The position numbers and the translations under genes were made by a program. Source: Treponema sp. (GTDB lineage: Bacteria; Spirochaetota; Spirochaetia; Treponematales; Breznakiellaceae). From it: 37,839 nucleotides of DNA. How positions within the stretch are numbered: position 1 is the first letter of the stretch; each line of letters starts with the position of its first letter. The notes below the pieces were generated by a model, which made no database searches, was not told where the DNA came from, and was given only the letters and a program-made list of their open reading frames with translations. The stretch is from assembly GCA_009784975.1 (NCBI GenBank), contig WQXG01000031.1, positions 1 through 37,839 on the forward strand, given 5' to 3'. This document shows positions 1-37,839 of this stretch, piece after piece.

Positions 1-1
1 C

Positions 2-130
2 AGCATCAGCGTACTGCAATTAAGCGGATATGTTTTAAACAGCGTAAAAGATATAACAAAGACGCAGCTGTTCCAGCAAAAACCAGTGCAATACTCCTGG
101 GGCTTCAGCGATTTCGAGATAGCGAGATAA
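2..130 (+). CDS. 3' end of an unknown protein (partial)
   Basis: An open frame runs from the window edge to a TAA at 128-130, giving about 42 residues that end in FSDFEIAR. It has no stop and no visible start, so the gene begins upstream of the window. The residue mix (SISVLQLSGYVLNSV, then a polar tail with aromatic residues) would suit the end of a soluble or outer-membrane protein, but no family is recognisable. It lies on the same strand as the liv operon and is separated from it by about 260 bases holding repeats and a promoter, so it is probably a different transcription unit. That the frame is really coding is inferred only from its being open over 129 bases. Confidence 0.45.
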   Translation, partial: SISVLQLSGYVLNSVKDITKTQLFQQKPVQYSWGFSDFEIAR

Positions 131-140
131 GATTTGCCAA

Positions 141-320
141 GACTCTCGCAGAGGCGCGGACTGCAAACCGAAGGTTTGAAAGAGGACGCAGAGTTCTAGT
201 ACGAAATCTTAACCTTAATCCCATATATATCAAAGCTTCGATATATTTCTAGGGTTTAAGACTCCGTATTCGAACAATAACTCCGCGTCCTCTGCGTCTC
301 TGCGCCTCCGCGAGAGTTCT
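141..320. repeat. inverted pair of a GC-rich intergenic repeat
   Basis: The right copy (279-320) carries CTCCGCGTCCTCTGCG, then TCTCTGCGCCTCCGCGAGA. The left copy (141-197) is the same element in opposite orientation (GACTCTCGCAGAGGCGC ... GAGGACGCAGAGTT), interrupted by about 20 bases that hold a small hairpin (AAACC-GAA-GGTTT). Between them lie further dyads (ATATATC ... GATATAT). The whole could fold into a long imperfect cruciform. A 34-base block of the right copy (281-314) reappears with one mismatch at 13770-13803, inside a coding sequence. Confidence 0.75.
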
Positions 321-329
321 TCCAAACTC

Positions 330-360
330 TTGACATTTGCTGTCCTTGTGATAATATAAT
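330..360 (+). promoter_or_regulatory. sigma-70-type promoter of the liv operon
   Basis: A perfect TTGACA (330-335) is followed by an AT-rich stretch with TAATAT at 352-357 (16-base spacer) and TATAAT at 355-360 (19-base spacer). The livJ start is about 30 bases further on, with a good Shine-Dalgarno sequence (AAGGAG) between. No other promoter of this quality is seen inside the operon. Confidence 0.7.
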
Positions 361-392
361 AATCAAATCATAACTAAATAAGGAGTATTTTA

Positions 393-1535
393 ATGATTAA
401 ATTATCCAGACAATTTTTTGCAGTTCTCGCGCTGGTGCTTGTTTTTTGTGTTGTAACAGGCGCGTGCAGACGTTCAAGCGGTCCGTCCGACACCGGAAAT
501 ATCAAGATTGGTGTTTTGGTTCCTGTTTCCGGTTCTGAAGCATACTTTGGAAACGATATGTACAATTCGTTTGCGCTGGCTGTTGACCATGTCAATGCAG
601 CAGGCGGCGTTCTTGGCAGAATGCTGGAACTTTTACCGCCGGCAGATGACGGTTGTGATGCGCTTATGGCAGCTCAGGCGGCAACAATGATCACTTCGCA
701 GAATCCGCATTTTGTAGTAGGCGGTTATTGTTCCGGAGCGACAATTCCTGCGCTTCAGGAATTTTTTTACAAAGACCTTATAATGCTGGTTTCTGCGGCT
801 AACTCTACAAGGATTACCGAGCTGGGGCTTAATCAGACTTTTATGATTAACAGTCCGGGCACACATCAGGTTGACAGCCTTATATCATTATTAAGAAGTC
901 TTGGCGTAAGAAGAGTAGCTCTCATACATCAGGGTGATGACTATACGCAAAATCTATCAGATATATGTCAGGCAAAACTGCCTGGTGCAGGGTTTCAGAT
1001 TGTCGCTACAGAAGTAATGGAAAAAGGCGCGCCTGATGTTTCTGCAATTGTTACGGCAATCCGCAATTCTCGCGCAGAGTTTGTTTATTGGTGCGGTTAT
1101 TTCGCAGACGGCGGCAATGTAGTTCGTCAGCTACGTCAGGGCGGCTATACCGGTTACATTTGCGCAGGAGACGGTTCTTCATCAGTAGAATTGATTACAG
1201 CTTGCGGTCCTGCCGGAGAAGGCGTGTTTGTCACATCTCCTCCCAATGTTGAATTCTCGGAAGGCGGCGGTGAATTTTTGGCTGCCTATAAAGAAAAATA
1301 TAATCTTGATCCCGGCGCTTATGCGACACTTTGCTACGATACAATCTGGCTTCTTAAAACAGCAGTTGAGCAGGCAGGAACCACAAGGACTGCGGCGGTA
1401 CGCGATGTATTGCAGGATATAAGTTATCAGGGATTATCCGGTTTTATCAGCTTTACTCCGGAAAGAGAACTTGCCAATTCTAACTTTATAATTATACAGA
1501 TTAGAAACGGCGTATATAATCTTTATACTCCGTAA
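393..1535 (+). CDS. livJ: branched-chain amino-acid ABC transporter, substrate-binding lipoprotein
   Basis: Periplasmic-binding-protein type I of the LivJ/LivK (peripla_BP_6) family, 380 aa, a usual length for it. It would capture leucine, isoleucine, valine or a related amino acid and deliver it to LivHM. Residues 1-24 form a lipoprotein signal (hydrophobic run, then VTGAC), so the protein is probably lipid-anchored, as is usual in spirochaetes. The mature start IKIGVLVPVSGSEAYFGNDM and the later AINHVN-like segment (LAVDHVNAAGGVLG) are typical of the family. The start at 393 has AAGGAG 8 bases upstream. It heads a five-gene operon with the two permeases and two ATPases directly behind. The ligand cannot be told from sequence alone; amides, urea or short peptides are alternatives in this family. 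Confidence 0.92.
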   Translation: MIKLSRQFFAVLALVLVFCVVTGACRRSSGPSDTGNIKIGVLVPVSGSEAYFGNDMYNSFALAVDHVNAAGGVLGRMLELLPPADDGCDALMAAQAATMITSQNPHFVVGGYCSGATIPALQEFFYKDLIMLVSAANSTRITELGLNQTFMINSPGTHQVDSLISLLRSLGVRRVALIHQGDDYTQNLSDICQAKLPGAGFQIVATEVMEKGAPDVSAIVTAIRNSRAEFVYWCGYFADGGNVVRQLRQGGYTGYICAGDGSSSVELITACGPAGEGVFVTSPPNVEFSEGGGEFLAAYKEKYNLDPGAYATLCYDTIWLLKTAVEQAGTTRTAAVRDVLQDISYQGLSGFISFTPERELANSNFIIIQIRNGVYNLYTP

Positions 1536-1547
1536 ATATATTAAGCA

Positions 1548-2462
1548 ATGTTCTCAACAGTAGAATTATACCTGCAGCAGCTTATCAATGGATTAATATC
1601 CGGTTCTTTTTATGCGCTTGTAGCGCTCGGATACTCCATGGTATATGGGATTATCAAATTGTTAAACTTCGCGCACGGCGACATTTATATGGCAGGCGCT
1701 TTTATATGTTTTGCCGTGTTCGGAGCTTTGTCTGTTGTTGTAGGAGGTCCTGTTTCTCTTGTTCTTGCTTTGTTAGCCGCCATGATTTTCTGCGCCCTTC
1801 TTGGTTTTTTGGTGCAGCGTGTTGCGTATAAACCGCTTTTTGATGCGCCGAGATTATCATTGCTGATAACAGCGGTGGGCGTATCACTTGTTATCAATAA
1901 TACTGTTATGATTCAGACAAACAGCAGGTTTCTCTTTTTTACCAGCGGGCTGGACAATACCTCCGGCATTAAGTTCGGCGAAAATATTACTGTTACCTAT
2001 ATACAAATTGTTCTGGTTTTAATAACAGCCGCTTTAATGATAGGGCTAACGCTTTTTATCAGCAAAACCATGTGGGGCAAAGCAATGCGCGCCATCTCGC
2101 TTGATAAAGATACCTGCCGCCTTATGGGAATAAATGTTAATAAAGTAATCGGTCTTACATTTATGATTGGATCTGCGCTGGCGGCTGTTGCAGGAAGCAT
2201 GGCTTGTGTTTATTATTCGAATGTTCATTTTTTTATGGGATACATTATAGGATTAAAAGCTTTTACTGCGGCGGTAATAGGCGGTATTGGTTCGCTGCCA
2301 GGTGCAATGCTGGGAGGTTTGCTGCTTGGGCTTTTGGAAGCTGTTGGTACACAAAGACTGGGATCCGAATGGAAAGATGTTTTTGCCTTTGGTATATTGA
2401 TAGTTATGCTCATTTTCAGACCAAACGGTTTGTTGGGTAAAACCGAGATAGAGAGGATGTAA
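1548..2462 (+). CDS. livH: branched-chain amino-acid ABC transporter permease LivH
   Basis: Inner-membrane permease of the BPD_transp_2 family, 304 aa. It is largely hydrophobic with about eight membrane segments. The N-terminus (QQLINGLISGSFYALVALGYSMVYGIIKLLNFAHGD) is the hallmark LivH start. The cytoplasmic coupling region (MRAISLDKDTCRLMGINVNKVIGLTFMIG) carries the EAA-like loop that contacts the ATPases. The gene begins 12 bases after livJ with a poor ribosome binding site, which suggests translational coupling, and its stop overlaps the livM start by one base (TAATG). It would form the heterodimeric channel with LivM. Confidence 0.93.
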   Translation: MFSTVELYLQQLINGLISGSFYALVALGYSMVYGIIKLLNFAHGDIYMAGAFICFAVFGALSVVVGGPVSLVLALLAAMIFCALLGFLVQRVAYKPLFDAPRLSLLITAVGVSLVINNTVMIQTNSRFLFFTSGLDNTSGIKFGENITVTYIQIVLVLITAALMIGLTLFISKTMWGKAMRAISLDKDTCRLMGINVNKVIGLTFMIGSALAAVAGSMACVYYSNVHFFMGYIIGLKAFTAAVIGGIGSLPGAMLGGLLLGLLEAVGTQRLGSEWKDVFAFGILIVMLIFRPNGLLGKTEIERM

Positions 2463-3463
2463 TGAAAAAAATATCAGAAATTACAGGCTCTGTTTCAAAT
2501 TTTTTTGGATCGCTTGTTGATAAAGGCTACACCGCAATGGATAACAAAAAAATAAAATGGAGCGTGTTTGCCTTTCTTTTTCTGATAGCCGTAAGCCTTC
2601 CGCTTTTTACAAACGATCGCTGGCTCAACGTTATATGGTTTGCTTTTTTTTATATGCTGCTTGCCATGGGCTTAAATGTCATTGTCGGTTACTGCGGTCT
2701 TTGCGACCTTGGCTTTGCGGCAAAGTTTGCGATAGGCGCATACACGACCGCTATACTTATGAAAACTTTCGGCTGGAATTTCTGGCTCACCCTTCCCGTT
2801 TCGGTGATTACATCGGTAATTGCAGCCTGTATTATCGGAGGGCCGACACTCAGGCTGCGAAGCGATTATCTTGCCATAGTTACGCTTGGTTTCAGCGAAA
2901 TTGTGCGCATAACGGCAAGAAATTTGCAGATAACAGGCGCTGCTTCCGGCATAAGCGGGATACAAAGGCCTTTTATTTTTGATATGCAGCTAAAAAGCGT
3001 AACCCATTGGTATTATGTGTTTTTAATACTGGTGATACTTTTTATCGTTATCAGTTATAGAATAAAAAATTCTCGTTTTGGCAGGGCGCTGGAATATATC
3101 CGTGAAGATCAGGATGCTGCTCAGGCTATGGGCGTAAATACTACATTGTATAAACTTTTTGCCTTTATTGCCGGAACGGTGATGGGTGGTCTTGCAGGCA
3201 GTTTTTATGCTGTGCGAATGACAGCCATTTCACCTAACTCATTCCAGTTTGTGCTGAGCGCCAATGTGCTGCTTGCTGTTGTTCTTGGCGGTATGGGAAA
3301 AATACCCGGCGTACTGCTGGGGGCGGCATTTTTTGCAATATTCCCGGAGATTTTCCGAAATGTAAAATATATTTCGGATGCGCGAATGTTGTTTTTCGGC
3401 ATATTATTGATTTTTGTAATGATAAACAGGCCTCAGGGTATTTGGCCTGAAAGAAGGCTTTAG
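2462..3463 (+). CDS. livM: branched-chain amino-acid ABC transporter permease LivM
   Basis: Second membrane subunit of the importer, 333 aa. After a short hydrophilic N-terminal region (about 30 residues, ITGSVSNFFGSLVDKGYTAM) there are about nine or ten membrane segments. Family landmarks are MLLAMGLNVIVGYCGLCDLGFAAKFAIGAY, LRLRSDYLAIVTLGFSEIVRI and the coupling loop RFGRALEYIREDQDAAQAMGV. The start codon overlaps the livH stop, with GAGAGGA just upstream in the end of livH. It pairs with LivH to form the translocation path and is followed 8 bases later by livG. Confidence 0.93.
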   Translation: MKKISEITGSVSNFFGSLVDKGYTAMDNKKIKWSVFAFLFLIAVSLPLFTNDRWLNVIWFAFFYMLLAMGLNVIVGYCGLCDLGFAAKFAIGAYTTAILMKTFGWNFWLTLPVSVITSVIAACIIGGPTLRLRSDYLAIVTLGFSEIVRITARNLQITGAASGISGIQRPFIFDMQLKSVTHWYYVFLILVILFIVISYRIKNSRFGRALEYIREDQDAAQAMGVNTTLYKLFAFIAGTVMGGLAGSFYAVRMTAISPNSFQFVLSANVLLAVVLGGMGKIPGVLLGAAFFAIFPEIFRNVKYISDARMLFFGILLIFVMINRPQGIWPERRL

Positions 3464-3471
3464 GTTACATT

Positions 3472-4278
3472 ATGGCGTTAATGGAAGTTAAAGATTTAAC
3501 AATGCGTTTTGGCGGAATTACCGCCATTGACAATTTAAGTTTTGAAGTAGAAAAAAATTCCATAACCGCATTGATTGGACCTAACGGCGCAGGTAAAACT
3601 TCCACTTTTAATTGTCTTACAGGCTTTTATAAATCTACATCCGGCTCAATTTTGTATAATAACCAATCGCTTACAGGGCTTGCTCCCTATCAAATTACCT
3701 ACAAAAAAATAATACGTACTTTTCAGAATGTGCGCCTGTTTAAAAATATGACTGTGCTGCAAAATGTTATGAGCGGCGCTCACAGCATCAGCAAACAGTT
3801 TCTGTTAGGCGCTCTCCTTCGCCATAAACGGCAGCGCGAAGAGGAGAGGCAGATACTTGAAAACGCCCTGCATTGCCTGGATTTTATCGGCATCCCGGAT
3901 TTGAAAAACAAGCTGGCGAAAAACCTTAGCTGCGGTGACCAGCGCCGTACCGAATGGGCGCGTGCTCTTGCTGCAAAACCGGAACTGCTGCTGCTTGACG
4001 AACCCGCTGCCGGTCTTAACCGTGAAGAGAAAGATGATCTTGTCCGCCTGATACGCCGCTTTAGAGATGAACTTGGCATTACGGTTTTGCTGATCGAACA
4101 TGATATGGAAATTGTAATGGATGTGTCAGAGAAAGTTGTGGTTATCAACTTTGGTACTAAAATTGCAGAAGGCACTCCGTCTGAAGTGCAGGCAAATCCT
4201 CTGGTAATTGACGCATACCTGGGCACCGAAGAAGAAGAAGAAGAGGGCTCGTCTCCAAAGGAGCCGTATCATGGGTGA
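3472..4278 (+). CDS. livG: branched-chain amino-acid ABC transporter ATPase LivG
   Basis: ABC ATPase of the LivG subfamily, 268 aa, energising LivHM. Walker A is GPNGAGKTS, the Q-loop lies in RTFQNVRLF, Walker B is LLLLDEPAAGLN and the H-loop is LLIEHDMEIV. The signature motif reads LSCGDQRR instead of the usual L(S/A)YGQQRR, a mild departure that should be tolerated. The family-typical spacer helices (ISKQFLLGALLRHKRQREEE) are present. The C-terminus ends in an acidic run of six glutamates encoded by a GAA/GAG microsatellite around 4228-4247, and the last 8 bases overlap livF, whose Shine-Dalgarno sequence lies within this gene. Confidence 0.93.
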   Translation: MALMEVKDLTMRFGGITAIDNLSFEVEKNSITALIGPNGAGKTSTFNCLTGFYKSTSGSILYNNQSLTGLAPYQITYKKIIRTFQNVRLFKNMTVLQNVMSGAHSISKQFLLGALLRHKRQREEERQILENALHCLDFIGIPDLKNKLAKNLSCGDQRRTEWARALAAKPELLLLDEPAAGLNREEKDDLVRLIRRFRDELGITVLLIEHDMEIVMDVSEKVVVINFGTKIAEGTPSEVQANPLVIDAYLGTEEEEEEGSSPKEPYHG

Positions 4279-4996
4279 GGTTATTTTAAAAGTTGAGAAC
4301 CTGGAAGCGCATTACGGAAAAATTGCAGCGCTTAAGGGTATTAGTTTTAATGTAAGAAATGATCAGATTGTAACATTGCTTGGCGGCAACGGCGCCGGTA
4401 AAAGCACTACTTTAAAAACACTCTCCGGTCTTATGCGCGCAACTGGCGGGAAGATTACTTTTTTCGGCGAAGATATTACTAAAATGCCGCCGCACGAAAT
4501 TGTAAAACGCGGTCTTATACATCTTCCGGAAGGACGTCGTATTTTTAAAGACCTTACCGTTACGGAAAATCTTGAGCTAGGTTCCTTTAATTTAAAAGAT
4601 AATCACGAGCGCAAACGGCGCATGGATAATGTATTTGATCGTTTTCCCATACTCGGTAAACGCGCAAAGCAGATGGGCGGAACCCTTTCCGGCGGCGAAC
4701 AGCAGATGCTTGCGATAGGGCGCGGACTGATGGCTGGTCCCAAACTGCTTTTAATGGACGAACCTTCAATGGGGATAGCTCCGTTAATTGTCAGGGATAT
4801 ATCAAATATAATACGACAGCTTCATGATGACGGAACAACTATTTTACTTGTTGAACAAAATTCAAAAATGGCGCTGGGGCTTGCTAAATACGGATATGTT
4901 ATGGATACCGGCAGCATTGTGCTTGAAGGCAAGGCAAAAGAACTAAAAAATGATGATAATGTGGTAAAGGCATATCTTGGCGGACGGAAAAATTAA
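4271..4996 (+). CDS. livF: branched-chain amino-acid ABC transporter ATPase LivF
   Basis: Second ATPase of the importer, 241 aa, the usual LivF length. Walker A is GGNGAGKST, the signature LSGGEQQMLAIGR, Walker B LLLMDEPSMGIAP, and the H-loop LLVEQNSKMAL has Gln where many ABC proteins have His, as is normal for LivF. The frame is open upstream to an ATG at 4208, but the ATG at 4271 is chosen because AAGGAG lies 7 bases before it and the protein then starts MGEVILKVENLEAHYGK, as in the family. The upstream 21 residues (APKKKKKRAR) are only the other frame of the acidic LivG tail. It overlaps livG by 8 bases and converges with the next gene by 4. Confidence 0.93.
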   Translation: MGEVILKVENLEAHYGKIAALKGISFNVRNDQIVTLLGGNGAGKSTTLKTLSGLMRATGGKITFFGEDITKMPPHEIVKRGLIHLPEGRRIFKDLTVTENLELGSFNLKDNHERKRRMDNVFDRFPILGKRAKQMGGTLSGGEQQMLAIGRGLMAGPKLLLMDEPSMGIAPLIVRDISNIIRQLHDDGTTILLVEQNSKMALGLAKYGYVMDTGSIVLEGKAKELKNDDNVVKAYLGGRKN

Positions 4997-5595
4997 TCAC
5001 ACGAATTGCAATCTGTGCCGATTGAAGCGGCAATTTGCTTCATCCCTGCTCCCAGCCGATTCTTTAGCGCGGCAATACGCTCTTCATTCCAATATTCCCC
5101 GGCAGAAGCATATCCCAGCGTAACTTTGGAAGTTTCAAAATCACGGCTGATTATTTTTCCGTTTTCTATTATTGTTACATCCGGCACATAGATCCTTGGC
5201 TTGCCTTCATCGTCATATTGAAGCAGTCCGTCCAAAATACCAACAATCCTTTGATAACTTTCCGTATTATTCTGCCGGTCTTCTCTTATGTCGCAGTAAA
5301 ATATTCTTTTAATATCATTTTCCCGCGCGGCATCGTGCAGTAATACTGCATAGAGCTGACACCATGAACATTCTTTAAAACCCAAAAACACTACACCGGT
5401 GCCTTTTTCCAGTATTTCCGCTGTCTGCTCCACGGTTCTGATTACAAACATATTGCTGCCGCCCACCAAAGGATATTCCAGCGCGAACTTTTCCGAATCG
5501 GTTACCCAGCCCGCCGCCGGCAAATTATCTTTACCGTAACATTGCGTAAATAAAATAATTACGGGAATAGCCAGAATTATATATGCTTTTTTCAT
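4993..5595 (-). CDS. exported thioredoxin-like protein with two CxxC motifs
   Basis: A 200-aa protein with an N-terminal hydrophobic signal (MKKAYIILAIPVIILFTQC); the cysteine at 19 could be lipid-modified, although Gln before it is unusual. Residues about 55-180 look like a thioredoxin fold: the segment GVVFLGFKECSWCQLY places a CxxC (C76, C79) after a beta-strand, and KPRIYVPDVTIIENGKII gives the cis-proline-type region. It resembles the small thioredoxin-like proteins grouped with bacteriocin-transport accessory proteins. A second CxxC (C196-N-S-C199) ends the chain one residue before the stop. A role in thiol exchange outside the cytoplasm is inferred. It is convergent with livF and overlaps it by 4 bases, and no partner gene is adjacent. 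Confidence 0.65.
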   Translation of the reverse strand: MKKAYIILAIPVIILFTQCYGKDNLPAAGWVTDSEKFALEYPLVGGSNMFVIRTVEQTAEILEKGTGVVFLGFKECSWCQLYAVLLHDAARENDIKRIFYCDIREDRQNNTESYQRIVGILDGLLQYDDEGKPRIYVPDVTIIENGKIISRDFETSKVTLGYASAGEYWNEERIAALKNRLGAGMKQIAASIGTDCNSCD

Positions 5596-5674
5596 ATCTG
5601 AGTTAGTTTACAGTATTTTTGCTTTTACTGCAATGTTTCTTTAATCTGAGAATAAGCTCAGGCTAAGATAAAAA

Positions 5675-6694
5675 TCAAATATCCGCCAATAGCCCTTGAA
5701 TCTGCTCCGGACTAGGCAATTCCTTACGCAATTCTTTTGGCAAAGTAGAAGTTACACGATAATTAGCAACAGCAATCGGCTTTTTACTGTTTTTTAACGC
5801 ATACTCCACAATAGTGCGCTTTTTCTCTTTACACAAAATAATACCAATAGAAGGCTGCTCTGATTTTTCTTTTATCTGTTCATCCAAAGCCGTAAGATAA
5901 AATTGCATTTTGCCAACATACTCAGGCAGGAATTTCCCGATTTTTAGTTCAATTGCCACAAGACACTTCAAACGGCGGTGAAATAGGAGTAAATCAATAA
6001 AATACTCTTCGCCGTCTACCTCAAGTCTAAATTGATTACCCATAAAAGCAAACACACCACCCATTTCAATAAGAAACTTATTTATCTTTGCCAACATTGC
6101 TCTTTCAAGTTCAATCTCGCTGTGCTTATCAGATAAATCCAAAAAATCAAATGTATACTCATCTTTTACCGCAAGACTTGCTTGTTTTTTAATTTTTTCA
6201 GGCAATGTTTTATTAAAATTGGTTTGGTTAAGTAGAGTTTTTTCGTAACTTTGATTTTCAATTTGATGTATCAATACGTTTTTTGTCCAGCCAAATTTTA
6301 AAGACATACGCAAGTAAAATTCACGCTCTAAATCATTTTTACATTTTTCCATGATTGCAATATTATGAGCCCAGGCTAAAACTTGCACCAATGGTGCAAG
6401 TTTTGATTTATTTGCATAGTTCAGATAGAATTTCCTCATACGCCAAAGGTTATCTGCCGAATATCCTGAAATTCCCGGAAATTCAATTTGCAAATCTTTA
6501 GATAGTGTTTTAACAATCGCTTTGCCCCAGCCATGTTTTTTTTGACTATCAACAATCTTATTGCCGATATCCCAATAAAGCATAATCATCTCTTTATTTA
6601 CAGATTTTAATGCCTCATATTGAGCAGTTCGGATGCGTTGCTTTATATCCTTTAAGAAGTGATTATAGCCAGTAGGTATAAGCTCATTTTTCAT
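5675..6694 (-). CDS. DUF1016 / YhcG-family PDDEXK nuclease
   Basis: 339 aa. The N-terminal half (residues about 8-150) is the helical DUF1016 N domain: YWDIGNKIVDSQKKHGWGKAIV, LSKDLQIEFPGISGYSADNLWRMRKFY. The C-terminal half is a PD-(D/E)XK-type nuclease with the acidic residue in YFIDLLLFH (D234) and the ELK pair E249/K251 in LVAIELKIGKF. The family is common near restriction, defence and mobile loci, but its biological role is not settled. The start at 6694 is preferred over an in-frame ATG at 6880 because AGGAG precedes it and the family starts here; the upstream part overlaps the TetR gene. No methylase, toxin or partner gene lies beside it, so it appears as a solitary accessory gene. Confidence 0.85.
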   Translation of the reverse strand: MKNELIPTGYNHFLKDIKQRIRTAQYEALKSVNKEMIMLYWDIGNKIVDSQKKHGWGKAIVKTLSKDLQIEFPGISGYSADNLWRMRKFYLNYANKSKLAPLVQVLAWAHNIAIMEKCKNDLEREFYLRMSLKFGWTKNVLIHQIENQSYEKTLLNQTNFNKTLPEKIKKQASLAVKDEYTFDFLDLSDKHSEIELERAMLAKINKFLIEMGGVFAFMGNQFRLEVDGEEYFIDLLLFHRRLKCLVAIELKIGKFLPEYVGKMQFYLTALDEQIKEKSEQPSIGIILCKEKKRTIVEYALKNSKKPIAVANYRVTSTLPKELRKELPSPEQIQGLLADI

Positions 6695-6809
6695 TTTAGC
6701 TCCTGTTAAGATTATTTTGCCTTTTTTTGTCCTCATCATCTTAGGTGTAGTAGTGTACTGCCCACGCTGAACTTGCGTTTTAAGAGCAAGCTTATCCGGA
6801 ATCCGAAAC

Positions 6810-7505
6810 TTAACCTGCTCTTCCATCTGCGGATGGACTTGAAATATCCAGGCAGGAACGGTCGATTCCTTCTCTGGCAAAACCGTTGATTATTACCTGA
6901 AATGTTTTTCTCATTTCATCAAGGAGCAGTTTTGTTTTTTTGGATTCTCCGGACATTCGGGCGGCGTTGTCTACAGAACTGGAAAACATCGATAGCAGCA
7001 GGCGGGTTGCCATTTCTGAGTCCAGGTTTGGGTCAAAAATTCCTTCGGCTTTACATTGATCTATAATGGTTTTCATTGTTGTAAGGATGGTTTCAAGAAA
7101 GGGCGATTTGCTGTGCTTTTGCTTCTGCAAAGAAACAAAAGGCTGGCCCGGATATAAAAAGTTGCGTACCCTGAAAATAATGATGATTTCATCGGAATTT
7201 CCGAACTGCTTAACATAGCCGCGCCAGAAATGCAGCAGTGCCTTTACGCCGGTAATGCCGGTTTCCAGAAAGGGTTTAAAATGCTCCAAAAAGATTCTGG
7301 CGGATTCTTCGCAGATTTCGTTTAAAATTACTTCTTTGCCTGAAAAATACAGATATAAGGTAGCCTTTGATAGCTCTGCCTTGCGGGCTATGCCGTCCAT
7401 GCTCAGCCGTTCTACCCCCTGCGCCAGGATCAGTTCTTTGGCACAATTAAGTATAGTCATGCGACGCTCGGTTTTTTCCCGTTCTCTTCGTTCTTGTATG
7501 CCCAT
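6810..7505 (-). CDS. TetR/AcrR-family transcriptional regulator
   Basis: 231 aa. Residues about 8-55 are a TetR helix-turn-helix: RMTILNCAKELILAQGVERLSMDGIARKAELSKATLYLYFSGKEVILNEI, with the typical TLYxYFxxKE end. The rest is the variable helical ligand and dimer domain. The start at 7505 gives the normal MGIQERREREKTERRMTIL opening; a longer frame to 7673 would only add a hydrophobic stretch translated from the promoter region. It is divergent from the large surface-lipoprotein operon with 183 bases between. An 11-base inverted pair in that gap overlaps candidate promoters on both sides, so control of itself and of the lipoprotein operon is a reasonable inference. The ligand is unknown. Confidence 0.88.
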   Translation of the reverse strand: MGIQERREREKTERRMTILNCAKELILAQGVERLSMDGIARKAELSKATLYLYFSGKEVILNEICEESARIFLEHFKPFLETGITGVKALLHFWRGYVKQFGNSDEIIIIFRVRNFLYPGQPFVSLQKQKHSKSPFLETILTTMKTIIDQCKAEGIFDPNLDSEMATRLLLSMFSSSVDNAARMSGESKKTKLLLDEMRKTFQVIINGFAREGIDRSCLDISSPSADGRAG

Positions 7506-7516
7506 AATATAGAAGT

Positions 7517-7657
7517 ATAGTAACAAATAGAAAGAATTGCAACAAGTGTTTAGCAAGAGAATAGACGAAAAGTCACAAATAGTCATAATATATACCATAA
7601 TAAATATTAGTAATTTTTTAAACTTTATGAAGATTTGTATTGATGTTTTGTTACTAT
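7517..7657. promoter_or_regulatory. divergent promoter region with paired operator-like sites
   Basis: ATAGTAACAAA at 7517-7527 and its exact reverse complement TTTGTTACTAT at 7647-7657 lie at the two ends of the gap between the TetR gene and the surface operon. The left copy, read on the minus strand, contains TACTAT, which stands 17 bases behind a TTGTTG and so may be the TetR-gene -10. The right copy fills the spacer of the operon promoter. This placement suits a repressor that shuts both units. TetR binding is inferred. Confidence 0.5.
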
Positions 7658-7668
7658 TGTGGTATAAT
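7640..7668 (+). promoter_or_regulatory. promoter of the surface-lipoprotein operon
   Basis: TTGATG (7640-7645), a 17-base spacer and a perfect TATAAT (7663-7668), with the first start codon about 21 bases after the -10 and GGAGG at 7680-7684 as ribosome binding site. The six genes behind are spaced by 2 to 13 bases with no second promoter evident. Confidence 0.75.
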
Positions 7669-7688
7669 GACAATAGGATGGAGGCATT

Positions 7689-9395
7689 ATGATTTCCAAG
7701 AAAGACCTGGTAATTAAAGGATTAATTTTCCTCATGATTGCTGCATTGTTGATGTTTACGGCGTGCCCTGAACCAGTGAGCGGTAATTTTGACGGCAACG
7801 ATAGTGGTGTAGACAGCGGAGATGGCACAGGAGACGGAACTGATCCCGGTGATGGAACCGATCCCGGCGATGGCACCGACCCCGGTGACGGCACCGACCC
7901 CGGTGACGGCACTGACCCCGGTGACGGAACGGACCCCGGCGATGGCACTGACCCTGGCGATGGAACCGACCCTGGAGACGGCACTGATCCTGGAGACGGC
8001 ACCGATCCCGGTGACGGCACTGACCCTGGAGACGGCACTGATCCCGGAGATGGAACTGACCCCGGTGACGGAACCGATCCCGGCGACGGCACTGACCCAA
8101 TCGACAACAGCGAATTGCTGGAAAAAATTGCGGCTGCCGGACAATTGCCGAAAGTGCTCATAAGCGCTAGTGGCTCTGACGTACTGACAACCATATCCTG
8201 GGTAACGCAGAGTGCTTCTGATACCCTGAAAGCTGCTTTAAAAGCTGCAGAAGATATAAAGGACGATGCAGATGCCAGCCAGGATGATATTGATACCGCA
8301 GCGGCAAATCTTGCTTCCGCAATTGCTGCATTTAATCCGCAGAGCGGCTCACTCTCTTTGAACGAAAAAATTGCTGAAGCTGACGGAAAATTGTCGGCAG
8401 TGATTATAAGCGCCAATGGTTCTGATGTGCTAACAACAGAATCCTGGGTAACGCAGAGCGCTTTTAATGCCCTGGATGCTGCACTGAAAGCTGTAAAAGA
8501 CAATGCTGATGTCAGTCAGGCTGAAATTAATGCCGCAGCGTTGAATCTTGTTTCCGCAATTGCTGCATTTAGTCCCCAGAGCGGCTCGCTGAATCGATCC
8601 TCTCTGGATAGCAAAATTGCTGATGCGCAGGGATTATTTAATATACTGGATGTATCGGAAAATGGAACAGATATAGGTAAAAGCACATACTGGGTAATTC
8701 CTGCTCTTAGAGATGCCCTGATCGATGCGATTAATGCAGCTCTCGACTTAACTTCCAATGCTCCGGGTTCACAGGTAAAGACCGCTCTGGATGCTTTAAC
8801 AATTGCATACAACGCGGCAAATAACGCAAAAGAATTGGGAACTTATTTTATAGATAAAGGCGAGTTGTTGCTGGCTATCAATACAGCCAATGCAAAAATG
8901 GCAGGTATAATAGAAGCCGATAGCGGTTCCGGGATTTTTAACAACGAGTATTGGGCTACCAAGGCAATGTTTGATGCTTTAAAGGGTGTTATAAGTTCAG
9001 CGGATGTTGTCTATAAAGATGGTGATGCCATTCAGGAAGATGTGGATAGTATGGCGGCACTTCTAGCAAATGCAATAGAAGCATTTGTTCCGCAGAAAGG
9101 TTTATATGCACACGGCGGCATTAGCTATGTATTTACAGGTCCGCGTGATCAAACCATTACTCTGACAGGTTCGCAAAGCCTAAGCTGGGTTGAAAATACA
9201 GAACTGCGTATTGCAGTTACAGAATCTTTTGATAGCTACCAGTGGGCTTTAAATGGAATAGCAATAGCCGGGGAGACCAAAAGTATCATCAAACTGAATG
9301 CCCGTGATTTTGCTGCTGGTACCCATACAGTAACGTTAAAGGTAATGAGCGGCGGCGCTCCTTACACCAAAACTTTGACCTTTACCGTTTATTAA
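7689..9395 (+). CDS. FIVAR-repeat surface lipoprotein with a DPGDGT linker
   Basis: 568 aa. The signal peptide ends in a lipobox (MFTAC, C26). It is followed by an acidic low-complexity linker of 14 tandem DPGDGT units (about residues 52-135). Four FIVAR-type helical repeats of about 80 residues then follow; the first two share ISASGSDVLTTISWVTQSA-like cores, the segment ANLASAIAAFNPQSGSL closes each, and the third and fourth are more diverged. The last 90 residues form an Ig-like beta domain (SYQWALNGIAIAGETKSIIKL ... GTHTVTLKV). FIVAR repeats occur in cell-wall and sugar-binding surface proteins. A role as a stalked adhesin or glycan-binding protein is inferred. First gene of the operon; GGAGG precedes the start. 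Confidence 0.8.
   Translation: MISKKDLVIKGLIFLMIAALLMFTACPEPVSGNFDGNDSGVDSGDGTGDGTDPGDGTDPGDGTDPGDGTDPGDGTDPGDGTDPGDGTDPGDGTDPGDGTDPGDGTDPGDGTDPGDGTDPGDGTDPGDGTDPGDGTDPIDNSELLEKIAAAGQLPKVLISASGSDVLTTISWVTQSASDTLKAALKAAEDIKDDADASQDDIDTAAANLASAIAAFNPQSGSLSLNEKIAEADGKLSAVIISANGSDVLTTESWVTQSAFNALDAALKAVKDNADVSQAEINAAALNLVSAIAAFSPQSGSLNRSSLDSKIADAQGLFNILDVSENGTDIGKSTYWVIPALRDALIDAINAALDLTSNAPGSQVKTALDALTIAYNAANNAKELGTYFIDKGELLLAINTANAKMAGIIEADSGSGIFNNEYWATKAMFDALKGVISSADVVYKDGDAIQEDVDSMAALLANAIEAFVPQKGLYAHGGISYVFTGPRDQTITLTGSQSLSWVENTELRIAVTESFDSYQWALNGIAIAGETKSIIKLNARDFAAGTHTVTLKVMSGGAPYTKTLTFTVY
7842..8093 (+). repeat. 18-base tandem repeat, 14 units, coding DPGDGT
   Basis: Fourteen in-frame units of GA(T/C)CC(C/T)GG(T/C/A)GA(T/C)GG(A/C)AC(C/T) follow each other without interruption. 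Variation is almost only at third codon positions, so the peptide is kept while the DNA has drifted. Because the unit length is a multiple of three, slippage would change linker length without shifting frame. The lack of stops in the other frames here produces several long spurious frames on both strands. Confidence 0.95.
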
Positions 9396-9407
9396 GAGAG
9401 GATAACA

Positions 9408-12400
9408 ATGAAAAACACATTGAAAATAATTGGTTTTTGTTTAGTAATCTTAACATTAACTATAGCTTGTGACACTCCGTATTCAGCGCTTTCGGGCGGT
9501 GATGTTATTGTCAAAATTGCCGGTTCAGATGCGCGTACAATTATGCCTGTAGACCCGGTGTTTAACCGTTTTGAATTAAGTTATCAATCGGGAAATAATA
9601 CTCCTGTAATTGTTGAAGATACTACCGGAATTGATACTGTAGGTGTACCGTTAATTCTTGCGCAGGGAACCTGGACAATTAATTTAAAAGCGTATCAGGA
9701 TATTCTGGGAGACGGTATTGGTGTTCTTGCTGCAGAAGGCAGCGCAGACCTGACGATAGGTACAGGTCTTGGTCCATACGTCGTTTCGATTGATCTCCTG
9801 CCCATCCCGATAGGAAGTTCCGCAGAAAAGGGTTTGTTCTCTTTCAATATTATTCTGCCGGAAGGCGTGGACACTGCTTTCCTCAACCTTATAGACAGCG
9901 AGGATAATCCGGTAGACGGGTTTGTTTCTTACAGTCTTTTAAACGGTAACAATGAAGGTTCAATCGCTCTGGCTCCGGGTTATTATGATTTAAGCATTAT
10001 CCTGACCAGAAACGGACAAAATGCAGGAACCTTTGAATCTGTACATATATACTCAGGGCTTGAAAGTCCCGCAGTTATCGACTTAAGCGGAATTGTATTT
10101 GCCGACAAAGTGTATATCGCGGGAACTCTGCAAGGTATCCGGCTGGGTACTGTTATAATTGCCGGTGACGAAGATGGAACAGATGTTATAAAAACACTTG
10201 AACTGAAAAACCGCAATGTTAACTGGGTAATTGATATTCCTGCTGTAAATATCGGAAAGACCATATATGCGATACAGGAATTTGACGGCAAGAAATCCGA
10301 GGCAGTTGTTATCGCAAACCTGCTGGCAAACGGAAGAACCGGCGTTGCCCTGAAGCTGGTGCCTGACACCTCTGACGGGATTTCCAATATAAACGATTGG
10401 TATTCCAATTTAACAGTCAGCGGCGGAACAGATCCTGAGCAGGCTGTAACAGGCGATGGTTCCTGGAAACCGGGACGCGCTGAAGACGGAACTATCTGGC
10501 TGGAACTTGATTTTGGTTTTGATGTAACAGTTAATGCAAGCCGGTTGATTTTTGAAGAAGCAACCGATCAGGGCTATTCAATATCTTATTGGGAAAATGA
10601 TGCATGGGCTATTCTGGTAAGCGGCAATCCCGCAGACGAAGCTGTGTCCTTTACTGATTTCTTTGAAACTGTAACAGCGCAGAAATTCAGGCTGGAGTTT
10701 GCTCCGCTATACGGCAATGTTCCCGGCCTTGCAGAATTCGGTTTATATTTAGCCGCAGATCGCAGCGCATTAATTTCCGTAATCAATGCAGCGCAGGCTA
10801 ATCTTGACAATACGCTTGTGTCGGAAGACGGCGAAGACATCAACATTTTTGATACATGGGTAACTCCTGCTGCAATACAGGCATATCAGGATGCAATAGA
10901 CGCGGCTCAGTCAGCGTTTGATGATGTATTCAAGACCGATGCGGAGCTTGCTGCTGCAAAAGAAACTCTTGATGCAGCAACCGGTATCTTTAACAATGCA
11001 AAAACAAGAGGAGAAGCCGGCAAACCTCAGGTGAACGGTTTCAGCGTTCAGGATGGCTATGCAGACAAGTTTATTATCAACTGGGAAAATAATCCGCAGA
11101 TTAAATATGTCCTTGGAATGTCATCGGATAATGTCAGCTGGAATGAAATCGCTGTCCTCCCAGCCACCGATGTAACGTTGATGGCATCGTATACGGTAAC
11201 AGCCGCACCCGGCGTAACAAGATACTTTGCAATCCAGGCATCTATAATGGGTATTCTCGGAGAAGAAGTAAAATCCGAAGCATGCTTAACTTTGGGCGTA
11301 TCGGTATTAACTCTGGCACCCGGTTATTCATACAGCACCATTACAGCAAGATGGACACCGGCTCAGAAAGCAGATGCGTATCAAATTAAATACAAATACA
11401 CAGATGAAGCTGATTGGACTGTTACAGCAACTTTGGAAGCGGCAGCTATCGATGAACTTACCTACACATTCAGACCCAGAGGCTACAATTCAACTTCCAA
11501 TTCCGGCAAAGAACTGGAAGTAGCGGTAGAAGCGCTGAACCTGTCTCTGGACGGAGAATTCACAGTTTCAAATATCGTTTCATCAAGACTTGTTGGCCCC
11601 GCAGAAATGAATGTTCAGGCGAGCAGGGCAGCTTCCGCGGACAGCATTACTGTTTCATGGGATTCGGTTGATGGTGCGGGCGGCTATCATGTATTCAGAC
11701 GGCAGTTCGACATGAACAATAACAATGCGACAGGAGCCGAAGAAGTACAGTATGTTTCCGCTTCCGATGCTGCCAGATACACATTGCAGGACAGTATTTC
11801 AGCAGGTTCTGATCAAGCAGATGATATGGCGCAGGGATTCCCCTTCCGCTATATTGTTGTTCCGGTTATCAATAAAGAAGACATTGCTGATAACAAAATT
11901 AACTACGACGATAATTCATACACCTTGCTGGAAAACGGAGAAACCATAGAATATACCAATGCCGTTTATCTCGAAAAAACCGGTTATACTGTCGGCTTTG
12001 GTTTAAATGTTATTGCTACCAAGGGAACTTATGCTTCAACAGGTAATGTTAATAACGGCATTCGGGTTACATGGAGCGTGCCGCCTCTCATTGCAGGCAG
12101 CGGCTACACCTATACAGTTTTCCGCAGAGCATATAACGGCGAATGGGGACAAGTTGCAGTAACCGGCAATACAGAACATATTGAAGCGCCTGCAAGAGGC
12201 ATCTTATATGAATACGCCGTTGGTATCTCGAATGGTTCAGCACCCGCATCACGTCCCTTTGATTCAGAGCGCTTCATGACAACAGAAACAGCACGGGAAG
12301 GCTTTATGCTGGACATGGTTAAAATGCACAGCGTAAGCCGCGGTGAAAACGCAGCAGATAATGCCGTATTCGGCGAGCGGGTCACCTGGAATAGCGGCGG

Positions 12401-13325
12401 TATTGCATACAGCGGAGATGATAAAAACTACGGCGTTGGCGGCTACACAGTATATGTTATGAACCGCAACATTAATGCCAACTGGCATATAGCCGCTGAC
12501 AATGTTGACGCACCTGTGAATACCGGTGCGACACAAAATATTTTACTTACACCTAGTAATACTCCTAACATTTCTTTTTCTGATGGGCTCGGTGCTGCAA
12601 CTCGTAACGTGCTTTTTGTTCTGCGCGACTACAAACATTTTTTCAAAGTCAGAAGTTATGTAATGGATGGTACCACTAAAATTTACAGTCCTGATCCACC
12701 TTACACATATACTTCTGGAACCGCTACCAATCCACACTTCTCAGAAACTGATCATGTAAAGTGGGGAGCGCGGCAGATAACCGCAACAGAATTTGCCAGA
12801 ATTGCTACTCTGTACATAGCAAGAGGGATTGAAATCCAAAGAGGCAACACATGGACAAGTAATCTTGCCTGGAGCAGCTCTAGCGCGTCTAGCAACTACG
12901 GCGGCGGAGGAACTGTTAGAAATCAGTCTAATGCTGGAGTTACTACAAGAGATTGGGAGTATCGTAATTTTAGAACAGACTTGCAAACCAGAGCCGGAGA
13001 TTGGACAATTTTTATTGCAGTCGATGGAAATATGTGGATGTCAACAACTGCTTCTTCTTGGCCTAATAGATACGGAAGAGCTACCAATAACTACCGCGAA
13101 AATAGGATTTGGATAGCAGGTCCGCCTGATACACCGCTGCTTTACAACGGAGCGGTTCATTTTGGCGGGAATGGTACTGCTGATTTAGAATGGTCAGCGG
13201 GTGTTGCTCATGTTATTTATCCTTCAGGTACTACACAGCAAACAATTCCGCTGTTGGGACAGAATTCTGCGCTCCCATTCAGAAATAATGGCAACTATCG
13301 GCATTCGGCAGATCCATGGAGATAA
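9408..13325 (+). CDS. giant Fn3-like lipoprotein with F5/8C-like, FIVAR and C-terminal PWR module
   Basis: 1305 aa. The lipobox is LTIAC (C21). Residues about 25-320 are beta-rich without a clear family. About 325-450 resemble an F5/8 type C (discoidin-like) carbohydrate-binding fold (NDWYSNLTVSGG ... IWLELDFGFDVTVNASRLIF ... AQKFRLEF). About 450-535 is one FIVAR repeat (LVSEDGEDINIFDTWVTPAAIQAYQDAI). About 540-960 hold several fibronectin-III-like domains (ITVSWDSVDGAGGYHVFRRQF). The last 340 residues form a module shared with the 1373-aa protein encoded at 14475, ending DPWR. It is expected on the outer surface; binding of plant or host glycans is inferred. The final TGGAGA codons contain the GGAG ribosome binding site of the following gene. 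The start has GAGAGGA upstream. Confidence 0.78.
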   Translation: MKNTLKIIGFCLVILTLTIACDTPYSALSGGDVIVKIAGSDARTIMPVDPVFNRFELSYQSGNNTPVIVEDTTGIDTVGVPLILAQGTWTINLKAYQDILGDGIGVLAAEGSADLTIGTGLGPYVVSIDLLPIPIGSSAEKGLFSFNIILPEGVDTAFLNLIDSEDNPVDGFVSYSLLNGNNEGSIALAPGYYDLSIILTRNGQNAGTFESVHIYSGLESPAVIDLSGIVFADKVYIAGTLQGIRLGTVIIAGDEDGTDVIKTLELKNRNVNWVIDIPAVNIGKTIYAIQEFDGKKSEAVVIANLLANGRTGVALKLVPDTSDGISNINDWYSNLTVSGGTDPEQAVTGDGSWKPGRAEDGTIWLELDFGFDVTVNASRLIFEEATDQGYSISYWENDAWAILVSGNPADEAVSFTDFFETVTAQKFRLEFAPLYGNVPGLAEFGLYLAADRSALISVINAAQANLDNTLVSEDGEDINIFDTWVTPAAIQAYQDAIDAAQSAFDDVFKTDAELAAAKETLDAATGIFNNAKTRGEAGKPQVNGFSVQDGYADKFIINWENNPQIKYVLGMSSDNVSWNEIAVLPATDVTLMASYTVTAAPGVTRYFAIQASIMGILGEEVKSEACLTLGVSVLTLAPGYSYSTITARWTPAQKADAYQIKYKYTDEADWTVTATLEAAAIDELTYTFRPRGYNSTSNSGKELEVAVEALNLSLDGEFTVSNIVSSRLVGPAEMNVQASRAASADSITVSWDSVDGAGGYHVFRRQFDMNNNNATGAEEVQYVSASDAARYTLQDSISAGSDQADDMAQGFPFRYIVVPVINKEDIADNKINYDDNSYTLLENGETIEYTNAVYLEKTGYTVGFGLNVIATKGTYASTGNVNNGIRVTWSVPPLIAGSGYTYTVFRRAYNGEWGQVAVTGNTEHIEAPARGILYEYAVGISNGSAPASRPFDSERFMTTETAREGFMLDMVKMHSVSRGENAADNAVFGERVTWNSGGIAYSGDDKNYGVGGYTVYVMNRNINANWHIAADNVDAPVNTGATQNILLTPSNTPNISFSDGLGAATRNVLFVLRDYKHFFKVRSYVMDGTTKIYSPDPPYTYTSGTATNPHFSETDHVKWGARQITATEFARIATLYIARGIEIQRGNTWTSNLAWSSSSASSNYGGGGTVRNQSNAGVTTRDWEYRNFRTDLQTRAGDWTIFIAVDGNMWMSTTASSWPNRYGRATNNYRENRIWIAGPPDTPLLYNGAVHFGGNGTADLEWSAGVAHVIYPSGTTQQTIPLLGQNSALPFRNNGNYRHSADPWR

Positions 13326-13327
13326 CC

Positions 13328-13720
13328 ATGAACACTCCCCTGCGCCTCCGTGCCTTTGTGCCTTTGTGTGAGATAAAAGGGAAATTCATCATCGTTGCAA
13401 TACTAGCGGTGTTGGTGCTCGCCTCCTGCGGCGAGCTGCCTTCCCCGCTGTACGGGTCATGGGCAGATAACCGCGGTAATACTTTTTCCTTCTTCGCCGA
13501 TAATTCATTCAGCGCGCGGGTAGCCGGTACATCCGGTTTGCCTGCGCAGACTTTTAACGGCAATTATATCGTGCTGTTAAATATCCTTACATTGGACTGC
13601 ACAAATGTAGATTTACGGGTTGTTACCGAATGGGATATAAGAGGCAATATCCTGTATCTAAACTGGATATCATCAGAAAGCGACGCCATGTCCCTGACCC
13701 TGTTCAAGATTTCAAACTAG
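13328..13720 (+). CDS. small lipoprotein, lipocalin-like; signal start encoded by a repeat
   Basis: 130 aa. The chosen start (13328) follows the TAA of the previous gene by 2 bases and uses GGAG at 13318-13321. A further in-frame ATG at 13316 lies inside the upstream gene. The lipobox is LASC (C34). The mature part starts ELPSPLYGSWADNRGNTFSFFADNSF and continues as a short beta-rich domain like small Treponema lipoproteins that read as ...GTWxxxxGxxxxF. The first 19 residues (LRAFVPLCEIKGK) are encoded by a 40-base repeat found again at the start of the 18599 gene. The function is unknown; the operon position suggests an envelope role. Confidence 0.72.
   Translation: MNTPLRLRAFVPLCEIKGKFIIVAILAVLVLASCGELPSPLYGSWADNRGNTFSFFADNSFSARVAGTSGLPAQTFNGNYIVLLNILTLDCTNVDLRVVTEWDIRGNILYLNWISSESDAMSLTLFKISN
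13345..13384 (+). repeat. 40-base repeat, copy 1, inside a signal-peptide coding region
   Basis: CCTCCGTGCCTTTGTGCC then TTTGTGTGAGATAAAAGGGAAA, identical to 18607-18646. The flanking TGGAGATAACCATGAA (13317-13332) is also identical at 18588-18603. The core resembles the short CTCCGTGCCTTTGTG-type repeats that I recall lying between genes in many genomes; here it is translated. Confidence 0.9.
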
Positions 13721-13729
13721 GCGGAACAC

Positions 13730-14461
13730 ATGAAGTTTGAAAACAATAACATAAAACATCCTCTGCATTCTCCGCGTCCTCTGCGTCTCTGCGTCTCCGC
13801 GAGAACTCTTCTGCCGGTGTTTTTTATATTATTGCTGATCGCAGCGCCGGTTTTTGCGCAGAGTGAATCTGAAACAACAAGCAGCCGTTTTGATGATAAG
13901 CTGTATGTAACTTTCAGTTACGGAACAACTGCTTCGTGGCTTACCCGAATCATTTACCAGACAGATCGCAGCAATTTTGTATTCAGGGATTTTTTACCCG
14001 GTTTATATTTTTGCACAGAAATGCGCAATGTACCGTTTATTATTCCGTCAGCGCGGATTGCAGTTTATTATCCGTTAACTTCTACCTTTAACCATGTGCC
14101 CCAGATACCAAATACTCCGCTGCATATAGCCGCAGACCTTTTTGTCAGCGCGCGTGTTCAGATTGATTTAAAATATGTTCGCATAAATGCAGGTCCGGGG
14201 CTGCATTTGTTATTTTTAAACTCGGATCGATGGAATTATTTGAATCTTGGAATTGGAGCAGTTCTTGGCGTAGAGTTGGCGTTAAGCAACAGATGGAGTC
14301 TGCTGCTGGACGGATTTGCTTCCTGGGATAACGGCAATTTAGGCGGGAACGGCCATATGGAACCTTTTGATGTTGTCTGGCAATATCAAATTGGTCTTGG
14401 CGTTCGCTACAGTAAAGCAAAACGCAACGATCCGTTTTTGCTTTTTATAAATCGTAATTAG
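13730..14461 (+). CDS. candidate outer-membrane beta-barrel protein
   Basis: 243 aa. A long n-region (MKFENNNIKHPLHSPRPLRLCVSART) is followed by a hydrophobic stretch and a signal peptidase I site (APVFA-Q, cleavage after residue 43). The mature chain has alternating polar and aromatic strands (KLYVTFSYGTTASWLTRIIY, RIAVYYPL, VRINAGPGLHLLFL, NRWSLLLDGFASW), and the last strands end in YQIGLGVRYSKAKRN, as in 8- to 10-strand barrels. It lies between lipoprotein genes, 9 bases after one and 13 before the next, and is the only non-lipoprotein of the operon. It may anchor or pass the lipoproteins to the surface; this is inferred. Part of the n-region is encoded by a 34-base repeat. Confidence 0.65.
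   Translation: MKFENNNIKHPLHSPRPLRLCVSARTLLPVFFILLLIAAPVFAQSESETTSSRFDDKLYVTFSYGTTASWLTRIIYQTDRSNFVFRDFLPGLYFCTEMRNVPFIIPSARIAVYYPLTSTFNHVPQIPNTPLHIAADLFVSARVQIDLKYVRINAGPGLHLLFLNSDRWNYLNLGIGAVLGVELALSNRWSLLLDGFASWDNGNLGGNGHMEPFDVVWQYQIGLGVRYSKAKRNDPFLLFINRN
13770..13803 (+). repeat. 34-base GC-rich repeat inside a coding region
   Basis: CTCCGCGTCCTCTGCGTC then TCTGCGTCTCCGCGAGA, one mismatch from 281-314 upstream of livJ. It is translated as SPRPLRLCVSAR in the signal-peptide n-region of the barrel protein. Confidence 0.85.
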
Positions 14462-14474
14462 TTGAGAGGTATAT

Positions 14475-17400
14475 ATGAGAAAAACATGGTATGCGTTAAT
14501 AGCAGTGTTATTCTTGTTTTCTTCCTGCCAGGAAGATTTTGTTTCTATCCCGTTTATTCCTGACGGCGGAGCTCAGGGCGGAGGAACTACAACAGGAACA
14601 ATGGGTGTTCCTGAAAATGTTCTTGCAACACACGGAGAAAAACGAAACATTACGCTTTCCTGGAATCCGGTTCCCAATGCGGCTCTTTACTATATTTACC
14701 GCGCAAACAGCCCCCTTGATAATTTTATCCGCTGTGCGGAAACAGATTTGAATCAATTTACTTTAACAGTGCTTCCGGGAAGCTCAATATATTATAGTGT
14801 AAGTTCTGTTTCGCTTACCGGTATTGAATCAGCACGAAGCAATTTTATAATGGGAACAAGTCTTGCCCAGCCGGTAATCAGCGACATTACCGATATATCC
14901 GAATCCGGCGCGTCAGTTACCTGGTACATGGAGAATGTTTCTTCCAATACCTATAAAAATAATCTGCTGTATACAGTATATTGTTTTAACGGCGGAACCG
15001 AAGTAGCGCAGATAGTTCTGGATGCTGCGGAAATCCTGGAAAACCGCGCTGTTTTTTCTGACCTGAATGCAAATACAAGATACGAATATCAGGTAGAAGC
15101 ATATTTACGCAGCGATCAAAGCAACAGCGAAAAAAGCGACAAAATGGATGCCGCAACCGCCCGCCGCTTCAGACCCGGTCCTCCGCTTGAATTAAGAGCA
15201 GCGCGCGGAACAGCAGTTAATAAAATCGAAGTAAGTTTTGAATTGCCGGATATTGTGGATATTGCGTTAGGTGAAAACAGATTTGATCCAAAACCCCTTT
15301 ACTTTACCATTTCCAAAAGACTTTACAGTGAAAGCGGCAATAATGAATATCAGCTTGTGTGCCAGTATTTTGGCACGATTACAGAAAATGCTGCCGGAAA
15401 AGCCGGCGGAAAAACATTCGACAGTATTTATATGCCCGGCGATGTTGTCACCTGGGAAGATACAAATGTGATAAGAGGCGTGTTATATGAATATTTGGTG
15501 CAGTCCTATGTTGACGATGTTCCAAGAATTATTAGTTCCGATGCTTCACGGGTAAGCGCAACAGGCTGGTCATTGGGCGAAGGTGAGTTATCTTACGGGA
15601 AACCGGTTTATACACTTGGCGGAGCTCTCTATGAAGATGCAAAGCTGCCTCTTGTTTTTGAATTTGATGACAAAGACATAATATATACATATACGGTTGT
15701 TGCAAAAGTTGAGCCGCTGGGTGATGAAAACGATAATGAACCGGATGCGGAATTTGAAATAAAGAGCGAGCCTCTCAGCTATCCTGAAGCTGCAGAATAT
15801 GTTTTAAGGATGGATCTTTCCGGAAAAAGTACCGAGACCAATCCCGGACGCGGTATATATTCAGTTGAGATTGAGATAGGGCTTCCCGGCGGTAATATTA
15901 TTTATACTTTTAAAGCACTCGGCAGTGTTCAGATTTCTGAAGATACTCAGCCTATCGTTGTGGAAAACTTTCATATTCAGGATGGATATACAGACAGGTT
16001 TGTTCTTATTTGGGACAACTATGCAAACAGAAAATACGACATTTATCAATCTGAAAATGGAACAGATTGGAATTGGATAGGTTCAGAAAATAACGATCCT
16101 AATGACGAAGATGAAAATGTAATCCTTAATTATACTTATACTGTTTCCGGTCAGAGTTCCGGCATTGTCAGATATTTTAGAATAAGGCCTTCCCGCCCTG
16201 TTAACGACGGTGATTTTAAGGCAGGGCAGCTTGTGTTTGCGCCTGCAGCCCGCACATTGGGTATACCGGTACTATCGCTTGGAGGCGGAACATCATACAG
16301 TGTTATTACTCCAACATGGACTGATGCGCAAAAAGCAGATACCTACAGAATTAAATACCGTTACACAGGAGATACGAATTTTACAACAGCGGCAGAGGTT
16401 AAGAAAAACGAACTTTCTGTAGACGCTAACGGAAGATTCAGATATGCGTTCAACCCGGAAGGATTTAACGATGCTGCAAAATCAGGCAAAGAGATTCAAA
16501 TAGAGGTTGATGCATTGAACGAAGGTCTGCGGGAAATAATCGGCGGCGGTGAAATAGCGACATCTTCACAGGAAGATATCAGAACCAAACTGGTTGGACC
16601 GGCAGAGCTTAAACTTACAGTAAGTAAAGCAGCTTTTGCAACAGAAATCGATATTTCCTGGGATCATGTATACGGCGCAGGCGGTTATTATATATTCCGG
16701 CGGCAGTTTAATATGAACAATTCCGCAGAGGAAGGAACCGAAGCTGTGGTGTATTATGTTCCCGCATCTTCATCAGCAAACATTACAGGAAAAAATCTGG
16801 AAACAGATGCATCTAATGCCAGAGCAGATACAACTACAGTAAAAGCGGCAATTACTTTTGCAAGTTCGCGGTATAAATTAATGGACAGGTTTCTGACGGA
16901 TGCCGAATATGAAAGCCCTGCTTACAGCAGACATTCGCTGGCATACCGCAATCAGCAGAATAATATGGCGCAGGGAATGTCATACCGCTACTTTGTTGTT
17001 CCGGTAATCGTAAGAGACAATGTTCCCGAGCCGCTCGCTTCAATTGAATTCAATTATGCAGAAGACGGAAACAGAAAAAACACCAATATTACTTCGTACA
17101 CGATACGCGAAAACGGAACGGATATCCAATATTCAGGCGCTGCCGTCTTTGAACAGGATGGTTTTACAATCGGCTTTGGGCAGAATGTGGTTGCAACCAA
17201 GGGAACATATTCTTCTTCCGGTAATGTTAATAACGGAATAAGAGTTACATGGGATCCCCCGCCTCGTCTTTCCGGCGTTGCCGGTTTCACGCCGCGTTAT
17301 ACGGTTTATCGTAAAGAAACCAACAGTTCCTTATGGGTGCCGGTAACAACTGTTGATAATCGTGAATACATTGAAACATCTGTAGATTTACGCGGTAAAG

Positions 17401-18596
17401 CTTTAGAATATATTGTAGGAATAAGCAATGCAGGAGCAAGTTTTACCCAGCCCCAGCATTCCAGACGCTTTATTGAATTATGCGGTAGTATGCGTGATGA
17501 AAAAAGCCGCCCGCTTATGCTTGGATATATGCTGGACATGGTAAGAATGTTTAGTGTTAGCCGAGGCGAATCAGCAGATTTAAATTCCAGATTCGCCGAA
17601 TTGGTTACATGGTACAGCGGCGGCATTATCAATTCTTATGACAGCAACAGCGGAGATGCTAACTGGGGTATTGATGGTTATGAAATATTTGTTATGAATC
17701 GAAATATTGATGCAGGCTGGCATTCTATTCATGATAGATCCTACAACGATTCGCTAAAACAAGTTTATCAAAGTGTTGAATTTACTCCCAATAATACAAG
17801 ATCTGTTGCCAATGCAGTCGGTATCAACCGCAATCTGCTTTATGTGTGGCGGGATTACAAACATTTCTTTAAAGTACGCAGCTATGTTATGCATGATAAT
17901 GAAAAAGTATATTGTCCTGATCCGGCATGGACTTATCAATACAGATGGGGAACCACTGAAGCTGCGCATATTGCCGCTTCTAACCAAATGGAAAACGACT
18001 ATGTTAAATGGGGAGCACGGCAGGTAACAGCAAGAGAATTTGCTATAATTGCAACATTATATGTAGCCAGAGGCGTTGAAAGAAGAAGGAGCTCTTGGGC
18101 TAGTACTCTTTCCTGGGGATCAGCAAATGCATCCAGCAACATGGGCGGAAGTGGAAGTGTCAGCGATAGGTCTGATGCTGGAGTTACTAACAGGAGTTGG
18201 CGGTACCGAAACTATAAAGATGATCTGCAAGCTATAACCGGAGACTGGATGACATTCCTCACTGTTGATGGAAATATGTGGATGGGAACCCGAGCCTCTG
18301 GCTGGCCTAATTCTTATGGGAGAGGAACTTTTGAAACTTATCGTGAAGAAAGACTGTGGATAACCGGACCTTGGGATACACCAGGTTTATACAACGGAGC
18401 TATACATTATGGCGGACAACCATTGAATAGAAATATTTCCCGAACAAGTAGTAATGGTGAGATATATGTAATATATCCTTCCGGGACGGCGCAACAAACT
18501 GTCGTAGTACATGGTGAGAACGATACCCCGTTAGCATGGGATTACGGTTCGGTTACTAATGGCCGCCACCGTTTAGGCGAAAATCCCTGGAGATAA
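14475..18596 (+). CDS. giant Fn3-like lipoprotein, paralogue of the 1305-aa protein
   Basis: 1373 aa. The lipobox is LFSSC (C18). A short Gly/Thr-rich spacer is followed by an Fn3-like domain (GVPENVLATHGEKRNITLSWNPVPNAALYYIYRA) and several more up to about residue 1000, with motifs such as YRIKYRYTGDTNF and IDISWDHVYGAGGYYIFRRQFNMNN that also occur in the 9408 protein. From about 1015 (YMLDMVRMFSVSRGE) to the end it matches the C-terminal module of that protein: RDYKHFFKVRSYVM, YVKWGARQ, VDGNMWM, YPSGT-QQT and the end ENPWR. The F5/8C-like and FIVAR parts are absent. It appears to be a surface-exposed binding or scaffold protein. Duplication within the operon is evident. GAGAGG precedes the start. 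Confidence 0.78.
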   Translation: MRKTWYALIAVLFLFSSCQEDFVSIPFIPDGGAQGGGTTTGTMGVPENVLATHGEKRNITLSWNPVPNAALYYIYRANSPLDNFIRCAETDLNQFTLTVLPGSSIYYSVSSVSLTGIESARSNFIMGTSLAQPVISDITDISESGASVTWYMENVSSNTYKNNLLYTVYCFNGGTEVAQIVLDAAEILENRAVFSDLNANTRYEYQVEAYLRSDQSNSEKSDKMDAATARRFRPGPPLELRAARGTAVNKIEVSFELPDIVDIALGENRFDPKPLYFTISKRLYSESGNNEYQLVCQYFGTITENAAGKAGGKTFDSIYMPGDVVTWEDTNVIRGVLYEYLVQSYVDDVPRIISSDASRVSATGWSLGEGELSYGKPVYTLGGALYEDAKLPLVFEFDDKDIIYTYTVVAKVEPLGDENDNEPDAEFEIKSEPLSYPEAAEYVLRMDLSGKSTETNPGRGIYSVEIEIGLPGGNIIYTFKALGSVQISEDTQPIVVENFHIQDGYTDRFVLIWDNYANRKYDIYQSENGTDWNWIGSENNDPNDEDENVILNYTYTVSGQSSGIVRYFRIRPSRPVNDGDFKAGQLVFAPAARTLGIPVLSLGGGTSYSVITPTWTDAQKADTYRIKYRYTGDTNFTTAAEVKKNELSVDANGRFRYAFNPEGFNDAAKSGKEIQIEVDALNEGLREIIGGGEIATSSQEDIRTKLVGPAELKLTVSKAAFATEIDISWDHVYGAGGYYIFRRQFNMNNSAEEGTEAVVYYVPASSSANITGKNLETDASNARADTTTVKAAITFASSRYKLMDRFLTDAEYESPAYSRHSLAYRNQQNNMAQGMSYRYFVVPVIVRDNVPEPLASIEFNYAEDGNRKNTNITSYTIRENGTDIQYSGAAVFEQDGFTIGFGQNVVATKGTYSSSGNVNNGIRVTWDPPPRLSGVAGFTPRYTVYRKETNSSLWVPVTTVDNREYIETSVDLRGKALEYIVGISNAGASFTQPQHSRRFIELCGSMRDEKSRPLMLGYMLDMVRMFSVSRGESADLNSRFAELVTWYSGGIINSYDSNSGDANWGIDGYEIFVMNRNIDAGWHSIHDRSYNDSLKQVYQSVEFTPNNTRSVANAVGINRNLLYVWRDYKHFFKVRSYVMHDNEKVYCPDPAWTYQYRWGTTEAAHIAASNQMENDYVKWGARQVTAREFAIIATLYVARGVERRRSSWASTLSWGSANASSNMGGSGSVSDRSDAGVTNRSWRYRNYKDDLQAITGDWMTFLTVDGNMWMGTRASGWPNSYGRGTFETYREERLWITGPWDTPGLYNGAIHYGGQPLNRNISRTSSNGEIYVIYPSGTAQQTVVVHGENDTPLAWDYGSVTNGRHRLGENPWR

Positions 18597-18598
18597 CC

Positions 18599-20839
18599 AT
18601 GAATAACCTCCGTGCCTTTGTGCCTTTGTGTGAGATAAAAGGGAAAAACATCATTCTCGTAATATTAGCGGTACTGATGCTATCCTCCTGCGCAGAAATG
18701 TTTCAGGAAAAAATTTCCTTTGGTAACACTGGTGCTCCGGGCTCGCTGGATGATCTGTTCAGGACAGATGATGAAATAACAAAACTTTTACCGCCGGAAC
18801 AATTGTTTGTTGCTTCTTATTATTCATCTTCGGAAATTCGTCTTACATGGACGCCGGTACGGGGCGCCGCATACTATATGCTTGAACGCGCGGTAATGCC
18901 GCAGATTCCTGAATTAAATGCATGGGAAGATCCTGAAGACGGTGATTTTGAACCGTTGGATCGTTTTGTGTACGAAACATCGTATACCGATGAAATATTA
19001 AGAAATCCCGTACTGGATTCTATTGAGTATCAAAATAAATATTTTTACCGCGTGTCCGCTTTTAACACGGCAAGAAAATATGAGGAAAGTGAGCCTACTT
19101 CGCCGCAATCTGCAATGTTATTTCGTGCTCCAACCGGCCTTAGAGCTTCTGCCGGAACTTCGGTAGATAATGTGGATTTGCGCTGGGAACGCGCGGAAGG
19201 CGCGGTGTCTTATGAAATATGGAGAAGCGATCTGCCTAACGGCGCTTCTGCCACCATGCTTGGAACGGTTCCGGGAAATCAAATATGGTTTTTAAACAGG
19301 GTCAGCGCAGCAGAGCAAGGTAAAGATTTTTACTACATGGTAATTGCCAGAAATAGTTTTGGTAACAGAACTTTGCAGACAAGACCCGCTTATGGTTATG
19401 CACGGGTGTTTGGTTCTCCTGATAAGCCAGCCAATGTTAAGCTTCAGGAAAATTCGGGAAGAGGACACTCCAGAAACGAAATAAAAATTCAGTGGGATGC
19501 CGCCAATGAGCCGGATGTTTACTATGCGGTTTTCCGGTACAGTTCTGTTGATTCATCATTAACCAGACTTACTGAAAAAACTGAAAGTACAACATGGTCT
19601 GATACTATGGGGCTAAGACCGGGTATTTTTTACTATTACCGTGTTCAGGCAATAGTTGATGATATCAGTTCAGGCAGGGCGCTAAGAAGTGAATTTTCTT
19701 CGCCGTATCCGGAAGGTTTTGTTTTAAGCAGCCCCGAGACGGTAATTGCGGAAAGAGACGGGAATAACATCATTGTAAAATGGATGCCTGCTATCGGCAA
19801 TGAAAACGAACGTATATGGTACAAATACAATGTTTATTCAGATGCCGGTCTTACCGGAGCTTTCGCAAATCTTGTAGAGGGAAATGTTGAGCCCTTAACC
19901 GATGCGCAGGGGTATGTTTCCGCAGAACTGACAGGAATTCCCTATGGACATACTTTTTTCAGAGTAACTACTATAAATGCGGCTGGTTCAGAAAGCGACA
20001 GAAGTTTGATAGTATCCCCCGCGCCTGCAGCAGCAGTCATTGTTGATGCAAGCCGTCATGCTTTTATAGAGAATGCTTCGGCAAATTCAAGCGGTGTGTT
20101 CCCTGTTAGAATCACCTGGAAAAAACCGGAAAATGATACTCCTGCTTTTTATCATGTGCAAAGATCGACAAGATCCGGCACAGGATTTTCCCGCGTTAAC
20201 GAAATTGCATTGAATGCAAACGGTCCCTGGTCTGATGTTTATTTCTATGATGCCGGAACGGGTGTTTATACATTCATCGACAGAAACGATCAGGCAAGAG
20301 TTGGCAGAAAATACTATTACCGCGTGCTCTCCCTTAATCAGCTTGAACAGGGAAATTTCCCCTCAGATGAAAGAACAGGCTGGGGCGCTTTAACTTATGT
20401 TCAGTACATGCTGGAATACAACAGAACAATGAAATCTGCGCTTAGAAAATTGACTCTTATGCACAGACCCGGCAGTACGGATAAACTTGGTACAGAAACA
20501 AGAAACGGTTCTATTAGCGGAACTATCTATTATAATGCATCACTTGCCGGCCTTGGAGCACGGATTATTATTCGGTTAACTAACTATGCAGATTTTTATA
20601 TAGAAAACGATCCGGTGAACGGCGTTTATTTTACCATCAGCGGCGAATCCAACACTTCGGCAAACATGAGTGCAAACGGAAGCATGGACGGAACAGTGAC
20701 CGCTACGGGAATGTATCCCGGCAGGGTATTCTACGACAGAGTCGAAATCAGAGGCGGCGCCGCCGCAGGCGGTACCTACGGTATTCAGCAGGACGGCTTC
20801 CCGCGCGGAGAAGTTTCCTGGACAGTCGGAGAACAGTAA
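18599..20839 (+). CDS. Fn3-like surface lipoprotein, 746 aa
   Basis: The lipobox is LSSC (C31), preceded by the repeat-encoded n-region LRAFVPLCEIKGK. Five Fn3-like domains follow: about residues 60-150 (SSSEIRLTWTPVRGAAYYMLERA), 155-245 (VDLRWERAEGAVSYEIWRS), 250-345 (IKIQWDAANEPDVYYAVFRY), 355-460 and 480-600. The last 140 residues are beta-rich (SISGTIYYNASLAGLGARIIIRLTNYADFYI) and may be a short relative of the C-terminal module in the two giant proteins; this is a weak impression. The start lies 2 bases after the 14475 gene and uses the GGAG within its TGGAGA end codons. Last gene of the operon; no clear terminator follows. A surface location is inferred. Confidence 0.75.
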   Translation: MNNLRAFVPLCEIKGKNIILVILAVLMLSSCAEMFQEKISFGNTGAPGSLDDLFRTDDEITKLLPPEQLFVASYYSSSEIRLTWTPVRGAAYYMLERAVMPQIPELNAWEDPEDGDFEPLDRFVYETSYTDEILRNPVLDSIEYQNKYFYRVSAFNTARKYEESEPTSPQSAMLFRAPTGLRASAGTSVDNVDLRWERAEGAVSYEIWRSDLPNGASATMLGTVPGNQIWFLNRVSAAEQGKDFYYMVIARNSFGNRTLQTRPAYGYARVFGSPDKPANVKLQENSGRGHSRNEIKIQWDAANEPDVYYAVFRYSSVDSSLTRLTEKTESTTWSDTMGLRPGIFYYYRVQAIVDDISSGRALRSEFSSPYPEGFVLSSPETVIAERDGNNIIVKWMPAIGNENERIWYKYNVYSDAGLTGAFANLVEGNVEPLTDAQGYVSAELTGIPYGHTFFRVTTINAAGSESDRSLIVSPAPAAAVIVDASRHAFIENASANSSGVFPVRITWKKPENDTPAFYHVQRSTRSGTGFSRVNEIALNANGPWSDVYFYDAGTGVYTFIDRNDQARVGRKYYYRVLSLNQLEQGNFPSDERTGWGALTYVQYMLEYNRTMKSALRKLTLMHRPGSTDKLGTETRNGSISGTIYYNASLAGLGARIIIRLTNYADFYIENDPVNGVYFTISGESNTSANMSANGSMDGTVTATGMYPGRVFYDRVEIRGGAAAGGTYGIQQDGFPRGEVSWTVGEQ
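18607..18646 (+). repeat. 40-base repeat, copy 2, inside a signal-peptide coding region
   Basis: Identical to 13345-13384 and in the same reading frame. The spacing from the start codon differs (4 bases here, 14 in copy 1), so the translated n-regions differ by a few residues before RAFVPLCEIKGK. Confidence 0.9.
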
Positions 20840-20878
20840 GCGGAGGCCTTTAAAGAAGGCAACCAAAAACGAAGCGAT

Positions 20879-21646
20879 CTACTTTCTCTCCCACAAGGTG
20901 TGGGCTGCTGCGAGCAGCCTTTCGTCCTTGTTGCTTCTCATTGTATGCAGGAACTCTTTTTGAGCCCCGGAATCGTCGGCTTCGTTTTTGTTGTAAACCC
21001 GTATTTTTTCGCCGTAAATTGCCTCTGAAAAAAATCTTGCGTTTATTCTCTTTAAAAAATAGTTGTCCAGTATTTCATCCGGGATTGATTCAATCAGCCA
21101 GTGAAAATACCTGATATTATTGACATGTTTGTAATTATCAACATCCGATTTGTGTATATCATATTCCTGCTGATGCTCCAGAGGGTTAGCTGCGTCGTTT
21201 AGAACTTTTATTTTTTCTGTATCGAATTCCTGGGATATTTCCGGATTTGTGCCCCATTTAATTTTTATTTCATCAAAAATGGGAGCCGGTTTTCTTTTTT
21301 CAATATCATAATATACCCATATTCCTTTTGCCCTGCCGATTATATTTCCCCAATTGTCATAAATGATATTTTCCCTGTATCCTCTGACCAATGTATATTT
21401 TGATAACCATGTTCTTATTAGAATTTCTTCCTTGTATTTGGGATATCTAATCATATCAATTGATCCGGCTGTTAATACCCAGCCTATGTTCTGGCTTTTA
21501 AGATTGTACAAACAATAATCAATGTCGTGGCAATGATCCGCCGCGGTTTCTTCCAATAGTGTTAAAATAGTTAATGGGGATGCAACCCCATATTTATTCA
21601 TGGCAAAATAACCAAGTTCGAATTTTTTGTCAAAATAATTTTTCAT
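20879..21646 (-). CDS. acyl-ACP thioesterase
   Basis: 255 aa with a double hot-dog fold of the acyl-ACP thioesterase family (FatA/FatB-like bacterial members). It would release free fatty acids from acyl carrier protein in the cytoplasm. The first hot-dog covers about 5-135 (ELGYFAMNKYGVASPLTILTLLEETAADHCHDIDYCL, GWVLTAGSIDMIRYPKYKEEILIRTW). The second, from about 160, holds the active-site signature DVDNYKHVNNIRYFHW (168-183) with the conserved Asp, His and Asn, followed by the conserved Glu (LIESIP). The length is normal for bacterial members. AGGAG lies about 12 bases before the start. It is convergent with the surface operon, and its upstream neighbour on the same strand is the GH94 gene, 64 bases away. 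Confidence 0.88.
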   Translation of the reverse strand: MKNYFDKKFELGYFAMNKYGVASPLTILTLLEETAADHCHDIDYCLYNLKSQNIGWVLTAGSIDMIRYPKYKEEILIRTWLSKYTLVRGYRENIIYDNWGNIIGRAKGIWVYYDIEKRKPAPIFDEIKIKWGTNPEISQEFDTEKIKVLNDAANPLEHQQEYDIHKSDVDNYKHVNNIRYFHWLIESIPDEILDNYFLKRINARFFSEAIYGEKIRVYNKNEADDSGAQKEFLHTMRSNKDERLLAAAHTLWERK

Positions 21647-21710
21647 TTTATATCTGCAGCTCCTGTATATTATGACACAAGCTGCATGAAAAAGTTGCTA
21701 AGAGCAGAAA

Positions 21711-24101
21711 TTACATTTCCAGGACTATATCATTTTCTGCCTGTAATATTGATGCCGGGATGTAGCAGCCCTCCATTGCTGCTCCGTTTACCGTTAGTTT
21801 TCTGCAGCCGTATTCGCGTCCGTCCGGGTTATTTACTTTTATGTTAAGTTTGCAGCTGCGGAAAACTTTTTCCATTGTAAAGGATTTCCAGTTCGCAGGA
21901 ATTGCGGGGGAAAGACTTAATCCCTCTATATCCGGCCTTAATCCCAAAATGCCTTCTGCGCAGCCAACCATAACTGTGCTCGCAGTGCCTGTCAGCCAGT
22001 GAACATGACTGCGTCCCTCAAACGGGCTGTCTGTGCTTTCTGTAAATTGCGAATAAACATAAGGCTCCTGCAGGCGGATTTCTGCAATGTCGTTTTGAGC
22101 GGCAGGACAGCTTTCCAGATAGTATTCCAATGCGCGCTCGCCGCGTCCCAGAAGCGCTTCGGCAAGAATCAGCCAGCCTTGTGATTGCAGAAAAATACCG
22201 CCGTTTTCTTTGGTAGACGGATTAAATAAAAGCGCAAGCGCTCCGTCAAAAGCATGTTTGCGGAATGAAGGCGACATTAATCGCGCGCCGTATTTTGTGT
22301 TTAATTCCCTGTGTACCAGATCGAGAATCGCCTTGCCGCGTGTTTCGTCTGCAAAGCCGGAAATTACAGCCCAGCTTTGCGGGTTAAGCCATAAACCGGC
22401 TTCCTTGTCAGAAGGTTTTCCGACAACTATATCTTTCTCGGTTATGCCGCGCACAAAACGATCGGTATCCCAGCATTTTTCTTCCATGATTCTTCCAAAT
22501 CGTTTTTTTAATTCTGTCATTTTTTCTTCTGTTGCGCTGTCTTTTTTATATTTTGCAAAACGAATCATTATCTCAAATGCATAGTAAAGCTGAAACGCGA
22601 CAAATACGGAAACTCCGTTTGCACCTAACCGCAGACAGTCATTCCAGTCGGCATGAAGTCCTGCGGGCAGACCGTGTATCCCCAAATGATTCAGCGAAAA
22701 ATCAATTGCCTTTAACAGGTGATTAAACATGGTGTCTTTGCCTTCATCTGCATACGGAATAACTTCGTCCAACAGGGCAGTGTTGCCGGTTTCGGCAATA
22801 TACTTCCATACGGTTGGGAAAAGCCACAATGCATCATCTGCGCGGTAGGATGGGTGTCCTGTTTCCTTGCGGTAGGATTCATCTTCCGGTTTGTTTTCAT
22901 TTCCCGGATTGTGATTGTACTTTACAAGAGGAAGCGCGCCGCCGTGGTTTACCTGCGCGGAAACCATGAACCTGATTTTTTCCAGAGCCATGTCCGGATC
23001 AAGATGGATGATGCCCTGAATATCCTGCACTGTGTCGCGGTAGCCGTAGCCGTTGCGCTGACCGCAGTACACGAGAGAGGCAGCGCGCGACCATACAAAT
23101 GTTATAAAGCACTGATATGCATTCCATGTATTGATCATATTGTTAAAGTTTTCATTTGGGGTTGTTACTTTAAGATTATCCAGTTTACTGTGCCAGTATT
23201 TTTTAAGTTCTGCAATTTCACGTTCCGGCAAAGATGTATCTTCATAGCGGGAGATTATTTCATTTGCCTGTGTTTCGCGTTTTTGCCCCATAAGAAAAAC
23301 AAACTCGCTGCTTTGACCGGGAGCAAGTTCAAGAATAGTGTGCAGAGCGCCGCAGGGATTCATGTTGTAATTGAGAGTGCCGTCGAGTACGCCTTTTTCT
23401 ACGGATACAGGATTTCCGTAATCACGGTAGCTGCCCAAAAAAGCCGCGCGGTCTCCGCAGTAACTTTCAACCTTTGCGCCTGCAAGACCGAAAAAACGTG
23501 TTTCTACGCGGCTTTCGTTGACGGCGTTCAGGCAGTTTTCGTTAATCGTTTGCAAAATAAATTTTTCTTTAAAATAGGTGCGGGTAATAAATTGAGTATA
23601 TTGAAGGTTAACCTGATCCTGTTCGTAATAACTGTCGCAGGTAAATTCAACAAAACCAAATATCGATATTTTGCGGGTTTTTGATCCTTTGTTTGTAACT
23701 CTGCATTTCCAAACTTCGTAATCTGCATTATGCGGCACATAATAGCAGACTAGGGATTGTATATCCCTGTACTCTGCTTCGATAAAAGTGTAACCTGTGC
23801 CGTGCCGGCAGACAGATTTGTATTGGTCAAGCGGTTTGCCGACAGGCTGCCAGGAGGCTGACCAGTAATCGCCGGTATCATCGCGAAGATAAATGTAGCG
23901 TCCCGGTCGATCCTGTTCGTTAAAACGATAGCGGATCAATCTGCCTGCCGCTCCGCTTTTTACAAAGCTGTATCCGCCTGCATTGTTCGAAATAATCGCT
24001 CCATAGGCAGGAGAGCCCAGATAATTCGCCCATGGCGCGGGTGTATCAGGTCTATTTATTATATACTCGCGTTTTTCCGGATTAAAATGCCCATACTGCA
24101 T
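21711..24101 (-). CDS. GH94 glycoside phosphorylase, cellobiose phosphorylase type
   Basis: 796 aa, the length of single-domain-set cellobiose phosphorylases. These split cellobiose with phosphate into glucose 1-phosphate and glucose in the cytoplasm. The start MQYGHFNPEKREYIINRPDTPAPWANYLGS is family-like. RNGYGYRDTVQDIQG begins the (alpha/alpha)6 barrel, and GLPAGLHADWNDCL (around residue 485) holds the general acid Asp. The C-terminal HWLTGTASTVMVG is the phosphate-site region. AAGGAGG stands before the start. No signal peptide. Cellodextrin, laminaribiose or chitobiose specificity cannot be excluded. The gene is alone, without a sugar transporter, but the GH26-like gene further on hints at use of plant polysaccharides. 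Confidence 0.87.
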   Translation of the reverse strand: MQYGHFNPEKREYIINRPDTPAPWANYLGSPAYGAIISNNAGGYSFVKSGAAGRLIRYRFNEQDRPGRYIYLRDDTGDYWSASWQPVGKPLDQYKSVCRHGTGYTFIEAEYRDIQSLVCYYVPHNADYEVWKCRVTNKGSKTRKISIFGFVEFTCDSYYEQDQVNLQYTQFITRTYFKEKFILQTINENCLNAVNESRVETRFFGLAGAKVESYCGDRAAFLGSYRDYGNPVSVEKGVLDGTLNYNMNPCGALHTILELAPGQSSEFVFLMGQKRETQANEIISRYEDTSLPEREIAELKKYWHSKLDNLKVTTPNENFNNMINTWNAYQCFITFVWSRAASLVYCGQRNGYGYRDTVQDIQGIIHLDPDMALEKIRFMVSAQVNHGGALPLVKYNHNPGNENKPEDESYRKETGHPSYRADDALWLFPTVWKYIAETGNTALLDEVIPYADEGKDTMFNHLLKAIDFSLNHLGIHGLPAGLHADWNDCLRLGANGVSVFVAFQLYYAFEIMIRFAKYKKDSATEEKMTELKKRFGRIMEEKCWDTDRFVRGITEKDIVVGKPSDKEAGLWLNPQSWAVISGFADETRGKAILDLVHRELNTKYGARLMSPSFRKHAFDGALALLFNPSTKENGGIFLQSQGWLILAEALLGRGERALEYYLESCPAAQNDIAEIRLQEPYVYSQFTESTDSPFEGRSHVHWLTGTASTVMVGCAEGILGLRPDIEGLSLSPAIPANWKSFTMEKVFRSCKLNIKVNNPDGREYGCRKLTVNGAAMEGCYIPASILQAENDIVLEM

Positions 24102-24149
24102 TCAAAACCTCCTTGATTTACTTGCAAGAATCATTTTATCATAAAGTTA

Positions 24150-26177
24150 ATGGATTTAGAACAGGAAGAAGCTCTTTATGAATTTCTGGAAAATACGACC
24201 GAACCTTTTACATTGGATGAAATTACCATCTATGTGCAGGCTGCGGGGCAAAAGCGCAATAAAAAGCTTAAAACAGAAATAGAAGATTATCTTGATACTC
24301 GGAAGATTGCCTTTAAGCAGGATAACCGGCATTGGGTTTCCCGCAGAGCCTGTTTTGAATCTGCCGTTTTTGCTATTACTCCTTCGCGGCTGGAACTGCT
24401 TAACGGAATATTGATCCCCGGTCACAGGTGCATCCCATTTGCAAACCCGCTGACTTTGCCGCATCGTTATAAATTTTACTGGAAAGGTAAACTTGTTCCG
24501 GAAACAACCACAGAAGCGCCGCCGGAAGATTTGTATCCCTATTACTGCCTTTACGGTGAGGAATTTGCTCCTCAGTATATTGCAAGGGATAATCCGGAAA
24601 ACGAAGATGCTTTTAATGCCGATCCGTACGAAGATCCGCCGGAAGTATCCATACATACGCTTGATATGCGCGTGGTATACCGTGAAAGCGGTTTTGTGCC
24701 GGGCGATCGTTTTGTTGTTCGTACAATAAATTGGAATGATTGTTGTTTTGAACTGACCAAATCAAAAAAAGATGATTGGTCTGGGGCTGAATTAAAAAAA
24801 TGGCTGGATGCTGCAGAAAGCGGTTTTGAGGATAGTTTTGCCTTGCTTGGTCCAGGGGCAAGCATGGAGGAACAATTTGCTTTTGCATACTGGTTCGGCG
24901 GCAAGCGAATGAGAGAGATACCGGCTTATTCGCTGGAAGAATTTATTTTTGAAAAAACCAATCGTATAGATATTGTGCCCTACGGTATCGAGTCGCGCTG
25001 CTGGTTTTCCGGCAAGGAAATTCCGGACAGCAAATATCTTCAGTGTTTTTCTGTTCTTCAGGACAGAACGCTTATAGAAGATATTTTATTCAGAAAAAAT
25101 ATACCCGTTTCTGAATATGTTATTCTTTCGTATATAAAGGATGCATTTTTCCGCAAAGAAAAAGATGCTGAAAAGGTGCTGCAGCGGCTTATTCCGCCGA
25201 TTGTGCCTCTTGATGATGCGGAATCCGATTTATTGTCAGATTATATTTATGACAGCATGAAAGATTTTCTGCCGGGATACTCGCCGTTTTTGGACAGGAA
25301 CGCAGGTCCTGTCAGACAGCGCGTTGCGGAACTGCACACTGCAATTATCGAACTTTCTACCAGATTGCAAAAAGGAGAAGTGGAAACAGCGTGGCTGCCA
25401 AAGCATACATTTATCGTACTTTCCCAGATACAGGGACATGCATCGGCTCTGCTGGAAGATCTTGCTTTTGATGAATATCCTTCTGAATCAGATATGTTTG
25501 CAATGGACAATTCTTTGGATAGCATGATTGACACCTACACGGATATTAAAGAGCTCATTAATGCCGCAATGGATAATTTTAGAAGGAGCACTTTTACAGT
25601 GATTCACGGCGGTAAAACTTCTTCGCAGTGGCGGGGGCAGCTGTGGCGGATGATTCAAATTAGCCTTACAGGACTTGATGTATGGCGGCGCGCGATTGTT
25701 TCTCATGATCACACAATGGAAGATCTTCATAGATTGATATGTATTGGAATGAGCTGGAGCGGTAATTTACGTTTTCGTTTTTATTGTGAAACTCCGGACG
25801 GCATTAAGGATTATTTGCACGATAAAATAAAATTAGGCGATGTTGATTTTAGGGGTAAAAAAGAACTTGTTTATGAATATGCAAAATGGAATGTAAAAAT
25901 TATCATAATGTCTTCTTATCAGCCTGCTATTAATGATGTAACGCGCTTTATTACAGGAGAAGGAAGCGCTCCGCCTGAACAGGTCGAAGGACCGCGTCAT
26001 TTTAAAAGATTGATAGGGGCGATTACCCCCGGTTCTCTTGAAATGGGCGATATTACAGAACAACAATCGGCGGGGGGTCCCCGGCAAGATTTGGGGCCGG
26101 CTTATATGCCGGGTGTTTTTGATCTGGAGAAAATGAACCGGGAATTACGCGCAGTTTTTCCGAATGAAGAAAAATAG
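24150..26177 (+). CDS. uncharacterised 675-aa cytoplasmic protein
   Basis: I do not recognise a family. There is no signal peptide or membrane segment. Residues about 5-65 could form a winged-helix-like domain (LYEFLENTTEPFTLDEITIYVQAAGQK ... DTRKIAFKQDNRHWVSR). About 65-130 and 165-200 look beta-rich (FAITPSRLELLNGILIPGHRCIPF; MRVVYRESGFVPGDRFVVRTINWNDCCFEL). The middle and C-terminal parts are mixed and acidic (pI visibly low) with many Trp and Asp/Glu. The gene is divergent from the GH94 gene with only 48 bases between and is followed 39 bases later by the hydrolase gene. The ribosome binding site is weak. The long intact frame and codon pattern like its neighbours make it a real gene. Confidence 0.75.
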   Translation: MDLEQEEALYEFLENTTEPFTLDEITIYVQAAGQKRNKKLKTEIEDYLDTRKIAFKQDNRHWVSRRACFESAVFAITPSRLELLNGILIPGHRCIPFANPLTLPHRYKFYWKGKLVPETTTEAPPEDLYPYYCLYGEEFAPQYIARDNPENEDAFNADPYEDPPEVSIHTLDMRVVYRESGFVPGDRFVVRTINWNDCCFELTKSKKDDWSGAELKKWLDAAESGFEDSFALLGPGASMEEQFAFAYWFGGKRMREIPAYSLEEFIFEKTNRIDIVPYGIESRCWFSGKEIPDSKYLQCFSVLQDRTLIEDILFRKNIPVSEYVILSYIKDAFFRKEKDAEKVLQRLIPPIVPLDDAESDLLSDYIYDSMKDFLPGYSPFLDRNAGPVRQRVAELHTAIIELSTRLQKGEVETAWLPKHTFIVLSQIQGHASALLEDLAFDEYPSESDMFAMDNSLDSMIDTYTDIKELINAAMDNFRRSTFTVIHGGKTSSQWRGQLWRMIQISLTGLDVWRRAIVSHDHTMEDLHRLICIGMSWSGNLRFRFYCETPDGIKDYLHDKIKLGDVDFRGKKELVYEYAKWNVKIIIMSSYQPAINDVTRFITGEGSAPPEQVEGPRHFKRLIGAITPGSLEMGDITEQQSAGGPRQDLGPAYMPGVFDLEKMNRELRAVFPNEEK

Positions 26178-26216
26178 CCTCTGGATTAAACATTGCTTTT
26201 GTGCTATTATGTCAGT

Positions 26217-26882
26217 ATGAGTGATAAAAAAATAATTCAATTGGTTGTTGGACCTCTTGCAACAAATTGCTGGATTTATTCTGCAGAGGATTGCACCGCA
26301 ATTATAGATCCCGGCTTTGATCCGGAAGTTATTATTGCCGCTTTGGAAAAACTTATGGTTTCCTTTTCTATCGGACAGCGTATGTCGCCCATTTATATTT
26401 TACTTACGCATGGACATATAGATCATATTGGCGCAATACCGGCTATCATGGAGGCGTTTCCCGGGCAGATTCAAATTGCTATTCATGGTTTGGACAAAGA
26501 TTACATAGGTCCCACTGGATACGAAACACAAAAAGTAAATTTAAAAGTTGCATTCGGTGACACTGCTTTTTTGGACAGGATTTGGAAAGGTATGCCGGCG
26601 CCGGATATTCTTCTGGAAGAAGGAAGTATAATCGGCTCATCTTTACATGTTATACATCTTCCAGGTCATTCTCCGGGCAGTATTGCCTATTGGGACAAGG
26701 AAGAAGGAGTTCTTTTTTCCGGAGATGTTCTTTTTGCCGGCTCCAGAGGCCGCACTAATCTCCCTCTTGCCAATGAAGATGATATGTTAAAGAGTCTGGA
26801 TCGTCTTTATGCAATGGACGGAAACATTAAAGTTTGCCCGGGTCATGGAAATTCTACAACAATAAAACAGGAAATTAAATAA
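26217..26882 (+). CDS. metallo-beta-lactamase-fold hydrolase, glyoxalase II-like
   Basis: 221 aa. The metal-binding HxHxDH motif is at residues 65-70 (THGHIDHIG). The further ligands lie in HLPGHSPGS, LFSGDVLFAGSRGRTNLP and VCPGHGNST, and PLATNCWIY at the start is typical of the YcbL/glyoxalase-II-like subgroup. It would be a cytoplasmic dinuclear-metal thioester or similar hydrolase; the substrate is unknown. An upstream in-frame ATG at 26193 would add MLLCYYVS, but the family starts at 26217. Neither start has a good ribosome binding site. It follows the 675-aa gene by 39 bases and converges with pstB at 26886. Confidence 0.85.
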   Translation: MSDKKIIQLVVGPLATNCWIYSAEDCTAIIDPGFDPEVIIAALEKLMVSFSIGQRMSPIYILLTHGHIDHIGAIPAIMEAFPGQIQIAIHGLDKDYIGPTGYETQKVNLKVAFGDTAFLDRIWKGMPAPDILLEEGSIIGSSLHVIHLPGHSPGSIAYWDKEEGVLFSGDVLFAGSRGRTNLPLANEDDMLKSLDRLYAMDGNIKVCPGHGNSTTIKQEIK

Positions 26883-26885
26883 ATA

Positions 26886-27641
26886 TTATCCAAATCTTCC
26901 TGATATATAATCGCTTGTTCTTTGATCTTTTGGATTCATAAAAACTTCTGTTTTGGTGCCTTCTTCTGTCAGATATCCCATCAGCATAAAAACAGCTCTG
27001 TCGCAGATTCGCCCTGCCTGCTGTACATTGTGCGGAGCTATGACAATTGTAAACTGCTCTTTAAGTTTAATTAGCGACTCTTCAATCTTTGCCGTTGATA
27101 TCGGATCGAGACCGGAGCACGGCCTGTCCAAAAGAATTACTTCAGGTTCCAGCGCAAGAACGCGCGCCATGCAAAGACGCTGCTGCTGGCCGCCGGACAG
27201 GCTCATTCCGGAAATTGAAAGCCTGTCTTTTACTTCGTCCCAAAGCGCGGCTTGTATCAATGATTTCTCTGTAATTTCCATCAGTTCTTTTTTTGTTTTT
27301 CTTCCAAGCAGGCGCGGTCCGTAAGAGATATTTTCAAAGATGGACATAGGGAGCGGGGTAGGCACTTCAAAAACCATTCCTACTTTGCGGCGAAGTTCGG
27401 TTACGTTAACATCCTGCGCATGAACATTTTGCCCGTCCAGAAGAATTTCGCCGTTCATCCATGCGCCTGTTGTTAAATCGCAAAGCCTGTTTAATGAACG
27501 CAGCAGGGTAGTAACGCCGCTGTTAGCCGGTCCAAAAACAGCGGTTATATTATTTGCAGGGATTTTCAGATTCAGGCTGTGGATAGCCTGTTTTTTATCA
27601 TAATAAACATTAACATTGTTCAAAATTATTTTAGGTTCCAT
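26886..27641 (-). CDS. PstB-like phosphate ABC ATPase with degenerate catalytic motifs
   Basis: 251 aa, PstB family over its whole length (from LNNVNVYYDKKQAIHSLNLKI to MNPKDQRTSDYISGRFG). It differs at key sites. Walker A reads GPANSGVTT with Val43 in place of the lysine. The Q-loop has Glu92 (GMVFEVP) instead of Gln. Walker B reads VILLDRP with Arg173 in place of the catalytic Glu. The signature LSGGQQQR (148-155) and the H-loop His204 are intact. So it probably cannot hydrolyse ATP at its own site but can complete the site of a partner, which would be the other PstB at 30289. The start at 27641 is chosen over an ATG at 27668 for GAGG placement and family fit. It is the last gene of the pst operon, after a hairpin cluster. 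Confidence 0.85.
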   Translation of the reverse strand: MEPKIILNNVNVYYDKKQAIHSLNLKIPANNITAVFGPANSGVTTLLRSLNRLCDLTTGAWMNGEILLDGQNVHAQDVNVTELRRKVGMVFEVPTPLPMSIFENISYGPRLLGRKTKKELMEITEKSLIQAALWDEVKDRLSISGMSLSGGQQQRLCMARVLALEPEVILLDRPCSGLDPISTAKIEESLIKLKEQFTIVIAPHNVQQAGRICDRAVFMLMGYLTEEGTKTEVFMNPKDQRTSDYISGRFG

Positions 27642-27661
27642 ATTTACCTCATCCCTTTTAT

Positions 27662-27752
27662 GCGGCACGGATGCCGCTGTAATAAATGCTTGGAGTTTTT
27701 GCCAAGCAAAAACTCCGCAGTTTAAATCGGCATGGATGCCGATTTAAACTGC
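27662..27752 (-). promoter_or_regulatory. three consecutive hairpins between pstA and the degenerate pstB
   Basis: Next to the pstA stop is a perfect 16-bp stem (27717-27732 with 27737-27752, loop TGGA). Then comes a 9-bp stem (GGAGTTTTT 27692-27700 with AAAAACTCC 27708-27716), then a 6-bp stem (GCGGCA 27662-27667 with TGCCGC 27672-27677). No T-run follows any of them in the direction of transcription, so they look like RNA-stabilising or processing elements more than terminators. The first and third share a GGCA(C/T)GGATGCC core. Confidence 0.7.
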
Positions 27753-28594
27753 TATCTCTTTATTGATTTTGCAATGAAGCGGTTTACCAATGTGTTGGCA
27801 ACTACGTTTATAAGTAAAATTAAAATTATTAAAAGCGCGGCAGTACCGTAAGCTTTCTCCATTGAAATTCCTTCCCGCGCCAAAATATAAAAATGAACAG
27901 CCATTGTACGGGTCGAAGAAAAGATTGATGAAGGCATACGTAATGCCGAACCTGCCGTAAGAATAACTGCGGCTGTTTCTGCGACGCAGCGTCCCACGCT
28001 TAAAATAATTCCGTTTACGATGCCAAGCAGCGCAGACGGAAAAACCACCCTGCTGATTGTCTGCCATTTTGTCGCGCCCAAAGAGAAACTTACCTCGCGG
28101 TAAATTTTGGGAACGGCAAGAATCGCTTCTTCTGATGTGCGGATAACGGTTGGAAGAATCATAAAGGCAAGAGTTAAACCGCCGGACAGAATAGACCAGC
28201 CCAAATTTAAAATAATTACAAAAAATATAAAACCAAAAAGACCGTAAACAATTGACGGTATCCCTGCAAGAGATTCTGCGCTAAAGCGGATTATGCGGGT
28301 AATGATGGTTTCTTTTGTATATTCTGCCAGATAAAAAGCAGTGCCGATGCCGAACGGAATAACAATGACGATGGCAAGAGCAGTTACCATAAATGTTCCA
28401 ACGATAGAGGAAGCAATGCCGCCTTCGCGTCCCATGCTGCGCGGAATATCTGTCAAAAACTCCAGGTTGATCACCGGCAGACCTCTTACCAGAATAAAAA
28501 CAATTATGAACAACAACAGCCCGATTATTAAAAGCGCGGTTGTCCAAATCAATATTTTTGCCAATTTTTCAAAATGTGCCGGAGTTATTTTCAT
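27752..28594 (-). CDS. pstA: phosphate ABC transporter permease PstA
   Basis: 280 aa inner-membrane subunit with six membrane segments and the MetI-like fold. Family landmarks are GLPVINLEFLTDIPRSMGREGGIASSIVGTF, PFGIGTAFYLAEYT, SLAGIPSIVYGLFG and the coupling loop REVSFSLGATKWQTISRVVFPSALLGIVNG. With PstC it forms the phosphate channel. Its ATG overlaps the pstC stop by 4 bases (ATGA), so the two are coupled. It is followed by a hairpin cluster and the degenerate pstB. Confidence 0.93.
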   Translation of the reverse strand: MKITPAHFEKLAKILIWTTALLIIGLLLFIIVFILVRGLPVINLEFLTDIPRSMGREGGIASSIVGTFMVTALAIVIVIPFGIGTAFYLAEYTKETIITRIIRFSAESLAGIPSIVYGLFGFIFFVIILNLGWSILSGGLTLAFMILPTVIRTSEEAILAVPKIYREVSFSLGATKWQTISRVVFPSALLGIVNGIILSVGRCVAETAAVILTAGSALRMPSSIFSSTRTMAVHFYILAREGISMEKAYGTAALLIILILLINVVANTLVNRFIAKSIKR

Positions 28595-29478
28595 ATTTTA
28601 CTTTTTCCTGAAGTGAGCTTTTTGGTTTGGCGCGGGTTCCGCGTAATATATTGAGCGAAAGAATTCAAAAGCATAATTGCTATGAATAACACAATACCTG
28701 TTGCAAATAACGCTTGCTGGTGTTCGCCGGATGCATATCCCATCTCGATACCAATATTTGTAGTAAGCGTTCTTACAGGATCCAAAATTGATTCCGGAAT
28801 TGCGACAGCATTGCCCAAAACCATTATTACTGCCATTGTTTCGCCTACAGCGCGTCCTATCCCAAGGATTACTGCCGCTACAATACCGGACTTTGCCGCA
28901 GGAAGCATAACCGCGTGAATTGTCTGCCAATGGGTTAAACCCAAAGCAAGAGCTCCTTCTTTGTATTGACGGGGCAGCGCAAGAATGGAAACTTCCGATA
29001 TGCTGATGATCGTGGGTAAAATCATAATGCCAAGTATTATAGAACCGGTTAAAATGCTGAGACCCGGTCCGCCCAGATAATTCCGTACTGCAGGAACTAC
29101 AAATAATAAACCCCAGAATCCGTAAACTACAGAAGGAATACCGGCAAGCAATTGTATTGCCGGCCTGAAAATATTGCTCATTGCAGAAGGTGCAAATTCT
29201 GCAAGAAAAACACTGCAGCAGATACCAACCGGCACCCCGATTATTACTGCCCCAAGCGTAACAGTCAAAGACCCGATAATCATCGGGAAAATTCCAAACT
29301 CGCCTCTGCTGGGAGCCCATTCCATTCCAAAAATAAATTTAATGACGCCGACTTCTGCGATAATCGGCATTCCTTTTATAATGATAAACACGGTAATTAA
29401 TGCAAGCGCTGATATAGAAGAAAGTGCAAGCGCGAAAAAAATATTTCTTGAAAGATGCTCTTTAAATTTCTTAAACAT
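28591..29478 (-). CDS. pstC: phosphate ABC transporter permease PstC
   Basis: 295 aa, six membrane segments. Landmarks are FGMEWAPSRGEFGIFPMIIGSLTVTLGAVIIGVPVG, LLAGIPSVVYGFWGL, the coupling loop QYKEGALALGLTHWQTIHAVMLPAAKSGIVA, and GIGRAVGETMAVIMVLGN. It is the partner of PstA in the channel. GAGGAAA lies before the start, and 18 bases separate it from pstS. The length and motifs are normal, so the transport core seems intact despite the unusual ATPase pair. Confidence 0.94.
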   Translation of the reverse strand: MFKKFKEHLSRNIFFALALSSISALALITVFIIIKGMPIIAEVGVIKFIFGMEWAPSRGEFGIFPMIIGSLTVTLGAVIIGVPVGICCSVFLAEFAPSAMSNIFRPAIQLLAGIPSVVYGFWGLLFVVPAVRNYLGGPGLSILTGSIILGIMILPTIISISEVSILALPRQYKEGALALGLTHWQTIHAVMLPAAKSGIVAAVILGIGRAVGETMAVIMVLGNAVAIPESILDPVRTLTTNIGIEMGYASGEHQQALFATGIVLFIAIMLLNSFAQYITRNPRQTKKLTSGKSKI

Positions 29479-29496
29479 ATTTCCTCTATTAAAATA

Positions 29497-30282
29497 TTAA
29501 GGTATAAGCCCTTCTTGTGCCATCAGCTCTTTCCCTTCCGGTGAAAGAATAAATTCTATAAATTCCATTGCAAGACCTTCCGGCGGTATTGCCTTTGTTA
29601 CAAACAGAAACGGCCTGAACAGGCTATAGCTGCGATTAATAACATTTTCCCGTGAAGCCTCTATACTTCCCAATTTTATTGCTTTTACCGTTTGATCAAC
29701 AAGCCCCAGAGAAATAAATCCGATGGAATTGGGATCTCCTGCGACAAGCTGCCTTACAGCGCCGTTGGAATCCTGGACTATTGCCCTTGGAGTTATTCTG
29801 TGATCCCCCATCACCATTTCCTCAAAAGCGCTTCGTGTTCCCGAACCTTCTTCCCGCGCTATAATATGAATCCTTGCCTGCCTTCCGCCAATCTGACTCC
29901 AGTCATTAATTGCAGCTGTGTAAATATCCCGGATCTGCTCCAGCGTAAGATCTGTAACCGGATTTCCGGGATGAACAATTAAAGCAAGCCCATCCCTTGC
30001 AATTTCTACAGACCAAAGATCTTCTTCTGTTCTTTTAAGCCAGCGAGATGACATTCCAATATCGGCGGCGCCTGATTCTGCTGCAGTAATACCGGCTGAT
30101 GATCCGCCTCCCTGAATATCAATTCCGCTTCCCGGATTCAAACGTTCATATTCTTCGGCTAAAAGTTCGATATAAGGCTGCACCGAAGTAGACCCTGCAA
30201 CAACCAAAAACGAATTAGATCTTCCCCCGCACGCGGTAAGAGTTAACAGTATGATAAACATCGCGCCAATAAAATTTCTCAT
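29497..30282 (-). CDS. pstS: phosphate-binding lipoprotein PstS
   Basis: 261 aa PBP-like (type II) phosphate binder. The lipobox is LTAC (C18). Phosphate-site segments are GSTSVQPY, GGGSSAGI, ADIGMSSRWLK and REEGSGTRSAFEE, all typical of the PstS family of short bacterial members. It would bind inorganic phosphate outside the inner membrane and hand it to PstCA. It lies 6 bases after the canonical pstB and 18 before pstC. The length is at the short end of the family (260 to 300 aa). Confidence 0.92.
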   Translation of the reverse strand: MRNFIGAMFIILLTLTACGGRSNSFLVVAGSTSVQPYIELLAEEYERLNPGSGIDIQGGGSSAGITAAESGAADIGMSSRWLKRTEEDLWSVEIARDGLALIVHPGNPVTDLTLEQIRDIYTAAINDWSQIGGRQARIHIIAREEGSGTRSAFEEMVMGDHRITPRAIVQDSNGAVRQLVAGDPNSIGFISLGLVDQTVKAIKLGSIEASRENVINRSYSLFRPFLFVTKAIPPEGLAMEFIEFILSPEGKELMAQEGLIP

Positions 30283-30288
30283 TTCCTT

Positions 30289-31080
30289 TTACCCAAACCT
30301 TCCGGTGATATAGTCTTCTGTACGTTTATCTTTGGGATTCATAAACATCTGTGAGGTTAAATCGTACTCAACCAATTTTCCTACTCTGTCTTCGCCTATC
30401 ATCAAAAAGGCGGACATATTGGATACCCTAAGCGCCTGCTCCATATTATGCGTAACAATTATAATTGCATATTTTTTTACCAAATCCAGCATTAGCTCTT
30501 CGATTTTCATTGTTGATTCGGGGTCAAGCGCGCTGCACGACTCATCCATCAATATTACTTCCGGCTCTATCGCAATTGCTCTGGCTATGCACAATCTTTG
30601 CTGCTCGCCGGGAGAAAGATCAAGCCCCGGTTTTTTTAAATTATCCTTTACATCGTTCCAAAGCGCCACCTGCGACAAACTATGCTCTACGATGTCATTC
30701 AGCGTATGCTTGCGCCTTATCCCGTGCTGCCTTGGACCAATGGCAATATTATCATAAATACTCATTGGAAAAACATTGGGTCTTTGAAAAACCATCCCCA
30801 CCTTTTTCCTGAGCGATACAACATCCGTAGTTTTATCGTAAATTGACAGCTCGTCCAAAAGAATATCGCCCTCTACCCTGCAGCTGGGAATTAAATCGTT
30901 CATACGGTTAAAAACCCGCAAAAGGGTAGATTTACCGCAGCCGGACGGACCGATTATGGCTGTTATGGTGCGATCATATATATTCATTGTAATGTCGCCA
31001 AGGGCATGAAAGGAGCCATAGTAGAGATTTAACGCTTCTGTCCTTAGCTTTACGCTTTTGTCCTGAATATTGAATTTCAT
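30289..31080 (-). CDS. pstB: phosphate ABC transporter ATPase PstB (canonical catalytic site)
   Basis: 263 aa. Walker A is GPSGCGKST (K50), the Q-loop Gln99 is present (GMVFQRP), Walker [13 protein letters not shown] keeps Asp179 and the catalytic Glu180, and the H-loop is His211. The signature reads LSPGEQQR (155-162) instead of LSGGQQQR. Thus its own ATP-binding half is complete, while the signature it offers to a partner is altered, complementary to the PstB-like protein at 26886. It is the first gene of the pst operon, an unusual place for pstB, which normally comes last before phoU. No phoU is in the window. A possible -10 (TATACT) lies just upstream, but its -35 is weak. Confidence 0.93.
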
Positions 31081-31122
31081 TCTGCCAACTCTATGTTTAT
31101 AGTATACCTTTTTTGCGATGGT

Positions 31123-32598
31123 TTAAAGGTGTCTTGGGGGGCACTCAGGAGCCTGCATTGCAGGGACATAGCGAATCCGGAATTCCGGCTGGTTTTTCAT
31201 TTCTGTATAATGGTTGATTTCCCAATCGTCTCCCGTGGGGACATTTACGCCGTCCGGGGGCGGAGCAAAAATCCGCAGGGCAATTTCGCCGCTGCATTTT
31301 TTGTCAAAAAAAGCCGGAATAAGATCGATTGATTTAATCCCGGGTTTTTTGTAGAACCAGCGCCCGTTAATTTCCATCATCAGATTGAGTTTTATATCGT
31401 CCCCGGAAAAACTTACTTCGCAGAAAACGGGGTCTTTTTCTAAATGCAGGTGTACGGCAAGCCCGTCAGAGTCTTCGCTGCCGCCCCAGCGCAGTTTGGC
31501 AGGAAAAACTGCCGCTTCCCCGGCTGTCATAACAGGCATATAAACTTCCATGTTAAGGATCTTTTTGTATTCCTCCAGAATGGGCTGTTCACAGCCAATG
31601 TTTGCATTATTGGGGTCTTCGATTTCCAGCCCAAGCCGTCCGCGATCCCTAAACTGGTAAAAAGTGATGCCTGTTATACATGGAGCTTCCTGCGGTAAAC
31701 GGCGGTAAAAATCGCCAAGCTGCTGCGCCTGTTCAAAAGGACCTGTAACATCACCGTCTGCATTAAATTCGCTTACAACGAACGGGCGTGTTTTATTTCC
31801 TGTTCGTATCATAAAGCGTTCGTATTCCAGATTAAAATCTTTAAGCATTTGTGTGTTGCTGCCCCGCTTGTGCGAATTGCCTCCGGGTTCCGCAATATCA
31901 AACGGCCATCCCCAGTGAAGCGCAAGGTATGTATCAGTTGACCAGAAGTCAGCGGCATTGATCGCTTCGGCAAACTCATCCTCATATTTCATTTTGCCGT
32001 CTTCATGCGGCGGGTCCCCGATGCAAAGAATGGTTTTAATATGAGGCGAATGCTGTTTTATAATTTTATGAAAACGCACAAAAAAATCCGCAACCTGCTG
32101 GTAGCTATACCGCTTGTTAAAAGCAAACCAGTTCCCTGTCGCTTCGTGATTGATGCGCAGCATCAGCCGCCCGAACGGACGCAGGTCTTCTGCGATTTTT
32201 ATCAGATGATCATCGGTTACGGCGCAGTCAATGGTGAGGGTAAGAATCACATCCTGCCCATGCCTTCGCACATCGCGCATTGACAAAAACGGTTCGCCGG
32301 CATCTTGGTACATTGTGCTGCCGTTAATTCCGCCCTGGTAGGGAAAATAATCATCGTAGGCATAATCCCATGCAAAGCTGACTCCTTGGGGACCCCCCAT
32401 GTCTGTTGCAAGCGTACTTGCTCGCGCAGGCCATCCTTCGTCCAGCGGATAATAGCAATACATTAAATTAATTGCGCGGTGAGGCCGCCCCAGTTTCTGC
32501 AGAATATAGTCCTGTTCAACATATTCGCCGCGTTCGCTGCCGTCGCCCAAATCAAGCGCGCATTTTGCTTTTCCCATGTGCAGGTGGGTTATTTTCAT
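31123..32598 (-). CDS. GH26-like glycoside hydrolase (beta-mannanase type)
   Basis: 491 aa, clan GH-A (beta/alpha)8 barrel in residues about 40-345. The acid/base Glu is E152 in LMLRINHEATGNWFAF and the nucleophile is E277 in FVVSEFNAD, both in the GH26 arrangement; STDTY (221-225) fits the barrel. The last 140 residues are beta-rich (AVHLHLEKDPVFCEVSFSGDDIKLNLMMEINGRWFY) and may be a carbohydrate-binding or lid domain. No signal peptide is seen, so the enzyme may be cytoplasmic and act on oligosaccharides. The exact substrate is inferred only from the family. The start has no strong ribosome binding site. It lies 42 bases upstream of the pst operon on the same strand, so read-through is possible. 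Confidence 0.75.
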   Translation of the reverse strand: MKITHLHMGKAKCALDLGDGSERGEYVEQDYILQKLGRPHRAINLMYCYYPLDEGWPARASTLATDMGGPQGVSFAWDYAYDDYFPYQGGINGSTMYQDAGEPFLSMRDVRRHGQDVILTLTIDCAVTDDHLIKIAEDLRPFGRLMLRINHEATGNWFAFNKRYSYQQVADFFVRFHKIIKQHSPHIKTILCIGDPPHEDGKMKYEDEFAEAINAADFWSTDTYLALHWGWPFDIAEPGGNSHKRGSNTQMLKDFNLEYERFMIRTGNKTRPFVVSEFNADGDVTGPFEQAQQLGDFYRRLPQEAPCITGITFYQFRDRGRLGLEIEDPNNANIGCEQPILEEYKKILNMEVYMPVMTAGEAAVFPAKLRWGGSEDSDGLAVHLHLEKDPVFCEVSFSGDDIKLNLMMEINGRWFYKKPGIKSIDLIPAFFDKKCSGEIALRIFAPPPDGVNVPTGDDWEINHYTEMKNQPEFRIRYVPAMQAPECPPRHL

Positions 32599-32615
32599 TA
32601 TAGGTTAGTATATGC

Positions 32616-32637
32616 TTAAAAACCGGTAGCTGCTACC
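32616..32637. repeat. palindromic AACCGGTAGC-type element, copy 1
   Basis: TTAAAAACCGGTAGC then TGCTACC, containing the hairpin GGTAGC-T-GCTACC. A close copy lies at 34483-34504 and the related GGGTAGCAGC arms at 32834-32848 and 33861-33870. The element sits in gaps between short accessory genes. Confidence 0.75.
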
Positions 32638-32763
32638 CCAGAAATGTATGCCTAAAGATCTTACTTGGGGTCCTGTCAGCGGCCAAAAAGCACCGTGCGC
32701 TCCGCACACGGCGCTTTTTACCCCTGACACCCCTCAAGTATTTTTCTAGGCATACATTTCTGG
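32638..32763. repeat. 126-base inverted repeat with perfect 17-bp ends
   Basis: CCAGAAATGTATGCCTA at 32638-32654 is the exact reverse complement of 32747-32763. Further pairing inside (ACTTGGGG with CCCCTCAAGT, CTGTCAG with CTGACA) and a terminator hairpin at the centre make it one long imperfect palindrome. The AAACCGGT octamer occurs on both sides (32620-32627 and 32764-32771). It holds no coding frame. It could be a non-autonomous mobile element or a structured termination region. Confidence 0.8.
32685..32719. terminator. bidirectional intrinsic terminator
   Basis: AAAAAGC (32685-32691) and CCGTG (693-697) pair with CACGG (707-711) and GCTTTTT (713-719), with one mismatch and a 9-base loop. 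An A-run on the left and a T-run on the right make it work on either strand. On the minus strand it would end the XRE gene at 32873 before the GH26-like gene. Confidence 0.7.
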
Positions 32764-32792
32764 AAACCGGTGGGTGGGCGGTCTTGCAATTA

Positions 32793-32848
32793 GGACGCCG
32801 CTGTGCGGCATCCCATGTTTGGTTTTAGAATAAGGGTAGCAGCAACCC
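32793..32848. repeat. hairpin GCCGC-TGT-GCGGC and GGGTAGCAGC element
   Basis: GGACGCCGC (32793-32801) pairs with GCGGCATCC (32805-32813) with one mismatch, resembling the GGATGCCGC hairpins in the pst operon. GGGTAGCAGCAACCC (32834-32848) recurs at 33861-33875. Together with the inverted repeat to the left, this fills the 274-base gap 32599-32872, in which no gene is seen. Confidence 0.65.
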
Positions 32849-32872
32849 TCAAAAAAAAGCAAATAAAATGTG

Positions 32873-33208
32873 CTAATCTACAGTTTCTAGGTTATTTCTT
32901 TTTTCGGCAAGATTTTTTTCCAACACTTCAGCAATAACCTCTCTAATTTCACGGATAATGTCTTTCTGAAGTCGCTCCATAATACTTTCAGGAGAGGGTG
33001 ATACAGCAAACAATTCATAGGCTTCAATACCAAGAGCACCTGCTAACCGCTCAAGCACCTCAGGTGTTGGAAATTGCTTGGAAAGCTCTATCATTGCGAT
33101 ATATTGAGTCGATATTTCTGCCTTTTCTGCTAGTTTTGATTGAGTAATACCGCATTTTTGGCGGTTTTTCCTCAAATTGGCTGCTAAAATGTCTCGTAGA
33201 TTTGTCAT
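32873..33208 (-). CDS. XRE-family HTH transcriptional regulator
   Basis: 111 aa. The N-terminal Cro/C1-type helix-turn-helix is at residues about 10-65 (LRKNRQKCGITQSKLAEKAEISTQYIAMIELSKQFPTPEVLERLAGALGI). A charged helical tail (IMERLQKDIIREIREVIAEVLEKNLAEKRN) is likely a dimer coiled coil. The start at 33208 gives the normal MTNLRDILAANLRKNRQ opening with AGGTAAG upstream; a longer frame to 33325 would add a hydrophobic stretch read from the promoter region. It is divergent from the 33376 gene and may regulate it. The intrinsic terminator at 32685 lies downstream. Confidence 0.85.
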   Translation of the reverse strand: MTNLRDILAANLRKNRQKCGITQSKLAEKAEISTQYIAMIELSKQFPTPEVLERLAGALGIEAYELFAVSPSPESIMERLQKDIIREIREVIAEVLEKNLAEKRNNLETVD

Positions 33209-33375
33209 CTTACCTAAATCAATTATAAAAGCTAAAAAAGCATTGACAATCAATGTATTGTTATATATTATTGGCTGTACGTTGATATTAAAAAAGAAAA
33301 TAGTTTTTATTTCTAATATAGTCACTTTCGTTGAAGGTTTGCTATATAAAATTTTGAATTATTAAGGAGATTGGA

Positions 33376-33807
33376 ATGAAAGAAAAAAAATGGCCGCATT
33401 TTATTGCGGTAACGGCATTGTTAATTTTTGTTTTGTTGGGTATTGGCAGCACTGCATCATATCCATCTGGTACTTCATATCCGTATGAAGGTGATAGATA
33501 TGATATTACCCCTGCAATAAAAGATTTTGTAGTTGTCGGAATCGTTTTTGTTAAATCTCAAGAAATCGTTTATTCTAAAAAAGAACGTTCAGGATCAAAA
33601 ATTACACATGAGATGTTTATGCGAGAAGCAGCAAAACTTAACGCTGATGATGTAATTAACATTAAAATTGATGTTCTTGAAAAAATTGAAAATAGATTCT
33701 TTCCATCAAGGAGAGGTAGCAGAGGTAGACAAACAGAAGCGAAGGTTACTACATATTCGTATACCGGCGTTGGTTTGGCAATTAAATATACTAATGCCGT
33801 AAGATGA
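33376..33807 (+). CDS. small exported protein of unknown function
   Basis: 143 aa. Residues 1-28 form a signal peptide (WPHFIAVTALLIFVLLGIGSTASY). The mature part has one alpha/beta domain (DFVVVGIVFVKSQEIVY ... THEMFMREAAKLNADDVINIKIDVLEK), whose pattern of strand, helix with EAAKLNADDVIN, strand recalls the YbjQ/heavy-metal-binding-like fold of small Treponema envelope proteins; this is only a resemblance. A basic low-complexity insert (FFPSRRGSRGRQTE) precedes the last strands. AAGGAGA lies before the start. It is divergent from an XRE regulator, with about 170 bases between the two chosen starts. No function is assigned. Confidence 0.65.
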   Translation: MKEKKWPHFIAVTALLIFVLLGIGSTASYPSGTSYPYEGDRYDITPAIKDFVVVGIVFVKSQEIVYSKKERSGSKITHEMFMREAAKLNADDVINIKIDVLEKIENRFFPSRRGSRGRQTEAKVTTYSYTGVGLAIKYTNAVR

Positions 33808-33860
33808 GTAGTACTCCAAGTCTAATACCTCAAAGAAGAAGATAAAAACCAATAGCAAAA

Positions 33861-33914
33861 GGGTAGCAGCAACCCTCTTTCTTCACTTTGTACAGGTGTG
33901 ACGAGCTGCTACCC
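33861..33914. repeat. GGGTAGCAGC inverted pair
   Basis: GGGTAGCAGC (33861-33870) and GCTGCTACCC (33905-33914) form a 10-bp stem with a 34-base loop just after the 33376 gene. The left arm also folds on itself (AGGGT-AGCAGCA-ACCCT) and is followed by a T-rich tail, so a weak terminator role is possible. The same motif occurs at 32834. Confidence 0.7.
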
Positions 33915-33989
33915 CCGGCAGAAATTCTAAAAAAGTGTGGCAATAACCAGTTTTTATGTGTATATTATAGATATATCAAGGAGAAGTTT

Positions 33990-34403
33990 ATGGGAGAAGT
34001 TTACGAAGAAATTACGCTAAAAAACGGGGCGGATTTAACTCTGGCAAGCAACGGTCATATAATAAATGAAAACATTCGTTCCGTAACCGTCACTGCTTTG
34101 GTTGATACCGGCGCCATGACCCTTGTTATCGGAAATGAACTTCGCAAAAAATTAGGGCTTGCTGTTGTTGGCGCACGCGCTGTAACTCTCGCCGGAGGTT
34201 CAAAAGTATATTGCAGTATTGCAGAACCTGTGGAAATTGGATGGAAAGACAGAACCTCTTTAATACGCCCCTGGGTTTTACCTGACGAAAAAGAAGTTCT
34301 CCTTGGCGTTATCCCTTTGGAAGAAATGGATCTCATTGTTGATCCTGTTAATAAAAAACTGGTCGGCGCTCACGGCGATGAAATGATGGGGAAAATTAAG
34401 TAG
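33990..34403 (+). CDS. retropepsin-like (clan AA) aspartic protease-fold protein
   Basis: 137 aa. ALVDTGAMTLVIG carries the DTG motif of single-domain aspartic proteases, followed by KKLGL and a beta-rich half ending in VLLGVIPLEEMDLIVDP, as in the bacterial retropepsin-like family. Two copies would be needed for one active site, so a homodimer is expected. No signal peptide, so it should be cytoplasmic. The start at 33990 has AAGGAGA 6 bases upstream; a longer frame to 33888 runs through the repeat region and is rejected. Proteolysis is inferred; such genes are often found near toxin-antitoxin loci but none is adjacent here. Confidence 0.78.
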   Translation: MGEVYEEITLKNGADLTLASNGHIINENIRSVTVTALVDTGAMTLVIGNELRKKLGLAVVGARAVTLAGGSKVYCSIAEPVEIGWKDRTSLIRPWVLPDEKEVLLGVIPLEEMDLIVDPVNKKLVGAHGDEMMGKIK

Positions 34404-34414
34404 CCTTTTTACTT

Positions 34415-34504
34415 GTGCCTGACACCACCACTTGATGTCTGACACCTTGTCAAATAAAACACAAAAGGCAGCAGCAGCCAATTTAAAAACCGATAGCCGC
34501 TACC
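34415..34504. repeat. TGACACC motifs and GGTAGC-type element, copy 2
   Basis: GTGCCTGACACC (34415-34426) and ATGTCTGACACC (34435-34446) are followed by GGCAGCAGCAGCC (34467-34479) and the palindromic TTTAAAAACCGATAGCCGC then TACC (34483-34504). GTGCCTGACACC also occurs at 10359-10370 inside the 1305-aa gene, and CCCTGACACC in the 126-base inverted repeat. Confidence 0.65.
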
Positions 34505-34512
34505 TTTTTCGG

Positions 34513-35022
34513 CTAAAAACCAATCGTCTTTGTTTCTTTTGGCTTTTCGATTAAATTGTTTAAAGCTAAAATAATATCATTTACGCGCTTGTCGTTTGCC
34601 TCAATGTAAAGCATGAGAAGTTTGCGTAGTTCTCCAATCTGTTCAATTGTGCCGCTTTGGGAGAATGCATATTGACGCATACGCACAAATATTTTCATGA
34701 TTTCTATATTGATTTCGATTGCTTTATCAGAATTCAACACGCTTGACAGCATAAGAATACCATGTTCTGTAAAGACAAAAGGTTTATATTTCCTTACATC
34801 TTTTCTAAAGGTCGCAATTTGCGACCTTAGATTTTTCCATTCATTGTCAGACAATTGAAACATAAATTCTGCCGGGAATCTCTTAAAATTACGCTTTACA
34901 CTCTCATTTAAACGTTTTAATTGAACCTCATACAATCTAGCCAAATCACTGTCAAGCATTACATTTTGCCCCCGTACTTCGTAAATTAAGTCCTGGTTAG
35001 GCACTAATTTGTTCTCATTCAT
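34513..35022 (-). CDS. ORF6N-domain DNA-binding protein
   Basis: 169 aa. The N-terminal ORF6N domain (about residues 8-95) shows YEVRGQNVMLDSDLARLYEVQLKRLNESVKRNFKRFPAEFMFQLS and FVFTEHGILMLSSVLNS, characteristic of a family of phage-associated DNA-binding proteins also common as single chromosomal genes. The rest is helical (IEINIEIMKIFVRMRQYA ... LRKLLMLYIEANDKRVNDIILALNN), probably for oligomerisation. AAGGAT precedes the start. No phage genes surround it, so it is an isolated accessory gene; its role in the host is unknown. The 169-base gap before the next gene shows only A+T-rich sequence. Confidence 0.88.
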   Translation of the reverse strand: MNENKLVPNQDLIYEVRGQNVMLDSDLARLYEVQLKRLNESVKRNFKRFPAEFMFQLSDNEWKNLRSQIATFRKDVRKYKPFVFTEHGILMLSSVLNSDKAIEINIEIMKIFVRMRQYAFSQSGTIEQIGELRKLLMLYIEANDKRVNDIILALNNLIEKPKETKTIGF

Positions 35023-35191
35023 AAATAAATCCTTATAAAAGTAAAATTACCCCAAAAAATTGAAGTATGTACCACTTGCAAAAAATGATACACTTATATA
35101 TGGCGCACAGATGTGTGGTGCTTGACCGAAAATGAAAATATTTTGAAAAAAAATAAAAAAAATGGTGGAGGCTGCCTTTTTTGCTGGTTTT

Positions 35192-35515
35192 TCAGGTTTT
35201 ATATTGTATGCGGATTGTTTCAATAGTGTTTATTACTTGTTTTGCAAAGTCATCTGAAATTCGGTCAACTATAGATTCTTCCTCTATACTGGAAATTCCC
35301 TCTCCCTTAAAAAGCTCCCAGACTTCAACATTAAGGGCTTTTGCCAGGTTACACAACGTACCGGCTTGAGGAAAATTGTTGCCACGTTCTATATTTGATA
35401 GAAAAGTTACAGAAATATTGGCTTCTTCTGCCAGATCGAGTTGAGAGATTTGCCTGCGAAAACGGATGTGTTTTATGTTTTTCCCCAGATTTTTCTTTAA
35501 TTTCTTTTCTTCCAT
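35192..35515 (-). CDS. XRE-family HTH transcriptional regulator
   Basis: 107 aa. The HTH covers residues about 10-68 (LGKNIKHIRFRRQISQLDLAEEANISVTFLSNIERGNNFPQAGTLCNLAKALNVEVWELF), the SinR/C1-like type. A short acidic tail (ISSIEEESIVDRISDDFAKQVINTIETI) may dimerise. It is divergent from the 35764 gene, and dyads overlap the promoter in the gap between them, so it is the natural candidate to regulate that promoter. No good ribosome binding site is visible before the ATG at 35515. Confidence 0.87.
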   Translation of the reverse strand: MEEKKLKKNLGKNIKHIRFRRQISQLDLAEEANISVTFLSNIERGNNFPQAGTLCNLAKALNVEVWELFKGEGISSIEEESIVDRISDDFAKQVINTIETIRIQYKT

Positions 35516-35568
35516 CCGAAATCCACACTAATTCTCTATTTTTTGATTAAACTAACAATTCAACCTTA

Positions 35569-35597
35569 TTGACAAACATTCCATACTTCTATAGTAT
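35569..35597 (+). promoter_or_regulatory. strong promoter upstream of the SH3-like membrane protein gene
   Basis: TTGACA (35569-35574), a 17-base spacer and TAGTAT (35592-35597), giving a leader of about 160 bases before the gene at 35764. TATAGA lies 3 bases on as an alternative -10. Confidence 0.65.
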
Positions 35598-35618
35598 AGA
35601 TGTATAACATCTAGTATG
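35582..35618. promoter_or_regulatory. nested dyads overlapping the promoter (operator-like)
   Basis: CATACT (35582-35587) and AGTATG (35613-35618) are inverted around position 600. Inside are CTATAGTATAG (35589-35599), a perfect 11-base palindrome over the -10, and AGATGT-ATA-ACATCT (35598-35612). This is a typical arrangement for a small repressor such as the divergent XRE protein. Confidence 0.55.
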
Positions 35619-35681
35619 TTTGATAAATTGATTGTGTTTTGATGAATTATATTAAGAAATATTATCAAAACCGTAAATAAA

Positions 35682-35728
35682 TGCGGAAAACCGCCCGTAT
35701 GGGTTGTTAATAAGTGCCAAAGGGCACA
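35682..35728 (+). promoter_or_regulatory. structured 5' leader with two hairpins
   Basis: GCGG-AAAA-CCGC and GTGCC-AAAG-GGCAC lie in the leader between the promoter at 35569 and the AGGAGG site at 35754-35759. I cannot match the pair to a known riboswitch class. Confidence 0.35.
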
Positions 35729-35763
35729 AAACGTGGAAAAATTTTATCAATTAGGAGGATAAA

Positions 35764-36357
35764 ATGCTAAATTTTGTTGCGAGAGTATTTAGAGGTTGGA
35801 TGAATGTTCTTTTATGGTTAGTGCTAATCGGTTGTGCAATAGGTGGTATTATTGTATCTAGAATTGTTTGGGGATATAGCGTTGAATATATTTTTCTTGG
35901 ACTAATATTGGGAGGTTTTATTGGGCTTATAATTGTTATCTTAACAGGCGGCTTGATTTCTAATTTCTTAAATATGGTAGATAATGTTGAAAAACAATAT
36001 AAATTATTAAAACATATATACAAAAATGATATTCCAAATGAGAATGATTCAGAAAAATTACTGCCAGAGCAAATAAATGAATCTAAATCTATAAATGGTA
36101 TTGAAAACTCAAAAACTATTGAAGATACAATATTTATTGATGAATCGATAAATATGGGGGAATATAAATCTAAGTTGAAATTTTATGTTCGAGAATCACC
36201 TAGTTTATCTTCAAAAGAATTATTTGCAGTAGAAAAAGATGAAATCTTAATAGTTATTGCATGCGGGAATAAAGTGCCTGATAGTAGTTTGAGTTTTGTA
36301 AAAAATAAAAATGGAATGAAGGGTTGGTGTTATTTTAATAATTTAAAAAAAATATAA
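35764..36357 (+). CDS. small membrane protein with C-terminal SH3-like domain
   Basis: 197 aa. There are two membrane segments, about 14-34 (NVLLWLVLIGCAIGGIIVS) and 42-64 (IFLGLILGGFIGLIIVILTGGLI), with a short loop. A polar acidic linker (about 90-130) is followed by a bacterial SH3-type domain (LKFYVRESPSLSSKELFAVEKDEILIVIACGNKV ... KNGMKGWCYFNNLKKI). The -WCYFNN- end is normal for such domains. The DNA is distinctly A+T-rich compared with the liv, surface and pst genes. AGGAGG is 5 bases before the ATG. It is controlled by its own promoter next to an XRE regulator. The function is unknown; binding of peptidoglycan or proteins is possible. Confidence 0.72.
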   Translation: MLNFVARVFRGWMNVLLWLVLIGCAIGGIIVSRIVWGYSVEYIFLGLILGGFIGLIIVILTGGLISNFLNMVDNVEKQYKLLKHIYKNDIPNENDSEKLLPEQINESKSINGIENSKTIEDTIFIDESINMGEYKSKLKFYVRESPSLSSKELFAVEKDEILIVIACGNKVPDSSLSFVKNKNGMKGWCYFNNLKKI

Positions 36358-36390
36358 CATAATGCAAAAAATCGTTAAAAGGAGTTTTTG

Positions 36391-37035
36391 ATGAAGAATT
36401 TTACAATTTTAATGATATGTTTTATAGCATCCAGTCTAGCCGCGCATGAAAACACCATGGTACGCATTAACGGCGGCATATTCACCATGGGCAGCCCGGT
36501 GAATGAAGAAGGACGAAGAAGTGGTGAAATACAACGGCAGGTTACGGTAAGTTCGTTTCAAATGAGTAAGTTCCCCGTAACGCAAAGGGAATATCAGGAA
36601 ATAATGGGAACCAACCCAAGTGAATTTAAAGGAAATAATCTTCCTGTAGAAATGGTAAGCTGGTGGGATGCTGTAGAATTCTGCAACAGACGCAGTCAAA
36701 GAGAAGGGTTAACACTTGCGTATACGATTGACAGAGAAAGGGGAGCTATCACATGGAATAGAAATGCAACCGGTTACCGCCTTCCTACAGAAGCTGAATG
36801 GGAATATGCCTGCAGAGCAGGGACAAGAACAGCATATAACACAGGAAATTATATAACAACAGCGCAGGCGAATTTTTTTGAAATCTTGGAAAAAGATGTA
36901 ATAAATGAATTTGGCATCGTGATTCTAAGAAGAGGCGAATACATAGAAGAAACTACGCCCGTTGGAAGTTTTTCTGCAAACGCATGGGGATTGCATGATA
37001 TGCATGGGAATGTATTGCAATTCCTTATTATATAA
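36391..37035 (+). CDS. SUMF1/formylglycine-enzyme-like protein, C-terminally truncated
   Basis: 214 aa. A signal peptide (MKNFTILMICFIASSLA) is followed by the FGE-sulfatase-like (SUMF1) domain: MVRINGGIFTMGSPVNEEG, FQMSKFPVTQREYQEIMGTNPS, LPVEMVSWWDAVEFCNRRSQREGLT, YRLPTEAEWEYACRAGTRTAY and WGLHDMHGNV. The family continues with a GNVWEW-Cys-D-W segment and about 60 more residues ending in RGGSW. Here the frame reads GNVLQFLII and stops, so the last part is missing. The function of these non-catalytic-looking members is unclear; many are surface or export-associated. ATG 36391 is used with AAAAGGAG upstream (TTG at 36388 is alternative). Probably a degraded or recombined copy. Confidence 0.8.
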   Translation: MKNFTILMICFIASSLAAHENTMVRINGGIFTMGSPVNEEGRRSGEIQRQVTVSSFQMSKFPVTQREYQEIMGTNPSEFKGNNLPVEMVSWWDAVEFCNRRSQREGLTLAYTIDRERGAITWNRNATGYRLPTEAEWEYACRAGTRTAYNTGNYITTAQANFFEILEKDVINEFGIVILRRGEYIEETTPVGSFSANAWGLHDMHGNVLQFLII

Positions 37036-37094
37036 TTACTTCCTAATTTAATTATATATTATTTATTTTTCCCTGTAAACCCCTAAAAACAATA

Positions 37095-37145
37095 CTGTGC
37101 GTAAACGCACAAAAACCGATGTTTTTCAAAAAAAACTGTGCGTAT
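37095..37145. repeat. ACTGTGCGTA direct repeat with hairpin
   Basis: ACTGTGCGTA occurs at about 37095-37104 and again at about 37135-37144. The first copy folds as TGTGCG-TAAA-CGCACA (37096-37111). Nothing else is seen in the gap 37036-37229 apart from the promoter before the last gene. Confidence 0.5.
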
Positions 37146-37194
37146 AATATTATTCGCCATAAGTTGTATAGGTTTCATATTCAAAAAAATATGA

Positions 37195-37200
37195 TATAAT
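37195..37200 (+). promoter_or_regulatory. -10 box before the InlB-repeat lipoprotein
   Basis: A perfect TATAAT 30 bases before the start codon. The best -35 match is a poor TTTCAT at 37173-37178 with a 16-base spacer. AATGGAG (37216-37222) serves as ribosome binding site. Confidence 0.5.
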
Positions 37201-37229
37201 ATACTAATTCTAATTAATGGAGTTTTAAT

Positions 37230-37839
37230 ATGAAAAAGGCGTTTTTAGGTTTATTGATAATTTTATGTTTTGCGGTTATTTCCTGCCCTAATGGAGATGA
37301 CCCTGTAGAACACACCGTAACTTTTGACCCTGCTAATGGGACAGCAATATTTACTGTAAAAGTTGAAGACGGAAAAAAAGTAACTAAGCCAGCCGACCCA
37401 ACAAAAGGCGGCTATGCTTTTGACGCTTGGTTTTTAGGCAATAACGAATTTGATTTTGAAACCCCGATTACAAGTGATATTGAATTGACTGCGAAATGGG
37501 AAAATACAAACCAACAATACGAAATAACTTTTCTTAATAATGAAGGAATTCAAATAGGCGAAAAAGTAATAGTCAATGAAAATAGACGATGGGAAAACGT
37601 AACAACACCAAATGTAGAATCCTATGAAGTAGGCACAACCCGCTATAATTTCAGTCACTGGTCACTAACAGAAGGCGGAACAGCAATAGCAAATAATTAC
37701 CCAATAAATAATCATTTAACTGTTCATGCGGTATATTCAACACAACAACTCTACACCCCGCAATTCTGGTGGGGAAATTATATTCCTGTAGAAGGCACGC
37801 ATCAAGCAACACCAAATCTAAGTGCCGGTGTATTTAATC
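37230..37839 (+). CDS. InlB B-repeat lipoprotein (partial, 5' part)
   Basis: An open frame from ATG 37230 to the window end, at least 203 aa. The signal peptide MKKAFLGLLIILCFAVISC ends in a lipobox with C19. Two InlB-B/Listeria-Bacteroides type repeats follow: VTFDPANGTAIFTVKVEDGKKV ... GGYAFDAWFLGNNEFDF ... DIELTAKW, and EITFLNNEGIQIGEKVIV ... YNFSHWSLTEGGTAI ... NHLTVHAVY. The visible C-terminal part begins a new region (QFWWGNYIPVEGTHQATPNLSAG). Such proteins are surface-exposed, and a binding or structural role is likely. The stop lies beyond the window. Confidence 0.8.
   Translation, partial: MKKAFLGLLIILCFAVISCPNGDDPVEHTVTFDPANGTAIFTVKVEDGKKVTKPADPTKGGYAFDAWFLGNNEFDFETPITSDIELTAKWENTNQQYEITFLNNEGIQIGEKVIVNENRRWENVTTPNVESYEVGTTRYNFSHWSLTEGGTAIANNYPINNHLTVHAVYSTQQLYTPQFWWGNYIPVEGTHQATPNLSAGVFN

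Follow-up and report, generated by a model that had tools for sequence, protein, structure and literature searches.

Among high-affinity phosphate importers, the Pst system is the textbook case, and its two ATPase subunits are regarded as forming a symmetric homodimer. In the PDB entries of the E. coli PstSCAB complex (9k3s and 9k3x), two identical PstB chains are present. Each ATP site of an ABC dimer takes its Walker A and B motifs, Q-loop and histidine from one nucleotide-binding domain (NBD), and its signature from the other (PMC7756269, excerpt). Some Firmicutes carry pstB genes in tandem. In E. faecalis the two copies, pstB1 and pstB2, differ in function, and both have all four motifs intact (PMC12096839, excerpt). 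The B. subtilis pst operon also holds two such genes, pstBA and pstBB, which are listed and modeled as a heterodimer (PMC11466899, excerpt).

Degenerate ATP sites are found elsewhere among ABC transporters. In the importers RbsA and NupO, one site is degenerate, with the second Walker A lysine lost and an off-consensus signature (PMC11466899, excerpt), but both NBDs lie in a single polypeptide, and these are type II importers rather than Pst systems. TM287/288, ABCC, and ABCG5/G8 have one consensus and one degenerate site, and in ABCG5/G8 a changed Walker A is accompanied by a changed signature (PMC7756269, excerpt). These are exporters, however, in which ATP held at the degenerate site is believed to serve as a kind of glue (PMC7756269, excerpt). 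The E. coli peptide importer DppDF has separate and differing NBD subunits, with ATPgammaS density for DppF, but complementary loss does not appear in the excerpt of that source (PMC12136057).

Tandem pstB genes and degenerate sites are therefore known already. What would be new is a conserved asymmetric Pst importer with a complementary PstB pair, and no report of complementary degenerate PstB was found in the open-licence PMC literature. Here we describe a spirochete pst operon encoding two PstB-like subunits, called By and Bx. From their sequences we put at roughly 85% the probability that they form an obligate heterodimeric ATPase on PstC-PstA, in which one ATP site is consensus and the other dead. 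The PstS, PstC, and PstA families are shared with the canonical complex, whereas the two identical PstB chains are replaced by two subunits with complementary defects. The dead site is also more dismantled than the exporter glue sites, since Lys, Gln, and Glu are all lost on one side.

The pst Operon and Its Two PstB-Like Subunits

The window analyzed is a 37,839-nucleotide stretch of a Treponema genome (contig WQXG01000031.1). Its minus strand carries a five-gene pst operon in the order By-pstS-pstC-pstA-Bx, with a pstB-like gene at each end, as the preliminary description had it. By (30289-31080) is followed by pstS for the substrate-binding protein (29497-30282; TIGR02136, 224.1 bits for a cut-off of 206.6), by the permease genes pstC (28591-29478; TIGR02138, 293.5 bits, cut-off 196.45) and pstA (27752-28594; TIGR00974, 273.8 bits, cut-off 193.45), and by Bx (26886-27641). 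PstS, PstC, and PstA, the marks of a Pst importer, are thus encoded together, and both Bx and By are intact open reading frames. PstS retains the motifs AGSTS, GGSSAG, ADIGMSSR, and REEGSGT, which we take to be linked to phosphate binding, and phosphate is the predicted substrate.

Neither NBD subunit has all five motifs intact. By belongs to the PstB family (TIGR00972, 371.6 bits, above the curated cut-off of 343.2), and its Walker A, Q-loop, Walker B, and His are all in place, but its signature is degenerate, reading LSPGE at 30604-30618. Bx shows the reverse. Its Walker A is GPANSGVTT, with Lys replaced by Val (codon 27513-27515), its Q-loop is MVFEVP, with Gln replaced by Glu (codon 27366-27368), and its Walker B is LLDRP, with Glu replaced by Arg (codon 27123-27125). 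The LSGGQ signature (27186-27200) is intact, the His is retained, and translation gives no internal stop codon. All the residues previously described for the two proteins are found in their translations. The start of Bx had been placed at the GTG at 27668, but the ATG at 27641 is likelier: it lies behind the ribosome-binding-like GGGATGAGG, and in the other seven genomes of the genus with Bx, the frame 5' of the equivalent point is short or dissimilar. From this ATG, Bx has 251 amino acids.

Against TIGR00972, Bx scores 336.0 bits, 7 bits under the curated cut-off, yet PstB is its best match of all families, and certain orthologues narrowly pass (347.6 bits in genome G063, 345.3 in G067). The AlphaFold2 model of the Bx monomer, built on a 61-row alignment, has a pLDDT of 94.9, and among solved structures it comes closest to the E. 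coli PstB chains from cryo-EM, with TM-scores of 0.91 to 9k3s and 0.94 to 9k3x (chain 9k3x_C). The model thus suggests that Bx retains a complete NBD fold.

Conservation Within the Genus

Among the 39 genomes of the genus searched, eight carry Bx, and in all eight the five genes come in the same order (in G015 and G019, the start of By is lost at a contig end). In each of these Bx proteins, the Walker A Lys has become Val or Ile, the Q-loop Gln has become Glu or Asp, and the Walker B Glu has become Arg, while LSGGQ and His are kept. All eight By proteins keep their Walker, Q, and H residues, and their signatures read LSPGE, LTAGE, LQPGE, LSPGQ, or LAMGQ. Since it recurs in every genome of the genus with the operon, the residue pattern goes beyond chance.

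Seven of the eight also have a separate canonical pst, although in G019 the canonical PstB is broken into two frames. The window genome showed no such second pst, but at 95% completeness one could have been missed. No PiT match was found among the 39 genomes. The window genome does have a Na/Pi cotransporter, so phosphate need not enter through Pst alone. All PhoU-domain matches in this genome fall inside the frame of that cotransporter, and in the window Bx has no phoU after it.

Relatives Beyond the Genus

Genome contigs were scanned with a Bx alignment, giving at least 591 stretches, and the best 80 of 528 relatives were retained, so the clade sizes given here are lower bounds. Among these best 80, 22 loci (L086 to L107) have the same losses as the window and are referred to as DR type. 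They come from Clostridiales, Oscillospiraceae, other Bacillota metagenome-assembled genomes (MAGs), and one MAG each of Hungatella, Coriobacteriales, and Erysipelotrichaceae. Many of the MAG isolates (Nt197, Lab288, Co191, Th196, and similar) presumably come from termite guts, and there is one named strain, Lacrimispora amygdalina PI-S10-A1B. The DR type is rare and patchy, and is found in at least 5 of 392 genomes in the order of Lacrimispora and at least 8 of 394 in the order of the L088 genome (E <= 1e-103; all eight read as DR type). Both are lower bounds, with six candidates scored per genome; in the Lacrimispora order, 83 of the 392 genomes passed E 1e-97, and the 5 DR-type loci come from 30 that were read (the other 25 being canonical).

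The preliminary description had proposed looking for a second clade that keeps the degenerate residues and always occurs with LSPGE partners, and a second clade does exist. Still among the best 80 of 528, this type II comprises 11 loci, from Omnitrophota (six), Planctomycetes (two), WOR-1, Acidobacteria, and one unassigned bacterium. The order is pstA-Bx-By, with pstS and pstC upstream wherever the contig extends that far, and By adjoins Bx in all 11. Here Bx reads GP[AS]NSGK[TS][TS] and keeps DE, while Q has become A and H has become N; the By signature is LSLEQ, LSGEQ, or LSIEQ, a Gly to Glu change. An intermediate locus, L108 (also numbered L253), from Deltaproteobacteria SM23_61, keeps Lys and DE and has Q replaced by D.

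Complementary Losses

The fetched loci hold 220 distinct PstB, of which 127 are intact, 52 are of Bx type, 41 are of By type, and none has both defects. This set was collected by similarity to Bx or as neighbors and is thus a non-random sample; matches under 200 bits were dropped before counting, duplicates were removed when they shared the last 200 residues (for the motif count) or 180 residues (for the partner count), and the By of G485 is excluded from the 41. The labels are defined by motif, so intact canonical proteins are no result in themselves: the results are the zero double defects and the presence of a Bx near every By. LSGGQ is present in all 52 Bx, and K, Q, DE, and H are present in all 41 By. 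Each of the 41 By has a Bx on its own strand no more than 6.5 kb away. The signatures of the 127 intact proteins are LSGGQ (121), MSGGQ (four), or ISGGQ (two), and 123 of these proteins, all reading [LMI]SGGQ, have no neighboring PstB up to 6.5 kb away. This non-random set therefore has no lone PstB with a degenerate signature, an arrangement that would have made the complementarity look accidental.

All 40 DR-type Bx lack the Walker A Lys and have Arg for the Walker B Glu, and their Q-loop position is always acidic. Thirty have By in the same locus, and six are cut by a contig end (L092, L099, L100, L102, L104, and L106). The remaining four have no By at the locus. For L264, the same genome has a By with the signature LAIGR on a different contig, beside pstS and pstC; L094 is a 4.4-kb contig where Bx does not adjoin pstA. 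In the genomes of L105 and L107 (G063 and G064), no By was found, and the only other PstB is canonical, so these two count as true exceptions. G063 also has a second pstC-pstA set with no adjacent PstB.

In 6 of the 25 genomes examined (G000, which is the window genome, G066, G080, G285, G538, and G108), one PstC passes its cut-off, and Bx and By are the only PstB-like matches above 260 bits. In these six, if Pst works at all, it must therefore use the pair; the only completeness figure among them is the 95% of the window genome, and a canonical pst could be missed.

Origin and Selection

In a quick unrooted tree of 151 rows, including 58 of the 127 canonical PstB, a branch with an SH-aLRT support of 99 separates all 52 Bx from the rest, and the single change to Bx persists when 51 motif columns are removed. 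By of the DR operons forms one group (99) and By of type II another (95), and both fall with six canonical PstB into a larger set (95). Without the motif columns, support for the type II By drops to 87, and all By jointly need two changes. It looks as though Bx had one origin and By one or two. L105 and L107 cluster with L106 in the Bx tree (98). This grouping suggests that the Walker side may have died before the partner's signature was lost.

Purifying selection acts on Bx. The dN/dS is 0.071 in Bx and 0.072 in By, and PstC and the canonical PstB of the genus have values of 0.048 and 0.049. Of 28 pairs, 23 were usable for Bx and 24 for By, with high median dS (1.77 and 1.70). In one species pair, dS is 0.246, and there are zero amino-acid changes in Bx. 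In the 30 DR-type operons where all five genes are present, the distances of Bx track those of By (r 0.873, reached in 0 of 2000 permutations), but this is expected of genes sharing an operon, and PstC-PstA is similar (0.884; Bx-PstC, 0.83).

The earlier view that the losses are too well matched for random decay is supported by their recurrence, by the zero double defects in 220 proteins, and by this selection. The chance that Bx is a duplicate turning into a pseudogene is negligible. Walker residue loss often resembles decay, but purifying selection and residue conservation rule this out: the Glu to Arg change and the acidic Q-loop are invariant in the DR type, Bx extends over several phyla, and the window gene is uninterrupted. 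Orthologues keeping GKST or DE, which the preliminary description would have taken as a sign of decay, are absent from the 40 DR-type Bx. As for stop codons in orthologues, the Bx of G002 and G031 seemed to contain a TAG, but it sits upstream of the start and disappears when the match begins later.

Proposed Mechanism and Alternatives

In the model proposed here, PstC and PstA would form the channel, with By and Bx as its heterodimeric ATPase. The consensus site would be made of the By Walker A and B, Q-loop, and His, and of the Bx LSGGQ. The second site would combine the dead Walker side of Bx with the degenerate signature of By, and would probably neither hydrolyze ATP nor bind MgATP firmly. 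A single ATP site would then drive both the power stroke and release. As far as sequence can tell, consensus and degenerate residues do split over the two sites of the predicted heterodimer, in keeping with the earlier reading of one consensus and one doubly degenerate site. The physical pairing of By with Bx, hydrolysis at one site, and an empty dead site are what we infer from this split. In E. coli PstB, the substitutions Q160K (signature) and E179Q (Walker B) each abolish uptake (PMC5775613, excerpt), so neither Bx nor By is likely to reach full activity as a homodimer. The By signatures of DR operons keep the Gly in fourth position, and some may still be functional.

This last point touches on an improbable alternative, in which By functions as a homodimer that tolerates its off-consensus signature, and Bx serves as a regulator, for instance facing PhoU or tuning expression, rather than a motor. 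In the E. faecalis tandem, one PstB acts as the principal motor, the other being accessory (PMC12096839, excerpt), and phoU comes after Bx in L265 and in the intermediate L253, and apparently, from a reading of the sequence, in L094. However, a pure regulator would not need LSGGQ, which Bx keeps in 52 of 52 cases despite its altered Walker side, and in the six genomes with no other PstB found, Bx supplies the only PstB LSGGQ available to By. The window itself has neither a phoU after Bx nor any PhoU domain outside the cotransporter frame. Even less probable is a partnership between Bx and a canonical PstB encoded elsewhere, which would set the dead Walker side against an intact signature. The canonical pst in seven of the eight operon-carrying genomes of the genus could provide such a partner, as could the canonical PstB of G063 and G064, which in G063 is next to neither pstC-pstA set but precedes phoU and a two-component system. 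But no canonical PstB was found in the six genomes, and By shares the locus in 30 of the 40 DR-type cases. The obligate By-Bx heterodimer is therefore preferred.

The Arg at Walker B in all 40 DR-type Bx and the always-acidic Q-loop suggest a selected interaction, and the two residues are perhaps in contact, possibly as a salt bridge. A broader and quite tentative scenario, which we think more likely wrong than right, is that a PstB with a dead ATPase had a single origin, in a lineage now common to Omnitrophota, Planctomycetes, Clostridia, and the window genus, and committed Pst to one ATP per phosphate. In the DR type, the salt bridge between the acidic Q-loop and Arg would shut the dead site without nucleotide, making it a permanent hinge rather than an ATP glue.

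Significance

If the heterodimer reading is true, one ATP site is enough to power a type I importer. Each NBD could then be assigned to PstA or PstC, allowing for a clean test of the purpose of the second site. The two lineages, with their different residue losses, would serve as natural replicates, and the operon is held by a named strain, L. amygdalina PI-S10-A1B.

Hairpins in the pstA-Bx Spacer

Between pstA and the gene for Bx, the PstB-like subunit with a dead Walker side and an intact LSGGQ, the spacer at 27642-27751 (minus strand) holds three consecutive strong hairpins, and RNA folding gives it a minimum free energy of -52.6 kcal/mol (z -8.4). A similar triple hairpin, with matched changes in the stems, is found at the same site of locus L032, and in the nine other operons inspected the pstA-Bx gap is just 9-17 bases long. 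Among the fetched loci, the hairpin core GGCATCCRTGCC is confined to the pstA-Bx sites of the window and L032; the window genome itself carries five copies, three of them outside this site. The hairpin with this core is perhaps a REP-like mobile element.

Operon Surroundings and Relationships of By

In locus L037 (genome G020, contig C9:56000-70000), the asymmetric operon has a canonical pstSCAB on one side and phoU on the other, each encoded on the opposite strand, as if it had been inserted within a canonical pst-phoU cluster. In L259 (G507, C43), pstC and pstA are separated by about 1.2 kb, and the distance between By and pstS is greater than in the other operons. Two genomes of the window's genus have a canonical PstB broken across two frames (G019, C26:18476-19221; G004, C86:3150-3900), which may reflect assembly errors.

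In the PstB tree, the By of the window (By being the partner with intact Walker motifs and a degenerate signature) clusters with those of the Clostridiales MAG loci L086 and L087, and that of L037 with L260 and L261, two loci of the order to which an Oscillospiraceae MAG belongs. This grouping suggests that transfer between Clostridia and the window's genus happened more than once.
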